From positions 62,001-126,000 of the forward strand of contig NZ_KB898872.1 in the NCBI RefSeq assembly GCF_000377905.1: a DNA stretch of 64,000 bases, in the 5' to 3' direction. Below the pieces are notes generated by a model. That model searched no databases and was not told the DNA's origin. It saw only the letters and a list, made by a program, of their open reading frames with translations. This DNA is from Thioalkalivibrio sp. ALMg11 (GTDB taxonomy: Bacteria; Pseudomonadota; Gammaproteobacteria; Ectothiorhodospirales; Ectothiorhodospiraceae). This document shows positions 1 to 64,000 of the stretch, one piece after another. Numbering within the stretch: position 1 is the first letter of the stretch; every line of letters begins with the position of its first letter. The position numbers were made by a program, and so were the translations under genes.

Positions 1-928
1 CCCCGCCCACCACAGCTCCATGGCCAGACGGCAGCCAGCCGGCCCCCGCGGCCCACTGCAGCCAGTCGGCCGCGCCGGCATCCGGGGGAGGCATCGCAGC
101 ACGTGCAACCGCAACGCCCCCCGCTCCGCCGACCGCAGGTGCAGCGCCCTCCGCCGCGGCCGGTTCCGAAGCGGTGGCGGCGCCCCCTTCCCGGGTGGCC
201 TGTGCCCAGCTCGCGCGCGGCGACGTCCCGGTCAGGTCACCCTCCCGGGACTCGGACACCGGCTCTCTAACCAGTCCGCATGCCTCGACCGTTTCGACCA
301 CGAAGGCCAGGGTCGGCGCGGCCGTCTGGCCCAGGCAGCGCACGTAGGCTCGCATCAGGTCCAGCGTCATGTCCGTCCGGCCGAACTGTTCCTCGGCCGT
401 TTCGATCAAGCGCTCGTACCAGTTCAGCGGCGACCAGGGCGCCCAGCCGGGGTGCTCAAAGCGATGGGCCTCACGCGCGGCCTGGAGGAACACGAACCAG
501 GAGTAGCGATTATGCTCGCGGACCAGCCCTTCGAGCTTGTGGCGCAGGGAGCGTCGGGTGGACTGGTAATCGTCCAGGATCTGCAGGCCGGAATTGTCGT
601 CGGCGTAGCTGGAACCGGAGAATTCGTACTCGGGCGGGTAGGTTGTGGCGACAAAGTCGCGCTCCAGGGCTTCCTCGAACTGGCGACGCAGCACGTACTG
701 ATAGCCCTGGAGCTGATTCGCCCACTCGGTACCGTCGGCTTCCTTGCCGCCAGCAGACCATTCCCGGGCTATGGATTCCAGGCAGCGATCCAGGTGGTCG
801 GTCACCCGCGGGACGATACCGTGCGCCAGTTGCTGACGCTGGGCATCCGACAATCCGGTCAGACCCGACCAGACCGCGGCCGGGGCCTCGCCCCGACCTT
901 CCCAGTCCGTATGTTCCCTGCCTGCCAT
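1..928 (-). CDS. uncharacterised protein, C-terminus beyond window
   Basis: An open minus-strand frame runs from an ATG at 928 off the left edge, so only the first 309 residues are seen. I do not recognise the family. The first ~220 residues are charged and rich in Trp, Tyr and Arg and look globular and alpha-helical, with no signal peptide or membrane segment. After about residue 225 the sequence becomes a low-complexity Ala/Gly/Pro linker, and a Trp-containing stretch appears near the edge. This suggests a second domain outside the window. The other frames here encode Arg/Pro/Ser-rich sequence typical of shadows in GC-rich DNA, so this frame is the better candidate. No strong ribosome binding site precedes the ATG. 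Confidence 0.6.
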   Translation of the reverse strand, partial: MAGREHTDWEGRGEAPAAVWSGLTGLSDAQRQQLAHGIVPRVTDHLDRCLESIAREWSAGGKEADGTEWANQLQGYQYVLRRQFEEALERDFVATTYPPEYEFSGSSYADDNSGLQILDDYQSTRRSLRHKLEGLVREHNRYSWFVFLQAAREAHRFEHPGWAPWSPLNWYERLIETAEEQFGRTDMTLDLMRAYVRCLGQTAAPTLAFVVETVEACGLVREPVSESREGDLTGTSPRASWAQATREGGAATASEPAAAEGAAPAVGGAGGVAVARAAMPPPDAGAADWLQWAAGAGWLPSGHGAVVGG

Positions 929-1052
929 CGCTGAGGTGTCCCCGTATTTCCGCGTGGTTGCTCACGTGAGTTCAACGTGAGTCGGGCCATAGTGTACAGG
1001 CGCGACAAAAACGGGGCATCCGTCACAGTTTCCGCGGCAGACAGGGAGACAT

Positions 1053-1379
1053 TCAGTCGTCGAGCGGTTGCGTTCCCACCTGAACCATTTCGCCCTCGAT
1101 CCGCGCCGGGAACCGGGTCAGGGGTTCCTCGGCCGGCGGCGCCATCACCGCGCCGGTGCGCAGGCAGAACTGCGCCTCGTGCATCGGACAGGTGATGCAG
1201 TCGTCGGCACCGATCTCGCCATCCGCGATGGGCACGTCCTCGTGAGTACAGAGGTTCTCCACCGCGAAGTATTCGCCGCCCAGGTTAAAGATCGCCACCT
1301 CGGTATCCGCGGTCTCCACCAGGCGATGATCGCCATCCTCGATGGTCCCCACCGGGGCTACGTCAATCCATTCCGTCAT
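1053..1379 (-). CDS. Rieske-type [2Fe-2S] ferredoxin (NirD/BphF-like)
   Basis: Small soluble Rieske protein of 108 residues, a likely electron carrier or oxygenase/reductase-type ferredoxin. The cluster-binding signature is clear: C-T-H at about residues 43-45 and C-P-M-H at about 63-66, each giving one Cys and one His ligand to the 2Fe-2S centre. There is no signal peptide, so it should be cytoplasmic. The ATG at 1379 is preceded by AAGGAG with a 5-nt spacer, which favours it over in-frame codons further upstream. It lies 48 nt downstream of a lipoprotein gene on the same strand, probably in one transcript. No oxygenase or nitrite reductase partner is visible nearby, so the redox partner is unknown. 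Confidence 0.88.
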   Translation of the reverse strand: MTEWIDVAPVGTIEDGDHRLVETADTEVAIFNLGGEYFAVENLCTHEDVPIADGEIGADDCITCPMHEAQFCLRTGAVMAPPAEEPLTRFPARIEGEMVQVGTQPLDD

Positions 1380-1427
1380 CACGACTCCTTGCTTCTGAAA
1401 CTTCCGGGTGTCGGTCTGCCGCACTCC

Positions 1428-1781
1428 TTATGGAGACGCCTGCAGGGCCGCAGTCGCCGCCGCATCGATCTCGATCTGCCTGCCCTCTTCCGGGTGGTAG
1501 GTGAAGCGCCCCACCACACGCAGGTTTTCGCCCAGGTGATCGCGCACGGCCGAGCCGGGCGTGACCGACACGCGGTTGATGTCGTCGTCCTCCAGCCAGT
1601 AGTGCTCCGGATCATCAAAGCGATTCACGACACCCTCGGTCTCCACCATTTCGCCATCGAACGCCGGCGCCGACGCGGCCAGCTGTTCCAGCGTCACCGG
1701 CGATACGCGCTCGCCCCCGCAGGCGACCAGCAGGGCGGTCATGGCCAACCCCAGCCACACGGCATTGATCCCTTTCTGCAC
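1428..1781 (-). CDS. small lipoprotein of unknown function
   Basis: A 117-residue protein with a lipoprotein signal: a short basic N-terminus, a hydrophobic stretch and the lipobox LLVAC at about residues 16-20. It should therefore be membrane-anchored on the periplasmic side. The mature part is acidic and looks like a small beta-barrel (possibly OB-fold-like), but I do not recognise a named family. The GTG start at 1781 is chosen because GGGAG sits 6-7 nt upstream and the signal peptide begins right after it. An ATG at 1865 would add 28 residues before the signal and is less likely. The Rieske gene follows on the same strand. Confidence 0.65.
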   Translation of the reverse strand: MQKGINAVWLGLAMTALLVACGGERVSPVTLEQLAASAPAFDGEMVETEGVVNRFDDPEHYWLEDDDINRVSVTPGSAVRDHLGENLRVVGRFTYHPEEGRQIEIDAAATAALQASP

Positions 1782-2245
1782 GATCTTCTCTCCCAGTTGC
1801 ACTCGCGGCGACTGCCGCCGCTTATCCGACTCCAGCCTACCGAAGCTGCGCCATGTCATGCCCATTCACCCCTGAATGACGGGCCTAAGGAAACCCGGAT
1901 CCATTCGCGCGAAGTCGGCCCCGTCGAACTTCACGAGCGCTTTCGTTCGGAGGTACACGCTCAAGCTGATGGCATGGCCGCCGTTACCCTTGCCAGGTGA
2001 ACCCCACCCACGCCCCCGAACAAGGACAGACCCGCCAGTGAACTCTGCACGCCACCATCGCCAGGCCCCGCAGACCTGGAACGACGCCCCGTCCTCGTCG
2101 AAGGAATACCGACAGGGGACTGCCAGCCCTGGGCCGGACCATTCAATCGCAGGTGCGCAGGAATCCCGGAGTACCGCGCCGGATGTTGACTGGGTACAGC
2201 TCGCCAACGAAACGCTGAAACTGATCCGCCAGCTACGCATATAGA
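1782..2245. other. gene-poor stretch with no recognisable gene
   Basis: About 460 bp between the lipoprotein gene and the UPF0178 gene. Open frames exist on both strands (about 1866-2240 minus, 1876-2244 plus), but their translations are Pro/Ser/Arg-rich, match no family I know, and lack convincing ribosome binding sites. Third-position GC looks lower than in neighbouring genes. The stretch ends at a transposon-end-like sequence at 2246, so it may be the scar of a decayed insertion. It may also hold the promoter of the lipoprotein-Rieske pair, but no clear -35/-10 was found. Confidence 0.4.
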
Positions 2246-2288
2246 TGTGATCTCTCCGTAGGTTGTCTCCGGTCAGACCGAGGATGCT
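2246..2288. repeat. diverged copy of the end of the 43917-44030 palindromic element
   Basis: TGTGATCTCTC, then TAGGTTGTC two bases later, and GAGGATGCT about 15 bases further on, closely parallel one arm and the adjoining inner sequence of the inverted-repeat element at 43917-44030. The two sites differ at scattered positions, so this is an old or distinct copy. The order of the blocks resembles the terminal region of an insertion sequence. The repeat runs into the last bases of the UPF0178 gene and overlaps its stop codon (2287-2289). Only one end was found here; no transposase remains. Confidence 0.5.
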
Positions 2289-2736
2289 ATTTCACGTTCT
2301 GCGCGAGCCAGCGATCCAGGGCATTGCCGAAGGCCTGGCGGTCGCGCGGACCCAGCGCCGCCGGGCCGCCGGTCTCGACCCCACTGGAGCGCAGCGTGTC
2401 CATGAAGTCGCGCATGCTGAGACGCTCGCGGATGTTGTCGGGAGTGTAGAGCTCGCCGCGCGGGTTCAGCGCCTGCCCGCCGTTCTCGATCACATCAGCG
2501 GCCAGCGGGATGTCGGCGGTGATGACCAGGTCCCCGGCCGCGAGGCGCCGGACAATCTCGTTGTCGGCCACGTCGAACCCGGCGCCGACCTGGATCGAGT
2601 CGATCAGCTTCGACGACGGCGTGCGCATCGGCTGATTGGCGACCAGCGTGACCGGAACCCCCGTCCGTTTCGCCGCACGAAACAGAATCTCCTTGATGAC
2701 CGCGGGACAGGCGTCCGCATCGACCCAGATCTTCAT
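2287..2736 (-). CDS. UPF0178 (YaiI/YqxD, DUF188) family protein
   Basis: A 149-residue protein opening with the family hallmark [16 protein letters not shown]. The Asp-rich N-terminal strand, the conserved ITADIPLA segment and the C-terminal [12 protein letters not shown] helix are all present. The family is widespread and PIN-like in its acidic residues, but its role is not established. The ATG at 2736 has AAGGAG four bases upstream; longer in-frame extensions are rejected for that reason. The stop codon lies within a transposon-end-like repeat, yet the C-terminus appears complete for the family. Confidence 0.9.
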
Positions 2737-2894
2737 GTGTCTCCTTCCCGAAAGCTCGCTGATAAACGGGATGCAGGGTAGTCGTTTGCGGCGCCCGGCA
2801 CATTTCCCCGCCATCCGGAGTGGCGCCAGGGCGGTACACGTGCTATCAGCTTGGGAGACGCAAACCAACACGCTTGAACCTTAAGGAGCATCGC

Positions 2895-3071
2895 ATGGGC
2901 ATTGAAGTCACCGGTATTCTGGGCCTGATCTGGCTGTTGATCGTCATATGGGCGATCGTGCGGACCGCGCAGAGCCCCGCGACCCCCGTCGTGAAGGTAG
3001 TGTGGATCCTGATCCTGCTGTTCCTGCCGCTTCTGGGCCTGATCGCCTGGCTGCTGCTCGGCCCCAAGTAG
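2895..3071 (+). CDS. small two-helix membrane protein (PLDc_N-like)
   Basis: A 58-residue protein made almost entirely of two hydrophobic helices (about residues 5-23 and 34-54) joined by a short polar loop, ending in WLLLGPK. This matches the PLDc_N-type domain found at the N-terminus of cardiolipin synthases and as free-standing small proteins. The free-standing form has no assigned function. The ATG at 2895 follows AAGGAG by six bases. It is divergent from the UPF0178 gene and convergent with the MinD-like gene. Confidence 0.78.
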   Translation: MGIEVTGILGLIWLLIVIWAIVRTAQSPATPVVKVVWILILLFLPLLGLIAWLLLGPK

Positions 3072-3093
3072 GTCGTGCGCGGGCGTGAGGCGA

Positions 3094-4533
3094 TCACATC
3101 CGTCGCAGGAACTCCGCGAGGGTCGCTGCGTCGTCGTCCCGCTGACGCAGCCGCTCGAGTAGCGCTTCCTGAGGGCCGAAGCGGGCGGAGTCATAGGCCT
3201 GCACACATGCCCCCGAGCGCGCTGGAGCAGCCCCGTGGACCGGCTCGTCCCGGCGACCCTGCCAGCCGAAATCGGGCGGAGGGCCGTCGGCCACGGGTCG
3301 CCGGCTGTCTCCCGCTTGCTTGACCGCCGCGGCCGGTACGGCCTCGAGCTGATCGTTCACGGGCACAAGCCGCGCGCGCAGTCCCTCCAGCAACTCGGCA
3401 TGGTCATCCGGACCGGCCTGCAGTTGCTCCACCAACGCCAACAGGTCGATTGCAGGGCCGCCCGTTCGCGCCCGGTACTGCTCGTGCATGGCGTCCAATG
3501 TGGCCGCCAACGTCCCGGGATCGGCGGCGTCCAGGGCCGCATCGAAGGCCGCGCGCAATCGGCCGAGGACACCCTCGTCACTGCCCGACCCTTCCGACGC
3601 ATGGCTGGCCGCGGGCGGCTCCGCGGCGAGCGCTGGGGCTTCCGTGTGGGAATCTTCCGCATCCTCCTCTGGATGGGCATTCACAGCCAGGCTGTCCGGC
3701 TGCAGACGACGCTGCCAGAAACGGCTGAACGCGGGCGCGTCATCCTGCGGAGGGCTGTCTTCCAGGGCATTCGCCAGGCGCTGGAACGGACGGGCCGAGG
3801 GGTCGTTCTCGGCGAACAGGGCGACCGGGTGCTGCAACGTGACAGCCGAGCGCAGGCTTTCGTCGCGCTGGACGAAGCCGAGAAATTCGACCCGGGTATG
3901 CAGGTATTTCTCGACGGCATTGGCAAACCGCTGGAAGACGCTGCGGGCCTCGGCGACATCCGCCACCATGTTGACGATCACGCGGACATCCAGGGCCTGA
4001 CGCCGCAACACCAGCTTGAGCAGGGAGAATGCATCGGTCAGCGAGGTCGGTTCCGGCGTCAGCACCAGCAGGACCTGGTGCCCGGCCGCGAGGAAATCGA
4101 GCGTGGTATCACCGATGCCCGCGGCGGTATCCAGCAGCAGATCGTCGAAATCCGCCTCGATGTTCGCCAGTTCCTCCACCAGACGCTGCTGATGCGCGTC
4201 GGAGAGCTCCGCGTATTCGCGGATGCCACTGGCGCCGGGGATAATCTTCAGGCCGTGCGGCCCTTCCATCAGGATATCGCGGATACCACATTCGCCCGCC
4301 AGGACCTCCCCCAGGCCCTGTTCCGGGCGCAACCCCAGCAGGATGTTCACGTTGGCGAGGCCGGTATCCCCATCCAGGATGCCGACCCGCCGCCCGCGCC
4401 GCGCCAGCGTGATCCCCAGGTTCACCGCGATGCTGGACTTGCCCACCCCGCCCTTGCCACTGGCCACGACAAGAACCCGCGGGCGGGCGGCGGCCCCGGA
4501 GCGGGTATCCGTCGAAGCGCTGTGACCGGGCAT
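3094..4533 (-). CDS. MinD/FlhG-like ParA-family ATPase with C-terminal extension
   Basis: P-loop ATPase of the MinD/ParA group. The deviant Walker A motif GKGGVGKSS lies near the N-terminus, followed by LDGDTGLANVN and the DTAAGIG switch. FlhG/FleN proteins of this type set polar flagellum number, and relatives position other complexes. After the ~260-residue ATPase core comes an acidic Ala/Glu/Pro linker and a ~150-residue helical tail ending EFLRRM, which is not usual in FlhG. No flhF, fliA or che genes lie nearby, so calling it FlhG would be unsafe. Starts at 4563, 4557 and 4548 are also possible; 4533 is preferred because AGGA lies 7 nt upstream. It diverges from the HDOD kinase gene. Confidence 0.75.
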   Translation of the reverse strand: MPGHSASTDTRSGAAARPRVLVVASGKGGVGKSSIAVNLGITLARRGRRVGILDGDTGLANVNILLGLRPEQGLGEVLAGECGIRDILMEGPHGLKIIPGASGIREYAELSDAHQQRLVEELANIEADFDDLLLDTAAGIGDTTLDFLAAGHQVLLVLTPEPTSLTDAFSLLKLVLRRQALDVRVIVNMVADVAEARSVFQRFANAVEKYLHTRVEFLGFVQRDESLRSAVTLQHPVALFAENDPSARPFQRLANALEDSPPQDDAPAFSRFWQRRLQPDSLAVNAHPEEDAEDSHTEAPALAAEPPAASHASEGSGSDEGVLGRLRAAFDAALDAADPGTLAATLDAMHEQYRARTGGPAIDLLALVEQLQAGPDDHAELLEGLRARLVPVNDQLEAVPAAAVKQAGDSRRPVADGPPPDFGWQGRRDEPVHGAAPARSGACVQAYDSARFGPQEALLERLRQRDDDAATLAEFLRRM

Positions 4534-4743
4534 CGCGGCTTCCTGCATTGCACTCATCGGCATTGGGAAAGAATGACGGCGAACTCACGGTCGGTCTACC
4601 CCATTCGGTGGCGCGGGGCAATACCACTCAGTATAGTCAGGTACCAGTGGTGATCCGGCAGACTGCATCAGACTTTCGGTTCCGGACACGCACACAGGGC
4701 AAAAGGCGCGGCAGGCCAACTGCACGCGACCGGGGGGGGCAGC

Positions 4744-6870
4744 ATGACGAGCGTCAATACGGCAACGGACGGTCTACCGAGCCTGCCCCAGGCGCTCATC
4801 CCGGTACTGGACGCCACCCAGGCCCACGAAGCCGATTTCCAGTCCCTGACGCGCGCGATCCTGCAGGACGCCGGCATGTCCAGCCGCCTGCTGCAGGCGG
4901 CCAACTCACCCTTCTACTATCGCGGTTCCCCCTGCCGAACGATCGACCGTGCCCTGTTCAGCCTGGGCCTGGATACCGTTCGCAGCCTGGCCCTGACCGC
5001 GGCGATCCAGCAGCTGTTCGGCGAGTTCGGCCCGCGCCATCGCGGCTACCTGCGCACCATCTGGCAACGCGCGCTGACCACCGCCAACCTGGCGCAGGTG
5101 CTGGCGACCCTCACCCGCTATCCGCGCCCGGAGGAGGCCTACCTCGCCGGGCTGCTGATCGACATCGGACGCCTGGTCCGCCTGGTCGGTGACGAGGGTC
5201 ACTACTGGCCCATCCTGCAGGCCGCCGAAGACGACCCGCACCTGATCGAGACCGAGCGCACCACCTACAGCCAACACTACGGGGAGCTGGGCGGCGAATG
5301 CCTCGAGGCCTGGGGACTGGGCCCCTTCGTGGCCGATGCAGTGCGCTACCACCTGGAACCGGCCGAACGCGTGCGCGACGCCCATCACCTGGTCAAGCTG
5401 GTCAACCTGTCGCATGCAATGGGCTGCCTGCCGGGCTCCGGCGCGCAGGATTCCGCAGCCAGGTGCAACGACACCGCCCTGGCCGCAGCAGACACCCTTT
5501 TCGGCCTGAACGAAGGACTTACGCGCGAGTTGCGCGGGCGGGTGGCCGAGGACGTGCGGCGAATCGCCGGATCACTGGAAATCGACCTGGGCACCACCCG
5601 GGCCACGGCGAATCAAAAGCCAGAGGAGACCGATCACGCGGCGGAGCGAGCACTGGCCGGGCGGGTGCGTGATCTGACCGAGCTGGAACGCATGAATGGC
5701 GAACTGGCCCGGGCGGCCGACCTGCAGGGGCGTTGCACCGCCGCGCGCCGCACCCTTTACCTGACGCTGGGCGTAGACCACAGCCTGCTGTTTCTGATCG
5801 ACGACGACCACCAGTCCGTCGCCGCCTGGGTCGAGGACGACGAGACCCCCGATTTCACCCTGCCGCTGCTACCCGGGCGCAGCCTGGTGACCGATACGCT
5901 GCTGGATCGCGAGATTCAGCTTCACGAGGAAGAGAACGCCGCCAGATTGCCCGTGATCGACCAGCAACTGTTCCGGCTGTGCGCGGCCGAAATCCTGTGG
6001 AGCTTTCCGCTACTCGCCGACGGCCAGGAACCCGCAGGGGTGCTGATCCTGGGGCTTACGCGCAGTCAGGCGCAGGCCCTGGAGGCCCGCTCGGACTTCA
6101 TCGGCTCCCTCGCACACGAGATCGCCCGGGCGCTGGTCGCCACCCCGAAGCCGGCGGACGCCCTGAACGACGCCACCGAGCAGCGCATCCGCGACACGGT
6201 CCACGAGGCCGGAAACCCGCTCAGCATCATCCAGAACTACCTGGGCGTACTGAATCACAAGCTCGGCGAGGAACACGAAGCGCGCCACGAGCTGGGCCTG
6301 ATCAAGGACGAAATCGACCGGGTCGGGCGCATCCTGCTGCGTCTGCGCGATCCGCAGGCCGCCGGGAACGAGGAGACTGGACCGGCCTCGCTGAATGCGC
6401 TGGTCCGCCAGGTCGCAGATATCGTGGACGGCTCCCTCTGCCGGACACGAGAGGTCCGCCTGCACCTGGATCTGACTCCCTCCGATCCGCCGCTGTCGGT
6501 CCCCGCGGATCACCTGCGGCAAATCCTCATCAATCTTCTGAAGAACGCGTCCGAGGCCCAGGCGTCCGGTGGGGAGATCACCATCTCCACCCGTGCCCCG
6601 ACCACCGTGAACGGCCGCCGGGTCGTGCCCCTCTCGGTGGAGGACAAGGGGCCCGGGCTCCCTGCCGAGGTCCAGGCCGCAGCATTCGCGCCAGTGACAT
6701 CGACCAAGGGTACAGGCCATGCCGGGCTGGGGCTCAGCATCGTCAAACGCCTGACCGAGGAGATCGGTGCGGGACTCTCATTCACCAGCGGGAGCGCAGG
6801 GACGCGCTTCGAAATCGCACTGCCCCACGCATCACAGGGGTTGGCGAGCGCATCAGGGACGACGCGGTAA
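4744..6870 (+). CDS. HDOD-GAF sensor histidine kinase
   Basis: A 708-residue cytoplasmic signalling protein. Residues ~10-250 form an HDOD domain (a degenerate HD phosphohydrolase relative used in signalling). Residues ~305-475 look like a GAF-type sensor. A histidine kinase core follows: H487 in the H-E-x-x-N-P context is the likely phospho-acceptor, the N box LINLLKNASEA lies near residue 600, then DKGPGLP (G1) and GLGLSIVKRL (G2). There are no membrane segments, so it should sense an internal cue. A G-rich ribosome binding site precedes the ATG. The receiver-GGDEF-EAL gene begins 28 nt downstream and is the obvious phosphorylation partner. Confidence 0.88.
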   Translation: MTSVNTATDGLPSLPQALIPVLDATQAHEADFQSLTRAILQDAGMSSRLLQAANSPFYYRGSPCRTIDRALFSLGLDTVRSLALTAAIQQLFGEFGPRHRGYLRTIWQRALTTANLAQVLATLTRYPRPEEAYLAGLLIDIGRLVRLVGDEGHYWPILQAAEDDPHLIETERTTYSQHYGELGGECLEAWGLGPFVADAVRYHLEPAERVRDAHHLVKLVNLSHAMGCLPGSGAQDSAARCNDTALAAADTLFGLNEGLTRELRGRVAEDVRRIAGSLEIDLGTTRATANQKPEETDHAAERALAGRVRDLTELERMNGELARAADLQGRCTAARRTLYLTLGVDHSLLFLIDDDHQSVAAWVEDDETPDFTLPLLPGRSLVTDTLLDREIQLHEEENAARLPVIDQQLFRLCAAEILWSFPLLADGQEPAGVLILGLTRSQAQALEARSDFIGSLAHEIARALVATPKPADALNDATEQRIRDTVHEAGNPLSIIQNYLGVLNHKLGEEHEARHELGLIKDEIDRVGRILLRLRDPQAAGNEETGPASLNALVRQVADIVDGSLCRTREVRLHLDLTPSDPPLSVPADHLRQILINLLKNASEAQASGGEITISTRAPTTVNGRRVVPLSVEDKGPGLPAEVQAAAFAPVTSTKGTGHAGLGLSIVKRLTEEIGAGLSFTSGSAGTRFEIALPHASQGLASASGTTR

Positions 6871-6898
6871 ATGATTCGCTACTGACCACGAGACCCCG

Positions 6899-9034
6899 AT
6901 GCCCGAACGCGACGCGCCGATCGACCCCCAGTCCGTCAGAATCCTCATTGCCGATGACGATCCCGGCCTGCTCGAGAGCCTGCGCGGACTGCTCACCATT
7001 GAGGGCTACCCCGTCCGGACGGCCGTGGGGGGTGGCGCCGCCATCGAGGCCCTGCGCGAAAAGCGCTACGACCTGCTGCTGCTCGACCTCACCATGCCGG
7101 AACTCGACGGGCTGGACGTACTGCGCTTCATGCAAGCCGCCGGGCTCGAGACTCTCACCGTGGTCGTCAGTGGCAACAGCACGGTGGAGGATGTCGCCGG
7201 GGCTCTGCGCGAGGGGGCCCACGACTACCTGAAAAAGCCCTACGAACCCGCCGAGTTACTGGCCACCGTCCGCAATGCCCTGCACCACAAGGCGCTGGAG
7301 GACACCAATCGGACCATGCGGGCCCGCCTGGAGAAGTCCGAGCGCCTGCACCGGGTGATCGTCAATAACTCCCCTGATATTGTCTTCGTTCTCGGCGCCG
7401 ACCATCGCTTCCGTTTCGTCAATTCACGTGTACACGAGCTCCTGGGCTATGCCCGCCGCGACCTGATCGACAGCTCGGTATTCGACCTCGTCGAACCCGA
7501 GGATCGCGACAAGGCGGAATATTTCTTCGAACAGGCCGCCAGCCAGCACCCCCACATCCGCTCGGTGGAACTGGCCCTGAAGCCCGGCACGCCTTCGCGC
7601 AGCCGCCGCTTCTTCGAGGTCGCGGTATGGCCGTCCAGCAACGGCGACGACGCGGACAACGGCGAAACGCTGATCTACGGCACGGCACGGGATATCACCG
7701 ACCGCAAGGAATCCGAGGCCTTCATCAACTTCCAGGCCTATCACGACCTGCTGACCCGACTGCCCAACCGGGCACTGTTCCGCGACCGGGTCGATGTGGC
7801 CATCTCGCATGCACACCGCTCGGGCACCCAGCTGGCGGTGCTGTTCATCGACCTGAACCGCTTCAAGGTGATCAACGACTCCCTCGGTCACACCGTGGGC
7901 GACCGCCTGCTGCAGGAGGTCGCCCAGCGGCTGCAAGCCTGCACCCGCAAGGGCGACACGCTGTCACGCTTCGGCGGCGACGAATTCACCCTGCTGATCC
8001 CCGGGCTGGCCAGCAACGAGGCCGCCATCCAGGTAGCCGACAAGATCCTGGAAAGCCTGCAGGCCCCGTTCAAGATCGGCGACCAGGAGCTGTTCGTCGG
8101 GGCCAGCATCGGCATCGCCATCTACCCGGATGCCGGCGACAACCTCGAGGCCCTGATCAAGAATGCAGATATCGCGATGTATCGCGAGAAGAGCAGCGGC
8201 AAGACGGGTGTCCGCGTGTACAGCCCGGACATGGGCGGCCATCCGCCCCGCCGGCTGCAATTGGAACAGGACATGCGCCGCGCGCTCGAGCGCGACGAGT
8301 TCCACATCCTCTACCAGCCGCAGGTGGATACAGAAACCGGGCATATGGTGGGCGTCGAGGCCCTGATCCGCTGGGACCACCCCACACTCGGGCTGCTGGG
8401 CCCGGCCGAGTTCATCCCGGTCGCCGAGGAAACGCGCCTGATCGTGGACCTCGACCGCCTGACGCTGCGCACCGCCATCCGCGAAGTCCAGCGCCACAGC
8501 CGCGACGACCACCCGGAACTGCGCCTGGCCGTGAACCTCTCGCCCGTGCTGGTCGAGCGCGACGACTTCGTCGAGGACTTCCTCGGCATCCTGGGCGAGA
8601 CGGGCTTCCCGCCCGACCTGCTGGAGGTGGAGATCACCGAGAACCTGCTGATGAGCGATACCCCGGACACGGTGCACAAGCTGAACCGCCTGGGGGCCGC
8701 CGGCGTGCAAATCGCGGTGGACGACTTCGGCACCGGCTACTCCTCGCTCAGCTACCTGCAGAAACTGCCGATCCACACGCTCAAGATCGACCGCAGCTTT
8801 ACCCAAACGATCTGCCGCGAGGACGAGGCGTGCATCGTCAACGCCATCATCTCCATGGCCCGCGGGCTGAACATGAATATCGTCGCCGAAGGGGTGGAGA
8901 CCGAGGCCCACCGCGACTATCTGCGCAAGCTGGAATGCCCGATGATTCAGGGCTTCCTGTTCGGCCAGCCGGCGCCACTGCATATCCTGCTGCAGAACGA
9001 TGCCCTATTCGCGGCACCCGCTACCTGCCAGTAG
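6899..9034 (+). CDS. response regulator with PAS, GGDEF and EAL domains
   Basis: A 711-residue c-di-GMP enzyme. The N-terminal receiver has the acidic pair after ILIAD, phospho-acceptor D63 in LLDLTMPELDG and the conserved Lys in YLKKPYEP. A PAS domain spans ~145-275. The GGDEF domain carries an intact GGDEF (359-363), and an RxxD inhibitory site (RKGD) sits five residues upstream. The EAL domain starts at E487 (EALIRW) and retains TEN, DDFGTGYSS, the KID lysine and EGVETE. Both cyclase and phosphodiesterase activity are therefore possible. It directly follows the HDOD kinase gene, which likely controls it. Confidence 0.93.
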   Translation: MPERDAPIDPQSVRILIADDDPGLLESLRGLLTIEGYPVRTAVGGGAAIEALREKRYDLLLLDLTMPELDGLDVLRFMQAAGLETLTVVVSGNSTVEDVAGALREGAHDYLKKPYEPAELLATVRNALHHKALEDTNRTMRARLEKSERLHRVIVNNSPDIVFVLGADHRFRFVNSRVHELLGYARRDLIDSSVFDLVEPEDRDKAEYFFEQAASQHPHIRSVELALKPGTPSRSRRFFEVAVWPSSNGDDADNGETLIYGTARDITDRKESEAFINFQAYHDLLTRLPNRALFRDRVDVAISHAHRSGTQLAVLFIDLNRFKVINDSLGHTVGDRLLQEVAQRLQACTRKGDTLSRFGGDEFTLLIPGLASNEAAIQVADKILESLQAPFKIGDQELFVGASIGIAIYPDAGDNLEALIKNADIAMYREKSSGKTGVRVYSPDMGGHPPRRLQLEQDMRRALERDEFHILYQPQVDTETGHMVGVEALIRWDHPTLGLLGPAEFIPVAEETRLIVDLDRLTLRTAIREVQRHSRDDHPELRLAVNLSPVLVERDDFVEDFLGILGETGFPPDLLEVEITENLLMSDTPDTVHKLNRLGAAGVQIAVDDFGTGYSSLSYLQKLPIHTLKIDRSFTQTICREDEACIVNAIISMARGLNMNIVAEGVETEAHRDYLRKLECPMIQGFLFGQPAPLHILLQNDALFAAPATCQ

Positions 9035-9078
9035 CCTCCCCGGCAACGAAGGAGACGCTGCGACTCCCTTGCGTCTCC

Positions 9079-9564
9079 CTACGAATCGGCCGCGACCACC
9101 TCTGACGCCGCATCGGCAAGGAAGCGGTGCCCCTGGCGCAGGCAGTAGCGCAGCCACTTGTACAGGAACCGGTTATGCCTCCAGCGGCAGACCAGGCCCG
9201 GGTGACCGGTCAGCATCTCTGGCGCGCGACCGTCACCAATCGTGCGGCAGTGCAGTTCCAGCACCTCCGCCTGCCGCGCATCGTGGAACATGCGTACGCG
9301 CATGTCCGGCTGTTGCCGACGCTCGCCCTGGTGGTCGAATTGGTAGGTCAGGTGCAGCGTGGTCGTGTAGCGGGTGCGCTCCAGCACCTCCAGGTGCAGA
9401 TCCAGCGCACCCTCGACCCGCGAGACCGAACGCAACGGCTGCCGCTCCAGCTCGGGGCACAAACGCCGCAGCGCGAGATAGTTCTCCTCGTACATCTCCA
9501 TCAGCGCCGCAAAGCTCTCGGGCCTGGGCTCCAGATGGGATGGGGTCTTACGCTCGAGCAACAT
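9079..9564 (-). CDS. DUF1249 (YqiB-like) protein
   Basis: A 161-residue protein with the DUF1249 pattern. An N-terminal helix (MYEENYLALRRLCP) is followed by beta-strands with conserved MRVRMFHDARQAEV and a C-terminal basic helix, NRFLYKWLRYCLRQGH. E. coli YqiB is the reference; its function is not firmly known. The ATG at 9564 is chosen because similarity begins soon after; no good ribosome binding site is seen. Longer in-frame starts exist up to 9717 but would add unrelated sequence. It is convergent with the c-di-GMP gene, with a 44-bp gap. Confidence 0.8.
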   Translation of the reverse strand: MLLERKTPSHLEPRPESFAALMEMYEENYLALRRLCPELERQPLRSVSRVEGALDLHLEVLERTRYTTTLHLTYQFDHQGERRQQPDMRVRMFHDARQAEVLELHCRTIGDGRAPEMLTGHPGLVCRWRHNRFLYKWLRYCLRQGHRFLADAASEVVAADS

Positions 9565-9992
9565 GTCGCGCAGTCTAACAGCACCGTTTTGCGGGACACC
9601 GATTGTCCGCATCCAGGGCAGGACACCCCCGGGGCTTTTTGGTAACGTCGGTAGGGGAGGTGCCAAGCAATGTTGTACACGCACGCGGTGGTGTCCATGT
9701 TCTCCGTGACTCGGCACGGCACGCAGTCCGGCAGTGGTGCTACCGGCCGGTTCTCATCCTCATCAAGGCGCAACACAGGATTGGGGAACACGGGGCACCA
9801 ACCTCACAAGCCAGCGAAAGACGGGGCTCGGCCGCCCGTGCTTGATGAAAACGGGCCCGCTGACTGCAAAACGGCTCCCTTGTGCCGAGCGACTACACGC
9901 CTGTCACCACGCCATGTCAGCACACAGAATCGACTCGAGCGCGAGCGTGCACATTGCTCAGCGTCTCCCTGGACAACAAGGATGAGCGACCC
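9565..9992. other. intergenic region upstream of pgm, nothing convincing
   Basis: About 430 bp between the divergent DUF1249 and pgm genes. Several frames stay open (for example plus 9670-10002), but they encode Ser/Arg/His-rich sequence without family resemblance. I found no RNA gene, no strong hairpin and no clear promoter. It presumably contains the two divergent promoters. Confidence 0.4.
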
Positions 9993-11630
9993 ATGGACAT
10001 AAGTGTCGTCACGACCCAACCCTTTCCCGATCAGAAACCCGGCACCTCCGGTCTGCGCAAGCGCGTCCGGCAGTTCCGCCAGCGGCACTATCTGGAGAAC
10101 TACATCCAGAGCGTCTTCGATGCCTGCCCGGACCTGAAGAACGGCGAACTGCTGGTGGGCGGCGACGGGCGCTTCCACAATCGCGAGGCGATCCAGACCA
10201 TCCTGCGCATGGCCGTAGCCAACGGCGTGCAGAAGGTCGCCATCGGGCATGGTGGGCTGCTGTCCACGCCGGCCGCCTCGTACCTGATTCGGTCACGTGG
10301 GGCCACGGGCGCCCTGATCCTGTCCGCCTCCCACAACCCGGGCGGGCCGGAGGGGGATTTCGGCGTCAAGCTCAACACCGCCAACGGTGGCCCGGCCCCG
10401 CACTCGGTGACCGACGCAATCTTCGAGCAGAGCACCCGCATCAGCCATTACCGCATCGCCAACGGCGCAGAGCATGTAGACATCGATCATCTACACGCAG
10501 TACAGATGGGCGACATGGACGTCGAGGTCGTCGATCCCGTGGGCACCTACGCCGACTACATGGCCACGCTGTTCGACTTCGACCGCATCGGCGAACTGTT
10601 GCGATCCGACCACTTCCGCATGCGCTTCGATGCCATGCACGCGGTCACCGGCCCGTACGCCGAAGAGATCCTGGTCAACCGCCTCGGGGCCCCGGCCGAC
10701 ACCATCCTGCGCGCGGAACCGCTGGCCGACTTCGGTGGCCGTCACCCGGACCCGAATCTTTCCCATGCGCGCGAATTGAGCGAGGCCCTGTTCGGCCGCG
10801 ACGCCCCGGATTTCGGGGCCGCCTCGGACGGCGACGGCGACCGCAACATGATCCTCGGGCGCCGGTTCTTCGTCACGCCGTCGGACAGCCTCGCCATCAT
10901 GGCCGCCAATGCCCATCACATCCCGGCGTTCGCCGACGGCCTGAAGGGCGTGGCCCGCAGCATGCCCACCAGCCAGGCCGTGGATGTGGTCGCGGAAAAG
11001 CTGGACCTCCCCTGTTTCGAGACCCCCACCGGCTGGAAATTCTTCGGCAACCTGCTGGACGACGGGCGCATCCGCCTGTGCGGCGAAGAGAGCTTTGGCA
11101 CCAGTTCCGATCACGTACGCGAGAAGGACGGCCTGTGGGCCGTGCTGTTCTGGCTGAACCTGCTGGCCGTGCGCCGCCAGTCGGTCGAGGAGATCGTGCG
11201 TGATCACTGGCGCCAGTACGGCCGCCACTACTACACCCGCCACGACTACGAGGCCGTGGAGAGCGAACGCGCCGAACAGGTCATGGCGCGCATCCGCGAG
11301 CAGCTCTCGGTACTGCCGGGCCAGTCCCTGGCCGGCATGCGCGTCGCCCAGGCGGACGACTTCGCCTACCGCGACCCGGTGGACAACAGCCTGACCGAGC
11401 ACCAGGGTCTGCGGGTACTGTTCGAGAGCGGTGCCCGCATCGTGTTCCGGCTGTCCGGCACCGGCACCGAGGGTGCCACCCTGCGCCTGTATATCGAGCA
11501 GCACGAGACCCATCCCGAGCACCTCGATGCCGATCCCCAGGAACTCCTGGGACCCCTGATCGACGCCGCCTCCCGCCTGGGCGATATCCCCGGCCTGACC
11601 CGCCGCGAGAAGCCCGACGTCATCACCTGA
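9993..11630 (+). CDS. pgm: phosphoglucomutase (alpha-D-glucose-1,6-bisphosphate-dependent)
   Basis: Interconverts glucose 1-phosphate and glucose 6-phosphate, feeding glycogen, UDP-glucose and polysaccharide synthesis. At 545 residues it has the length of the eukaryote-like Pgm branch. Visible motifs are PGTSGLRKRV at the N-terminus, the catalytic serine loop LSASHNPGG, the metal loop DGDGDRN, the sugar-binding GEESFG, and the phosphate-binding RLSGTGTEG near the C-terminus. The start MDISVVTTQPF is chosen by family length; an upstream in-frame extension to 9882 has no similarity. An NSS transporter follows after 3 nt, on the same strand. Confidence 0.95.
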   Translation: MDISVVTTQPFPDQKPGTSGLRKRVRQFRQRHYLENYIQSVFDACPDLKNGELLVGGDGRFHNREAIQTILRMAVANGVQKVAIGHGGLLSTPAASYLIRSRGATGALILSASHNPGGPEGDFGVKLNTANGGPAPHSVTDAIFEQSTRISHYRIANGAEHVDIDHLHAVQMGDMDVEVVDPVGTYADYMATLFDFDRIGELLRSDHFRMRFDAMHAVTGPYAEEILVNRLGAPADTILRAEPLADFGGRHPDPNLSHARELSEALFGRDAPDFGAASDGDGDRNMILGRRFFVTPSDSLAIMAANAHHIPAFADGLKGVARSMPTSQAVDVVAEKLDLPCFETPTGWKFFGNLLDDGRIRLCGEESFGTSSDHVREKDGLWAVLFWLNLLAVRRQSVEEIVRDHWRQYGRHYYTRHDYEAVESERAEQVMARIREQLSVLPGQSLAGMRVAQADDFAYRDPVDNSLTEHQGLRVLFESGARIVFRLSGTGTEGATLRLYIEQHETHPEHLDADPQELLGPLIDAASRLGDIPGLTRREKPDVIT

Positions 11631-11633
11631 TAG

Positions 11634-13007
11634 ATGACCATCACTGCCACTGCGCAGCGCTGGAGCCACAGCTATGCCTTCTTCCTCGCGGCGACAGCCT
11701 CGGCGGTGGGGCTGGGGAACGTGTGGAAGTTTCCCTACATCCTCGGCCAGAACGGGGGTGGCGCGTTTCTCGTGGTCTACCTCGGCTGCATCGTCCTGAT
11801 CGGCGTACCAATCATGATGGCGGAGGTCATGATCGGTCGCCGGGGCCGCCGCTCGCCTGGCTACGCGGCCCGCGAAGTGGCTCGCGAGAGCGGCGCCCAC
11901 GACCTGTGGCAACTGGTCGGCTGGCTGGGCCTGTTCTCCGCCTTCCTGATCATGAGCTTCTACGTAGTGATCACCGGCTGGGCCTTCTCCTACGTCCACA
12001 AGGCCGCCACAGGCGCCTTTGCCGGGGCCGACGGCGACAAGGTGGCGGGGCTGTTCGCCGCAATGACCGCCTCACCCACCGAGATGCTCGCCTGGAGCAC
12101 CCTCGCCGTCACCCTCGCCTTCGGCATCGTCGCCCTGGGGCTTCGCCAGGGGCTGGAACGCTGGCTGCATGTGCTGATGCCGGTGCTGCTGATCCTGCTC
12201 CTGACCGCGCTGGCCAGCGCCTGGTGGATCGGGGAACCCCGGCAAGCCCTGGACTTCCTGCTGCGACCGGACTTCTCCGCCCTGACCCCGCACGGCGTGC
12301 TGATTGCGGCGGGCCATGCGTTCTTCACCATGACACTGGCCTCCGGCGTGCTGATGATGTTCGGCGCCTACCTGCCGCAGCACACGTCCATCGGCCGCAC
12401 TGCCATTGGCGTGGCACTGGCAGATACGGCGGTCGCCCTGATCGCGGGGCTGGCGATCTTCCCCATCGTGTTCGGTTTCGGGCTCGACCCGGCCGAAGGC
12501 CCCGGGCTGATGTTTCAGACCCTGCCGCTGGCACTGGCGGCCGTGCCGGCCGGCGTCCTGATGACGACCCTGTTCTTCGCCACCCTGAGCCTGGCCGCAT
12601 TCAGCACCATGATCACGAACGTTCAGGCCTTCGTGCACCTGTTCCACGAGCGCCTGCATGCGTCACGCGTGCTCGCCGTCCTGGTGTGTGGCGGCGCGGT
12701 CTGGCTGCTGAGCCTGGCCAGCGTGTTTTCGTTCAGCGGCGCAGCCTGGGCGCGTCTCGACATCACCCTGCTGGGCCGCGAGATCCCGACGCTGTACCAC
12801 GCCATCGAACACGTGGCCATCAACCTGCTGCTCCCGTTGGGGGGCCTGTTGATCGCGGTATTTGCCGGCTGGGTTGTGCATACCCGCGTGGCCCGCGACG
12901 AGCTCGCCCTGGCCCCCTTCGCGTTCACCATCTGGCGCTTCGTGCTCCGCTATGTTGCGCCGATCGGACTCGGTGCACTCCTGTTGAACCTGGCCGGTTG
13001 GATATAG
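11634..13007 (+). CDS. sodium-dependent transporter, NSS/SNF family
   Basis: Integral inner-membrane symporter of 457 residues with about 11-12 hydrophobic segments. The N-terminal signature AVGLGNVWKFPY forms the unwound TM1 that binds Na+ and substrate in LeuT-like proteins; GGGAFL follows in TM2. Substrates of this family are amino acids or related amines, and the sequence does not reveal which. It is only 3 nt from the pgm stop, so co-transcription is likely, although the link between sugar phosphate and amine uptake is not obvious. Confidence 0.92.
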   Translation: MTITATAQRWSHSYAFFLAATASAVGLGNVWKFPYILGQNGGGAFLVVYLGCIVLIGVPIMMAEVMIGRRGRRSPGYAAREVARESGAHDLWQLVGWLGLFSAFLIMSFYVVITGWAFSYVHKAATGAFAGADGDKVAGLFAAMTASPTEMLAWSTLAVTLAFGIVALGLRQGLERWLHVLMPVLLILLLTALASAWWIGEPRQALDFLLRPDFSALTPHGVLIAAGHAFFTMTLASGVLMMFGAYLPQHTSIGRTAIGVALADTAVALIAGLAIFPIVFGFGLDPAEGPGLMFQTLPLALAAVPAGVLMTTLFFATLSLAAFSTMITNVQAFVHLFHERLHASRVLAVLVCGGAVWLLSLASVFSFSGAAWARLDITLLGREIPTLYHAIEHVAINLLLPLGGLLIAVFAGWVVHTRVARDELALAPFAFTIWRFVLRYVAPIGLGALLLNLAGWI

Positions 13008-13031
13008 CCCGACCGAGTGGGGCCAGGGGGA

Positions 13032-14219
13032 TTACAGCAAGCCCCGCAGGCGCTCGACGGCCTCGCGCAGGCGGGACTCGGACTGGGTGTAGGCGATGCG
13101 CAGGTAGTCCCGACCCCGGCTGGGGCTGAAATCCGTCCCCGGCGTCAGGGCCACACCGGCCGTGTCCAGGACGCGCGCGCAAAGGGCCTCGGAGTCCGGG
13201 CCGTGGGCGGTACAGTCGGCATAGATGTAGAACGCGCCCTGCGGCCGCGCCTGGACCTCCAGCCCGAGCCCCGGAAGCGCCTCCAGCAGCACGTCCCGGC
13301 GGCCTTTCAGCTCGCGCACCCGAGATTGCAGCAACGCCTCGGTCTCGGGCGCAAAGGCCGCCAGCGCCGCGGTCTGGGCCATGCTGGCCGGGGCCACAAA
13401 CAGGTTCTGTGCCAGGCGCCGCACCGGGTCTACCCAGGTCTCCGGCACGACCATCCAGCCGAGGCGCCAGCCAGTCATGGCGAAGTACTTGGAGAACGAG
13501 TTGATCACCACCACATCGGGGAAGTCGGCCGCGGCACTGGGCTCCGGGGTATCGAAGACGATCTGGGCGTAGATCTCGTCCATGATCACCAGGCCTCCGC
13601 GCTCGCGCACGACCTCGACGATCGCAGCCAGCCGATCACGCGACAGGCAGGTCCCGGTCGGGTTCGCCGGCGACCCCAACAGCACCGCACGGGTATTGGC
13701 GCCCCACGCGGCGGCGATCGACTCGGCAGTCGGCTGGAAGGCATGTTCGGCCTGGACGGGCAAGCCCACGGGGGGCGCACCGCGCGCGGCGACGAACTGG
13801 CGGTTGCAGGCATAGCCGGGGTCCGGCAGCAGGACTTCCTCGCCCGGGTTCACCCCCGCCGCCAGCGCCAGCAGGATGGCTGCGGAGGCCCCGGCCGTAA
13901 TCACGATGCGGTCCGGATCCACTTCGGCCCCGTGACGCCGCTGGTAGTCGGCGGCGATCGCCTCGCGCAGGGCCTGGGTCCCGTGCGCCGGGGTGTAGCG
14001 GGTATCCCCCTCTGCCAGCGCGGCGCGGCCGGCCGCGATCACCGGGGGCGGCGTCGGAAAGTCCGGCTCCCCCACCTCCAGGTGAATGATGTCGCGCCCG
14101 GCGCGCTCGGCCGCCTGGGCCCGTGCCAGGATGTCCATCACCCGAAACGGCTCCACCACCTCGGCGAAGCCGGACAGCGCCGGATCACGAATCGGGTTGT
14201 CGGGATGTCCCGGGACCAC
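13032..14219 (-). CDS. PLP-dependent class I/II aminotransferase
   Basis: A 395-residue fold-type I aminotransferase (AspC/DapC/AlaA group). Landmarks are HLEVGEPDFPTP, YTPAHGTQALREAI, SPANPTGT, DEIYAQ, and the PLP-lysine segment SFSKYFAMTGWRLGW, followed by AFYIYAD and RIAYTQSESRL near the C-terminus. The amino acid substrate cannot be read from sequence. A GTG at 14219, 8 nt after the der stop, is taken as start; the frame continues upstream only as the shadow of der. It is the last gene of the long minus-strand run beginning at trmJ. Confidence 0.9.
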   Translation of the reverse strand: MVPGHPDNPIRDPALSGFAEVVEPFRVMDILARAQAAERAGRDIIHLEVGEPDFPTPPPVIAAGRAALAEGDTRYTPAHGTQALREAIAADYQRRHGAEVDPDRIVITAGASAAILLALAAGVNPGEEVLLPDPGYACNRQFVAARGAPPVGLPVQAEHAFQPTAESIAAAWGANTRAVLLGSPANPTGTCLSRDRLAAIVEVVRERGGLVIMDEIYAQIVFDTPEPSAAADFPDVVVINSFSKYFAMTGWRLGWMVVPETWVDPVRRLAQNLFVAPASMAQTAALAAFAPETEALLQSRVRELKGRRDVLLEALPGLGLEVQARPQGAFYIYADCTAHGPDSEALCARVLDTAGVALTPGTDFSPSRGRDYLRIAYTQSESRLREAVERLRGLL

Positions 14220-14227
14220 GGTTGCGA

Positions 14228-15679
14228 TCAGCGGCGCACGTGCCGCATCAGGCGCTTGCGCTTGTACTGCTGCCTCGGGGTGAGCTTGTTGCGCCGGCCC
14301 GCATAGGGATTGCGCCCGGAGCGGAATTCGAGCCGCAACGGTGTCCCGACCAGCTTGAGCTGCTTGCGGAAGAAGTTTTCCAGGTAACGCTTGTAGCTCC
14401 CGGCAAGCGCGTCGGTCTGATTGCCGTGGATCACGATCACCGGCGGGTTCTGGCCACCCTGGTGCGCGTAGCGCAACTTGATCCGCCGCCCGCTGATCAT
14501 CGGCGGCGCATGCTCGGCCACCGCGGCCTCCAGCAGGCGCGTGAGCTCCGGCGTGGACATCTTGCGGAAGGCACTGGCGTGGGCCTCGCACACGTCGTCC
14601 AGCAGGTGCCCGACATTGGTGCCGTGCAAGGCCGAGATCAGGCGCATGCGGGCAAAATCGACAAAGCCCAGGCGCCGGTCCATCTCGTCGCGGATGCGTT
14701 CGCGCGCGTGGTCGTCCAGGCCATCCCACTTGTTCACGGCCAGCACCAGCGAGCGCCCGGCCTCGATCACCATCCCCAGCAGGTGGGAATCCTGATCCGA
14801 CAGGCCGGCATGGGCATCCACCACCAGGACCACCACGTGGGCGGACTCGATCGCCTGCAGCGTCTTGATGACGCTGAATTTCTCGATCACCTCGTGGACC
14901 CGGCCGCGGCGGCGCACGCCGGCGGTGTCGATCAGGGTGTACTCCTGACCGTCGCGCTCGAACGGGACAAAGATGCTGTCGCGGGTGGTGCCGGCCACCT
15001 CCGTGGCCACCACGCGCTCGTCGCCCAGGATGCGATTCACCAGGGTCGACTTGCCGACGTTGGGGCGCCCGACGATCGCCACGCGAATACCCGGCCAGTC
15101 ATCCAGCGCCGCCTGCTGCGAGGCTTCGTCGAGGCCGTCACTGGCGGCCTCGTCGTCTCCGGCATCTTCACTGGCCGCCCGGCGCGCGGCCGCCACGTCC
15201 TTGCGCACCGCCTGCATCAGGCCCTGTACGCCGCGCCCGTGTGCTGCGGCAATGGAGGTCACCTGCCCCAGCCCGAGGGCGTAGAACTCGGCACTGACGG
15301 TATCGGCATCCAGGCCATCGGTCTTGTTCACCACGACACGCGCCTTTACACCGGCGCCGCGCAGCTGATCGGCAATCGCCTGATCCTGCGGCGTCAGGCC
15401 GTCACGAGCATCCACCATGAACAGCACATGATCCGCTTCGGCCACCGCGCGCTGGGTCTGTTCGGCCATCGCGCGGTCCATCTCCGCGCCCTCGCCCGAG
15501 AGCCCACCGGTGTCCACCACCAGATAGGGAAAATCGCCGACCTTGCCAATGCCGTACTGGCGATCGCGCGTCAGCCCGGCGACATCGGCCACCAGGGCAT
15601 CGCGCGAGCGCGTGAGCTGGTTGAACAGCGTGGACTTGCCGACATTCGGGCGACCGATCAGGGCGATAACCGGGATCAT
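14228..15679 (-). CDS. der: ribosome-associated GTPase Der (EngA)
   Basis: Essential tandem GTPase for 50S subunit assembly. Two G domains are visible: the first with [15 protein letters not shown] and NKTD, the second with [19 protein letters not shown] and NKWD. A C-terminal KH-like domain is rich in Arg/Lys ([13 protein letters not shown]). It is 483 residues from [10 protein letters not shown]. The 20 in-frame residues upstream are not conserved. The neighbours bamB upstream and an aminotransferase downstream fit the common gammaproteobacterial order. Confidence 0.97.
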
Positions 15680-15728
15680 CGGGAACCGCGACCTGCGCGC
15701 ATAATCCGGCGTCCGGACATCTTGTGGC

Positions 15729-16919
15729 TCACTCGTCACCCCGGATCGAAGGGTTCACCGCGGTCAATTGTCCATTGTCGGTGACGACATACAGCGTCCC
15801 GTTCACCAGGGTCGGACGCGTGACTACGGAGCCGGAGCCGGCGCGCAGGCGGGCGACAATGCGTCCGTCCTCGACATCGATCCAGTGCAGGTAGCCCTCG
15901 TAATCACCGACGATGGCGTGCTGGCCGACCACCACCGGCGCGGTCACACCGCGCAGGCGCAGGCCATCCATCTGCCACAGGTCACCACCACTGCGGGGCT
16001 GCAGGCCCCACAGGTGGCTCTCGGCATCGGTCACGACCAGGACATCGGAACTCGTATCCACATCCCCGCCTTGATAGGAAGAAAAGTCACGGACCCAGAA
16101 GATCTCGCCGGAGTTGAGATCCAGCGCCGCGAGCCTTCCCTGGTAGGTGGCCGCAATGGCAGCGCCGCGATACATCGGGATATGCCCGTCCAGATCCACC
16201 ATGCGCTCGACTTCCGTGCGCCCGGTCGGGACGCCCAGGGTGGTCTCCCAAAGCACGTTGCCACGGTTGAGCCCCAGCATCAGCAGGCGGCCGTTGTCGA
16301 ACCCGGCCAGCACACGGCCGGAGGTGATCTGCGGGCGCTGGGCCCCGCGCAGGCTCAGCGAGGGCGTGGTGCGCAGCGCGGTCCACTGGGTGGCGCCGGA
16401 ATCGGCGTCCAGGGCATGGATGCGCCCGTCGTTGGTGCGCACAATGACCAGGCCACCGGACACATCCGAGACTGCCAGCACCTCGCTGGAGAGCGCGGCA
16501 CGCCAGCGTTCGCCATCGCCGCCCAGATCCACGCCGATGGCGTAGCCGTCCAGCGTGCCGACCACGGCGAGGCCGTCACCGACGCCGACCCCCGCGGAGA
16601 CCCGGGCATCATCCAGGCGCACCTGCCAGCGCTGGCTGCCGCCTTCGGGATTCAGGCCGGAGACCCGCCCGGAGGCGTCGCTCATCACCACCAGGTCCTC
16701 GGCGATGCCGGGGTAGATCTGCCACAGGAAGCGCTCGCCGCCGCTGCCCACCGAGCGCGACCACAGCCGTTCCGGCTGCCCCTCGGCCTCGAACTCCGGC
16801 AGGTCCGCCGGCGGCTCGGTGGTATCGCGCGACCACAGACCGCAGGCGCTCAGGGACAGGATCAGCGCGCTGGCAATCAGCAGGCGCACGACCGGACTCG
16901 CAAGGGAAGGCACAGACAT
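15729..16919 (-). CDS. bamB: outer membrane assembly lipoprotein BamB
   Basis: Lipoprotein of the BAM complex that folds outer-membrane barrel proteins. The signal peptide ends in lipobox LSAC (Cys ~26). The mature part is an eight-bladed PQQ-type beta-propeller, seen as repeated G-x-L-x-A-L-x-x-x-x-G-x-x-x-W units such as [15 protein letters not shown] and [14 protein letters not shown]. At 396 residues it matches E. coli BamB (~392). It lies between yfgM and der in the usual order. Confidence 0.96.
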
Positions 16920-16934
16920 CAGGCGACGGGTCCT

Positions 16935-17549
16935 CTAGACAGAAAGTTCTTCGTATTTCAGACGCAGGTACTCGGGGCCGTGCCCCGCGTCCAGTGCAGC
17001 CTCGTAATGCTCGCGCGCACGCTCGCGATCCCCGTGGGCGCGGGCCAGGTCCCCTTCGAGCTCGCGCTTCAGCCCCGTGAAGGCAACGCTGCGAACATCG
17101 GCCAGGGTCGCCTCGGCGTCATCCAGCCGCTCGGCCAGGATCATCTGGCGCGCAAGACGCAGGGTCAGCACCTCGCGATACCCACGATCGGGGGCAGCGT
17201 CGCGCGCCGCCTGCAGGGCGTCGATCGCGGTGTCGGTGTCGTCCTGCGCGATCGCTACATCGGCCCGGTAGACCCAGGCGAGCGCGCGGTAGGGCGTACC
17301 CCGTCCCTGTTCGATCACCGCGTCGGCCAGTTCCAGCGCGCGATCAGTCTGGCCGGTCTGGCCGGCGACCTGCAGGGCCTGATACATCTCGGAGGACACC
17401 TGGGCGCGCGATTCCTCGCGATCGCTCCACCAGTTCCAGCCGAACAGGCCGCCGACCCCGAGAACCAGGCCGGCCACAATCGCCATGCCGTTGTCCGCCC
17501 ACCACTGCTTGATGCGTTCGGCTTTTTCTTCGTCGGTGAGATAACTCAT
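16935..17549 (-). CDS. yfgM: YfgM-like ancillary SecYEG translocon subunit
   Basis: A 204-residue inner-membrane protein: a short cytoplasmic N-terminus (EEKAERIKQWWADNG), one membrane helix at ~22-41, and a periplasmic TPR-like helical domain. YfgM works with PpiD at the Sec translocon in periplasmic chaperoning. The position between hisS (8-nt gap) and bamB (15-nt gap) supports the name. Confidence 0.92.
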   Translation of the reverse strand: MSYLTDEEKAERIKQWWADNGMAIVAGLVLGVGGLFGWNWWSDREESRAQVSSEMYQALQVAGQTGQTDRALELADAVIEQGRGTPYRALAWVYRADVAIAQDDTDTAIDALQAARDAAPDRGYREVLTLRLARQMILAERLDDAEATLADVRSVAFTGLKRELEGDLARAHGDRERAREHYEAALDAGHGPEYLRLKYEELSV

Positions 17550-17557
17550 CGTGTTCT

Positions 17558-18847
17558 CTATCCTTGCGTTGACTGCACTTGCAGGGCCGTACGCAGATGG
17601 CCTGCGAGGGCTGCACGGTCGACGGCCACCTGCTCGCCGCCCTGCGATCTTAACGGCTTCACCGTGACGGTGCCCGCGGCCAGCTCGTCACTTCCGAGCA
17701 CCAGGGCATAGTGCGCCCCCAGCCGATCGGCACGTTTCATCTGCGACTTGAAGCTGCCGCCACCACAATGCTGGACCAGGCGCAGCCCCGGCAATTCGCC
17801 ACGCAGCTGGTCCGCCAGTTGCAGTGCCGGGCCGACCAGTTCGTCGCCGCCGACGATCAGGTAGGCATCCGGACCCGGCGCTGCCGGGGCGTCTTCGCGC
17901 GCCTCCAGCAGCGCGACCAGCCGCTCCAGGCCCATCGCCATCCCGATCGCCGGGGTGCCACGGCCACCGAGCTGTTCGACCAGGCCGTCGTAGCGCCCGC
18001 CGGCGCAGACCGTGCCCTGGGCACCAAGATCCTCGGTGATCCACTCGAATACCGTATGCGTATAGTAATCGAGCCCACGCACCAGGCGCGGGTTGTGCTC
18101 GTACGCGATGCCCAGCGCATCCAGATGCGCGCACAGTCCGTCGAAATGGGCGCGCGACTCAGCGTCCAGATCATCCATCAGACTGGGGGCCTGCGCGACC
18201 ACTTCGCGGGTATCCGGGTGCTTGCTGTCGAGGATGCGCATCGGATTGTCATAGAGCCGGCGCTGCGCCTCCTCGTCCAGGGCGTCACGATGCTGCTCGA
18301 AATAGGCGATCAGGTGGTCGCGGTAGCGCTGCCGGCTTTCCGGGGTTCCCAGCGTGTTCAGCTCGAGGCGCACGTTCGAGAGCCCGAGCATGCGCCACAG
18401 CCGTGCGGTCATCGCCAGCATCTCGGCGTCGACATCCGGCCCCGGCAGGCCGAACACCTCGACCCCAACCTGGTGGAACTGGCGGTAGCGCCCCTTCTGC
18501 GGGCGCTCATGGCGGAACATCGGCCCCAGGTACCAAAGCCGCTGCACCTGGTTGTGCAGCAAACCGTGCTGGATCCCCGCGCGCACGCAACTCGCGGTGC
18601 CTTCCGGGCGCAGGCTCAGGCTGTCGCCATTGCGGTCGTCGAAGGTGTACATCTCCTTCTCGACGATATCCGTCACATCGCCGATGGAGCGCTTGAACAG
18701 CTCGGTCGCCTCCACGATCGGCATGCGGATCTCGTGGTAGCCGTAGCCCTCCACAACCTCGCGCAGGGTGGCTTCCAGATGCTGCCAGACATGAATGGAC
18801 TCGGGCAGGATGTCATGCATCCCGCGGATCGACTTGATCGCTTTCAT
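17558..18847 (-). CDS. hisS: histidyl-tRNA synthetase
   Basis: Class II aminoacyl-tRNA synthetase of 429 residues. It opens with the conserved [11 protein letters not shown]. Motif 2 ([21 protein letters not shown]), the histidine A box [14 protein letters not shown] and motif 3 (GMAMGLERL) are all present. A C-terminal anticodon-binding domain covers ~330-429. The flanking rodZ and yfgM genes match the usual cluster, except that ispG, often found between rodZ and hisS, is absent here. Confidence 0.97.
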
Positions 18848-18893
18848 GGTGTCTTTTTGTTTGTACGTGATGGCCTGCCGGAAAGACCCGGGT

Positions 18894-20051
18894 TCAGCCT
18901 TCCAGATCGAAGCGCGCGGTGCGGTCGCTCCGGATATGCGTCTCGACGTCTACCGGCTCTCCATCCAGCGTCAGCGAGACCCCGGACGCGTTGCCCAGGA
19001 TCACCCGGCCAGGCAGGTCGAGGCGAATCTCCTCGCGGTCACCCGAACTGAGCACGCCGGTCAAAACCACCTCGTCGGCGGCGTCGCGGATCTCCACCCA
19101 GGAGGTCTCGCCGAACTCCAGCACCAGTTGCGCGCCCTCACCCGCCGCCGGACTTTCACCGGAAGTCTCGATCACCGGGGCGGCATCCAGTGAGGTTTCG
19201 CTTTCGGCCCGCGCGGGGGCCTCTGGCGTGACCGGCTCTTCCGGCACGGCCAGGGCCTCCGCCGGTACGGTGGATTCCGAGGCTGCTTCCGGGACGCCGG
19301 CCGATTCTTCGGCACCCGCCGGCTCAGGCTGGGCGCCCTCCGGGAGAACCTCCGGCGCGGGCGTATCGGGCGCCGGATCGGGGCTCTCGGTAATCGACGG
19401 GATGCGTCCTTCGGCGTCCGGGGTCTGCGTACCGGCGAGGCCCGGGACGGAATCCCGCGCATCGCCCAGATTCAGTGACGGCCACCCGGGTGTGTCCGTG
19501 CGCTCGCTCCAGGCGTAGACCCCAAGTCCCAGGAGGATCACGGCCAAGAGCAAGGCGAGCCAGTAGATGCCGCGCCCGCGCCGCCGCTGACGGCCGCGCG
19601 CGGAAGGCGTTGCGACCGCCCGGAGTTCGGGATCGACCATCCCGTGGCTCTCGAAGGACTGAATCCACGGATCCGCGTCCACGCCCAGTTCCCGTGCGCA
19701 GGAGCGCAGATACCCACGCACGTAAGCCGGTGGCATGTGGTGAAAGCGATTGGCTTCCAGGTCTTCCAGGGTGCCGCGCCCGAGGTGGATGCGGCTGGCC
19801 AGGGTCGCGGTGTCCAGACCGGCCGCCTCGCGCGCCCGACGCAGACTGGCCCCGGGCTCGTCCTCACCCCGGGCCGCCTCCGGTCCGGATTCCTCCCGGT
19901 GGTCCCGGGTGGTCAGGCCATGCGCCGCGGAGAACGACGGCTCCGGATCGGGGTCCGTACCTTCAGTGCGCAGGGAGGCGACATTGTTCGTTGAATCATC
20001 GACGTCCTCGACCCGCCCCAGGCCCGGTTCCTTGTCGCGTGGATCGCTCAC
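18894..20051 (-). CDS. rodZ: cytoskeletal protein RodZ
   Basis: Bitopic membrane protein that couples MreB to the elongation machinery. It has a longer than usual charged N-terminal extension (~65 residues), then an XRE-type helix-turn-helix (~68-135, with [19 protein letters not shown]), a basic juxtamembrane stretch, a TM helix (~162-183), an acidic Pro/Glu/Ala-rich periplasmic linker and the C-terminal DUF4115 beta-domain (~300-385). Its ATG overlaps the pilW stop codon as ATGA, indicating translational coupling. Confidence 0.93.
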
Positions 20052-20818
20052 CCTTCACGCTCCAGTCGGCGCAGCTCGGTCATCTCGTCGCTGTCCGGGT
20101 GATGACGACTCAGGCGTTCGGCACAGGCATTGGCCGCTCGGCTGTTGCCCAGCGCGCGTTCGGCCTGATAGCAAAGAAGCAGGGTCTCGGCATTTTCGAC
20201 CCCCTGGCTGTCCAGTCGCTGCAGGAAGGCCCGCGTCTGCATCGGCCGGTCGCCCTGATAGGTCAGCCGGGCCATCTCCAGAAGCGCGCGGGGATACTGC
20301 GGATTGAGTTCCAGCGCCCGGCGCAACTGCCGCTCGGCCTCCTCGGCATCACCCGCGTCGGCGTGACAGACGCCGGAGTTCATATGGGCGATGTCGCGGC
20401 GATCGTAATCCGGGTTTTTAATCGCCTTGGCAAACAGCTCCTGAGCCTCGTCGAAGTCCTCGCGGGCGCAAAGCAATGCGCCCAGATTGGTCTGCGCAAA
20501 GGGATTGTCCTCGTCGCGCCGCAGGGCCCGGCGATAGTGTTCCTCGGCGCGGCCCAGCTGGTCCTTGCGCTCGTAGATGGCTGCCATGCCGATATTGGCG
20601 AGGACATAGCCGGGGTCATAATCCAGCGCCCGACGCAGGTTGCGCTCGGCCTGTTCGAACTCACCCTCGCGAAGATACCCGATGCCCAGTTCCGCATGCA
20701 CCTCGGCGGCATTCTCGCGTTCGCCGGACACCGGTCGATCGGCCGTGGCGGCACAGCCACCCAGCAGCAGCGCCAGGGTCAGAACCCCGGCCAGGCGCAA
20801 ACCTGCGCGTCCAGTCAT
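20048..20818 (-). CDS. pilW: type IV pilus biogenesis lipoprotein PilW/PilF (TPR)
   Basis: Lipoprotein (lipobox LLGGC, Cys ~22) with about six tetratricopeptide repeats (for example [35 protein letters not shown]). This is the pilotin that helps PilQ secretin assembly in the outer membrane. The 256-residue length fits. It is sandwiched between rlmN and rodZ with 4-nt overlaps on both sides, the standard position of pilF/pilW. Confidence 0.92.
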
Positions 20819-21969
20819 GAAGCCCTCCGATCCGTCTGTGGCAACTCGGCATGCAGGCGGAACATGCGCATGCCACGATTGGTTCGATCCTCGACCTGCC
20901 CTACCAACTGCCCGCAGGCGGCATCGATGTCATCGCCCCTGGTGCGCCGGACGGTCGTCACGTAGCCGGCCTTCTGCAGGCGCCGCTCAAAGGCCAGCAC
21001 GGTGGCCTCCGACGGGCGTTCGAACGGCGCCCCCGGGAACGGGTTGAACGGGATCAGGTTGATCTTGCCGGGAATGCCACGCAACAGCCCGGCAAGCTCA
21101 TTGGCGTGCTCGGGCTGGTCGTTCACGTCGGCCAGCAGGACATATTCGAAAGTCACACCGCTGTGGGCATCGGTCGCCTCCACGTAGCGGCGGCAGCTGT
21201 CCAGCAGCGCGGCGAGCGGGTACTTGCGGTTGATCGGCACCAGACGGTCGCGCAGGGCGTCGTTTGGGGCGTGCAGGCTCACGGCCAGCGCGACATCGGT
21301 GTGCTCACTCAGGCGATCCAGGGCCGGGACCAGGCCGGAAGTCGAAAGGGTTACGCGCCGCCGGCTGAGACCGTAGGCATTGTCGTCGGTCATTAACTGA
21401 CAGGACGGGACCACCGCATCGAAATTGGCCAGCGGCTCGCCCATACCCATCAGGACCACGTTGCTGACCGCCCGCTTGCGGCCTTCCGGCGCCGGGAGGC
21501 GCTGCATGGCCAGCCATACCTGACCGATGATCTCGGCACTGGTCAGATTGCGGTTGAAGCCCTGTTGCGCCGTGGAGCAGAAGGTGCAGTCGAGCGCACA
21601 ACCGACCTGGGAGGAGATGCACAGCGTGCCGCGCCCGCCCTCGGGGATGAAGACGGTCTCGATGGCATTGCCGTCGGGGAGCCGCAGCACCCATTTGACG
21701 GTGCCGTCGGAGGAGGCCTTTTCCAGACCGATCTCGGGCACGCGGATCTCGGTCTCGCGCACCAGGCGATCGCGCAGCTTGCGCGATACGTCGGTCATCT
21801 GCTCGAAATCGGTGACCCCGCGCTGATGGATCCATTTGACCAGCTGGGTGGCACGAAAACGCGGCTCACCCCACTGCGCCAGCAGCTCGACGAGCTGTTG
21901 GTGGCTGTAGCCCAGGAGATTCAGGGGGGTGGAGGATGCGTGTGCCATAACAGGGACCGGTTGGCTCAA
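20815..21969 (-). CDS. rlmN: dual-specificity RNA methyltransferase RlmN
   Basis: Radical SAM enzyme that methylates C2 of A2503 in 23S rRNA and A37 of tRNAs. The cluster motif C-ALD-C-TF-C is clear, and the GMGEPL and [11 protein letters not shown]-binding segments follow. Downstream Cys residues include one in DAACGQL, where the methyl-carrier Cys is expected. It is 384 residues, close to E. coli RlmN. The 4-nt overlap with pilW indicates coupling. A second in-frame ATG lies seven residues in. Confidence 0.96.
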
Positions 21970-22056
21970 GTCCCCTAGTGTACTGTGCCGAAGGGATGCC
22001 TGCCTACGGGGCCCGGTGTGCGGTGCAACCGGACCCCGTAGCGCCTGCGGGCCGTC

Positions 22057-22488
22057 TTATCGGGTGCGCGGGCAGACGCCGTCGTCACCAAAGAAGAAAG
22101 CGATCTCGCGCTCGGCGGTCTCCGGGGCGTCGGAGCCGTGCACGGCGTTCTCGTCGATGGACACGGCGAAGTCGGCACGGATGGTGCCCGGGGCCGCTTC
22201 CTTCGGGTTGGTCGCACCCATGATGTCGCGGTTCTTGGCAATGGCGTCCTCGCCTTCCAGGGCCTGCACCAGCGCCGGGCCGGAGATCATGAACTCGACC
22301 AGATCGTTGAAGAACGGGCGTTCCTTGTGCACGTCGTAGAAGCCTTCGGCCTGCTCGCGGCTCAGGTGCATCATGCGCGCGCCGACGACCTTCAGACCGG
22401 CCTTTTCGAACCGGCTGATGATGTCGCCGATGGCATTCTTGGCAACGGCGTCAGGCTTGATGATGGAAAGGGTGCGTTCAACGGCCAT
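22057..22488 (-). CDS. ndk: nucleoside diphosphate kinase
   Basis: Transfers the gamma-phosphate from ATP to NDPs. It is 143 residues, with [15 protein letters not shown] at the N-terminus and the active-site histidine in [16 protein letters not shown]. The 31-codon upstream in-frame extension is not conserved; AGGAG lies 9 nt before the chosen ATG. It is downstream of the isc operon and upstream of rlmN, a common order. Confidence 0.97.
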
Positions 22489-22550
22489 GGGGAGGCTCTC
22501 CTGGTACTTGGATTGAATATCTCGGTCGCTGGGCCCGGCTGCAAACGCGA

Positions 22551-22572
22551 GAACCCGCCGAACGGCGGGTTC
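22551..22572 (-). terminator. hairpin between iscX and ndk
   Basis: A 9-bp perfect stem (GAACCCGCC / GGCGGGTTC) with a 4-nt loop. On the minus strand it lies after iscX and just ahead of ndk. Only a short broken T stretch follows, so it may act as a weak terminator or attenuator of isc read-through into ndk. Confidence 0.45.
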
Positions 22573-22655
22573 CCAACGCAAAAAAGACGCGGACGCAACG
22601 TGCGGCGCGTAGTCTAGCGACCTGACGCCCCTGCAGCAACGTCACCGGCCTTGAT

Positions 22656-22852
22656 TCACCACGCAGCGCACGAAGAAGCTCAAGGGCGGATTTACCACAG
22701 GGAGCACAGAGGACACGGAATAGGTACAGGGAAAAGCACAGAAGTATCGGGATACGGCTTCAGATCGTTGAGCCCGCCCTGCCACCGGGTATGCCGTCCA
22801 ACTTCTCTGTGCCCTCTGTGGTTACAAAGGCTATGCGCTTCGTGGTTCTTCC
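22656..22852. repeat. intergenic inverted repeat with nested 'CCACAG..GCACAGAG' arms
   Basis: Two pairs of imperfect inverted arms are nested. The outer pair is CACGCAGCGCACGAAGAA near 22659 with GCGCTTCGTGGTTCTTCC near 22835. The inner pair is TTTACCACAGGGAGCACAGA near 22690 with TCTCTGTGCCCTCTGTGGTTA near 22803. The fill between is unstructured. From memory, similar arms recur between genes in many unrelated environmental bacteria. No gene fits in this 373-bp gap (22489-22861) between iscX and ndk. Confidence 0.6.
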
Positions 22853-22861
22853 AAAACCGTG

Positions 22862-23065
22862 TCAGTCGTCGACGTCGGCCTCGTCCATCCAGGCGAGCTG
22901 GATCGCCTCGAGGACGCGCTCGCCCGAGCGTTCGGGGTCGTCATCGAATTCCGGCAGGTTCATCACCCACTGACGCAGATCCACGAAATTGATGTTCCGC
23001 GGGTCCACATCCGGGTGCTCGTCGGCCAACTGGATCGCAATTTCCTGGGTTTCGGTCCACTTCAT
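22862..23065 (-). CDS. iscX: IscX (YfhJ), Fe-S assembly accessory protein
   Basis: A 67-residue acidic protein with the IscX pattern: KWTETQEIAIQLADEHPD, then NFVDLRQWVMNLPEFDDDP and EAIQLAWMDE. IscX binds IscS and iron and modulates cluster assembly. It is the last gene of the isc operon, 14 nt after fdx. Confidence 0.95.
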   Translation of the reverse strand: MKWTETQEIAIQLADEHPDVDPRNINFVDLRQWVMNLPEFDDDPERSGERVLEAIQLAWMDEADVDD

Positions 23066-23079
23066 CGCTTATTCCTTGA

Positions 23080-23418
23080 TCAGTGGTTCTCGGAGACCTG
23101 GTTAATGGTGTACTTCGGCAGCTCGACCACCAGATCGTTGTCGGTCACGATCGCCTGACAGGACAGCCGCGAGTCCGGCTCCAGGCCCCAGGCCTTGTCG
23201 AGCATGTCTTCCTCGTCCTCGGTCGGCTCGTCCAGGCTGTCAAAGCCCTCGCGCACATAGACGTGGCAGGTCGTGCAGGCGCAGGACTTCTCGCAGGCGT
23301 GCTCGATCTCGATGCCGTTTTGCAGCGCGAGATCACAGATGCTGATGCCCGACGGGGCCTCGAGGGAGGCGCCTTCGGGGCAGATTTCCTCGTGGGGCAG
23401 AAAGATTACCTGGGGCAT
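23080..23418 (-). CDS. fdx: ISC-type [2Fe-2S] ferredoxin
   Basis: Electron donor for Fe-S cluster assembly. It is 112 residues from MPQVIFLPHEEICPEG. The ligands form the adrenodoxin-type pattern: C-EKS-C-A-C-TT-C, then a distal Cys in RLSCQA (four ligands plus one extra Cys typical of Isc Fdx). It begins 4 nt after the hscA stop. Confidence 0.96.
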   Translation of the reverse strand: MPQVIFLPHEEICPEGASLEAPSGISICDLALQNGIEIEHACEKSCACTTCHVYVREGFDSLDEPTEDEEDMLDKAWGLEPDSRLSCQAIVTDNDLVVELPKYTINQVSENH

Positions 23419-23422
23419 GTTC

Positions 23423-25306
23423 TCAGTTCCCTGCGTCGTATTCGCTAACGTTGTGACCGGCGAGTGCCCGCCGGATGCTGTCATTCATGCGCCGCGCGAC
23501 GAAGGCCTCGGAGGCCTGCTCGACGCGCTTGCGCGCGGCCTCGATCGCGTCCGGGTCGTCGCCCTTCTCGCGTTCGGCGCGCAGGGCATCGCGCGCCTGT
23601 TCGATAGTCTGGCGCTCCTCCGGCTCCAGGTAGCGATCACCATCGGTCTGCAGCGCGGCGTCGATCGCCTCCAGCACGCGGTCGGCCTCCACCTGCTCCT
23701 CGCGCAGGCGGCGGGCCTCCATGTCATCGCGCGCTGAGGACGCCGAGTCGCGCAGCATCTGCTCGATCTCGGAATCGGTCAGGCCGTAGCTCGGCTTGAC
23801 CTCGATATGTGCCTCCACGCCCTGGGTCTGTTCGCGCGCGGTCACGTTGAGCAACCCGTCGGCATCCACCTGGAAGGTCACGCGGATGCGCGCGGCACCC
23901 GCCACCATCGGCGGGATGCCGGACAGGGTGAACTGGGCCAGCGAGCGGTTGGCATCCACCACGTCGCGCTCGCCCTGCACCACATGCAGGGACATCGCCG
24001 TCTGGCCATCCTTGAAGGTGGTGAATTCCTGGGCCCGCGAGACCGGGATGGTGGTGTTGCGCGGGACAATGAACTCGACCAACCCGCCCATCGTTTCCAG
24101 GCCCAATGACAGTGGGATCACGTCCAGCAGCAGCAGTTCGGTATCGGGCTTGTTGCCGGCCAGGATGTCGGCCTGCTGCGCGGCGCCAATCGCCACCACG
24201 CGGTCCGGATCGATCCCGGCATGCGGGACCCGACCGAAGAAACCTTCCACCGCCTCGCGGACGGCGGGCATGCGGGTGGAGCCACCCACCAGCACGACCT
24301 CGTCAATCGCATCCGTCTCCAGGCCGGCATCCGCGAGGACCTGCTGGCAGGCCTTCATGGTGCGATCCAGCAATGGACGAGCCAGCCCTACGAGGGTTTC
24401 CCGATCGAGCTCGCCGGACCAGGTGGAGCCGTCCGCGCGCACGACCTCGACCGGGGTGCTCTCGGCGTCAGTCAGGGCTTCCTTCGCCTGACGCGCGGCC
24501 AGCAACACACGACGGAGGCGCTGCGGGTCGTTCTCGCCGCCCATCCCGGCCTGGTTCAGTAGCCAGTCGGCGATGGTGCGGTCGATGTCATCGCCGCCCA
24601 GGGCCGAGTCGCCACCGGTCGCCAGCACCTCGAACACGCCTCGGCGCAACTGCAATATGGAGATGTCGAAGGTCCCGCCGCCCAGGTCGTAGACGGCGAT
24701 GGTGCTCTCATCACGCTGATCCAGCCCGTAAGCCACGGCTGCTGCGGTCGGTTCGCTGATCAGGCGGAAAACGTTCAGCCCCGCCAATTGCGCGGCATCG
24801 CGCGTGGCCTGGCGCTGGGCATCATCGAAGTACGCGGGCACGGTGATCACCACGCCCTCGAGTTCGTCGCCCAGGGTCGCCTCAGCCCGCTGGCGCAGGG
24901 TATGGAGGATATCGGCGGACACCTCCACGGCGGTCTTGTCGCCGGCGGCCGTCTCGATCCGCGGCACGCTGGACTCGCCAGTCTTGAGGCGGAACGGCAA
25001 CTCACCGGACAGGCGCGCGACATCCGCCGCTCCGCGCCCGATCAGGCGTTTAACCGAGGCGATGGTGTTATGCGGATCATCCGCCGCGTGTTCCGCGGCT
25101 GCATGCCCCACGCTCACCCCGTCCGCAGCGTAGTGCACCACTGAGGGGAGGATATGCCGACCCTGCTCGTCGGGCAGGGTATTCGCCTCGCCACTACGAA
25201 CCGTGGCGACCAGCGAATGGGTCGTGCCGAGGTCGATCCCGGCCGCGAGGTGGCGCTGATGCGGCGCGGACTCGGCTCCGGGTTCGGTGATCTGCAATAA
25301 CGCCAT
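23423..25306 (-). CDS. hscA: Fe-S cluster chaperone HscA (Hsp70)
   Basis: Specialised Hsp70 that, with HscB, releases clusters from IscU. It is 627 residues. The ATPase domain shows [25 protein letters not shown] and [12 protein letters not shown]; the substrate-binding domain begins near residue 395. It is in the standard position after hscB. Confidence 0.97.
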
Positions 25307-25337
25307 CGGGTCTTCGGCTCCTTCACACGGCCGCGGA

Positions 25338-25862
25338 TTACCCGCGCGCCAGGTTCTGTCGGGTTCGTTTCAGTTCGTCCAGCAAGCGGTCAAAAAAGCG
25401 CAATTCCAGCACCCGGTCCTTGGCCTCAGGCGCCGGGTCCAGTGGGTCCTTCAGGGCATCCGCGACCTTTGCCCGCGCCTCGACCCGGGCCTGTTCCAGC
25501 TCCTCGCCGGCGACCTCCAGTGCTGCACTGTCCCTGGCCGCTGCGGCCTCTTCCATGCGTTCGCGCCATTCGATCTGTGCCTCGATGAACTCGATGTTCT
25601 GGCTGGTATCGCGTTCCGGATCGAACGCCACGCCGGTGCGCTCCAGCAGATGCAGCGCACGGCGGTAGTCATCCCCGAGGATCGCGTAGGCCTCGTTCAC
25701 GTCGGCCGCCACCGCCGCCGCCATGCGCCGGGCCTGGTCGCCCTGGCGCACGAAGCGATCCGGATGCAACTCTGCCTGCAGGCGGCGAAAGCGCTCGTCC
25801 AGCTGTTGCCGGTCCACCTCGAAGGCGACCGGCAGGTCGAACTGCTCGAATGGGTCGTTCAT
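25338..25862 (-). CDS. hscB: Fe-S cluster co-chaperone HscB (J-protein)
   Basis: A 174-residue J-domain protein that delivers IscU to HscA. The J domain keeps the HPD tripeptide (LHPDRFV, ~residues 32-38), and the C-terminal three-helix IscU-binding domain is present. The start [11 protein letters not shown] is chosen by similarity; the frame opens earlier but with unrelated residues. Confidence 0.95.
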
Positions 25863-25967
25863 CAACTCTCGGCCTCGGGAAGCACTGGCGACGCACTGAC
25901 AAAAGAAAAGGGGTGGGACGACGACCAGCAATCGGCCGCCATGCACCACCCCGGATGCGATATTCAG

Positions 25968-26291
25968 TCAGATACTGAAGCTTTCACCACAGCCGCATCG
26001 GGCCTTCTCGTTCGGGTTGTTGAACTTGAACCCCTCGTTCAGGCCTTCCTTGCCGAAATCCAGCTCGGTGCCATCGAGGTACACGAGGGACTTCGGGTTC
26101 ACCACCAGCTTCACGCCGCGATCCTCGAACACCGTATCGGTGTCCTCGATATCGTCGGCAAACTCCACCACGTAGGCCATGCCGGAGCAGCCGGTCGTCC
26201 TGACAGCCAGCCGAACACCCACGCCCTTGCCCCGTTGATCGAGGAAGTTGTGGATCCGCTCGGCTGCGGGTTCGGTCACTGTAATCGACAT
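25968..26291 (-). CDS. iscA: A-type Fe-S carrier IscA
   Basis: A 107-residue A-type carrier with the three ligand cysteines: one in TTGCSGMAY and two in CGCGESF near the C-terminus. It accepts clusters from IscU. It sits 7 nt after iscU and 105 nt before hscB. Confidence 0.96.
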
Positions 26292-26298
26292 AGCTCCC

Positions 26299-26709
26299 TC
26301 AGGCAGACTGCTTCTCGGCTTCCGCGGCCTCGCCGTGGCGCTCCTGGTAGTTGGACACGGCCGCCTTGATCGCGTCCTCGGCCAGCACGGAGCAGTGGAT
26401 CTTCACCGGCGGCAGCGCCAGTTCCTCGGCGATCTGGGTGTTCTTGATCTGGCTCGCTTCTTCCAGGGTCTTGCCACGCACCCATTCGGTGAGCAGCGAG
26501 CTGGAAGCGATCGCCGAACCGCAACCGTAGGTCTTGAACTTGGCGTCTTCGATGATGCCGTCGTCGTTGACCTTGATCTGCAGCTTCATCACGTCACCGC
26601 AGGCCGGGGCGCCGACCATGCCGGTGCCGACCGTGTCGTCGTTCTTGTCGAAACTGCCGACGTTGCGCGGGTTTTCGTAGTGGTCCAGAACCTTGTCACT
26701 ATAAGCCAT
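26299..26709 (-). CDS. iscU: Fe-S scaffold protein IscU
   Basis: A 136-residue scaffold. The three cluster cysteines lie in [19 protein letters not shown] and [11 protein letters not shown], and the HscA-binding LPPVK motif just precedes the last. It follows iscS by 54 nt. Confidence 0.97.
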
Positions 26710-26763
26710 GACCGTTCTCCTGTTGCGTGTGTACGCGTTGCGTTAGTGGTGTCGAGCGGGCCC

Positions 26764-27987
26764 TTAGTGGGCCGCCCACTCGACGGTGCTCAAATCGACG
26801 CCGTCCTGGTACATCTCCCACAGTGGCGAGAGTTCGCGCAGTTTCGCGACCGCGGCGCGCACAATCTTGACCGTGTGGTCGACCTCTTCCACCGTCGTAT
26901 AGCGACCGATGGAGAAGCGGATGGAGCTGTGGGCCAACTCGTCGTTGCGCCCCAGGGCGCGCAGGACGTAAGACGGTTCCAGACTCGCCGAGGTACAGGC
27001 CGAGCCGGAGGACACGGCGATGTCGCGCAACGCCATGATCAGGCTCTCGCCCTCGACGAAGTTGAACGACACGTTCAGGTTGTGCGCCACGCGCTGCTCC
27101 TGATCGCCGTTCAGATAGACCTCTTCCATGCCGTCGAGACCCGTCCACAGACGGTCGCGCAGCATGCGGATGCGCTCCAGTTCGGAACCCATCTCGGCAC
27201 CGGCGAGCGCGAAGGCCTCGCCCATGCCGACAATCTGGTGCGGTGCCAGCGTGCCGGAGCGCATGCCACGCTCGTGGCCGCCGCCGTGCATCTGCGCCTC
27301 GATCCGCACGCGCGGCTTGCGGCGCACGAACAGCGCGCCGATGCCCTTCGGGCCGTAGGTCTTGTGCGCGGAGAAGCTCATCAGGTCCACCGGCAGGCTG
27401 GACAGGTCGAGCGCCACCTTGCCGGTCGACTGGGCCGCGTCCACATGGAACACGATCCCGCGCTCGCGGCACAGGTTGCCGATCGCCTCGATGTCCTGGA
27501 TCACGCCGATCTCATTGTTCACGTGCATCACCGAGACCACGATGGTGTCGTCGCGCATCGCGTCCTGCAGCTCCTGCAGATCGACCAGGCCGTTTTCCTT
27601 CACGCCCAGGTAGGTGACCTCGAAGCCCTCGCGCTCCAGCTGACGCGTGGTGTCGAGCACGGCCTTGTGCTCGGTCTTCACGGTGATGATGTGCTTGCCC
27701 TTGCGCTGGTAGAAGTGCGCCGCACCCTTGATCGCCAGGTTATCGGCCTCGGTCGCGCCGGAGGTCCAGATGATTTCCTTGGGATCGGCACCAACAAGCT
27801 CGGCGACCTGGCCGCGGGCATTCTCCACCGCCTTTTCCGCGCTCCAGCCAAAGCTGTGGCTGCGCGAGGCGGGATTGCCGAACAGGCCGTCCTTGGTCAG
27901 GCAGCCGGCCATCTTTTCGGCCACACGCTGGTCGGCCGGCGTGGTCGAGGAGTAGTCGAGGTAGATCGGCAGTTTCAGGTCACTCAT
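26764..27987 (-). CDS. iscS: cysteine desulfurase IscS
   Basis: PLP enzyme that mobilises sulfur from cysteine for Fe-S clusters and tRNA thiolation. It is 407 residues, group I. The PLP-lysine is in [11 protein letters not shown] and the mobile-loop catalytic cysteine in [10 protein letters not shown]. It starts 6 nt after the iscR stop. Confidence 0.97.
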
Positions 27988-27993
27988 TGCGCG

Positions 27994-28506
27994 TTAGCTC
28001 CTTTCCGCGGCCGCTTTGGCGGTCGCATGGCTTTTTCCGGTCGAGGCTTGCAGGGGGGCGCCGTGCATCACGACCTCCTGCACACCGTCTTTTTTCATTT
28101 CTTCCCGATGGCGCTGCAGCACGTCCGCCAGCGAGCGGGTGCTGAGGAAGTCGTAGACCTGCTGACTCAGATCGGTCCACAGGTCGTGCGTCAGGCAGCG
28201 CGAATCCGAATTGCAGTTGGCCTTGCCGCCGCAACGGGTCACGTCCACCGGCTCGTCCACCGCGACCACGATGTCGGCCACGCTGATCCCCTCCGGTTCG
28301 CGGCTGAGGGCATAGCCCCCGCCCGGCCCGCGACTGCTGTTCACCAGCCCCTTGCGCCGCAGCCTGGAAAAAAGCTGCTCCAGATAGGACAATGAGAGCT
28401 TCTGCCGCCGCGCCACTTCGGCCAGGGATACCGGCCCGTTGCGGGTGTGCATCGCCACATCCAGCATGGCGGTGACGGCGTACCGGCCTTTGGTCGTCAG
28501 TTTCAT
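27994..28506 (-). CDS. iscR: Fe-S-responsive transcription factor IscR
   Basis: Rrf2-family regulator, 170 residues. The winged-helix domain ([17 protein letters not shown]) is followed by the cluster-binding triad C92, C98, C104 and H107, the same numbering as E. coli IscR. It should repress its own operon when it holds a [2Fe-2S] cluster. A matching operator lies at 28548-28572. The tail is longer than in E. coli and rich in Ala/Lys. The ATG at 28506 is used rather than the in-frame one at 28518. Confidence 0.96.
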
Positions 28507-28547
28507 GGTTGAGTGCACTTGTCAGTCATTTGCCGGCAAGCTTAGCA

Positions 28548-28572
28548 ATACCCGAGCAAAATGATCAAGTAT
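28548..28572. promoter_or_regulatory. IscR type 1 binding site in iscR promoter
   Basis: On the minus strand the site reads ATACTTGATC, five bases, then CTCGGGTAT, which closely resembles the E. coli iscR type 1 sites (ATAGTTGACC... / ...CTCGGGAAT). TTGATC inside it can serve as -35, and TGCTAAGCT about 18 bp further as an extended -10. Apo/holo-IscR feedback on the isc operon is the expected role. The site overlaps the stop codon of cysE. Confidence 0.75.
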
Positions 28573-29392
28573 TCCCCTGCGATTTACGTTCTTGTTCGCT
28601 CGCGGCGTTCGGCGGAACCTCGCACTCGTCCGGCTCCAGACCCTCCAGGTCACAGGCCTCCAGCGGGCCCGAATCGTCCTCGCCCAGGGCCTCGCCCGGG
28701 TCGATACCGGCGCGCTTGAGCGCCTGGCAGGCCCGCTCCATGCGCTCGTCCAGATCATGCACGCGCTGTACGATACGGTGGATTGCGTTGGCCACCGGGT
28801 CTGGCATATCCCGCGACAGGCCGTAGGCATCGAATCCCATGCGGTCCGCCATCTGCTGGAAACGCGGATCCGGCTCGGGCCGCGGGCCGAGCACCCGGGC
28901 GGGGATGCCGACCGCGGTCGCCTCCGCCGGGACATCCTTCAGCACCACTGCGTTGGAGCCAATGCGCGCGTGGTCGCCCACATGGATCGGGCCCAGCAAT
29001 TTGGCACCCGCACCGATCACCACCTCGTTGCCGAGCGTCGGGTGGCGCTTGCCGCCTTCCCAGGTCGTGCCGCCCAGGGTCACCTGGTGGTAGATCGTGC
29101 AGTCGTCGCCGACCTCGGCGGTCTCGCCGATCACCACACCCATGCCGTGATCAATAAAAAACCTCCGGCCTAGGGTCGCCCCCGGGTGGATCTCGACCCC
29201 GGTCACCCAGCGGCTGAAGTTGCCGATCACCCGGGCCAGCCAGCGCAGGCGATGCGTCCACAGCCAGTGCGAGACGCGGTGATACCACAGCGCGTGCAGG
29301 CCGGGATATGCGGTCAACACCTCGAACGCGTTGCGTGCCGCCGGATCGCGATCAAACACGCAGCGAATGTCCTCGCGCATCCTGTCAAACAT
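28565..29392 (-). CDS. cysE: serine O-acetyltransferase
   Basis: First step of cysteine synthesis: acetyl-CoA plus L-serine gives O-acetylserine. The N-terminal helical part is followed by a left-handed beta-helix of hexapeptide repeats ([35 protein letters not shown]). The active-site His residues in DHGMGV and IYHQVT are present. At 275 residues it has a ~60-residue acidic C-terminal extension rather than the short tail that gives feedback inhibition in enterobacterial CysE. It sits directly before iscR, supplying the sulfur source for IscS. Confidence 0.95.
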
Positions 29393-29449
29393 GGGCTGGC
29401 CTCAAATCCCGAGTCATCCGCTAGGTTATCACGCCGGTTTCCGGCGCCC

Positions 29450-30187
29450 TCAGCGGCCCCTTTCGGTGTGCGTCAATATACCGCGCAGCATACGCACCTC
29501 GCTGCCGGTCAGTCCGGCGCGCATATAGACGTGCCGCAAGCGCCGCATCAGATTGCGAGGATTGTCGGGGTCGAGCACCTCGATGGTCGTAAGGGCCTGC
29601 TCGAAATGGCGGAACAAACCCTCCATCTCCGCCTGGGTCGCGAGCGGGTCGCGCGCCTCCCCCGCCTCGCTCGCCTGCCCGGGATCCGTTCCGGTCAGGG
29701 CCGCCATGCGTAGCGCGTAGGTCATCACCTGCACGCTGCCGGCAAGGTTCAGGGAACTGAAATCCGGCACCGTCGGGATCTGCACAAACGCGTTGCAATG
29801 ATCCAGCTCGGTGTTGGTCAAACCACTGTGTTCACGTCCGAAAACCAGGGCCACCGGCCCCTGGGCCGCGTTCGACAGTGCCTGCCCAGCCGCCACGTCC
29901 GGGCCCAGCACCGGTACCGAGTGGGTGCGCAGCCGGGCACTGGTGCCCACCACCCACACGCAGTCGGAGACCGCGGCGGCCACGTCATCCACCACGCGCG
30001 CCCGCGCCAGCAGGTCATCCGCCCCGGAGGCCAGCGCCGTGGCATCGGCATGCGGAAACCGCTCCGGCGCCACCAGCACCAGATCCGTCACTCCCATGGC
30101 CTTCATCGCGCGCGCCGCGGAGCCAATGTTGCCCGGGTGCGTCGTGCCCACCAGCACGACCCGCACCCGGTCCAGGCGTTCTTCCAT
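29450..30187 (-). CDS. trmJ: tRNA (Cm32/Um32) methyltransferase TrmJ
   Basis: SPOUT-family 2'-O-methyltransferase acting on position 32 of tRNAs. It is 245 residues. GTTHPGNIGSAARAMK, ALVFGREHSGLTN and SLNLAGSVQVMTY form the knotted SAM site. The ATG at 30187 (GGAG 9 nt upstream) is used; an in-frame ATG at 30208 is an alternative. It diverges from suhB, the usual gammaproteobacterial arrangement. Confidence 0.95.
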   Translation of the reverse strand: MEERLDRVRVVLVGTTHPGNIGSAARAMKAMGVTDLVLVAPERFPHADATALASGADDLLARARVVDDVAAAVSDCVWVVGTSARLRTHSVPVLGPDVAAGQALSNAAQGPVALVFGREHSGLTNTELDHCNAFVQIPTVPDFSSLNLAGSVQVMTYALRMAALTGTDPGQASEAGEARDPLATQAEMEGLFRHFEQALTTIEVLDPDNPRNLMRRLRHVYMRAGLTGSEVRMLRGILTHTERGR

Positions 30188-30347
30188 TCGTGGAGTCTCC
30201 GTTGCCATGCCCACATCAAAGCCCGCGGATTGTACACAGGGGGGCTCTCGACTTCCCAAAAAAGAGCGGCTTGTGTATTGTTCGCGGCCTTCCCGCGGCG
30301 CGTGCGCGCGTCCGCCGGACACCCCGAAGAACACCAGGAGACACCCC

Positions 30348-31166
30348 ATGCACCCCATGCTGAACACGGCGGTATCGGCGGCCCGCGAGGCCGGACGCAT
30401 CACCACCCGCGCCTGGGGCCGGCCGGATCGCATGAACACCCGCGAAAAGGCCCGTAACGACTGGGTGTCGGATGTCGACCTGTCCGCCGAACAGGCCATC
30501 GTGCACACCCTGCGCCGCGCCTATCCCGACCACTCGATCATGGCCGAGGAAGGCGGTGAACAAAGCGGCAGCGGCAGCGATGCCGACTTCGTGTGGATCA
30601 TCGATCCGCTGGACGGCACCACCAACTACCTGCGCGAGATCCCGCAGTACGGCATCTCCATCGCCCTGAAGCACAAGGGCCGGCTGGAGCAGGCGGTGGT
30701 CTACGACCCGCTGAAGGAAGAGCTGTTTACCGCCACGCGCGGCGCCGGCGCCTTCCTCAACAGTCGCCGTATCCGCGTCTCCGAACGCAAGGACCTGAAC
30801 GGCGCGCTGCTGGGCACCGGCATCCCGTTCCGCGAGGGCCAGGACCTGGAGCGCTACCTGAGCAGCCTGCGCCACCTGATCCCGGGCACCGCCGGCATCC
30901 GCCGGCCCGGGTCCGCCGCACTGGACCTGGCCTGGGTCGCCTGCGGGCGCTTTGACGGCTTCTGGGAAATGGGCCTGCAGCCCTGGGACATGGCCGCAGG
31001 CCTGCTCCTCGTACAGGAAGCCGGCGGCGTGGTCAGCGACTGGCAGGGCAACCCGGACGTGATGCGCCGCGGCGACGTCGTCGCCGGCAACCCGAAGGTC
31101 CTCAAGGCCATGCTCCAGCGCCTGCACAAGGCCGAAAAGGACACCACCGCCCGCTCCGACGCCTGA
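30348..31166 (+). CDS. suhB: inositol-1-monophosphatase SuhB
   Basis: Mg2+-dependent phosphatase of 272 residues that in E. coli also joins the rRNA antitermination complex. Metal-binding motifs are EEGG, WIIDPLDGTTNY and LQPWDMAAG. AGGAG lies 7 nt before the ATG at 30348; a second ATG three codons later is possible. It is divergent from trmJ. Confidence 0.96.
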   Translation: MHPMLNTAVSAAREAGRITTRAWGRPDRMNTREKARNDWVSDVDLSAEQAIVHTLRRAYPDHSIMAEEGGEQSGSGSDADFVWIIDPLDGTTNYLREIPQYGISIALKHKGRLEQAVVYDPLKEELFTATRGAGAFLNSRRIRVSERKDLNGALLGTGIPFREGQDLERYLSSLRHLIPGTAGIRRPGSAALDLAWVACGRFDGFWEMGLQPWDMAAGLLLVQEAGGVVSDWQGNPDVMRRGDVVAGNPKVLKAMLQRLHKAEKDTTARSDA

Positions 31167-31195
31167 AGGGCCGGCGCCCCACCGGGTGCCGGGGG

Positions 31196-32521
31196 TCAGG
31201 CCCCGCGCCCGGCCTTCCGCTCGATTCGCGCGCGCATCCGCCTCAGGGAAAACCACACCCCGGCGACCACCACCGGCACCGTCATCCCGATGGCAATGTT
31301 CACCGGCAGCGGCAACGCGACCGCCTCGTCCACCCCGCGCAACAGGTAGGCCACCAGACTGGTCAGGTAGTAGCTGATCACCACCACCGAAAGCCCTTCC
31401 ACCGTCCGCTGCAGGCGCAACTGCAGGTCGGCGCGCCGGTTCATCGAGCTCAGCAGGTCGCGGTTCTGCCGTTCCAGCGCCACGTCCACCCGGGTGCGCA
31501 ACAGCGATCCGGTGCGGTGGATGCGCGTGGACAGCACCTCCAGCCGTTCCGCCTGCGACGCGCAAGTACCCATGGCCGGAGCCATGCGCCAGCTTAAATA
31601 TTCACACAGGGTCTGCAGTCCCGGCATGCGCTTGGTCCTCAGTTCCTCAGCGCCTCTGTCCACCAGCGAGGCATAGGCGCGGGATGCGTGGAAGCGGCTG
31701 CCGGCATAGCTGCTCAGGCGCTCGACGTCGGATGCAAGGTCGGAGAGCACCGCCAGCAACTGCTGCTCGCGATCCGATGCGGCGAACTGCTCGGTGATCC
31801 CCGCCATCTCGTCGTTGATGTCGTTCAGCCGACCCTCGAGTTCGTCGAGTTCCGGCATCAACTCGCGGACCAGCGGGAGCGCCAGCAGGGCCAGCAACCG
31901 GTAGGTCTCCAGCTCGAACAGGCGCTGGGCGATACGCCCGGCCTCACGCCGGTTGAGATCGACATCACGCACCAGGAAGCGGGAGAAACCGTCATCGTGG
32001 ACCCGAAAATCCGTCCACACCAGGCCATCACCGCCAGCAACGCCGTTGCCGACGATGGGATGCGGAGCAAATACGGCTTCCAGCTCCTCGAAGGACCGCT
32101 CCGGCATGTCACGCGACTCCAGCGCCAGATGGATCGCGGCGACGGTGCTCCCTGGCAGCTCGCCCAGCCAGTCTGCCGGCACACGGTTGATCGCCGGGTC
32201 GGCGAACGGGTCGCTGAAGGCTTCTCCGGTCACGAAGAATGACCAGGTGGAGAATTCGTTGTGGCGTTCCCAGCGCAAGCGAAACGGCCCCAGGTCGCAG
32301 GCAACGAAGTTCTTCTGCGGGACCGGCTCGTTCGCGCCGAAACGACGGCAGAGCTCGGCCACCAGTTCGCGTTCGCGCTCGATGGAGTCGCGCGGCGACA
32401 AAAGCGCCAGCCACGAGGCCCTGGCAGGTGCGTCCAGCGGCTCGTAGAAGCGCGCGTGGACCTCGTCGTGAATCGCTTCCCGCAGAGGGTGGCTAGGGGG
32501 CAGAGACGGGCTCTCGTTCAT
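31196..32521 (-). CDS. DUF3422 family membrane protein
   Basis: A 441-residue protein matching DUF3422: HPLREAIHDEVHARFYEP at the N-terminus, a long helical middle with coiled-coil character (ELDELEGRLNDINDEMAGI), and two C-terminal membrane helices (~residues 370-388 and ~402-422). The soluble part should be cytoplasmic. The function is unknown. It is convergent with suhB. Confidence 0.85.
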   Translation of the reverse strand: MNESPSLPPSHPLREAIHDEVHARFYEPLDAPARASWLALLSPRDSIERERELVAELCRRFGANEPVPQKNFVACDLGPFRLRWERHNEFSTWSFFVTGEAFSDPFADPAINRVPADWLGELPGSTVAAIHLALESRDMPERSFEELEAVFAPHPIVGNGVAGGDGLVWTDFRVHDDGFSRFLVRDVDLNRREAGRIAQRLFELETYRLLALLALPLVRELMPELDELEGRLNDINDEMAGITEQFAASDREQQLLAVLSDLASDVERLSSYAGSRFHASRAYASLVDRGAEELRTKRMPGLQTLCEYLSWRMAPAMGTCASQAERLEVLSTRIHRTGSLLRTRVDVALERQNRDLLSSMNRRADLQLRLQRTVEGLSVVVISYYLTSLVAYLLRGVDEAVALPLPVNIAIGMTVPVVVAGVWFSLRRMRARIERKAGRGA

Positions 32522-32649
32522 CGATTTTCCCAGCGCGGAGACCTCGGCGTTCAGGCCGAGGAGGAAGCGCGCCCTTTGTGTTTGCGGAAGTGGGTATGCA
32601 CCCCAAGGGCATCTTGCTGGCCCGGGCGCCGTACCGATCAGGCTTCACT

Positions 32650-32832
32650 TTAGAGCGCCCGAACCTCGGCCGCGGTCACCGCAAAAGGCGGGCCACTCAT
32701 CTCACCGGGCAAGCCGTCTGGGGTCGCCCGCAGCGTGTCCGTCTGCACGGCCAGGATGGCCTCTTCGGGTGCACAGCGTAGTTCGCGCACACCTGCGGGC
32801 GCAACGCGAACAACACCCGATCCAGACGGCAC
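32650..32832 (-). CDS. possible 60-residue protein
   Basis: A GTG-initiated frame begins 3 nt after the stop of the DUF255 gene. AGGAG lies 11 nt upstream, inside the end of that gene. The product has no signal peptide, membrane segment or known motif. The close spacing is the only support; it may be chance. Confidence 0.3.
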   Translation of the reverse strand: MPSGSGVVRVAPAGVRELRCAPEEAILAVQTDTLRATPDGLPGEMSGPPFAVTAAEVRAL

Positions 32833-32835
32833 CCG

Positions 32836-34725
32836 TTAGTCGCGCTCCTGCAGCCAAAGGATCAGGCGGGCGTGCTGCTCCGGGTCGGCATCGATGGCGC
32901 GGCCCGGGCGCAGGTCATAGTCCGCGAAAGCCGCATCCACCGTCTCGCTGTCCCCGGCCCATTCCTCGCTAAGGTGGAAGATCAGGGTCGTCGGGGACGG
33001 CCGGTGCACCGCCGGGTGGAAGCGCTGCGAAATCATCCCCGGCAGCGGCGGCTCCGGCTCCGAGCGGAAGCCGTCATCATCGCGGAAGCGCTCCCAGGCC
33101 GCCTCCAGCAGCGCCAAGGCCGGGCCATGCCCACCCTCGCCGGTCGCGGCCTCCCAGTCGCGCAGGCCACGCGCCACGTAGGCGTAGTCGTTGAGCGTAG
33201 CGGTCCCGGCGTGCTCGGCGGGCAGGCCCATCAGCGCCGGCAGCTCCGCCGGCTCGGCGGCGACCTCCAATAGCCAGGCCTGCACGGCCGCGCCCGCATC
33301 AAGGAAGCGCGCATCGTGCGCCGATGCCTCCGCCAGGGCGGACAGCAACAGGCCGTGCGCCCCGGTCAGGACCTTCTCGTCGCGCGGCAGGCCGCGCGCC
33401 TCGCGCGCCCGGATCAGGGCCTCGCGGCCGGACTCCAACTGCTCGCGAACCTCGGCCTCGTCCAGGTCGAAGCGCTCCGCCAGTTGCCCGACCCCCGCGC
33501 CGCTGCGCGGCAGATAGCCGAGATCAAAGACCGAGCTGCCCTCCATGCCGAACCAGGCGCGTACCAGCTCCGGGTGCTCGTGGTCCGCGAGTGCGGCTTC
33601 CAGATCTTCTTCTGGCCACAGGTAGGCTCCACCCTCGCGGCCCTGGTCATCCACGGCCGACAGACTGGAAGCGAACCCACGGAAACCGTCCTCCGCGGCC
33701 TCCGCCTGCTCACCCGTCTCGTCCTCGCGCAGCGCCATGTCCCGCTTGACGAAATCGAGGTTCTCGAGCCCCAGATCAATCCAGTCCTCGCGGCCGAAAT
33801 ACTCACCGGCACGCAGATAAACCAGTGCGAGCTGCGCCTGATCCTCCAGCATCACCTCGAAGTGGGGCTCGTTCCAGTCCGGCGACTCGGAGTAGCGGAA
33901 GAAGCCGCCTCCCAGTACATCACGCAGGCCGGAGTGGGCCATCTCGTCCAGGGTGATCTCGAGAAACTCCGCAACCCAGCCCGGGGCCGTGCCGGCCTGC
34001 TCGGCCTCCAGCATGGCGTGCAGGTAGGGCGAATGGGGGAACTTGATCGAACTCCCGAAACCGCCCTGAAGGTCATCGGCCTCGCGCTCCATGCGGCTCC
34101 ACAGCACCTGCGGAAGTCGTCCCGCACGGCTATCGGAGAGCGGTTCCTCGCCCTGACGCAGTTGCTGGGTGAGCTCATCGCTCCCGCGCCGAGCGAGATC
34201 CACCAGGCGGTCGTAATCCGACTCCAGGCGCTGGCTGATGCCATCGAGGAACTCGGCGAACTGGTCTCGCGGGGCATACACCACGCCCGTCAGCGCATGA
34301 CCGTCGGGGGTCACCACCACATTCAGCGGCCAACCCGCGCTCCCGGCGGTGGCACGCTGGAACTCCAGCAGGTAGCTGTCCAGTGCCCCATTGACCTCGC
34401 GATCCACCTTCACCGGAATGAAGTTCTCGTTCATCCGTTCGGCAATACCGTCGTCCTTGAAGCTCTCCTCCTGCATCACGTGACAGTAGAAGCAGGAGTA
34501 GTAGCCACTGGAGATCAGCAGCGGGCGCTGTTCTTCCCTGGCCTTTTCCAGCAACGCCGGATCCCAGGCGCGCCACTGAACCGGGTCGTCCACATGCAGA
34601 CGCAGGTACGGCGACACACTGTCGGCCATCTCCGGGTTGGCCTGAACCGCACCGGGCACAGCCAGCGCCACAAGCAACAACGGGACAGACATCCCGATCC
34701 AGCGGTTTCCGTTCGTTGCAAACAT
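32836..34725 (-). CDS. exported DUF255 thioredoxin-like protein (YyaL/SPATA20-like)
   Basis: A 629-residue protein with an N-terminal signal peptide (hydrophobic ~12-28, cleavage near VQANPE). The thioredoxin-fold DUF255 domain follows (~30-150) with a C-x-x-C-H active site in YYSCFYCHVM. A long alpha/alpha-toroid region resembling N-acylglucosamine epimerase fills the rest. Most YyaL-type proteins are cytosolic, so an exported version may act in periplasmic thiol chemistry. GGAG lies 6 nt before the ATG at 34725. Confidence 0.85.
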   Translation of the reverse strand: MFATNGNRWIGMSVPLLLVALAVPGAVQANPEMADSVSPYLRLHVDDPVQWRAWDPALLEKAREEQRPLLISSGYYSCFYCHVMQEESFKDDGIAERMNENFIPVKVDREVNGALDSYLLEFQRATAGSAGWPLNVVVTPDGHALTGVVYAPRDQFAEFLDGISQRLESDYDRLVDLARRGSDELTQQLRQGEEPLSDSRAGRLPQVLWSRMEREADDLQGGFGSSIKFPHSPYLHAMLEAEQAGTAPGWVAEFLEITLDEMAHSGLRDVLGGGFFRYSESPDWNEPHFEVMLEDQAQLALVYLRAGEYFGREDWIDLGLENLDFVKRDMALREDETGEQAEAAEDGFRGFASSLSAVDDQGREGGAYLWPEEDLEAALADHEHPELVRAWFGMEGSSVFDLGYLPRSGAGVGQLAERFDLDEAEVREQLESGREALIRAREARGLPRDEKVLTGAHGLLLSALAEASAHDARFLDAGAAVQAWLLEVAAEPAELPALMGLPAEHAGTATLNDYAYVARGLRDWEAATGEGGHGPALALLEAAWERFRDDDGFRSEPEPPLPGMISQRFHPAVHRPSPTTLIFHLSEEWAGDSETVDAAFADYDLRPGRAIDADPEQHARLILWLQERD

Positions 34726-34837
34726 GCCAGTCTCCAGCAGCATCGAGAAAAGGTTGCTACCCTTTTGGGACGCGCAGACAAGGAAGGTTCATTCCCTCCC
34801 CCGGAATTACGCGGATCGCCTCGTGGATCACCCCCCC

Positions 34838-34868
34838 TTGTACATGCGCTGTATAAATGTCGTACAAT
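34838..34868 (+). promoter_or_regulatory. promoter with 11-bp-spaced operator repeats upstream of the MerR/photolyase operon
   Basis: TTGTAC (34838-34843) and TACAAT (34863-34868) are separated by 19 bp, the over-long spacer typical of MerR-controlled promoters. Inside lie TGTACA at 34839, TGTATA at 34850 and CGTACA at 34861, exactly 11 bp apart. CarH-type photoreceptor repressors bind direct repeats of 11 bp. TTGTAC / GTACAA also form a dyad. The -10 ends 6 bp before the ATG, so the regulator mRNA may be leaderless. Confidence 0.65.
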
Positions 34869-34874
34869 TATTTC

Positions 34875-35870
34875 ATGGCGAGCGCGACGCACATCGAACT
34901 GCAAGACGAAGAAGGGTTGTACCCGATCCGCCACGTGTGCGCGGAGACCGGGATCAACGACGTCACCCTGCGAGCCTGGGAGCGCCGCTACGGGCTGATC
35001 CGGCCGATGCGCACGCCCAAGGGCCACAGGCTCTACAGCCCGAGTGATATCGCCCGCATCAAGCGGATCATGGAACTGCTCGAGCAGGGCATCCCGGTCT
35101 CGCAGGTCCACCGGGTACTCAACGACGAGTCGGCGCACGGCAACGCGAGGGCCGAAGCGTCTGAAGCCGAAGCCGCCTCGAAGGAGGCCGCCGGAGCGCG
35201 CAAACGCCGCGCAAGCCCCGGCCCCGGGATTGCCCCCCACACCATGGATCCGATCGCCGAGGCCCTCTATGGCTCGGTGGCCAATCTGGATGTCGACGAG
35301 CTGGATCGAATCTACACCCGGCTGGTCATGCGCCACGGCTGGGACGGCGTGCATGAAAGCGCCTTTCTCGAGGTCTATCGACGCCTGCGCGAGGAATCCC
35401 GGCACGCCGCCGAGGGCGAGGTTCTCCTGGCCATCTTCGCCGCCTGGGCCACCGCGGCCTTCGCCGAGCAGTTGCGCTCGGCGACACGGGCCTGCGACGA
35501 GCCGTCCTACCCCTGCCTGGTGCTGGGCGGCGGCCACCAGCAGGTTGGCGGCATGCTGCTGCAGCTCGCCTGCGCCCGCCGTGGCCTGAAAACCCTGCCC
35601 CTGTTCGATGCCACCAGTCCCGAGGGCCTGGATACGCTGATCCGTCGCCTGCACGCCCCGGCAATGATCATCCATGGCTCCTCGCAGTTGATGCGCAGCC
35701 CCGAGCTTCCGCGGGTGGAGGCGATCCTCAAGCAGGCCGGCCCGCCCTGTTATCTCGCCGGCTCGGCCGCCCTCGAGCTGTCGCAGATGGAACACGGTCG
35801 CGAGATCGAGGTCCTGCCCGGGCCTCCGCTGGAGGCCGCCGCTCGCCTCTCGCGGCACCTGCCCGACTAA
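34875..35870 (+). CDS. MerR-type regulator with degenerate cobalamin-binding domain (CarH/LitR-like)
   Basis: A 331-residue regulator. The N-terminal MerR winged helix (~12-80) contains VTLRAWERRYGLIRP and a DNA-binding wing. A charged Ala/Glu/Lys linker follows. The C-terminal half (~125-331) has the helical-cap plus Rossmann layout of CarH/LitR light sensors. The cobalamin lower-ligand motif (E/D-x-H-x-x-G) is not intact: the sequence reads GGGHQQVGG, with a shifted glycine, and the W-x-E-H cap residues are not seen. It may not bind B12 or may sense in another way. It is the first gene of a photolyase operon and probably autoregulated. Confidence 0.82.
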   Translation: MASATHIELQDEEGLYPIRHVCAETGINDVTLRAWERRYGLIRPMRTPKGHRLYSPSDIARIKRIMELLEQGIPVSQVHRVLNDESAHGNARAEASEAEAASKEAAGARKRRASPGPGIAPHTMDPIAEALYGSVANLDVDELDRIYTRLVMRHGWDGVHESAFLEVYRRLREESRHAAEGEVLLAIFAAWATAAFAEQLRSATRACDEPSYPCLVLGGGHQQVGGMLLQLACARRGLKTLPLFDATSPEGLDTLIRRLHAPAMIIHGSSQLMRSPELPRVEAILKQAGPPCYLAGSAALELSQMEHGREIEVLPGPPLEAAARLSRHLPD

Positions 35871-35894
35871 CGTCGCTCCACTCGTGCTGGCCCC

Positions 35895-37463
35895 ATGCCC
35901 GATTCCATCTCGCCCGTGGCTATGCGCAACCTCCTGATCGTGCTCGGCGACCAGCTCGCCCCGGACCATCCGGGGCTGCAGAGGATTGACCCGACGCGGG
36001 ATCACCTCTGGATGGCCGAGGTAACCGACGAGTCCCGGCACGCCCCTTCGCATGTCGCACGGACCACGCTGTTCCTGTCGGCGATGCGCCACTTCGCCGA
36101 GGAGCGCCGCGGCGAGGGCCTGCCCGTCCACTATCGCCGCCTCGGCGAACACCCCGAGCCGACCCTGGGCGACGCCCTGCGCGCCGACCTCGAACGCCTC
36201 CAACCGCAGAACGTCCGTGTACTGCAGCCGGGCGAACACCGCGTGCTCCGCCAGCTGGAGGCCGCCTGTGCCGACCAGGAGATCCCGCTCGAGGTCCTGG
36301 ACGATCCGCATTTCCTGGTCTCGCTGGAGGGCTTCCGCAGTTGGACCAAAGGCCGCAAGCAGTTGCGCATGGAGTACTTCTACCGCACGCAGCGCGCCAC
36401 CCTGGGCGTGCTGATGAACGGCGACGAGCCGACCGGCGGCCAGTGGAACTTTGACGCCGACAACCGCGGGCATTTCGGACGCGACGGCCCCGGCCTGCTG
36501 CCCGCACCCCTGGCCTTCCCGCCGGACGCGATCACCCGCGAGTGCCTGGACGACATCGCGCAGCATCTCCCGGACCTTCCGGGCCAGGCCGACGGCTTCG
36601 ACTGGCCGGTGACCGCGCAGCAGGCGCAACAGGCGCTGGACGACTTCATCCAGCACCGCCTGCCCGCATTCGGCACGTATCAGGACGCGATGTGGACCGA
36701 CCAACCGTGGCTCTACCATGCCCGCTTGTCCACCGCGCTCAACCTTCACCTGATCCACCCGCGCACGGTGATCGACGCCGCCGAACAGGCCTGGCGCGAC
36801 GGCCATGCCCCGCTGGCCGCGGTCGAGGGCTTCGTTCGGCAGATCATGGGCTGGCGCGAGTACGTGCGCGGGCTGTACTTCCACTTCGGCGAGGCCTGGC
36901 ACGACTGGAATGCCCTGGGGGCCGACCAGCCGCTCCCCGCCCTCTACTGGGACGCCGACACCTCCATGCAGTGCCTGCACCAGGCCGTCGGCCAGACCCT
37001 GAAATTCGGCTACGCCCACCACATCCAGCGGCTGATGGTTACCGGCCTGTTCGCCCAGCTGCTCGGCGTGCGGCCCGCCGAGATTCATGCCTGGTACCTC
37101 GGCATCTACGTCGATGCCGTGGAGTGGGTGGAACTCCCCAACGTGATCGGCATGTCGCAATACGCCGACGATGGCCGCATGGCCTCCAAGCCCTACGTGG
37201 CCACCGGGCGTTACATCCAGCGCATGAGCAACTACTGCGCGCACTGCCCATTCGACCCGGCCGAAGCCCTGGGCGACAAGGCCTGCCCGTTCACCACCCT
37301 GTACTGGGACTTCCTCGATCGCCACCGCGACCGCTTCGCCCGCCACCCCCGCACCGCGCTGCAGTGGAAGCACGTCGAAAAGATGGATCCCGAACGCCTG
37401 CAGGCCATCCGCGACCAGGCCGACGAACTCCGCAAGACCCTCGCCCAGGGAGACCGAATCTGA
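35895..37463 (+). CDS. iron-sulfur photolyase / bacterial cryptochrome (PhrB, FeS-BCP family)
   Basis: A 522-residue member of the prokaryotic (6-4) photolyase group. A Rossmann antenna domain (LLIVLGDQLAPDHPG) precedes the FAD-binding helical domain. Four cysteines, C360, C448, C451 and C464, have exactly the spacing of the [4Fe-4S] ligands of Agrobacterium PhrB (350, 438, 441, 454), shifted by ten. H375-H376 in YAHHIQR match the active-site region. It begins 24 nt after the MerR gene and its stop overlaps the next start (TGATG). An in-frame ATG at 35922 is an alternative start. Confidence 0.93.
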   Translation: MPDSISPVAMRNLLIVLGDQLAPDHPGLQRIDPTRDHLWMAEVTDESRHAPSHVARTTLFLSAMRHFAEERRGEGLPVHYRRLGEHPEPTLGDALRADLERLQPQNVRVLQPGEHRVLRQLEAACADQEIPLEVLDDPHFLVSLEGFRSWTKGRKQLRMEYFYRTQRATLGVLMNGDEPTGGQWNFDADNRGHFGRDGPGLLPAPLAFPPDAITRECLDDIAQHLPDLPGQADGFDWPVTAQQAQQALDDFIQHRLPAFGTYQDAMWTDQPWLYHARLSTALNLHLIHPRTVIDAAEQAWRDGHAPLAAVEGFVRQIMGWREYVRGLYFHFGEAWHDWNALGADQPLPALYWDADTSMQCLHQAVGQTLKFGYAHHIQRLMVTGLFAQLLGVRPAEIHAWYLGIYVDAVEWVELPNVIGMSQYADDGRMASKPYVATGRYIQRMSNYCAHCPFDPAEALGDKACPFTTLYWDFLDRHRDRFARHPRTALQWKHVEKMDPERLQAIRDQADELRKTLAQGDRI

Positions 37464-38869
37464 TGCAAGACCCCGGCCCCACCCTCGTCTGGCTGCGCCG
37501 CGACCTGCGCCTGGCCGACCAGCCCGCACTGCACGCCGCCTGCGAACGCGGCGGGCCGGTGATCCCGGTGTTCATCCATGCCCCGGAGGAAGAGGCCCCA
37601 TGGCAGCCGGGAGCCGCATCCAACTGGTGGCTGCACCACAGCATCAACGCGCTGGACCACGACCTGCGCGCGCAGCGCTCGCGCCTGATCCTGCGCGCCG
37701 GTCCCAGCCTCTACACCCTGCGGGCCCTGGTGCGCGAGACCGGCGCCACCGCGGTCTACTGGAACCGGCTGTACGATCCCGCCATCGTTCTGCGCGACCC
37801 GGACATCAAGGCCGCGCTGCACGCCGACGGCGTCGAGGTGCACAGCTTCAACGCCCACCTGCTGATCGAACCCTGGGAGGTCGAGACCGGCCAGGGCACC
37901 CCCTACAAGGTCTTCAGCCCGTTCTGGAAGGCCTGCCGGACCCGCGGCATCGACCGCGATCCCCTGCCCGCGCCCGCCGATCTCCCGGCACCCCGGGCCT
38001 GGCCCGACTCGCTCAACCCGGACCAGCTCGAACTCCTGCCCGCGATCGACTGGGCCAGCGGCCTGCGCGCCACCTGGACCCCGGGCGAGACCGCGGCCCG
38101 CGAGCGCCTGGAAGAATTCCTCGACAGCGCCGTGCGCACCTACGCCGATGGCCGCGACCGCCCGGACCAGGACGGCACCTCGCGCCTGTCGCCGCATCTG
38201 CACTTCGGCGAGATCTCCCCGCGCCAGATCCTGCGCGCCCTGCGCGCGGCCGGCCTGCACCCGGACAGCGGCGGCCCCGAGGCCTTCGTGCGCGAACTCG
38301 GCTGGCGCGACTTCGCCCATCACGTGCTCTACCACTTCCCGCACACCCCGGAACAACCGCTGAATCCGCGCTTCGAGGCCTTCCCCTGGCGCAAAGCCGG
38401 TCGCGACCTGCGGGCCTGGCAGCACGGCGAGACGGGGATCCCGATCGTCGACGCGGCGATGCACCAGCTGTGGGAGACCGGCTGGATGCACAACCGCCTG
38501 CGCATGGTGGTCGCGTCCTTCCTGACCAAGAACCTGCGCCTGCACTGGCAGCACGGGGCACACTGGTTCTGGGACACCCTGGTGGACGCCGATCTCGCCG
38601 CCAACACCCTGGGCTGGCAATGGGCCGGCGGCTGCGGTGCCGATGCCGCACCCTACTTCCGCGTCTTCAACCCGCAAACCCAGGGCGAACGCCACGACCC
38701 CGACGGCACCTTCGTGCGCCGCTTCGTCCCCGTGCTCAAGGATGTCGAAACGCGGTATATTCACGCGCCAGGCGCCGGCGGCGCACGCGGCTATCCGGCC
38801 CCGATCGTGGACCTGAAAGCCAGCCGCCAGGCCGCACTCGAGGCCTTCCAGGCCGTAAAAAACCACTGA
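37463..38869 (+). CDS. phr: deoxyribodipyrimidine photolyase (class I CPD)
   Basis: Repairs cyclobutane pyrimidine dimers with blue light. It is 468 residues. LVWLRRDLRLADQPAL at the N-terminus belongs to the antenna-binding domain. LSPHLHFGEISPRQI, FVRELGWRDFAHH, TGIPIVDAAMHQLWETGWMH and NTLGWQWAGGCGADAAPYF form the FAD and lesion-binding site. A 1-nt overlap with the preceding photolyase implies translational coupling. The two enzymes together would cover both main UV lesions. Confidence 0.95.
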   Translation: MQDPGPTLVWLRRDLRLADQPALHAACERGGPVIPVFIHAPEEEAPWQPGAASNWWLHHSINALDHDLRAQRSRLILRAGPSLYTLRALVRETGATAVYWNRLYDPAIVLRDPDIKAALHADGVEVHSFNAHLLIEPWEVETGQGTPYKVFSPFWKACRTRGIDRDPLPAPADLPAPRAWPDSLNPDQLELLPAIDWASGLRATWTPGETAARERLEEFLDSAVRTYADGRDRPDQDGTSRLSPHLHFGEISPRQILRALRAAGLHPDSGGPEAFVRELGWRDFAHHVLYHFPHTPEQPLNPRFEAFPWRKAGRDLRAWQHGETGIPIVDAAMHQLWETGWMHNRLRMVVASFLTKNLRLHWQHGAHWFWDTLVDADLAANTLGWQWAGGCGADAAPYFRVFNPQTQGERHDPDGTFVRRFVPVLKDVETRYIHAPGAGGARGYPAPIVDLKASRQAALEAFQAVKNH

Positions 38870-38888
38870 CCCAGAAAGGCCCCACCAC

Positions 38889-39152
38889 ATGACCTTTTCC
38901 GAACAGAACCTGCACTACCCGAAGAATGTCAGCTACAACTTCAGCCGCTACGACGAGACCACTCCGGTTCGTGTGACCCACGACGGCAAGCGCTTTGTCG
39001 GCCAGTTGCTGAACTGCGTGGCCCCCTTCCGCATCCGCATCACCGAGGAAATCACGGGCCCGGGCGCCTCGCGCTTCACACCGGTCCGCGAGATCGAGAT
39101 CCAGAGCCTCGACGGCGTGGAATACCTGCACAAGGGCCACCACGGCCACTGA
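38889..39152 (+). CDS. 87-residue protein of unknown function in photolyase operon
   Basis: A short soluble protein starting 19 nt after phr, with GAAAGG upstream. It is predicted mostly beta, with one Cys (QLLNCVAPF) and a His-rich end (KGHHGH) that could bind metal. No family is recognised; it is not one of the usual photolyase neighbours I know. A strong terminator hairpin follows 9 nt later, which marks it as the last gene of the operon. Confidence 0.7.
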   Translation: MTFSEQNLHYPKNVSYNFSRYDETTPVRVTHDGKRFVGQLLNCVAPFRIRITEEITGPGASRFTPVREIEIQSLDGVEYLHKGHHGH

Positions 39153-39161
39153 GCGGAACGT

Positions 39162-39193
39162 AAAGGCCGGACCGCTTTCCCGGTCCGGCCTTT
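39162..39193 (+). terminator. Rho-independent terminator of the photolyase operon
   Basis: A 13-bp perfect stem AAAGGCCGGACCG / CGGTCCGGCCTTT with a 6-nt loop. The run of T on the plus strand is short. The A/T ends allow it to work in both directions. Confidence 0.8.
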
Positions 39194-39341
39194 CAGCGTC
39201 TCCCTAGCGTTCGCACCCGGAACCCTGCATCGCAGACTCGGGGGGAACACCGATGCGTGTCATTCATCTGCGTGTCATTCATCAGTGCCCCCCTGGCCTG
39301 CTACCCTGTGAGGCAGGGAATCCGCAAAAGGGACGAACGCC

Positions 39342-39833
39342 ATGCAACGCCTCCTCGCCGCCTTCCTGCTGTTCGTCCTGCTGATCCCCGGCCTGGCGCT
39401 CGCCGACAAGCCCGGCGACCAGCGCGCCATCGCCGGCATGGAGACCGGACGTATCCTCTGGGACATCACCATCGCCGAACCGGAGCGCCTGATCGCCCGC
39501 CTGAGCGTGATCCGCGAGACCTATGACGACATGCAGCGCCAGGGCCTGGAGCCGGAGATGGTCTTCGCCTTCCGTGGCGGGGCGGCCGGCCTGATCGCCC
39601 GCTCCACCGATCACCTGGATCTCGAGGACGTCTCCGCAGTGCGCCATATCCATGAGCGCCTGGAGGGTCTGCTGGAGCTGGACGGCATCCACATGGAGGC
39701 CTGCAACATCGCCACGCGGCGCTTCGAACTCGAACAGGACGACCTGCTGCCCGGCATCCAGATGGTGGGCAATACCTTCCTGTCGATCATGGGCTACGAG
39801 AACCAGGGCTACGCAACCATCCGCATCGACTGA
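39342..39833 (+). CDS. exported DsrE-family protein
   Basis: A 163-residue protein with a Sec signal peptide (cleavage near LALADK) followed by a DsrE/DsrF-like domain. The strand MVFAFRGGAAGLI, the helix-rich middle and a conserved-type Cys in GIHMEACNIATRR fit the family. DsrE-type proteins carry or transfer sulfur; exported versions occur in sulfur oxidisers. It stands alone between the photolyase operon and the BTAD regulator. Confidence 0.78.
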   Translation: MQRLLAAFLLFVLLIPGLALADKPGDQRAIAGMETGRILWDITIAEPERLIARLSVIRETYDDMQRQGLEPEMVFAFRGGAAGLIARSTDHLDLEDVSAVRHIHERLEGLLELDGIHMEACNIATRRFELEQDDLLPGIQMVGNTFLSIMGYENQGYATIRID

Positions 39834-39980
39834 GCCCCGGCTGCGGAATGCCGTTACAATCGAATCGGGTAGACATGCGGTCGGCCCCGGGTCCGCGCCG
39901 GAGGCACGGGCACCGGGTCTGTTGACCGGGCCACGAATGGCAGCGCACGATTGTTGAAAACAGAAGACGGGGAGGCCTCT

Positions 39981-42900
39981 TTGGCGCATATGGAAATCAC
40001 GACCTTCGGCACCGTTGGCGTACGCGTGGGGGACCGTGACATACCCGCTCTTTCCGGGACCAAGCTCGGCCTGCTCCTGACCTATGTCGCAGCCGAGAGC
40101 CCCCGACGCATCCCGCGCGAGGAACTCGCCCGACTGTTCTGGCCGGATCTGGACGCCGACAGTGCCCGGGTCAACCTGCGTCAGGGCCTGTTTCAGCTAC
40201 GGCGCCAGCTCCCCGCCGGCGACCCGCCCCTGCTCGACACCACACCCCGCTATGTGCGCTTCCAGCCGCAAGCGGAATCGCGCATCGACTTGCTCACCCT
40301 GCATCGCGCGCGCGCCGAGCGCCGCAACGCCCAGGGCCACGAGACTACCGCCCCGCCTGCCGACCGTGCCCGCGCCGAGCGACGCACCGCCGAAAGCCGC
40401 GCAGCCACCGCCACACATCCGAACCTGGCGATCGTCAGCGACTACCGCGGGCACTTCCTCGAGGGCCTGCGCGCCCTGCAGGATCTGCCCGAACTGTCCG
40501 CCTGGGCCCAGGCCCAGCGCGACCATCACTGGCAAAATCTGCTCGTCTTCATCACCCACAACCTCGTCGCACTGGCCAAGCCCAACGAGGGCGAACCGCT
40601 GCTCGCCGAGCTCCACCGCCTGCTGGCGATGGAGCCACACGACGAGACCCTGCACCACCTCTTGATGAAGGCCCTCGCAGCCAGCGGTCATCCGAAGCGC
40701 GCGCTGGACCACTATGCCCATCTCGAGGCCGAGGCCGGCAAGGCACCCGGCGAGCTCCTGGCGCGCACGCGCGAGGAAATCCTCGGCGCCGAACGCGCCG
40801 AGGCCAGCAGCCAGCACGTCAGCGCCGAGGAGCCCGAACCGGCCATCCTGCGCCCCGAACGTCGGCGGGTCACCGTCGTGGCCTGCCATGTCCAGCCCGA
40901 CGCGGAAGCCGACATCGAGATCCAGCAGCAGCAGGTGAACCGTGCCCTGGAACACGTCGACTTCGTCCTGCTGAGTCATCACGGCCATGTGGTGCCCTCC
41001 CCCGGACACGGCCTGCTGGCTTATTTCGGCTACCCGGCCGGGCGCGAAGAGGCCACCGTCGACGCCGTGCACGCCGCCTGGCAAGCGCTGGAGACCGCCC
41101 CCAGCGACTGTCAGCTACGTATGGCCGTGGATACCGATCTTATCGTCACCGGGGCCGACCCCGACCTGCCCGATCCGACCGGCCAACTCACCGCCCGCGT
41201 CCACGACTGCGCCCAGCACGCCGGCCCCGGGACCCTGCGAGTCAGCGAACCGACCTACGCCCGTGTCTCGGGGTACTTCAACTTCCGCGAGGCAGAGGAC
41301 GGCACCGGAGCCTATCGCGTCACCGGCGACCCCGGCCCGCTGGACCGGGTGGATGCACAGAGCCTGCGCGACTTGACACCCCTGACCGGGCGCAGTCAGG
41401 AACTGCAACAGCTTCGGGGACACTGGGATCAGGTCCTGGAGAGCGGCGAGGTCCGCTTCGTGCTGGTCCAGGGTGAGGCCGGGCTGGGCAAGAGCCGGCT
41501 TGCCCGGGGTCTCGACCAGCAAGTCCGCGGGCAGGCTCGCTCACGCTACCTGCTCAAGTGCCGCGAGGATCGTGCCCGGCAGCTCCTGGCACCCGTACGC
41601 CAGGCCTTCGCCACCTGGAGGGGACACGATAGCCTGCGCGAGGCCCGCCAGCGCCGCCTCGAAGGCGCCCTCAAGACCGCGGGGACACCTCCCGAACTCG
41701 CACCACGCCTCGCCCATTGGCTGACCCACCCGGAAGCCGACGGCCCCGAGAGCCTTGCCCACGAGGGGCTGGACCGCGACCGCATCATCGACACCCTGGT
41801 CGAACTGGTCCACCGACGGGCGGCCCACGGCCCGACCCTGCTGATCTGCGACGACCTGCACTGGATGGACTCGGGTACATCGGAGTTCCTGCGTCGGTTG
41901 TACCAGCGCCTGCATCACCGACCGATCATGGCCATCCTGACGGCGCGCATGAGCTTCCGCACGTCGTGGCGTGACCTTTCCCTTGAGCACGTCCGCCTGT
42001 TTGGCCTGGATGCCGCCGCCGCGCACGATCTGGTAGGCCGCCTGGACCCCAACGGACGCCTGTCGAGCGGTCTGCGCGAGCAGCTGATCGAACGCGGCGA
42101 AGGCGTCCCGCTGTTTCTCGAGGAACTGACGCGTTACGCCCTCGAGGCCACCCGCACCGGCCAGCTGCCGGACACCCTGCCGCCAGGACTCTCCAATCTG
42201 CTGGTCGCGCGGCTCGAACAGCTCGGCAGTGCCCGCGAACTGGCGCATTCCGCCGCGGTCATCGGGCGCGACTTCGATACCCGAATTCTCAGCCGCCTGC
42301 GCGGCCTGCCAGCCGATACCATCCGTCGCCAGCTGACGCGCCTGACCGGGAAGGGTTTCATCGAACCCGCCGGCATGGTGGATGGCGTGCGCTATCGCTT
42401 CCGCCACGTCCTGTTCCGCCAGGCCGCCTACGAATCGATGCTGTTGACCGAGCGCACCCGTCTCCACGGTCAACTGGCCGACTTGATGCAGGAAGACGGC
42501 GAACACGGGATGCAGACCGCCGACTGGGGACGCATCGCCAACCACCTTTACCACGCCGGTCGGTATGCAGAGGCCGTGGACGCCTGGCTGCAAGCCGGCG
42601 AGGCCGCCTTCGCCCGCAGCATCCTGCCCGAGGCCTCGCACTACTTCGAGGACGCGCTGGACTGCCTGGAGCGTCACCCAGAGGCCCATGAGAGCGGCCA
42701 GACGACCCAAGAACGTGAAACCCTGCGCGCCCTGGGTGGCCTTGGGGCCTCCAACCTGGCCCTGCTAGGCTACGGTACGCGCACGGTCAACGACATCTTC
42801 GAACGCGCCATGCGCCTGACCGCCCCGGAACAAGACCCGGTGCAGTACTTCCGAGTCCTCTGGGGTCTGTGGCACGGCGCCGGCTCCTGGCACGGATTCC

Positions 42901-43862
42901 AGGAGGCCCATCGCCTGGCCGCGGAAATGGAGCAACTGGCCGAGCGCTCCGGCGACCGCCTGCTGCGGATCGCGGCCCATTATGTCCAGGGCAACACCCA
43001 TTTCTGGACCGGCCGCTTCGCCGAGGCGCTGGAACATCAGACTCAGGCGGTCAAGCTCTATCGCGACGCGGACCACGCAACCCTGGTGGCACGCCATACC
43101 GAAAACCCGGCAATCAGCGCCCGGGGCTTCATGGCCTGGACGTTGCACCATCTGGGAAACCACGCGCGCGCCTGGACCGAAATGGATGCCGCGTGCAAAC
43201 AGGCGGACCAACTCGGCCATCGGCCTACCGAGGCCTTCGTGCATGCCTTCCGCTCGGTACTCGGCTTCTACTGCAGTGATCCGGAATCCGCGCTGCCCGC
43301 CGCGCGCCGCGTGCTCTCCATCGCCCGCGAGTACGACTACCCACTGTGGCGCGCCGCCGGCGTCACCCTCGAGAATTGGGCCCTGGCCCGGCAGGGGCAA
43401 GCCGACGCCTACCAGGCCATCGAGCAGCAGATCGAGGCGATGCGCCACATCATGGATGACGTCAACACCATCTTCCAGCTCATTCGGCTGGACGCCCTGC
43501 AGGCCAGCGACATCGCGCCCGAACAGCGGCTGGCGGTCGCCGACGAGGCCCTCGCGGGCTGTCGCAGGCGTGGCGACCTCGCCTTCGAAGCGCCGATCCG
43601 CCAGTTGCGCGCGGTCGCCCTGCTCGCCAACAGCGACGGGCAAGACGAGGACGGCTGGCAGGAACTGGAACGCGCGCGCCAGATCGCCCACGAACAGGGC
43701 AACCCCAATATCGAACGCCAGGTCCTGCTCGATTACGCCCGATTCGCCACCGATCCCCAAGTGCAATCCTGGGCCGAACGCGAACTCCTGCGCATCGACC
43801 ACTCCATCATCCCGCGCCCGCACCCCGACGAACTCCGCCAGCGCGATCCCCGCCTCGCCTGA
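39981..43862 (+). CDS. large BTAD/SARP-type regulator with dead cyclase-like, AAA+ and TPR domains
   Basis: A 1,293-residue protein. It starts with a winged-helix domain (~5-95: FGTVGVRVGDRDIPALSGTK) and a bacterial transcriptional activator (BTAD) domain (~100-270), as in DnrI/AfsR-type SARPs. A cyclase homology region follows (~295-455), where the metal-binding Asp residues are replaced (CHV for F-x-D, GHG for GDG), so catalysis is unlikely. The STAND-type ATPase has Walker A GEAGLGKSR near residue 500 and Walker B LLICDDLHW near 622. The C-terminal third is TPR-like helical repeats. The TTG at 39981 has GGGGAGG 5 nt upstream; the ATG at 39990 is the alternative. Confidence 0.85.
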   Translation: MAHMEITTFGTVGVRVGDRDIPALSGTKLGLLLTYVAAESPRRIPREELARLFWPDLDADSARVNLRQGLFQLRRQLPAGDPPLLDTTPRYVRFQPQAESRIDLLTLHRARAERRNAQGHETTAPPADRARAERRTAESRAATATHPNLAIVSDYRGHFLEGLRALQDLPELSAWAQAQRDHHWQNLLVFITHNLVALAKPNEGEPLLAELHRLLAMEPHDETLHHLLMKALAASGHPKRALDHYAHLEAEAGKAPGELLARTREEILGAERAEASSQHVSAEEPEPAILRPERRRVTVVACHVQPDAEADIEIQQQQVNRALEHVDFVLLSHHGHVVPSPGHGLLAYFGYPAGREEATVDAVHAAWQALETAPSDCQLRMAVDTDLIVTGADPDLPDPTGQLTARVHDCAQHAGPGTLRVSEPTYARVSGYFNFREAEDGTGAYRVTGDPGPLDRVDAQSLRDLTPLTGRSQELQQLRGHWDQVLESGEVRFVLVQGEAGLGKSRLARGLDQQVRGQARSRYLLKCREDRARQLLAPVRQAFATWRGHDSLREARQRRLEGALKTAGTPPELAPRLAHWLTHPEADGPESLAHEGLDRDRIIDTLVELVHRRAAHGPTLLICDDLHWMDSGTSEFLRRLYQRLHHRPIMAILTARMSFRTSWRDLSLEHVRLFGLDAAAAHDLVGRLDPNGRLSSGLREQLIERGEGVPLFLEELTRYALEATRTGQLPDTLPPGLSNLLVARLEQLGSARELAHSAAVIGRDFDTRILSRLRGLPADTIRRQLTRLTGKGFIEPAGMVDGVRYRFRHVLFRQAAYESMLLTERTRLHGQLADLMQEDGEHGMQTADWGRIANHLYHAGRYAEAVDAWLQAGEAAFARSILPEASHYFEDALDCLERHPEAHESGQTTQERETLRALGGLGASNLALLGYGTRTVNDIFERAMRLTAPEQDPVQYFRVLWGLWHGAGSWHGFQEAHRLAAEMEQLAERSGDRLLRIAAHYVQGNTHFWTGRFAEALEHQTQAVKLYRDADHATLVARHTENPAISARGFMAWTLHHLGNHARAWTEMDAACKQADQLGHRPTEAFVHAFRSVLGFYCSDPESALPAARRVLSIAREYDYPLWRAAGVTLENWALARQGQADAYQAIEQQIEAMRHIMDDVNTIFQLIRLDALQASDIAPEQRLAVADEALAGCRRRGDLAFEAPIRQLRAVALLANSDGQDEDGWQELERARQIAHEQGNPNIERQVLLDYARFATDPQVQSWAERELLRIDHSIIPRPHPDELRQRDPRLA

Positions 43863-43916
43863 CATCACAACCGCCGGGGCAAGCGCCGGGGGCGGCCGCA
43901 ACGGGCCCACCGGCCT

Positions 43917-44030
43917 AGGTGTGATCTCTCAATAGGTTGTCCACGGGGCGTCCTCCTTAGGATGTCTAAGTCGGCAAACTCAGCATCCTTCGGACTCGCC
44001 CCGTGGACAACCTATTGAGAGATCACACCT
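43917..44030. mobile_element. 114-bp MITE-like palindromic element with perfect 34-bp terminal inverted repeats
   Basis: Arms 43917-43950 and 43997-44030 are perfect inverted repeats of 34 bp, beginning AGGTGTGATCTCTC and ending CACGGGGCG at the inner side. The 46-bp centre carries AGGATG on one side and GCATCC on the other, continuing the symmetry imperfectly. No coding capacity exists. A related end occurs at 2246-2288. The structure suggests a non-autonomous derivative of an insertion sequence. No clean target-site duplication is visible; TAGG occurs near both ends. Confidence 0.7.
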
Positions 44031-44066
44031 TAGGCGCTACCGGTGTAATACCAACACCACAAAAGA

Positions 44067-44097
44067 AAAGGCCCGAACCTTGCGGTTCGGGCCTTTT
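44067..44097 (-). terminator. terminator of the gltX-tRNA operon
   Basis: A 13-bp stem AAAGGCCCGAACC / GGTTCGGGCCTTT with a 4-nt loop. On the minus strand it is followed by TTTTCTTTT, and it lies just past tRNA-Glu, so it should end the gltX/tRNA-Ala/tRNA-Glu transcript. Confidence 0.85.
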
Positions 44098-44104
44098 CGG
44101 GATA

Positions 44105-44180
44105 TGGCGTCCCCACGGGGATTCGAACCCCGGTCGCCGCCGTGAAAGGGCGGTGTCCTAGGCCTCTAGACGATGGGGAC
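44105..44180 (-). tRNA. tRNA-Glu (TTC)
   Basis: A 76-nt cloverleaf on the minus strand: acceptor GTCCCCA/GGGGAC, D-arm, anticodon stem CCGCC/GGCGG with loop CTTTCAC (anticodon TTC), T-arm CCGGG-GTTCGAATC-CCCG, and an encoded CCA. It lies in the same transcript as gltX, which charges it. Confidence 0.97.
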
Positions 44181-44200
44181 GTAGAGGCAACGTCTTCTTC

Positions 44201-44425
44201 TTAATTCGGTGGGCCCTTGGGCCGGTCGTCTTCACTGCCCGGTGCGCGATGCAGAAGCGTCGTCACCAAACCGTTGAACACCAGCAAAAACCCAAACGGT
44301 ACCAGCGCGATGAGTGGCTTGGACCAGGTCTGTTCCCCGGAAATCATCAGCCCAAATCCGCCGAACAGTCCAACCACTGAAAGCACCAATCCAACGTAGA
44401 GCGATATGACTCCGAAACGATGCAT
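44201..44425 (-). CDS. small membrane protein between tRNA genes
   Basis: A 74-residue protein with two hydrophobic helices (~5-25 and ~34-56) and a charged C-terminus (GSEDDRPKGPPN). No family is recognised. It starts at 44425, 25 nt downstream of tRNA-Ala, and ends 20 nt before tRNA-Glu, so it must be transcribed with both. The ribosome binding site is weak. Confidence 0.65.
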   Translation of the reverse strand: MHRFGVISLYVGLVLSVVGLFGGFGLMISGEQTWSKPLIALVPFGFLLVFNGLVTTLLHRAPGSEDDRPKGPPN

Positions 44426-44450
44426 TAGTGTTCTCGCAATACCCCCTGAA

Positions 44451-44526
44451 TGGTGGAGCCAGGCGGGATCGAACCGCCGACCTCCTGCATGCCATGCAGG
44501 CGCTCTCCCAGCTGAGCTATGGCCCC
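44451..44526 (-). tRNA. tRNA-Ala (GGC)
   Basis: A 76-nt cloverleaf on the minus strand with acceptor GGGGCCA, D-arm AGCTCAGCTGGGAGAGC, anticodon stem CTGCA/TGCAG, anticodon GGC, T-loop GTTCGATCC and an encoded CCA. It begins 42 nt after the gltX stop. Confidence 0.97.
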
Positions 44527-44568
44527 GTGTCAGGCGAGGGCGTACTGTAGCCAGCACCCCTAAATGTG

Positions 44569-45975
44569 TCAACCCGCATCGGCGGAAATTTTCTCCAACG
44601 CTCGGTCGATACGGGCGAGGACGCGCTCCCGACCAATAAGCGCCAACGTATCATCGATCGGCGGGGAAACCGTACCCCCGGTCAGGGCCACGCGCAGGGG
44701 CTGCGCCACCTTGCCGAGCTTGAGATCCAGGCGCTCGCCGGTGTGCACCACCACTTCGTGCAGCGGCTCCTTTTCCCAGCCGCCCAGGGCGCTGAAGCCG
44801 TCGTGCAGGGTCTGCAGCATGGGCTTCGCCTCGGCGGTCAGCTGCTTGCGCGCCGCCTTCTCGTCGTAGTCCTCGAACTCGCGATAGAAATACACACTGT
44901 TCTCGGCCATCTCGCGCAGGGTACGCGCCCGTTCGCGTTGCGCGATGACCACCTCGCGCAACTCCGGGCCCTCGGAGGGATCGATCCCCAGCTGTCCCAG
45001 GTGCCAGCCCAGTTCCAGCGCGACGTGGTCCGGCTCCAGCGTCTTGATGTAGTGCTGGTTCAGCCACAGGAGCTTGTCCGGGTTGATTGCAGAGGCGGAT
45101 TGGTTCACGTCCTTGATATCGAACAGGCGCACCAGTTCGTCCAGCCCGAAGATCTCCTGGTCGCCGTGCGCCCAGCCCAGACGCACCAGATAGTTCAGCA
45201 GGGCCTCCGGCAGATAGCCCTCGTCGCGGTACTGCATGACCGACACCGCGCCGTGGCGTTTGGACAACTTGGCGCCATCGGGCCCCATGATCATCGGCAA
45301 ATGCCCGTAGCGCGGCGGCTCCACGCCCAGCGCCTTGAGGATGTTGATCTGGCGGGGCGTGTTGTTCAGGTGGTCATCCCCGCGCACCACGTGGGTGATG
45401 CCCATGTCCATGTCGTCGACCACCACCGTCAGGTTGTAGGTCGGCGAACCATCCGAGCGGGCGATGATGAGGTCATCCAGCTCGTGGTTCTGGAACGCGA
45501 CCTTGCCGCGCACCATGTCGTCAACGACCGTCACGCCCTCGTCCGGCGTGCGAAAGCGGATGACCGGCTCCACGCCCTCGCGCGGCTCGGTGCGCGCGCG
45601 GCAGCGGCCGTCGTAGCGCGGCTTTTCCTTGCGCGCCTTCTGCTCCTCACGCATCGCGTCCAGCTCTTCCTTCGAGCAGTAACAGCGATAGGCGTGGCCG
45701 GCGGCCATCAGCTGATCGATCACCTCGCGATACCGGTCGAAGCGCTCGGTCTGATAGAACGGGCCATGGTCGTAGGTCAGACCCAGCCAGTTCATGCCCT
45801 CCAGGATCGCGTTCACCGACTCGGCGGTGCTTCGCTCCAGATCAGTGTCCTCGATACGGAGCACGAAGTCGCCCCCGTGATGGCGGGTGTACAACCAGGA
45901 GAACAATGCGGTTCGGGCACCACCAATGTGCAGATAGCCGGTGGGACTGGGGGCAAAACGGGTACGGAAACTCAT
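44569..45975 (-). CDS. gltX: glutamyl-tRNA synthetase
   Basis: Class I synthetase of 468 residues. The HIGH-type motif is in [15 protein letters not shown], the KMSKS-type in KLSKRHG. A four-Cys zinc finger is partly visible around RCYCSKEEL. It lies upstream of tRNA-Ala and tRNA-Glu on the same strand, linking synthetase and cognate tRNA. Confidence 0.97.
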
Positions 45976-46118
45976 GCGCGGGACACTCGATTACGGGTAG
46001 TGAGCAAAGGCGCCTAGGGTAGCAGAACGCTACATGGCGATAACCTGGTAGCCCGGTTTCCGCCGGCTATACTCGAGACAGGCAAGCACACGGGCCCCTA
46101 TTGCCCGAAGGAGTCGTG

Positions 46119-46568
46119 ATGAAATCCGTTTCGCTCACCCGCCTCGCGACCATCGCCCTGGTCACTGGGGCATTCGCCCTGGCTGCAAGCAATGCCGCCA
46201 GCATGGACCGCGTTCCGGCGCCCGAAGGGGCCGAGGTGTACTTCATCAGCCCGCAGGACGGCGACACCGTCGAGAGCCCCGTGCCCATTCAGATGGGCCT
46301 GCGCGGCATGGGCGTGGCGCCGGCCGGTGTCGAGGCCGACAACACCGGGCATCATCACCTGCTGGTCAACCAGCCGCTGGACGAGGTCGACCTGGATACC
46401 TCGCCTCCCTTCTCCGACCACAAGCGGCACTTCGGAGGCGGTCAGACCGAAGGCGAGATCGAACTGGAGCCGGGCACTCACACCCTGCAATTGCTCTTCA
46501 TGGACTACCGCCACCTCAGCTTCGACCCGCCAGTGACCTCCGACAAGATCACCATCACCGTCGAATAG
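46119..46568 (+). CDS. exported DUF4399 protein
   Basis: A 149-residue protein with a signal peptide (cleavage near AASNAAS) and a DUF4399-type beta domain: VYFISPQDGDTVESPVPIQMG, NTGHHHLLVN and GTHTLQLLFMDYRH. The clustered His residues suggest a metal site, but no role is proven for the family. AAGGAG lies 5 nt before the ATG. A TATACT box at 46068 is a likely -10. Confidence 0.85.
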   Translation: MKSVSLTRLATIALVTGAFALAASNAASMDRVPAPEGAEVYFISPQDGDTVESPVPIQMGLRGMGVAPAGVEADNTGHHHLLVNQPLDEVDLDTSPPFSDHKRHFGGGQTEGEIELEPGTHTLQLLFMDYRHLSFDPPVTSDKITITVE

Positions 46569-46574
46569 GCGGCA

Positions 46575-46606
46575 CAAAAAAGCCCCCTCCAAAACCGGAG
46601 GGGGCT
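46575..46606 (-). terminator. Rho-independent terminator of the peroxidase gene
   Basis: A 10-bp stem (AGCCCCCTCC / GGAGGGGGCT) with a 6-nt loop. Read on the minus strand it is followed by TTTTTT, the classical form. It lies just past the cytochrome c peroxidase stop and may also help end the convergent DUF4399 gene. Confidence 0.9.
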
Positions 46607-46632
46607 CGTCATCGCCAGCGGCGACCGGTCGG

Positions 46633-47628
46633 TTACGGCAGTGCCGGGATCTCGAACTGCGGCATGTCACCGGTCAGCGCGTGCATGAAGGCCTCCAGAT
46701 CCGCGACTTCATCGTCGCTGAACTCCATGCCCAGCATCTCCTGCCCCATGATGCGGATCGCCTCGTCCAGCGTAGCGGTCTCGCCGTTGTTCATGTAGGG
46801 GTAGGTCAACGCCACGTTGCGCAGCGTCGGGGTCTTGAAGGCGAAGCGATCACTCTCCTCGCCGGTCACCAGATAGCGGCCCTCGTCTTCCGAGCCCGGA
46901 ACCTGGATGCGATGGAAATTGCTGTCGGTCAGTGCCGGGCCCGCGTGGCAGGCCACGCAGCCATTGTCGGCAAACAGCTTCATCCCGCGCATCTGCTGCT
47001 CGCTCATCGCCCCTTCGTCCCCGACCAGCCAGCGATCCAGCGGCGAGTTCGGGGTATTCAGCGTGCGCTGGAAGGTCGCCAGCGCATGGGCCACGTGATC
47101 GGCATTGATCACGTTGTCGCCGTCATAGTCCGGATACGCGGCCTGGAACTTCTCCTGGTACTCGTTGAACTCTTCCAGACGCTCAATCGCGTCCTCCAGC
47201 GGCATTGCCATCTCGATCGCATCCTGGATCGGGCCCAGCGCCTGGCCTTCCAGGTCATCCTCGCGGCCATCCCAGAACTGCGCCGTGAAGAAGCCAGAGT
47301 TCAGCACGGTCGGGGTGTTGCGCTCGCCGACCTGGCCATCGTGGCCCACCGCGCGCGGGATACGATCCGCCCAGCCCAGTGCCGGGTTGTGGCAAGTAGC
47401 GCAGGAGATCACGCCGGAGCTCGAGATGCGCGGTTCGAAGAACAGCATCTTGCCCAGCTCGATCTTCTCTTTCGTCATCGAGTTGTCCGCCGGGATCGGC
47501 GGCAGCGCCGGCAGCGGCTCGAATACGTCGCGGTACTGCGAATAGGCCAGCGCAGACGCCGAGGCCCCGAATGCGATCGCCGCACAGGCGGCGATCGCCG
47601 TGATGCGGAATCCGGAAAGTGTCTTCAT
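46633..47628 (-). CDS. di-haem cytochrome c peroxidase
   Basis: Periplasmic peroxidase that reduces H2O2 with electrons from cytochrome c. It is 331 residues: a signal peptide (cleavage near ALAYSQ), then two c-type haem sites, CATCH (~residues 76-80) and CVACH (~226-230). WDGREDDLEGQALGPIQ and a distal Met (GMEF) region are typical. It is transcribed toward the terminator at 46575. A perfect FNR site upstream suggests induction at low oxygen. Confidence 0.93.
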   Translation of the reverse strand: MKTLSGFRITAIAACAAIAFGASASALAYSQYRDVFEPLPALPPIPADNSMTKEKIELGKMLFFEPRISSSGVISCATCHNPALGWADRIPRAVGHDGQVGERNTPTVLNSGFFTAQFWDGREDDLEGQALGPIQDAIEMAMPLEDAIERLEEFNEYQEKFQAAYPDYDGDNVINADHVAHALATFQRTLNTPNSPLDRWLVGDEGAMSEQQMRGMKLFADNGCVACHAGPALTDSNFHRIQVPGSEDEGRYLVTGEESDRFAFKTPTLRNVALTYPYMNNGETATLDEAIRIMGQEMLGMEFSDDEVADLEAFMHALTGDMPQFEIPALP

Positions 47629-47743
47629 GGCAGGTCTCCTTGAAGGGGAACATCAGGGCGGACCGATATAGACTCGGTCCAGATCCCATGAAACCCACCC
47701 TATCGACGCGGAAAACCGGACGCGATCAAAAACGAGCGTTCCG

Positions 47744-47757
47744 TTGATCCAGATCAA
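47744..47757. promoter_or_regulatory. FNR/ANR binding site
   Basis: TTGATCCAGATCAA matches the consensus TTGAT-N4-ATCAA exactly. It is 116 bp upstream of the peroxidase start. GATAGG near 47700 on the minus strand could be its -10, which would put the site near -60 (class I position). It is also about 75 bp upstream of the likely riboswitch transcript start. Confidence 0.75.
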
Positions 47758-47790
47758 AGGATACCCCCGCCATCCCGCCTCAACGCGCCC

Positions 47791-47819
47791 TTGACCCTCA
47801 AACGGAGGCACCGTAGGGT
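47791..47819 (+). promoter_or_regulatory. likely sigma70 promoter of the cobalamin riboswitch transcript
   Basis: TTGACC (47791-47796), a 17-bp spacer and TAGGGT (47814-47819). Transcription would start about 47826, a few bases before the first conserved riboswitch base. The -10 is poor, so confidence is limited. Confidence 0.45.
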
Positions 47820-47832
47820 CCGCCTTGACTTC

Positions 47833-48036
47833 AGGTGCCCCGGCCTGTGTTGGCCGGGGATAATCGGGAAGCCGGTGCGCGAACTCTCGTTCGCAAGCCC
47901 GGCACTGCCCCCGCAACGGTAGGCGGAGTTGGGCGGATCCAATGCCACTGCGGCGCATCCCCAGGATGCCCGCGGGAAGGCGATCCGCATCTGGATGCAG
48001 CGCGCATCCACTCTGCGAGTCCGGAGACCGGCCTGG
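47833..48036 (+). ncRNA. cobalamin (AdoCbl) riboswitch
   Basis: The conserved blocks appear in order: GGTGCC (47834), GGGAAGCCGGTG, CACTGCCCCCGCAACGGTA (the B12 box precursor), TGCCACTG, GCGGGAAGGC and a closing GTCCGGAGACCGGCC. Paired segments between blocks are GC-rich and vary as expected for peripheral helices. It leads to the porin and cytochrome c'-like genes on the plus strand, so their expression should fall when cobalamin is plentiful. The cob genes to the right are on the other strand and are not under this copy. Confidence 0.93.
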
Positions 48037-48162
48037 AGGACACCGACGCCGCGGTGGGCGGCCGGGCGGGCCAGGACCGGCGTGCTCATCGATCGGCCCT
48101 CCCCTGCTCCCAGCCCATCCTGTGGCGTCGTTTCATCCACGGCGTGCGGGGTCGCGCGCCAG

Positions 48163-48212
48163 GGAAACACATGACCCATGTGCGCGAACGGGCACATGGG
48201 TCATGTGTTTCC
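48163..48212 (+). promoter_or_regulatory. 20-bp perfect hairpin made of two CACATG-N3-CATGTG palindromes
   Basis: 48163-48182 and 48193-48212 are perfect inverted repeats with a 10-nt loop. Each arm holds its own palindrome: CACATGACCCATGTG at 48168 and CACATGGGTCATGTG at 48193. It lies between the riboswitch and the ribosome binding site (GGGGAG, 48216) of the porin gene. It may be the expression platform, a terminator with a poor T run, or a DNA operator pair. Confidence 0.65.
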
Positions 48213-48231
48213 TTAGGGGAGCACCACAACA

Positions 48232-49347
48232 ATGAACGATACCCATCTCCGACCGGGGCGACATGCCATCCCGGTCCTGGCCACCCTGTATCTGATGACG
48301 GCCGCGAGCATCGCTCCGGCTCAGGCCAACTTCGAGTTCGGCGACGCGGAAGACGGCCTGCAGGTGACACTGGATCCGCTGATCCAGGGCCGCTACAGCT
48401 ACGCCCGTGCCCCGGACGGTTCCACTAGCGAGTTCGACTTCCGCCGCGCTTGGCTGGACACCCAGGGAACTCTGTTCCACCCGGATCTTCGCTTTCGCCT
48501 GCAGCCGGATTTCAGCAGCGGCGAACTCTCGATGCGCGACATCTGGATGCAGTACGCGTTCCGCGACAATCTGGGCCTGCGCCTCGGCCAGTTCACCGTA
48601 CCCTTCGGACTGCCGCGCGACATCGGCGGACCCAACCGCCTGTTTACCGAACTCAGCGTGCCGGGCAACCAGTTCGAGGTCCCCGCCGGGCGCGATACCG
48701 GCGTGACCCTACTGGGCGGTGACGGCGAAGCCTGGGCCTGGGCCGCCGGGGTGTTCGACGGCCGTGGCCGTCTGGACCAGCGTGACGACCGCCCCGCCAC
48801 CTCCGGCCACCTGTTCAGTGCCCGCGGGGCCTGGGCACCGGTCGGCGAGATCCCGCGCGACAACACTACCCTCGGCCGCGCCGTGGAGCGCACCGTGGCG
48901 CTGGGCGCCGGCCTTCAGGCAGCGGACCGCAACCACCTGCGCGACTGGAGCCGCGGACTGGAAGATACGGTGGACCGCCAGCGGTCCGACTGGGTCACCG
49001 CCACCGCCGACGCGGTGATCAAGTTCGGCCACACCTCGCTCTCGCTGGCCGCGTTCCGCCGCGACGTCTCCCCGAACCATGCGTCGTCCTATCACGACCT
49101 CGGTGCCGAGCTCGAACTCGCGCAGTCGCTGCCGGTGGACGGGCTGGAAGTGGCCGCGCGCCACGCGGTGCTGCGCCACGACGCCGGCGACGACCTGGAA
49201 GGCGACGCGCGCTGGCAGCGCGAATGGGGCGCCGGGCTCAACCGGTACCACCGGGGCCAGCGGCAAAAGACCCAGCTCATGTGGCTGGACCGCGACGCCG
49301 ACCGCTCGGACTGGGAACTGCACCTGCAGCACCAGTTCCGCTTCTGA
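48232..49347 (+). CDS. outer membrane porin (phosphate-selective porin O/P-like)
   Basis: A 371-residue protein with a signal peptide (cleavage near AQANFEF), alternating beta-strands throughout and a C-terminal QHQFRF that fits the BAM recognition signal. FDFRRAWLDTQGTLF and RLGQFTVPFGLP are typical of the OprO/OprP-like group. The substrate is not evident. Control by a cobalamin riboswitch suggests a role in corrinoid or cobalt entry, or in a cobalamin-sparing pathway. Confidence 0.82.
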   Translation: MNDTHLRPGRHAIPVLATLYLMTAASIAPAQANFEFGDAEDGLQVTLDPLIQGRYSYARAPDGSTSEFDFRRAWLDTQGTLFHPDLRFRLQPDFSSGELSMRDIWMQYAFRDNLGLRLGQFTVPFGLPRDIGGPNRLFTELSVPGNQFEVPAGRDTGVTLLGGDGEAWAWAAGVFDGRGRLDQRDDRPATSGHLFSARGAWAPVGEIPRDNTTLGRAVERTVALGAGLQAADRNHLRDWSRGLEDTVDRQRSDWVTATADAVIKFGHTSLSLAAFRRDVSPNHASSYHDLGAELELAQSLPVDGLEVAARHAVLRHDAGDDLEGDARWQREWGAGLNRYHRGQRQKTQLMWLDRDADRSDWELHLQHQFRF

Positions 49348-49381
49348 CACGCCACGGCTGACGCGAACAGGGAGAGCCACC

Positions 49382-49945
49382 ATGAATCGAACGAAATCCA
49401 TCCGGCGGTCGCTGACGACCGGCCTCCCGCTGGCCCTGCTGCTCGCATCGGCGGGGACCACGGGCGCCGAAGAGATCACCGTCCCGATGCCGGGCCCCTG
49501 GGGCGAAGGCTACGAAGAAACCCTGGACGACCCGGCCAGCGTGGACGCCACCGAGGCCTTCCAGCGCTTCCGCCAGCAGAGCATGCGGGGCACCTCGGCC
49601 ACCTACCGCAGCATCGAGCAGATCCTGCGCTATGACGCGCCGTTCGCCGAGCGTCTGCCCGATCTGGCCGACGAGCTGGCACGGCGGGCCGCCGACATCG
49701 AAACCTGGTTCGACCGCGAGACACCAGCGCGGGACGGCGACCCAGGAGCCCTGCCCGCGGCCTGGGCGGACCCAGACTTCGCCGAGTACAAGGCGTCCTA
49801 CCGCCAGGCCGCCGAACGGCTGCAGCGGAAGGTGGAGACGGCCGACGACCTGGCGGACGAGGCCTTCCAGCTGCGCGCCACCGAGGCCCTGAACAGCGTG
49901 CGCCACCAGTGCCTCGCCTGCCACGACAATTACCGCCGCCGCTGA
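49382..49945 (+). CDS. exported cytochrome c'-like (class II) protein
   Basis: A 187-residue protein: a signal peptide (cleavage near GAEEIT), a helical domain and a haem-attachment site CLACH only ten residues from the C-terminus, as in class II cytochromes. It follows the porin gene by 34 nt with a GGGAGAG ribosome binding site and shares the riboswitch. A link between cobalamin status and a periplasmic cytochrome is unexpected. Confidence 0.8.
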   Translation: MNRTKSIRRSLTTGLPLALLLASAGTTGAEEITVPMPGPWGEGYEETLDDPASVDATEAFQRFRQQSMRGTSATYRSIEQILRYDAPFAERLPDLADELARRAADIETWFDRETPARDGDPGALPAAWADPDFAEYKASYRQAAERLQRKVETADDLADEAFQLRATEALNSVRHQCLACHDNYRRR

Positions 49946-49952
49946 ACCACGC

Positions 49953-50006
49953 GGAAACGGGGCGTCCCCCGAGCCCCTTTTCCGGGGCAGGGCACGCCCC
50001 GTTTCC
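49953..50006 (+). terminator. hairpin after the cytochrome gene
   Basis: 13-bp arms GGAAACGGGGCGT and ACGCCCCGTTTCC enclose a 28-nt GC-rich loop that holds a second hairpin. No T run follows. It probably ends the riboswitch transcript. Confidence 0.55.
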
Positions 50007-50107
50007 GGCGGCCCCTTTCCTGATCCTGATTAGCACGAATCCACCGCGCGCTTCATATGCCGAAACGGCCTTGCCCGCGAACACGGCGGCGGGCTTCGGC
50101 AAGCGCC

Positions 50108-50137
50108 GCATTCGCGCACAAGCGCGCTCCTGCAGGG
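50108..50137. repeat. REP-like palindrome
   Basis: On the minus strand the unit reads CTGCAGGAGCGCGCTTGTGC then GCGAA. The head GYAGGAG followed by a GC-rich palindrome (CGCGC-ACAA-GCGCG) is the common REP form. Another, paired copy lies at 63529-63597. No gene lies in 49946-50213. Confidence 0.5.
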
Positions 50138-50213
50138 CTGCGGGTTGCGCTGGGGGAAAGGGACCTCTGCAGAACTTCAGTGCTAATCAGGCCCTTGACT
50201 GGGTACCCGACGA

Positions 50214-50978
50214 TCAGTCGTTGTCCATGCCGCGATAACGCCGCACATGCGCCGGGTCGTACAGGGCACTATCGCGGAAATCCCCCGGATCCAGCGCCGG
50301 CCCCACCAGGATCAGCGCCGAGCGCCGCGTGGTCAGCTGCGTTGCCCGCTCCACGATATTGCCCAGCGAGCCCCGCACCACCGTCTCGTCCGGCCAGCTG
50401 GCACGGAAGACGATCGCCACCGGACAGTCACAGCCATAGTGCGGACGCAGGTCCGCGACCACGGCCTCGATATTGTGCAGGGACAGGTGGATCGCCAGGG
50501 TTGCCCCGGTCGCAGCGAAGGCCGCCAGCCGTTCGCGTTCCGGCATCGACGAGGCCCGCCCCGGCGTCCGCGTCAGCACCACCGACTGCGCCACCTCCGG
50601 CACGGTCAGCTCGCGCCCCAGGGTCGCGGCCGCAGCGGAGAATGCCGGGACCCCCGGGGTAATCGTGTAATCGATCCCGGCCGCCTCCAGACGGCGGATC
50701 TGCTCGCCCAGCGCGCTGTACACCGACAGGTCCCCGGAGTGCAGTCGCGCCACGTCCTGACCCGCCGCGTGGGCGCGCTGGATCTCGTCCATGATCGCGT
50801 CCAGCGTCAGCGGCGCGGTATTCACGATGTGCGCGCCTTCCGGAGCATGCTCCAGCACCGCCTCCGGCACCAGCGAACCCGCGTACAGGCATACCGGACA
50901 GGCCGCGATACGATCCCGCCCGCGCAGCGTCAGCAGATCCGCCGCGCCCGGGCCCGCCCCGACAAAATGAACCGTCAT
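50214..50978 (-). CDS. cobM: precorrin-4 C11-methyltransferase CobM
   Basis: SAM-dependent methyltransferase giving precorrin-5. It is 254 residues with [18 protein letters not shown] at the start, [15 protein letters not shown], and [15 protein letters not shown], typical of CobM/CbiF. AAGGAG lies 5 nt before the ATG at 50978, which overlaps the cobE stop as ATGA. It is the last gene of the cob run. Confidence 0.95.
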
Positions 50979-51448
50979 GATGACTCCTTGAATACGTGAT
51001 GGGTATCGACCCGGGCCACCGCGCAACTGGCCCGCGCGGACAGACGCCGCGGCAGCAGCAGACGCGCGCCCTCGCCGGCCACCGCCAGCGCCGCCGCCTC
51101 GGCCACCGACCCGACCCCGGCGGTTGTACGCGCCCGCGCCGACTCCGTAAGCACTTCCTCGTCGCAGTCCACCAGCGCAGACGCAGACGGAAATACGAGT
51201 TCCAGCTCCAGCTCCCGCGCCACCGACGCCAGCATGGGGCTGTCGCTCTTGTGCGCCGGTGCCGCCAGCTGCCGGATCTCGATCGGCTCGACGCGCGCTG
51301 CATCCAGCACGGCGCGGACCTCGGCCAGCACCTCGCGGATCAGGCCCTCCAGCTCCCGGGCCGTGCAGGCCGAGGCGAAGCCGACGCCGGGCACCACCCG
51401 GTCGAGCGCACCGTTCAGTGCCGCCCTCAACTCCGGCGCAGGGACCAC
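50975..51448 (-). CDS. cobE: CobE / CbiG C-terminal domain protein
   Basis: A 157-residue protein matching the CbiG C-terminal domain (CobE of the aerobic route). [17 protein letters not shown] and [21 protein letters not shown] are the hallmarks. The CbiG N-terminal domain is absent. The start is a GTG at 51448, which overlaps the cobL end by 22 nt. It could act with CbiD in C1 methylation and C2-fragment loss; this is inference. Confidence 0.88.
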
Positions 51449-52671
51449 AGGGTCACCGGCCGCAGCGGTTTCCAGCCCGACATCGCGCCCAGCGGTTCCG
51501 AACGGCTCACGCTGATGCGCGTCAGCTCGCCGCGATGGCGCTCGCGCGCCGCCGCCAGCACCGCATCGCCCTCGACCGTCACGCTGTTCGCGACCAGGCG
51601 CCCGCCCGGGCGGAGGCTCTCCACACAGTGCTCCACCAGCCCCGGGGTCGTCAGGCCGCCGCCGATGAAGATCGCGTCAGGAGGCGCCAGGCCGTCCAGT
51701 GCCTCCGGTGCGCGCCCGGGGATGCATTGCAGGGCCGGCACACCCAGGGCGCGCGCATTGCGCGCGATGCGTTCCAGCCGCTCCGCGCGCGGCTCGATGG
51801 CCAGGGCGCGGTTGGCCGGATCCGCCAGCATCCACTCGATGCCGATGGAACCGGAGCCGGCGCCGATGTCCCACAGGCACTCGCCGCGCCCGGGCGCCAG
51901 CAGAGCCAGTGTCACCGCACGGACCTCGCGCTTGGTGATCTGCCCGTCCTGTTCGAACTGCGCCTCCGGTCGGCCGGCGCTGGCCGCGATCACCGGGGCC
52001 GTCGGGGCCACCGGGGAGGCGCGACATTCCAGCGCGATCGTGTTCAGCGGATCCACCTCGCGAGCGCCCCAGTCCGCCGCCGTGGTCGCGCCAATGCGCT
52101 CCCGGGCCCCGCCCAACTGCTCCAGGACCGTCAGGGCCGAGGCCCCGAAACCCAGGTCATTGAGCCAATGGGCCAGCTCGCCGGGGGTCTCGCCGTCGCG
52201 GCTCAGGATCAGCAGCCGCGCGCCGTCGTGCAGCCAAGGGCGCAGCGCTTCCAGCGGGCGCCCGTGGACCGACAGGCAGCGGGTCTCCTGTAACGGCCAG
52301 CCCATCCGCGCGGCGGCCAGGCTGAATGCCGAGGGCGCCGGAAACACCCGGGTGGCCGCCACCGGGAAACGCCGCATCAACGTCGCGCCCACCCCGAACC
52401 AGAACGGGTCGCCACTGGCGAGCACGCACAGCGGCTGCCCCGCCCGCGCCTCGATCCAGTCGAGGGCGGTCTCCAGCGGCGAGGGCCACACCAGACGTTC
52501 CTGCCCTGGCTGCTCCGGCAACATCTCCAGATGCCGTGCACCCCCGATCACCGTGGTCGCCTGCGCCACGGCCGCACGGGCCTCCGGCGCCAGTCCGGAC
52601 AGACCGTCCGCACCGACCCCGACGATGTGCAACCATGGCGTCCCGCCCGGCTGCGTCGCTACACTTGGCAT
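51427..52671 (-). CDS. cobL: precorrin-6B C5,15-methyltransferase (decarboxylating) CobL
   Basis: Bifunctional 414-residue enzyme. The CbiE-like N-terminal half ([40 protein letters not shown]) methylates C5/C15. The CbiT-like C-terminal half ([20 protein letters not shown]) methylates and decarboxylates. The ATG at 52671 has GGGAGG 8 nt upstream; an ATG at 52677 is possible and would overlap the divergent cobK start. Confidence 0.95.
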
Positions 52672-52675
52672 CTCC

Positions 52676-53476
52676 ATGACCTCCCGTTCACCCCTTTCCA
52701 ACGACGCCCGGCCACCGCGCCCGCGGCATGTCCTCCTGCTGGGCGGCACCACCGAGGCCGCGGCCCTGGAGCCGCTGCTGGACGGCCACCCGCGGCTGCA
52801 GTCCACCGTCTCGCTGGCCGGGCGCACCCGGAAACCGGGCCCGTCGCGGCTGCCACGGCGCACGGGCGGTTTCGGCGGCGCCGAGGGCCTTGCCAGCTGG
52901 CTGCACGAACACGCGGTCGACGCCCTGGTGGACGCAACCCACCCGTTCGCGCGGCAGATCTCGGCCAACGCCGTCGCGGCTGCGCGCCAGACCGGTATCC
53001 CGCTGGCCCGCCTGACCCGACCGTCGTGGGAGGCCGGAGCGGATGACAGATGGATCCGCGTGTCCGATCTCGCGGCCGCCGGCCGCACCCTGCCGGCACT
53101 CGGCCGGCGCGTGCTGCTGACCACCGGCCGCCAGCACCTTGAGGCCTTCGAGGCCGCGCCCGAACTGGACTATGTCATCCGCACCATCGACCCGCCCGAA
53201 CCGCCGCCGGCGCTGCCACGGGTCACCTGGATCCATGCCCGGGGCCCGTTCGCGGCGGAGGACGAGGCGCGCCTGCTGCGGGAACACGCGATTGACGTTC
53301 TGGTAACCAAGGACAGCGGCGGCGAGGCCACCGCCGCCAAGCTGCAGGCAGCCCGCGAACGGGGTATCCCGGTGGTGATGGTGGAGCGCCCGCCGGACGC
53401 CCCCGGGGTGCCACGGTTCCACGCCCCGCAGGCGGTACTCGACTGGCTGGAAGCGCTCCCGGACACCCACGGCTAG
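52676..53476 (+). CDS. cobK: precorrin-6A reductase CobK
   Basis: NADPH-dependent reductase, 266 residues. HVLLLGGTTEAAAL, DATHPFARQISANA and TKDSGGEATAAKL are family marks. It is the only plus-strand cob gene here: divergent from cobL with essentially no gap, and convergent with cobJ (14-nt gap). Its promoter must lie within cobL. Confidence 0.95.
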   Translation: MTSRSPLSNDARPPRPRHVLLLGGTTEAAALEPLLDGHPRLQSTVSLAGRTRKPGPSRLPRRTGGFGGAEGLASWLHEHAVDALVDATHPFARQISANAVAAARQTGIPLARLTRPSWEAGADDRWIRVSDLAAAGRTLPALGRRVLLTTGRQHLEAFEAAPELDYVIRTIDPPEPPPALPRVTWIHARGPFAAEDEARLLREHAIDVLVTKDSGGEATAAKLQAARERGIPVVMVERPPDAPGVPRFHAPQAVLDWLEALPDTHG

Positions 53477-53489
53477 AGCGGGTCCCGGC

Positions 53490-54275
53490 TCATTCCGCCG
53501 CCTCGACATAACGCGGGGTGTACACGTGCCGCCGGCCCGAAGGGCGTTCCAACACGCGGGTGGATGTGGCGCCGACGATCACCAGCGTGCTCATATTCGC
53601 CGCCGCCGGGTCCACCTCGCCGAGGGTGGAGATCTGCACGTCTTCGCGTTCGCCACGTCCCACCGCAGTGGCCAGCACCACCAGGGTGTCCGGCCCCTGG
53701 ACCTCGCGCACGATCCCCAGTGCCTCGCCCAGCTGCCAGGGTCGCGCGCGCGAGATCGGGTTGTAGAAGGCCATGGCAAAATCGGCCTCGGCCGCCAGCC
53801 GCACCCGGCGCTGGATCAGCGACCAGGGCTTGAGATTGTCCGACAGCGAGATCACGCAGAAATCGTTCCCCAGCGGCGCCCCCAGCCGCGCGGCGGCGGC
53901 CTGCATCGCCGAAACCCCGGGGGCCACGTCCACCTCGACGTCCTCCCAGCGTCCCGCCGGTGCCCCTTCCAGGGCCTCGAAAATGGCCGCCGCCATCGCG
54001 AACACACCGGGATCGCCACCCGAGACCACCGCCACGTCCCGCCCCTCGGCGGCCATGTCCAGGGCGTGCGTCGCGCGCGCCAGCTCCTCGCGGTTGTCCG
54101 AGGCGTGAACACGGTGATGCGCGCCCGCAATGCGTTCCAGGTACGGCCCGTACCCCACCAGGTCGGTCGCCGCTTCAAGACGGGCAGCAACCTCCGGCGT
54201 AAGCCATTCCGGCCCGGCCGGCCCCACCCCGAGCACACTCAGCCGCCCGAGCGGCCGACCGTCATCCCCGCTCAT
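53490..54275 (-). CDS. cobJ: precorrin-3B C17-methyltransferase CobJ
   Basis: Ring-contraction methyltransferase, 261 residues. LSVLGVGPAGPEWLTP, VVSGGDPGVFAMA, APGVSAMQAAAARLGAPLG and AFYNPISRARPWQ are characteristic of CobJ/CbiH. Its ATG overlaps the cobI stop by 4 nt. Confidence 0.96.
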   Translation of the reverse strand: MSGDDGRPLGRLSVLGVGPAGPEWLTPEVAARLEAATDLVGYGPYLERIAGAHHRVHASDNREELARATHALDMAAEGRDVAVVSGGDPGVFAMAAAIFEALEGAPAGRWEDVEVDVAPGVSAMQAAAARLGAPLGNDFCVISLSDNLKPWSLIQRRVRLAAEADFAMAFYNPISRARPWQLGEALGIVREVQGPDTLVVLATAVGRGEREDVQISTLGEVDPAAANMSTLVIVGATSTRVLERPSGRRHVYTPRYVEAAE

Positions 54276-55027
54276 CGCCGCACCCCTCGCCCGGGAATCA
54301 CGATCATCGAGAAATAGGGCACCTGCTCCGGGATCTCGTCCAACGGCAGGACCCGCTCCTCCGGCGTGCTCGCGCGTTCCACGTACCAGGCACGCTCGTC
54401 CAGCCCCAGTTCCCGCAGGACCCCGACCACCGCATCGCGATGGGTTCCAACCTTCATGATGACCGCAGCATCGGTCCCCTGCAGGGCCTGGCGCAGATCG
54501 TCGATCGGCATGGTGCCCGGGATCACCGTCAGCAGGTCATCGCGCATGGTCAACGGCGTGGGCAACTGCGCGGCGGAGGCCATCATGGAGGTCACGCCGG
54601 GCACGATGCGGGTGGGGAAACGCTCCTTCAGCCGCAGGTAGACGTGCATGAAGGAGCCGTAGAAGAACGGGTCCCCTTCGTTCAGCACCACCACCGAACG
54701 CCCGGCCCCCAATTCGGCGGCCAGCTGCTCGGCGGCGGCGTCGAAAAACTGCTCGATGCGGCTGCGATACTCGTCGGAGCCGTGCGGGATCTCGTTGGTC
54801 ACCGGATACTCCAGCGGCATCTCGCGCTGCCCGGCACCCAGATGGGCATCCACGATGGCACGCGCCTGGCCGCGGCCGCCCCGGCGACAGAAGTAGGCCA
54901 CCACCGGGCTCTCGGCAATCAGCCGCGCGGCCTTCAGCGTCAACAGCTCGGGATCACCGGGACCGGTGCCCACGCCGTACAGACAGCCCGCGTCCGAGGA
55001 ATCCTGCAGGTTGGGGGATGTCGTCAT
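54272..55027 (-). CDS. cobI: precorrin-2 C20-methyltransferase CobI
   Basis: 251 residues. YGVGTGPGDPELLTLKA, VVLNEGDPFFYGSFMHVY and VPGVTSMMASAA match CobI/CbiL. It accepts precorrin-2 from CobA and yields precorrin-3A for CobG. It overlaps cobH and cobJ by 4 nt each. Confidence 0.96.
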   Translation of the reverse strand: MTTSPNLQDSSDAGCLYGVGTGPGDPELLTLKAARLIAESPVVAYFCRRGGRGQARAIVDAHLGAGQREMPLEYPVTNEIPHGSDEYRSRIEQFFDAAAEQLAAELGAGRSVVVLNEGDPFFYGSFMHVYLRLKERFPTRIVPGVTSMMASAAQLPTPLTMRDDLLTVIPGTMPIDDLRQALQGTDAAVIMKVGTHRDAVVGVLRELGLDERAWYVERASTPEERVLPLDEIPEQVPYFSMIVIPGRGVRR

Positions 55028-55677
55028 ATCCGGTCACTCGCAAAGGCGTTGATGGCCGCCGCGGCCATGGCACTGCCACCCCGGCGTCCGAAAATGGTCA
55101 GGTAATCGAGGTTCAGCGGGCTGCTGGCCAGCGCCTCCTTGCTCTCCACCGCACCCACAAATCCCACTGGTATACCGAGCACGGCGGCCGGCCGCGGCGC
55201 ACCCTGGTGCAGCATTTCCAGCAGGTGAAACAGCGCCGTGGGTGCATTGCCAATGGCCACGACCGCGCCGTCCAGATGCGGTCGCCACCATTCCAGCGCC
55301 GCGGCCGAACGCGTCGTTCCCAGACGCTCGGCGGCCGCCGCCACCCCGTCCTCCCGCAGGCTGCAGATCACCCGGTTGTCCGCCGGAAGCCGGGCCCGCG
55401 TGACCCCGTGCGCCACCATGTTGCTGTCGCACAGGATCGGCGCGCCGGCGGCCAGCGCATCCATGGCCGCCCGGGCCACCCGGGCGGAAAACCCGACGTC
55501 CCGCGGCAGATCGGTCATGCCGCAGGCATGGATCATGCGTACCACCGCGGGCACCAGGTCCTCCGGAAAGCGGTCGAGATCCGCCTCGGACCGGATCATC
55601 GCAAAGGACTCCCGGTAGATGGCCGCCCCGTCGCGGATATAGTCGGGTACGGCCCCGGCCGTATCGCTCTGTGTCAT
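55024..55677 (-). CDS. cobH: precorrin-8X methylmutase CobH
   Basis: 217 residues from MTQSDTAG. DYIRDGAAIYRESFAMIRSE, MIHACGMTDL (catalytic His), CDSNMVAHGVTR and GIPVGFVGAVESKEAL are all present. It moves the C11 methyl to C12 to give hydrogenobyrinate. It overlaps cobG by 4 nt. Confidence 0.96.
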   Translation of the reverse strand: MTQSDTAGAVPDYIRDGAAIYRESFAMIRSEADLDRFPEDLVPAVVRMIHACGMTDLPRDVGFSARVARAAMDALAAGAPILCDSNMVAHGVTRARLPADNRVICSLREDGVAAAAERLGTTRSAAALEWWRPHLDGAVVAIGNAPTALFHLLEMLHQGAPRPAAVLGIPVGFVGAVESKEALASSPLNLDYLTIFGRRGGSAMAAAAINAFASDRI

Positions 55678-57068
55678 GCTGAATCTCCGTTGTTCATCTT
55701 TGCGTTCATCCACCGGGTCAGTGCCGTGCCCTCCAACTGTTGCAGGGCCTCGATCCTCGACTCATTCGCGCCACACTCTTCACGGGCAACCGTATCGAGG
55801 GCCGTAAGGGCCGACTCGACCTGCCCGGGTCTCAGCCTCGTCAGGACGGTCTCCCATTGCGCGGGCGCGCGTTGCAGCGACAGGTCGTAACGACCTTCCC
55901 GCGCCGTGAGCAGGACCTGTGCGTTTGCGGGGCGCCCGCAGTGCTTGTCGCAGCCACTGACGTGCACATGCCCGCCACCCGCAAGCAGCCCGCGGGCAGA
56001 TGCCCCGGCCGTCTCCGCATCCTCCCGCGTGTACGTACTGCCCGCGGAGCAACCCACTTGCCCGATACAGGCACTCACCGCCAGGCGAGAATCATTCGGG
56101 TCGGTCACACCGCCCCACTCGGCGACCCGGGCTGATTCCACCGGTGATGCCCCGGTCACGAGCAGGCTGCGCCACGGTGTCAGCCGCAAGCGTCCGTCGT
56201 GCGGCCGGATATGTTCGGCCATGCCCTGCAGGGCCTCCGCGCGCAGGGCCCCGAACGGAAACGCGATCCCGAAGGCTCGCCCGTTCAGGCACGTACCCAT
56301 CCCGGCATCCGCGCATCCGGGCATCCGGGCCGCGACCCAGTCCCCGCCCGGGAGCACCCGCTCCAACCCCGGCGGGGTCAGCACATTCAGGCCGAACCGG
56401 GCCACGGCACCGGCCACCCGCCCCGGCGGATCCACCTCGCCTTCGCGCAATTCCACGAAGCGTTCGAGCACCACCAGGGCGACGTCCACGACCTTCTCCG
56501 GGCGCGTCCAGCCAAGCACCGTGGCCGTGCGACTGGACGCGCCCACAGCCACCCGAAACCACACCCCTCCCAGCCCCGCACAGGCCTCCAGCCGCAGGTC
56601 CGCCGGCACTCCATCCAGCGGCAAATCGCCGCCGGCCTCTACCAGCACCCCTACCTTCGGCGGCAGCGCCCGCAGACGCGGGTGCTCCCCCAGCGCCCGC
56701 GCGAGGTCCCGCGCGACCGGCTGTACATCCATGGCCGCCTCCGGATCGATATCCGTCACCGGGGCCACCAGGACATTGCGCACCGCCTCCACCGCGGGAT
56801 CGCGATCGGCCAGACCCGCGTTCTCCAGCTCGGCACGTGCCGGCTCCAGATCCGCCGTGTCCAGACCGCGCAACTGCAGATTGCCGCGGCTAGTCAGCTC
56901 CAGGGCACCGGAACCAAAGCGACGCGCCACCTCCGCGAGGGTCTGCGCCTGCTCCGCATCCAGCCCCCCGATCGGGTGACGTACCCGCATCAGCAGACCG
57001 TCCCCGGTGCTCATCGGCGCGGCAACCCCCGGACAGGCCTGGCGCACCCGCGGACGATCGGCAATCAC
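55674..57068 (-). CDS. cobG: precorrin-3B synthase CobG
   Basis: A 464-residue relative of sulfite/nitrite reductases that hydroxylates precorrin-3A with O2. Two ferredoxin-like repeats are seen (GALELTSRGNLQLRGL and DGRLRLTPWRSLLV), and the [4Fe-4S]-sirohaem-type cysteines in CIGQVGCSAG and GCDKHCGRP. It marks the aerobic route. The GTG at 57068 is chosen by position after the permease stop (57088); the frame opens further upstream inside that gene. Confidence 0.93.
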   Translation of the reverse strand: MIADRPRVRQACPGVAAPMSTGDGLLMRVRHPIGGLDAEQAQTLAEVARRFGSGALELTSRGNLQLRGLDTADLEPARAELENAGLADRDPAVEAVRNVLVAPVTDIDPEAAMDVQPVARDLARALGEHPRLRALPPKVGVLVEAGGDLPLDGVPADLRLEACAGLGGVWFRVAVGASSRTATVLGWTRPEKVVDVALVVLERFVELREGEVDPPGRVAGAVARFGLNVLTPPGLERVLPGGDWVAARMPGCADAGMGTCLNGRAFGIAFPFGALRAEALQGMAEHIRPHDGRLRLTPWRSLLVTGASPVESARVAEWGGVTDPNDSRLAVSACIGQVGCSAGSTYTREDAETAGASARGLLAGGGHVHVSGCDKHCGRPANAQVLLTAREGRYDLSLQRAPAQWETVLTRLRPGQVESALTALDTVAREECGANESRIEALQQLEGTALTRWMNAKMNNGDSA

Positions 57069-57087
57069 GACTTCACCCTGCCCGCGC

Positions 57088-57861
57088 TCATGTGCGGATC
57101 CGCACGCCGCGCGCCACCAGGGCCCAGGCCAGCCCACCGACGACGAGCGTCGCCCCCACGAGGACCCAGAAGGTCGTGGCCCAGGCGAAGGACCCGGTCC
57201 CCAGCAGGCCGTAGCGAAAGCCCTCGATCATGTAATACAGCGGGTTCAGCACCGCCAACGACTGCCAGGGCTCGGGCATCCGTTCCACCGGGTAGAACAG
57301 GCCTCCCAGGTAGATCAGCGGGGTCAGCACGAACGTGGCCACTACGGAGGTATGGTCAAAGCTGCGCGCATACAGGCCGTTCAAGAGCCCGGCCAGCGCG
57401 AACAGCAAGGCACTGATCAGCGCGATCCCCAACGTGGCCGCCAGGTGGTGCAGCTGGAGATGGGTAAACGGGATCGCCACCAGCGCCACCAGCGCCCCGG
57501 CCAGCAGCCCGCGGATCACGCCACCGGTGGCGAAGCCCGCCACAATCAGCCAGGCGGGCAGCGGCGCGACCAGCAGCTCCTCGATATGCCGCTGCAGGCG
57601 GGCGCCGTAGAACGCCAGCGTCACATTGCTGTAGGCATTGGTGGCAACCGCCAGGATGATCAGGCCGGGCAGGATGAAATCGGCGTAGTCGACCCCCCGC
57701 ATGGTGCCCAGTTCGCGCCCGATCAGATGACCGAAGATCACCAGGAACAGGACGGTCGTCACCACCGATGGCAGGAGGTTCTGCACCCAGGCCCGCAGGA
57801 ACCGGCGCACCTGCTTGACCACCATCCCGCGATAGGCGAATGCGTAGGCCGCGAGTCTCAT
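57088..57861 (-). CDS. ABC-2 type transporter permease
   Basis: A 257-residue membrane protein with six hydrophobic segments. It resembles YadH-type permeases (FADFILPG-like segment DYADFILPGLI, GLFYPVERMPEPWQ, NPLYYMIEGFRYG). It pairs with the preceding ATPase, overlapping it by 4 nt. Such systems usually export lipids, polysaccharides or drugs. Why it sits inside the cob operon is unknown. Confidence 0.9.
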   Translation of the reverse strand: MRLAAYAFAYRGMVVKQVRRFLRAWVQNLLPSVVTTVLFLVIFGHLIGRELGTMRGVDYADFILPGLIILAVATNAYSNVTLAFYGARLQRHIEELLVAPLPAWLIVAGFATGGVIRGLLAGALVALVAIPFTHLQLHHLAATLGIALISALLFALAGLLNGLYARSFDHTSVVATFVLTPLIYLGGLFYPVERMPEPWQSLAVLNPLYYMIEGFRYGLLGTGSFAWATTFWVLVGATLVVGGLAWALVARGVRIRT

Positions 57862-58802
57862 GCCCCGGCCCCTTGCAGTGCGTCCGCGCGTTTCGCAATG
57901 CGCTGCAGGAATAGCGACTCGAGCCGGTTGCGCTTGTTGCGCAGTCCCGCGACCCGGACCCCGCTTCCGCCCAGGCGATCGAACAGGTCATTGACCTCCA
58001 TGCCCTGCGGGAGATCGATCTCCAGGGTCCAGGTATCCACCAGACGGGTCGCCAGCCCCTCCAGGACCGGGGCCGCGTCCAGAGGCGCATTCAATTCCAG
58101 CACCAGCGTCTGCACGTTCAGACCGTGCAGCAGCTCGCCGGTCTCGCCGCGCGCGACGATCTCGCCCTGATCCAGGATCGCCAGCCTGTCGCACAGGCTC
58201 TCGGCCTCCTCCAGATAGTGGGTGGTCAGGAGGATCGTCACGCCATCCGCGTTCAAGCCGCGCAGCAGCTCCCAGGTTGCATGGCGCCCCTCCAGGTCCA
58301 CTCCCGCCGTCGGCTCGTCCAGCAACAAAACGCGAGGGCGATGCACCAGGGCGCGGGCAATCATCAGCCGGCGCTTCATGCCGCCCGACAGGCCCCAGGC
58401 CGACTGTTCGCGCCGGTCCAGAAGACCCGCCTGTTCCAGCACCTCGCCGGTTCGTTCGCGCGCCCGCCTCGGGGACAGCCCGTAGTAGGCCGCCTGGGCC
58501 TCGACGATCTCGCCCACCGGCTCGAAGCTGTTGAAATTCACCTCCTGCGGCACCACGCCCATGCACGCCTTCGCCGCCACCGCCTGCGTGGCCACATCGT
58601 GCCCGCAGACCCGGATCGAACCGCGATCCGCCCGCACCAGCGTGGTCAACAGCCCCACCAGGGTGGTCTTGCCGGCCCCGTTCGGACCCAGCAGGCCGAA
58701 AAAGCTGCCCGCCGGCACCTCCAGATCCACGTTCGCCAGCCCGACCCGGCCACCGGCGTAGCGCTTGGCTACCGACTGCAGGGCGATCGCCGCGGCCGTC
58801 AT
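57858..58802 (-). CDS. ABC transporter ATP-binding protein
   Basis: A 314-residue ATPase, YadG-like. Walker A GPNGAGKTT, Q-loop VVPQEVNF, signature LSGGMKRR, Walker B LLLDEPTAGVD and the switch His in LLTTHYLEEAE are intact. It has a ~90-residue C-terminal extension. It is coupled to cbiD upstream and the permease downstream through 4-nt overlaps, so it is expressed with the cob genes. Confidence 0.93.
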   Translation of the reverse strand: MTAAAIALQSVAKRYAGGRVGLANVDLEVPAGSFFGLLGPNGAGKTTLVGLLTTLVRADRGSIRVCGHDVATQAVAAKACMGVVPQEVNFNSFEPVGEIVEAQAAYYGLSPRRARERTGEVLEQAGLLDRREQSAWGLSGGMKRRLMIARALVHRPRVLLLDEPTAGVDLEGRHATWELLRGLNADGVTILLTTHYLEEAESLCDRLAILDQGEIVARGETGELLHGLNVQTLVLELNAPLDAAPVLEGLATRLVDTWTLEIDLPQGMEVNDLFDRLGGSGVRVAGLRNKRNRLESLFLQRIAKRADALQGAGA

Positions 58803-59944
58803 GGCGCAAGGCCCCTGGCGCCATCGGCAAACCCGACGATGCGCCCCGCCCGATCCACCGCGCAGACCTCCAGCGCCGTGGTCTCCGGCAACATCCCGCG
58901 GGCTCGCTGCCAGGCGCGTGCACTAATCCGGTCGGCCAGGGCCACGCCCTGTTCCAGGCAATCCGCAAGGGCCTGGGCACTGGTGTTGGCCGCGCGGATG
59001 CGCGCCACCAGGTCCGGGCTGGCGCCCAGATCCGCGGCTTCCTCCGCCAGGGCGTCGAGATCGATGCGCGACTTGCGGCTATGCGCATCCAGGTGCCCGG
59101 CCGCGAACTTGCTGAGTTTGCCGAAACCCGCGGCCAGCACCACCGCGGGCAGGGGGTGGCGCCGCAGGTACTTCAGCGCCGCCCCGAACAGATCCCCCAT
59201 CTCGATCAGCGCGATGTCGTCCAGGCCGTAGCGTTCACGCACCGCCGCCTCGCTGGTGCCGCCGGTACAGCAGGCCACGCACGGACAATCGTTGGCGCGG
59301 GCCACGTCGATGGCCTGATGGATGGATGCGATATAGGCGGCGCAGGAAAACGGGCGCACGATCCCCGTGGTGCCCAGGATCGAGAGACCGCCGAGGATGC
59401 CCAGGCGGGCGTTCATGGTCCGCTCGGCAATCCTTTCGCCCCCATCCACCCCGACCGTGACCCGGAAGCCCCCGCTGTAACCGGTCGCCTCGGCAAGCGC
59501 CTCCAGATGCCCCTGCATCATGCGTCGCGGGACCGGGTTGATCGCCGGCTCGCCCGGCGCCAGCACCAGGCCCGGACGCGTGACCGTCCCGACCCCGGCA
59601 CCCGCCATGAACACAACGCCAGGTGCACCACACAGGGTCACCTCGACCCAGACCCGAGCCCCGTGGGTGGCATCCGGGTCATCGCCGGCATCCTTGATGA
59701 CCCCGGCGACCGCGCCACCCGGGGTGGGCTCCAGATCGTTCAACGCCAGGCGCACGACCTGCCCCCTCGGCAGGGTGACCTCGACCGTCTCGAGCCGCCG
59801 CCCCTCCAGCAGCCAGCGTGCGCCGGCCACGGCGGCCACGGTCGCGCAGACACCGGTGGTCAGGCCGGTGCGCAGGCGCCCGGTTGTCTCGCACGTCTCC
59901 GGGCGCATGCCGCCCTCCGCACTGTAGCGATCAGCCGACTTCAT
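58799..59944 (-). CDS. cbiD: cobalt-precorrin-5B (C1)-methyltransferase CbiD
   Basis: 381 residues. TGLTTGVCATVAAVAGARWL, GGFRVTVGVDGGERIAERTMNARLGILGGLSILGTTGIVRPFS-type segments and LAAGFGKLSKFAAGHLDAHS identify CbiD. It belongs to the anaerobic route, yet the neighbours are aerobic-type; cobF is not seen. The ATG at 59944 overlaps the cobA end by 14 nt; an ATG at 59908 is an alternative. Confidence 0.93.
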   Translation of the reverse strand: MKSADRYSAEGGMRPETCETTGRLRTGLTTGVCATVAAVAGARWLLEGRRLETVEVTLPRGQVVRLALNDLEPTPGGAVAGVIKDAGDDPDATHGARVWVEVTLCGAPGVVFMAGAGVGTVTRPGLVLAPGEPAINPVPRRMMQGHLEALAEATGYSGGFRVTVGVDGGERIAERTMNARLGILGGLSILGTTGIVRPFSCAAYIASIHQAIDVARANDCPCVACCTGGTSEAAVRERYGLDDIALIEMGDLFGAALKYLRRHPLPAVVLAAGFGKLSKFAAGHLDAHSRKSRIDLDALAEEAADLGASPDLVARIRAANTSAQALADCLEQGVALADRISARAWQRARGMLPETTALEVCAVDRAGRIVGFADGARGLAP

Positions 59945-60785
59945 GCGTCCCCGGCCCGGGCTCGAAGCCCGGCGTGGCAATCGTCTCGCGCAGGCGCACC
60001 ACCTCGCCCACGATCAGCAACGCGGGCGACTGGATGGCCAGATCCGCAACCCGCGCGGGAAGGTCCGCCAGCGTGCCCTCGATGACGCGCTGCGTCGGGC
60101 GCGTGCCCTGCTCCACCAACGCGGCCGGCATCGCGCCATCCGCGCCCGCCGCCATCATCTCGCCGCAGACCTCGGCCAGGGTGTGCAGCCCCATGTAGAC
60201 GACCAGGGTCTGCTGCGGATGGACCAGCGAGGCCCAGTCCAGATCGGTCTCGCCGGCGCGGCGATGGGCGGTCACGAACTGGCAGCGATAGGCATGATCG
60301 CGATGGGTCAACGGGATCCCGGCATACGCCGCGCAGCCACCCGCCGCGGTGATCCCCGGCACGATGCGGACCGGGATCCCGGCCGCGGCGATCGCCGCCG
60401 CCTCCTCGCCGCCGCGACCATAGACGAACGGGTCCCCACCCTTCAGGCGCACCACGTAGTGCCCCTCCCGCGCCAACGCGATCATGCGCTCGTTCAGGTC
60501 CCCCTGATCGCAGCTGTGCCGTGAGCGTGCCTTGCCCACGTACAGCCGCTGCGCCTCCGGGTTCGCCAGATCCAGGATCGCATCCGGGATCAGGCGGTCG
60601 TGCAGCAGGATGTCGGCGTGCTGCATCGCAGCCACCGCGTCCAGTGTCAGCAGACCCGGATCGCCCGGCCCGGCGCCGACCAGATCCACGCAGCCGGCCC
60701 GCCGCTCGCCGCCCAGCCGGATGCTGGCCCCGGCGCGTGCCCCCGGTCCGATCCGCGTCACATTATCCCGCTGCGCATCACTCAT
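59931..60785 (-). CDS. cobA: uroporphyrinogen-III C-methyltransferase CobA
   Basis: 284 residues. VDLVGAGPGDPGLLTLDA, VRLKGGDPFVYGRGGEE and VPGITAAGGCAAYAGIPLTHR are classical SUMT motifs. It makes precorrin-2, the first committed step. It lacks the CysG oxidase/chelatase domain, so it is a dedicated cobalamin enzyme. Its ATG overlaps the cobB stop by 4 nt. Confidence 0.96.
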   Translation of the reverse strand: MSDAQRDNVTRIGPGARAGASIRLGGERRAGCVDLVGAGPGDPGLLTLDAVAAMQHADILLHDRLIPDAILDLANPEAQRLYVGKARSRHSCDQGDLNERMIALAREGHYVVRLKGGDPFVYGRGGEEAAAIAAAGIPVRIVPGITAAGGCAAYAGIPLTHRDHAYRCQFVTAHRRAGETDLDWASLVHPQQTLVVYMGLHTLAEVCGEMMAAGADGAMPAALVEQGTRPTQRVIEGTLADLPARVADLAIQSPALLIVGEVVRLRETIATPGFEPGPGTHEVG

Positions 60786-62074
60786 GGCTGAAACAGCTGC
60801 GCCGTGGCCTCGGGGTTGGACGGGAACCAGGCGTGCAGATAGGTCGCGCTCAGGCGACCATCTCGATAGATCGCCTCCCCCTGCGACCCCGTCCCGCGGG
60901 CCCGCCAGCAATGGCCGTAGGGTTCCAGGCCGACCTCGGAGCGGGTGTGGTGGAAGGTGTGTCCACGCAACTCGCCCTCCGGCAGCGGGGCCGCCTGGAG
61001 ACCCAGGCCCTGCAAGCGGTCCGCCAGCTGGGCCTTGCCCGGCACCAGTCCGGCCATGGCCGCGGTGTGGCCCTCGCGGTCGGCCAGTTCATCCAGCAGA
61101 TAGAGGAAGCCCCCGCACTCCGCCAGGATAGGGCGACCGGCCGCATGGTGGGCCTCCAGGTCCGACTTCAGAGCGGTATTGGCGGCCAGTTGATCCAGAT
61201 ACAACTCGGGGTAGCCGCCCGGGAGCCAGACGGCATCGGCCTCCGGCAGCCCATCCCCGGCAAGCGGGGAAAAGAACCGCAGTTCGGCGCCCATCTTCTC
61301 CAGCAGACGCAGATTGGCCGGATACATGAACGCGAAGGCCGCATCCCGTGCAATCGCGACGCGTACGCCGGACAGGGTCGCCGTGATCGGCGCGATCGCT
61401 TCCGGATGAAAGGTCACGGGCTCCGGGAGGCCCGTCACGCCGGCCTCTTCGATCGCGGCCGCGGCGGCCTCCAGCCGCGCATCCAGGTCGGCGATCTCGC
61501 CCGCCTGGACCAGGCCCAGGTGACGATCCGGGACACTCAGCGTCTCGTTGCGCTGCACGGCGCCGAAGAAGCGGATTGCGTCCGGGGTGCAGTCCTCCAG
61601 CATCCGGGCATGCCCCGGGCTGCCCACCCGGTTGGCGATCACGCCGGCGAATGACAAGCCCGGGCGATAGGTCGACAAGCCGTGCACCAGCGCCCCGAAG
61701 GTCTGCCCCATACCGCTGGCATCCAGGATCGCCAGGATCGGCAACCCGAAGGCCTGGGCCAGATCCGCGCCGGAGGGATCCCCGTCGAACAGCCCCATCG
61801 ATCCCTCCACCAGGATCAGGTCGGACGTCTGTGCCGCCTCGTACAACATCGCCCGGCAGGCGGCCTCGCCCACCATCCACAGATGCAGCGCATCCACCGG
61901 GTGGCCGGAGGCCTGCTCCAGGATCATCGGGTCGAGGAAGTCGGGGCCGGTCTTGAACACGCGCACGCGCCGGCCCTGGTTGCGGTGGTAGCGGGCGATG
62001 GCGGCGGTGATCGTGGTCTTGCCCTGGCCCGAGGCCGGGGCCGCCACGAACGCGGCGGGACAGCTCACGCTCAC
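60782..62074 (-). CDS. cobB: cobyrinate a,c-diamide synthase CobB
   Basis: ATP- and glutamine-dependent amidotransferase, 430 residues. The N-terminal P-loop (APASGQGKTTITAAI) and the C-terminal class I glutaminase-like domain with the catalytic Cys in ILAECGGFLYL are present; FHHTRSE follows. It starts with GTG, overlapping the cobO stop by 4 nt. Confidence 0.96.
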   Translation of the reverse strand: MSVSCPAAFVAAPASGQGKTTITAAIARYHRNQGRRVRVFKTGPDFLDPMILEQASGHPVDALHLWMVGEAACRAMLYEAAQTSDLILVEGSMGLFDGDPSGADLAQAFGLPILAILDASGMGQTFGALVHGLSTYRPGLSFAGVIANRVGSPGHARMLEDCTPDAIRFFGAVQRNETLSVPDRHLGLVQAGEIADLDARLEAAAAAIEEAGVTGLPEPVTFHPEAIAPITATLSGVRVAIARDAAFAFMYPANLRLLEKMGAELRFFSPLAGDGLPEADAVWLPGGYPELYLDQLAANTALKSDLEAHHAAGRPILAECGGFLYLLDELADREGHTAAMAGLVPGKAQLADRLQGLGLQAAPLPEGELRGHTFHHTRSEVGLEPYGHCWRARGTGSQGEAIYRDGRLSATYLHAWFPSNPEATAQLFQP

Positions 62075-62685
62075 AGCTCGATCCCCTTTTGCGCCTTGAT
62101 GCCGGCCTGGAAGGCGTGCTTGACCACACCGATCTCGCTGACGGTATCGGCCGCCTCGATCATCGCCTTGGGCGCGGCGCGGCCGGTGGTGATCACGTGC
62201 TGCATCGGCGGGCGGTTGGCCAGTTCTTCAAGGACCTCGGCCACGTCGAGGTACTGGTATTTCAGCGCGATGTGCAGCTCGTCGAGCAGCACCAGATCGA
62301 CGTTTGGGTCGCGCAGCATGTCGCGGGCATGCGCCCAGGCATCGCGGGCGGCCTCGACATCCTTCTCGCGGTCCTGGGTCTCCCAGGTGTAGCCCTCGCC
62401 CATCACGTGGTACTGCACGTTGTCCTGACCGCGGAAGAAGGCCTCCTCGCCGGTGGCGAACTGCCCCTTGATGAACTGGACGATGCCCACCTGCATGCCG
62501 TGCCCCAGGGCACGGGCGACCATGCCGAAGCCGGAGGAGCTCTTGCCCTTGCCGTTGCCGGTCAGGATCAGGAAAACCCCCTTCTCCTCCTGGGCCTCGG
62601 CGATCTTGCGGTCCACGACCTCCTTCTTGCGTGCCATGCGCTGGGCGTGGCGTTCGGCTCGAGCCGCTTCGGTGTCTTCGCTCAT
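62071..62685 (-). CDS. cobO: cob(I)yrinic acid a,c-diamide adenosyltransferase CobO
   Basis: 204 residues of the CobA/CobO/BtuR family. The P-loop is LTGNGKGKSSSGFG; VQFIKGQF and VLLDELHIALKY are conserved. It adds the adenosyl ligand to Co(I) corrinoid. An AAGGAG ribosome binding site lies upstream. Confidence 0.96.
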   Translation of the reverse strand: MSEDTEAARAERHAQRMARKKEVVDRKIAEAQEEKGVFLILTGNGKGKSSSGFGMVARALGHGMQVGIVQFIKGQFATGEEAFFRGQDNVQYHVMGEGYTWETQDREKDVEAARDAWAHARDMLRDPNVDLVLLDELHIALKYQYLDVAEVLEELANRPPMQHVITTGRAAPKAMIEAADTVSEIGVVKHAFQAGIKAQKGIEL

Positions 62686-62744
62686 CGTTCTGTTACTCCT
62701 TGATTCGTTGCGTCATACGGGCATTCGGACGGCGCCTAGAGTGG

Positions 62745-63035
62745 CTATTCGCCGATCAGGATCATCCGTCCGGTCTCCGGATCGCGGTAGACCTGCCCCA
62801 TGGATTCGTAGCCCGAGCCGGCCTCGCCGGCCCCTTCGGGTGGGTCCGGGATCTCGCGCCCGGGCTCGATCTCGGCGCCGCCACTGGCCGGCTCCAGCCC
62901 GCCGCCCGATGCGGCCATCACCACCATCAGGCCGACGGCAAACACCAGCATGATGTCGGCCAGATTGGCCAGCGGGCCCATCGGCTCCTCGTCGGGCGCG
63001 TCGAAGCGCGAAGCGCGGTAGTGCGGGACCCTCAT
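62745..63035 (-). CDS. DUF2149 protein (ExbD/TolR-like topology)
   Basis: A 96-residue protein: a short N-terminus, one membrane helix (~22-42), then a Gly/Glu/Pro linker and a small C-terminal domain (MGQVYRDPETGRMILI). The helix reads NLADIMLVFAVGLMVVM, in which the Asp and the spacing match the proton-path Asp of ExbD/TolR (VDVMLVLL-type). It overlaps the ExbB-like gene by 4 nt and precedes cobO by 59 nt. Confidence 0.85.
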   Translation of the reverse strand: MRVPHYRASRFDAPDEEPMGPLANLADIMLVFAVGLMVVMAASGGGLEPASGGAEIEPGREIPDPPEGAGEAGSGYESMGQVYRDPETGRMILIGE

Positions 63036-63475
63036 GCCGCCGCCTCCATACGCTCCATCGCCGCGTCATACCAGCGCCGGCGCAACCGCCCGAGCAGGAA
63101 GCCGAGGATGCCAACCAGCAGCCCCAGCACCGTGGTATTGAAAGCCACCGTAACGGCCTGGGCGAGGATTTCCAGTTCGCCCCGGCCCATCGCGGCCAGC
63201 CCCGGACCCAGCGGGATCAACGTCCCCATCAGCCCGAGCATCGGGCCGATGCGCGCCAGCAGATCGGCGCGGTCGATGCGCCGCCGGGCACGGTAAGCGA
63301 GGCGTTCGGCATCGCCGCTCAATTCCAGACGGCGTACCCCACCGGAGCGTTCACCCAGTGCCAGCCCGAGCTCCCAGACGGCGACCGCGACCAGCACCAG
63401 CAGGCCAACGATCACTGGCTCCAGCAGCCAGCGCACCACGGTGTCCATCAGTTCCATCGTGATCGAGAACGACAT
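63032..63475 (-). CDS. MotA/TolQ/ExbB-family proton channel subunit
   Basis: A 147-residue protein with three membrane helices: ~15-38, ~82-103 and ~113-137. ARIGPMLGLMGTLIPLGPGL and LAQAVTVAFNTTVLGLLVG are the conserved TM2/TM3 segments of the ExbB/TolQ fold. It pairs with the ExbD-like DUF2149 protein and lies downstream of a CobN-like gene, suggesting a proton-driven machine dedicated to cobalt or corrinoid handling. Confidence 0.9.
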   Translation of the reverse strand: MSFSITMELMDTVVRWLLEPVIVGLLVLVAVAVWELGLALGERSGGVRRLELSGDAERLAYRARRRIDRADLLARIGPMLGLMGTLIPLGPGLAAMGRGELEILAQAVTVAFNTTVLGLLVGILGFLLGRLRRRWYDAAMERMEAAA

Positions 63476-63528
63476 TCGCGTTACCTCATTAACCTTTGTT
63501 CAGCCATTCGTACGGCCTTCCGTCCTGC

Positions 63529-63597
63529 GTAGGAGGCCAGCCTCTGGCCGATGGGGTGTAACCATTGCCCCAATCGCCGAGAGGGCTCGGCTCCTAC
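63529..63597. repeat. paired REP-like repeat (BIME-type)
   Basis: Two inverted units meet tail to tail: GTAGGAGGCCAGCC...GATGGGG (63529-63556) and its inverted partner ending GGCTCGGCTCCTAC (63568-63597). Each holds a small stem (GGCCAG/CTGGCC and GCCGAG/CTCGGC). It fills the 151-bp gap between the cobN-like gene and the ExbB-like gene and could trim or stabilise the mRNA there. Confidence 0.7.
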
Positions 63598-63626
63598 AAG
63601 TACAGGGTCGAAAATGCCCATGGCGG

Positions 63627-64000
63627 TTATCGCCGCCGGCCCGCAGCAATACCGGCGAGTAGCAGCAGGAACAGCGCACCAGCCACCAGCCAGGGGAGCC
63701 AGGGCATGCCCGCCGCCTCGTCGCCGGTCTCCTGACCGCCGTCGGCCTCGGCCGGCTCGGGGATCTCCTGCGCCTCCTGCGCGGTAGGGTCTTCCAGCGG
63801 CTGGATCTCGGTGACGCGACTGGGGTCGGCCTCGGGCTCCGCCCGGTCGATCTGCGCGGCCGCCCGCACCGCCTCGAAGGCCGCGCGCAGCTCGGCGTCG
63901 TCCAGGCGCTCGGCCACCTCGTCCAGCATGGGGTGATCCGGGCGCGTGTGACCGCTGCCGGGCAGGCCGTGCTCGGCGACCAGTTCCGCGAAGCGCTCGG
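63627..64000 (-). CDS. cobN: C-terminal end of a CobN-like cobaltochelatase large subunit
   Basis: An open frame enters from the right edge and stops at 63627, giving 123 residues. It begins ERFAELVAEHGLPGSGHTRP, similar to the end of CobN proteins (…H-T…N/D-P-x-L). An acidic Pro/Glu linker and a C-terminal membrane helix (PWLPWLVAGALFLLLLAG) with a GRRR end follow. A tail anchor is not part of soluble aerobic CobN. The name rests on context and the short match; most of the protein is outside the window. Confidence 0.65.
   Translation of the reverse strand, partial: ERFAELVAEHGLPGSGHTRPDHPMLDEVAERLDDAELRAAFEAVRAAAQIDRAEPEADPSRVTEIQPLEDPTAQEAQEIPEPAEADGGQETGDEAAGMPWLPWLVAGALFLLLLAGIAAGRRR

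Follow-up and report, generated by a model that had tools for sequence, protein, structure and literature searches.

What is a pair of ExbB/ExbD-like membrane proteins doing next to a cobN-like gene in a cobalamin operon of Thioalkalivibrio sp. ALMg11? The genes lie at the right edge of the window (the whole stretch of DNA analysed, 64,000 nucleotides). An original prediction, made from the letters of the window, had recognized a CobN-like C-terminus with a membrane helix, an ExbB/TolQ-type protein and a DUF2149 protein carrying the Asp of the motif NLADIMLV, all head to tail. The three genes are found as described, on the minus strand, and the features of the locus are as follows.

63627..64000, minus strand: 3' part of the CobN-like gene (last 123 codons and stop); the gene extends beyond the window to coordinate 68180
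63642..63698, minus strand: predicted C-terminal transmembrane helix of the CobN-like protein, residues 1495-1513 (hydropathy peak 2.31)
63032..63475, minus strand: ExbB', an ExbB/TolQ/MotA-family proton-channel protein of 147 aa (PF01618, E-value: 2.2e-10; alignment A3)
62745..63035, minus strand: DUF2149 protein of 96 aa with one transmembrane helix (PF09919)
62955..62957, minus strand: codon of Asp27 in the DUF2149 helix, at an ExbD-like position (motif and invariant alignment column)
62071..62685, minus strand: CobO-type cob(I)yrinic acid a,c-diamide adenosyltransferase (NF004637, 281 bits, cut-off 185)
60782..62074, minus strand: CobB, cobyrinic/hydrogenobyrinic acid a,c-diamide synthase (NF002204, 418 bits, cut-off 254)
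59931..60911, minus strand: CobA, uroporphyrinogen-III C-methyltransferase (TIGR01469, 280 bits, cut-off 185)
58799..59980, minus strand: CbiD (TIGR00312, 399 bits, cut-off 200)
57088..58802, minus strand: ABC-2 type transporter within the cobalamin operon (ATPase 57858-58802, permease 57088-57861; PF01061, E-value: 9.9e-36)
55674..57137, minus strand: CobG precorrin-3B synthase, a marker of the late cobalt-insertion pathway (TIGR02435, 282 bits, cut-off 234.8)
50214..55713, minus strand: CobH, CobI, CobJ, CbiET (CobL), CbiG C-terminal-type (CobE) and CobM
about 52706-53476, plus strand: CobK, among the minus-strand cob genes of 50214..55713

The ExbB' and DUF2149 genes overlap by 4 bases. The operon has the order cobalamin riboswitch, btuB-pduO-cobN-exbB-DUF2149-cobO-cobB, and its assignment to cobalamin metabolism is borne out by the cob genes and by the riboswitch 5' of btuB (RF00174, 86.6 bits against a gathering score of 31.5). 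The receptor is most similar to the BtuB model TIGR01779 (534.6 bits, below the equivalog cut-off of 599.7) and is followed by a PduO adenosyltransferase; both of these, like the signal peptide of the CobN-like protein, lay beyond the view of the original prediction, which had the CobN tail only. Gene order is identical in 13/13 loci of the same genus, and the arrangement is thus not due to chance. A promoter and terminator scan gave one promoter-like and eight terminator-like sites (shuffled mean 3.8), some of them near the cobN start, and was given no weight.

By itself, the edge frame (63630-63998) matches no Pfam family. The full gene (L001:7628-12181) encodes a protein of 1517 aa that, as expected from its tail, belongs to the CobN family by its PDB and PF02514 matches. 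It is almost equally similar to HmuS (9d26, E-value: 2.6e-99; 336.8 bits), CobN (9uk9, E-value: 2.3e-98; 333.7 bits) and ChlH (322.9 bits). The large-subunit family PF02514 is matched in three stretches (366, 244 and 193 bits), and the protein falls below the NCBIfam CobN equivalog cut-offs (best model 576.5 versus 1619; TIGR02257, 520.6 versus 822). Its hydropathy profile has two strong segments, a signal-like N-terminus (residues 8-26) and the C-terminal helix, after which the protein ends in GRRR. Both are also present in 13 relatives from the same genus (helix peak 2.17-2.43 in 13/13). Because of the predicted signal peptide, which is encoded outside the window, the chelatase-like body is predicted to be periplasmic. 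With an export signal and an anchor, the protein does not appear to be of the cytoplasmic CobNST type.

The ExbB' protein scores above the PF01618 cut-off (40.8 versus 22.9 bits) and the DUF2149 protein above that of PF09919 (35.9 versus 27.1 bits). A protein family scan found no ExbD family match for the DUF2149 protein up to an E-value of 10. The single N-terminal helix of this protein carries the NLADIMLV motif with a conserved Asp27, as in ExbD and TolR. A structure model places the helix at residues 20-42 (local confidence 85-96), with the periplasmic part poorly predicted (pTM 0.30). Related loci were surveyed as the best 80 of at least 505 relatives, a non-random set chosen by similarity and one short peptide pattern. 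The helix Asp motif occurs in all 80 of these, and the Asp column is invariant in two 62-row alignments (A6 and A7), which took 61 DUF2149 rows from the 80 loci. An ExbB' Thr is likewise conserved in 80/80 loci, but this is circular, as the Thr is part of the search pattern, and it was not used as evidence. Compared with solved structures, the ExbB' alignment gave no match at an E-value of 0.01 and the best match of the DUF2149 alignment had an E-value of 0.43. A PF09919 profile search of genomes misses the window DUF2149 gene found by the protein scan and so provides no reliable census.

The original prediction made the inseparability of the three genes a point on which it could fail. Among the best 80 of at least 505 loci, the expectation holds in full for the pair, as DUF2149 adjoins ExbB' in 80/80, and in part for the CobN relative, which is found in 70/80 (in L145 as an opposite-strand fragment at a contig end). 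Of the complete CobN ORFs in this set, 57/59 pass the threshold for a C-terminal helix, the failures being L150 (score 0.95) and L122, which stops 20 bases short of the contig end. In a 33-locus set, an ExbB match is found for all 17 loci whose CobN has the C-terminal helix (maxima 1.47-2.43) and for none of the 16 without it (at most 0.49). Ten of the 80 loci have no CobN nearby; two of these at contig edges (L126 and L146) were left out, and PF02514 genes were found in 6/8 of the genomes searched. Four Cupriavidus/Ralstonia genomes encode an exported CobN away from ExbB', one of them cut C-terminally by a contig end.

In an unrooted FastTree phylogeny with long branches (60 CobN rows of the 80 loci, each longer than 1200 aa, with 11 additional anchored and 16 cytosolic proteins; L063, a split ORF, L068 and shorter fragments left out), the window CobN falls within a B12-linked branch in which GRHST[RY]EF is found in 22/22. 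A cobalamin riboswitch is present in 6/7 window-type loci of other genera (one marginal, 33.5 versus 31.5 bits), in Zoogloea and in 5/5 scanned loci of the same genus, and in 0/14 other anchored-CobN loci. The module is part of the B12 regulon. Corrin-ring synthesis is absent from 11/22 genomes with a window-type CobN (seven of other genera, four of the same genus); the CbiC search took 13 of the 22, and CbiD is found in the remaining nine, which all belong to this genus. The role shared across the branch is therefore probably corrinoid or cobalt acquisition, and a module that is simply a de novo cobaltochelatase can be rejected as that shared role. Of the functions first proposed for the trio, corrinoid or cobalt acquisition thus fits better than cobalt insertion in de novo synthesis; the tie between an ExbB/ExbD-like pair and an anchored CobN-like protein stands.

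We give about an even chance to the reading that ExbB'-DUF2149 is a dedicated proton motor for an exported, anchored chelatase relative that acts in the periplasm on the metal of corrinoids. The parts that we infer are the flow of protons, the transfer of force, the substrate and the direction of metal handling. The proposed model is as follows. An ExbB' ring, with DUF2149 in the role of ExbD, would form the proton motor. The periplasmic CobN-like body would be beyond the reach of CobST/ChlID-type ATPases, and its C-terminal helix would most likely dock on ExbB'-DUF2149, as the TonB helix does on ExbB-ExbD. Protons passing the DUF2149 Asp could then drive the conformational work that is done by ATP in CobNST. 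The module would most likely adjust the metal of BtuB-imported corrinoids by cobalt insertion or repair, with removal also possible, and the adjusted corrinoids would pass to an inner-membrane importer, CobB and CobO.

Several observations count against a dedicated motor. The window CobN is nearly equidistant from HmuS, CobN and ChlH, and DUF2149 has a poorly modelled periplasmic part and no ExbD match. Two metagenome bins (G100 and G103) contain ExbB'-DUF2149 and no CobN family gene. Genome G274 counts on both sides. Its window-type CobN has no anchor and overlaps btuF, which leaves no room there for ExbB', and the best ExbB' match in the genome is 29 bits (122-164 bits in three other window-type genomes); this joint absence of anchor and ExbB' speaks for the motor reading. 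The exported CobN is, however, apparently intact, so some members seem to do without ExbB'. Recombinant HmuS is described as converting ferroheme without motor partners (PMC12583661), and the chemistry may therefore proceed without the motor.

Could the pair serve the receptor instead? ExbB'-DUF2149 would then energise BtuB, and the anchored CobN-like protein, not being an enzyme, would stand in for TonB or carry corrinoids in the periplasm. The BtuB-like receptor within the operon is consistent with this, as are TonB-dependent-receptor-like ORFs in 61/80 loci (best 80 of at least 505), the statement that HmuU/HmuV power HmuR (PMC12583661) and the proposed place of PA1924 in a TonB pathway (PMC4542158). 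TonB- or ExbD-like ORFs occur in 10/80 of the same loci. Two loci, L054 and L057, encode Pfam-confirmed TonB, ExbB and ExbD alongside ExbB'-DUF2149-CobN (the L057 ExbB' scores 19.0, below the ExbB cut-off of 22.9); given this separate set, the ExbB'-DUF2149 motor is probably not that of the receptor. Loci L094, L095, L105 and L108 have no receptor call, the first three of these have an RND-pump-like gene, and window-type CobN conserves chelatase-type active-site motifs. With the case weakened by L054 and L057 in particular, we consider it unlikely that the module is BtuB's TonB system.

The CobN-like protein might also be an HmuS-like de-chelatase, stripping imported tetrapyrroles of their metal under motor power, so that Co(II) or a different metal is released into the periplasm. 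HmuS is its best PDB match by a small margin and, in the literature consulted, the only exported member with a shown activity (PMC12583661). Relatives are reported to be under metal-starvation control, by an iron-dependent stimulon (PMC10434189) or, in P. aeruginosa, by Zur (PMC4542158), as the module is under B12 control here. The active site argues otherwise. The HmuS motif LSLDHxxEFMGG (His1209) is absent from the window CobN, which has LLDNDDGFDFQGG there, and the His1209 position is occupied by Asp in the window CobN and 8 aligned window-type proteins. The active-site pair of window-type CobN is DD or ND, as in CobN, whereas that of HmuS is DH; the DH pair occurs in 10/71 anchored proteins, none of them window-type (18/71 fall outside the search pattern). 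Of the HmuS motif HFG(T/A)HG (His538), the window CobN keeps the His (H679) in the context YVGRHSTREF. The Met-rich domain IV insertion of HmuS is missing from the window CobN, and in this genus a His-rich stretch takes its place (15-26 His per 60 residues, 13 relatives); 8 window-type proteins from other genera have neither. The neighbouring CobB and CobO work on retained rings, and it is chemically difficult to remove cobalt from corrinoids. De-chelation is thus a doubtful function for this branch.

In this genus the case for de novo synthesis deserves separate consideration. The genome of the window makes the corrin ring, and its late pathway includes a CobG that scores above the cut-off; all 10 CbiD-bearing genomes of the genus carry the module; and a BtuFCD-like set is present. 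No second PF02514 locus is present in this genome, whose completeness is rated at 99.96%, and searches with PF02514, ChlI/ChlD, CbiX and CobT found no other cobaltochelatase there. The ChlI/ChlD search (PF01078, this genome only) gave just a ComM-like ORF of 517 aa and two matches of about 20 bits, which reach the cut-off only if joined with neighbours. CbiX matches of 20-22 bits occur in 8/30 genomes of the genus (7 reach the cut-off when joined with neighbours), and the one in the genome of the window is a ferrochelatase (PF00762, 387 bits). CobT (PF06213) was matched in 1/30 genus genomes, that of the window, amid element-type genes; it was rejected as a chelatase partner, as it adjoins a CbbQ-type AAA+ gene in an apparent integrated element and the other 29 genomes have no match. 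That the module is here the actual cobaltochelatase is nevertheless improbable. In this reading hydrogenobyrinate a,c-diamide would leave the cytoplasm, perhaps through the operon ABC-2 transporter, receive its metal in the periplasm and return via BtuFCD; but the module is kept without ring synthesis in four genomes of the genus and seven other genera, and we know of no precedent for such a two-way membrane trip of the ring.

The dedicated-motor reading can be extended, at a strength that is speculative and leaves it rather unlikely as a whole, to a proton-driven form of class I chelatases. Periplasmic ExbB'-DUF2149 would replace the AAA+ motor and grip the C-terminal helix. Bacteria of the B12 branch that lack ring synthesis would obtain incompletely metallated rings (e.g. 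hydrogenobyrinic acid) via BtuB and use proton-motive force for periplasmic cobalt insertion; the product would then be imported and completed by CobB, CobO and CobQ. If true, a proton-run chelatase would distinguish the requirement for mechanical work from a requirement for ATP, and would provide a function for the ExbB/DUF2149 pairs of heme (hmuU/hmuV) and zinc (PA1924/PA1925) operons, which the literature, as far as its available text goes, calls unknown or presumed transport parts. The original prediction likewise knew of no demonstrated mechanism for the grouping. The B12 branch without ring synthesis also raises the question of whether unfinished or metal-free corrinoids are scavenged, a subject that none of the titles and abstract openings listed in a literature search addressed.

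The module has recognizable relatives. As described in the sources, the hmuYRSTUV system of B. thetaiotaomicron and P. gingivalis, with HmuS, and BtuS1/BtuS2 of B. fragilis likewise have an exported, anchored CobN-like protein (PMC12583661, PMC10434189, PMC13227078; BtuS topology, PMC6460266), and the hmu operon shares with that of the window a TonB-dependent receptor, a MotA/TolQ/ExbB protein and a DUF2149 protein. It differs in serving heme and iron, whereas the window module, with its cobalamin riboswitch and cob genes, is tied to B12, and in the active-site pair and insertions given above. No HmuY- or HmuT-like genes were noticed among those of the window operon. The HmuS heme ligands are Met79 and His254; the alignment of the window CobN with HmuS covers the part after the head/neck. 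P. aeruginosa PA1921-PA1925, likened here by description and not by sequence, is reported to combine, in a single operon responding to metal starvation, a receptor, a CobN-like gene, an ExbD-annotated gene and another hypothetical gene (PMC4542158), under zinc/Zur control and not the B12 control seen here. The Geobacter lovleyi pSZ77 cobN-exbB-exbD-tonB cluster, also compared by description only, is said to have CobN and ExbB/ExbD-like genes near cobalamin genes with no CobS/CobT; its genes are described as transport genes, with the role of CobN left open (PMC3403914). The class I chelatases CobNST and ChlHID have the large-subunit family PF02514 in common with the window gene, which lies within a late B12 pathway; unlike theirs, the window CobN is predicted to be exported and anchored, and the only AAA+ partners found, a CobS/CobT-like pair, lie in an apparent mobile element of this one genome. 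TonB-ExbB-ExbD and TolQ-TolR combine the same ExbB-family protein with a single-helix, conserved-Asp partner, but DUF2149 has no ExbD-family match and its client is apparently a chelatase relative, not TonB. The module is therefore of a kind already known from HmuS/BtuS and PA1922-1925, and its new parts are the B12 branch and the possible dedicated motor.

The window's rightmost genes are listed below in transcription order.

63627-64000, minus strand: CobN-like gene, its final 123 codons plus the stop codon, cut by the window's right edge; first of the genes listed here to be transcribed
63032-63475, minus strand: ExbB/TolQ-family gene, here ExbB' (PF01618, 40.8 bits, above the curated cut-off)
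62745-63035, minus strand: DUF2149 gene (PF09919, 35.9 bits, above the curated cut-off)
62071-62685, minus strand: cobO, after DUF2149
60782-62074, minus strand: cobB, after cobO
Downstream of cobB, also on the minus strand and in this order: cobA, cbiD, an ABC-2 transporter gene, cobG, cobH, cobI and cobJ; other ring enzymes farther on

Neighbouring operon genes have 4-base overlaps or gaps of at most about 150 bases. In 11 kb read past the window edge (locus L001), the CobN-like gene (PF02514) extends to window coordinate 68180, giving 1517 codons, and upstream of it are a PduO-type adenosyltransferase, a BtuB-like receptor and a cobalamin riboswitch (86.6 bits). The original prediction, of a CobN relative at the right edge with ExbB-type and DUF2149 genes head to tail in a cobalamin operon, is confirmed; its interpretation is partly supported. 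The ABC-2 type exporter-like transporter (57088-58802, between cbiD and cobG) has the same position in all 8 other genus loci whose fetched stretch extends that far. In the window (60782-62074) and the same-genus loci L038-L050, CobB occurs in two versions, 75-77% identical between groups and 89-100% within (G006 and G012 left out), which track whether a ring-synthesis block follows downstream. Because CobB diverges while ExbB and DUF2149 (94-100% identity) and CobO (85-100%) stay alike across both groups, the distal half of the operon seems to have been swapped by recombination.

The CobN-like protein is predicted from hydropathy to be exported and anchored: it has a signal-like N-terminus with an AxA-like site at its end, and basic residues come after its single C-terminal helix, a pattern also seen in 13 same-genus relatives. 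Its closest solved structures are practically tied: HmuS, the exported heme de-chelatase of Bacteroidota (E-value: 2.6e-99), CobN (2.3e-98) and ChlH (4.2e-95). The first active-site motif retains its His (GRHSTREF). The second active site is Asp-Asp as in CobN, whereas HmuS has Asp-His (HmuS residue roles as in PMC12583661). In this genus a His-rich insertion begins in the protein body at about residue 815, while HmuS has a Met-rich insertion in domain IV; we infer that the two sites correspond.

For 33 loci of the CobN family, taken from the genus, the family and the class, the C-terminal helix was compared with the presence of ExbB. All 17 loci with a helix (maxima 1.47-2.43) have an ExbB match, as do none of the 16 without (maxima at most 0.49); predicted export of the CobN-like protein goes with motor genes. 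An ExbB' alignment, run against one genome from each of 84,980 species, retrieved at least 505 relatives. In the best 80, which were kept, DUF2149 adjoins ExbB' and has the helix Asp in every case. The same locus encodes a CobN relative in 70 of these 80, and 57 of the 59 complete CobN ORFs pass the C-terminal helix threshold. Of the three genes, ExbB' and DUF2149 were never separated in these loci. Genomes of eight of the ten loci without CobN were searched for PF02514: six have such genes, and two metagenome bins with ExbB'-DUF2149 have none. Four of these six belong to Cupriavidus/Ralstonia and encode two CobN each, one cytosolic-type and the other exported; a contig end cuts the exported CobN of G098 and G102, leaving the anchor region out of view. 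ExbB'-DUF2149 adjoin an RND-pump-like gene in three Cupriavidus/Ralstonia loci (L094, L095 and L105), with the exported CobN elsewhere in the genome.

An unrooted FastTree of 87 CobN proteins (71 anchored, 16 cytosolic) separates anchored from cytosolic forms by one branch (support 99). The window's type, represented by its genus plus Zoogloea oleivorans, is placed between cytosolic and other anchored CobN, so its nearness to either depends on the root; the branch joining it to the anchored side is short (0.04). Ten anchored CobN with an HmuS-like Asp-His pair form one clade (L057, L124, L151, L152, L155, L159, L161, L164, L165 and L166) and are candidate heme de-chelatases outside Bacteroidota.

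Judged by sequence, the window's CobN belongs to a distinct B12 branch ("own-type"), which a profile detects in 8 of 398 sampled Pseudomonadota genomes. The motif GRHST[RY]EF is found in this protein and 21 other own-type proteins and in no CobN ORF of the 80 ExbB' loci; an alignment of nine own-type proteins from several genera shows DD or ND at the second active site. The seven own-type loci of other genera encode ExbB' (6/7), DUF2149 (6/7), CobB (5/7), CobO (5/7), CobQ (3/7), BluB (4/7), a receptor (4/7), and BtuF and BtuC (3/7). Cobalamin riboswitches are present in six of these seven (one marginal) and in all five same-genus loci scanned, and Z. oleivorans has one for the module and a second before a downstream receptor. 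None of 14 other anchored-CobN loci scanned has any Rfam match, and homologues of nine reference cob genes are absent from all 80 ExbB' loci. A membrane protein of ~190-220 aa lies beside CobB or CobO under cobalamin riboswitches in L201 (14168-14737), L202 (17089-17697) and L204 (5409-6083); it has no Pfam match (two of three scanned) and is possibly the BtuN-type transporter.

Loci L054 and L057 encode TonB, ExbB and ExbD, each above its Pfam cut-off, and, apart from this set, ExbB'-DUF2149 adjoining an anchored CobN (ExbB' of L057: 19.0 bits against an ExbB cut-off of 22.9). Because both sets occur together, the ExbB'-DUF2149 motor is probably distinct from the TonB motor. Of the 80 ExbB' loci, 10 contain TonB- or ExbD-like ORFs. 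Genome G274 (rated 100% complete) encodes an own-type CobN (L199, 7911-12101) with a signal peptide and no C-terminal helix, and btuF starts 7 bases before the end of this gene. The best ExbB' match in G274 scores 29 bits, whereas three further own-type genomes reach 122 to 164 bits. This natural experiment, in which anchor and ExbB' are absent together, likewise points away from the TonB motor and shows that a chelatase-like body can persist without the ExbB' motor.

Precorrin-8X methylmutase (CbiC/CobH) is required in both ring pathways. Of 13 own-type genomes searched, 11 lack it (one from each of the seven other genera, every one rated 100% complete, plus four from this genus) and two, the window's genome and Z. 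oleivorans, have it. CbiD is present in the other nine module-bearing genomes of the genus, so that 11 of the 22 own-type genomes have ring synthesis and 11 do not. The module occurs in 14 of 30 genus genomes, including all 10 with CbiD. Because half of the own-type genomes lack ring synthesis, the common denominator of the module is corrinoid or cobalt acquisition, not ring building; of the functions originally proposed, cobalt insertion in de novo synthesis is not the shared role, and acquisition fits better. Members of this genus may also rely on the module for the cobalt-insertion step, because the window's genome has the late pathway, including CobG, yet no other chelatase was found: the CobN-like gene is its sole PF02514 locus (genome rated 99.96% complete), with no second CobN, and a ChlI/ChlD search gave weak matches only. 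The sole CbiX match is a ferrochelatase. The only CobS/CobT-like pair seen is element-borne. This pair, a CobT-like VWA protein and a CbbQ-type AAA+ ATPase (C3, L083 8046-9881 and 14342-15325), lies in surroundings suggestive of an integrated element (by eye, some genes resemble ParM and topoisomerase); PF06213 has no match in the 29 other genus genomes.

The periplasm contains no ATP. In the TonB-ExbB-ExbD architecture an ExbB-type ring is combined with a partner that carries an Asp, and the client is held through a single transmembrane helix. By analogy, ExbB'-DUF2149 would pass proton-motive force to the CobN-like body via its C-terminal helix, a proposal based on this similar architecture, the ATP-free periplasm and the AAA+ partners that drive cytoplasmic class I chelatases (excerpts of PMC7689651). 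In the B12 branch, the CobN-like active-site pair and the CobB and CobO neighbours favour cobalt insertion or repair in imported rings as a step preceding CobB and CobO; removal of metal, as in HmuS, is the less favoured alternative.

A literature search, which covered few subscription papers, found nothing joining "class I chelatase" and "proton motive force", and the consulted sections of PMC13227078, PMC7689651, PMC3403914, PMC4542158 and PMC10434189 contain no statement that the pair drives a chelatase. DUF2149 is mentioned in 5 papers of the collection searched. The kind of system is already known. According to parts of the cited papers, hmuYRSTUV combines an exported CobN-like protein with ExbB and DUF2149 genes (PMC10434189, PMC13227078), BtuS1/BtuS2 are a further exported CobN-like case (PMC6460266, which cites a proposal from 2003 that BtuS is a third type of CobN), BtuS occurs in Methanosarcina barkeri (PMC10846266), and related sets are PA1922-1925 (PMC4542158, PMC10393844, PMC13083405) and that of G. 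lovleyi pSZ77 (PMC3403914). Sections of PMC13227078 describe HmuU as ExbB-like, HmuV as of no known family and HmuTUV as presumed heme importers, and allow for an effect of HmuTUV on HmuS activity. New relative to these systems are a cobalamin-riboswitch branch with half of its genomes seen without ring synthesis, one genome that lacks both anchor and ExbB', and the presence of ExbB'-DUF2149 alongside a separate TonB set in two loci.
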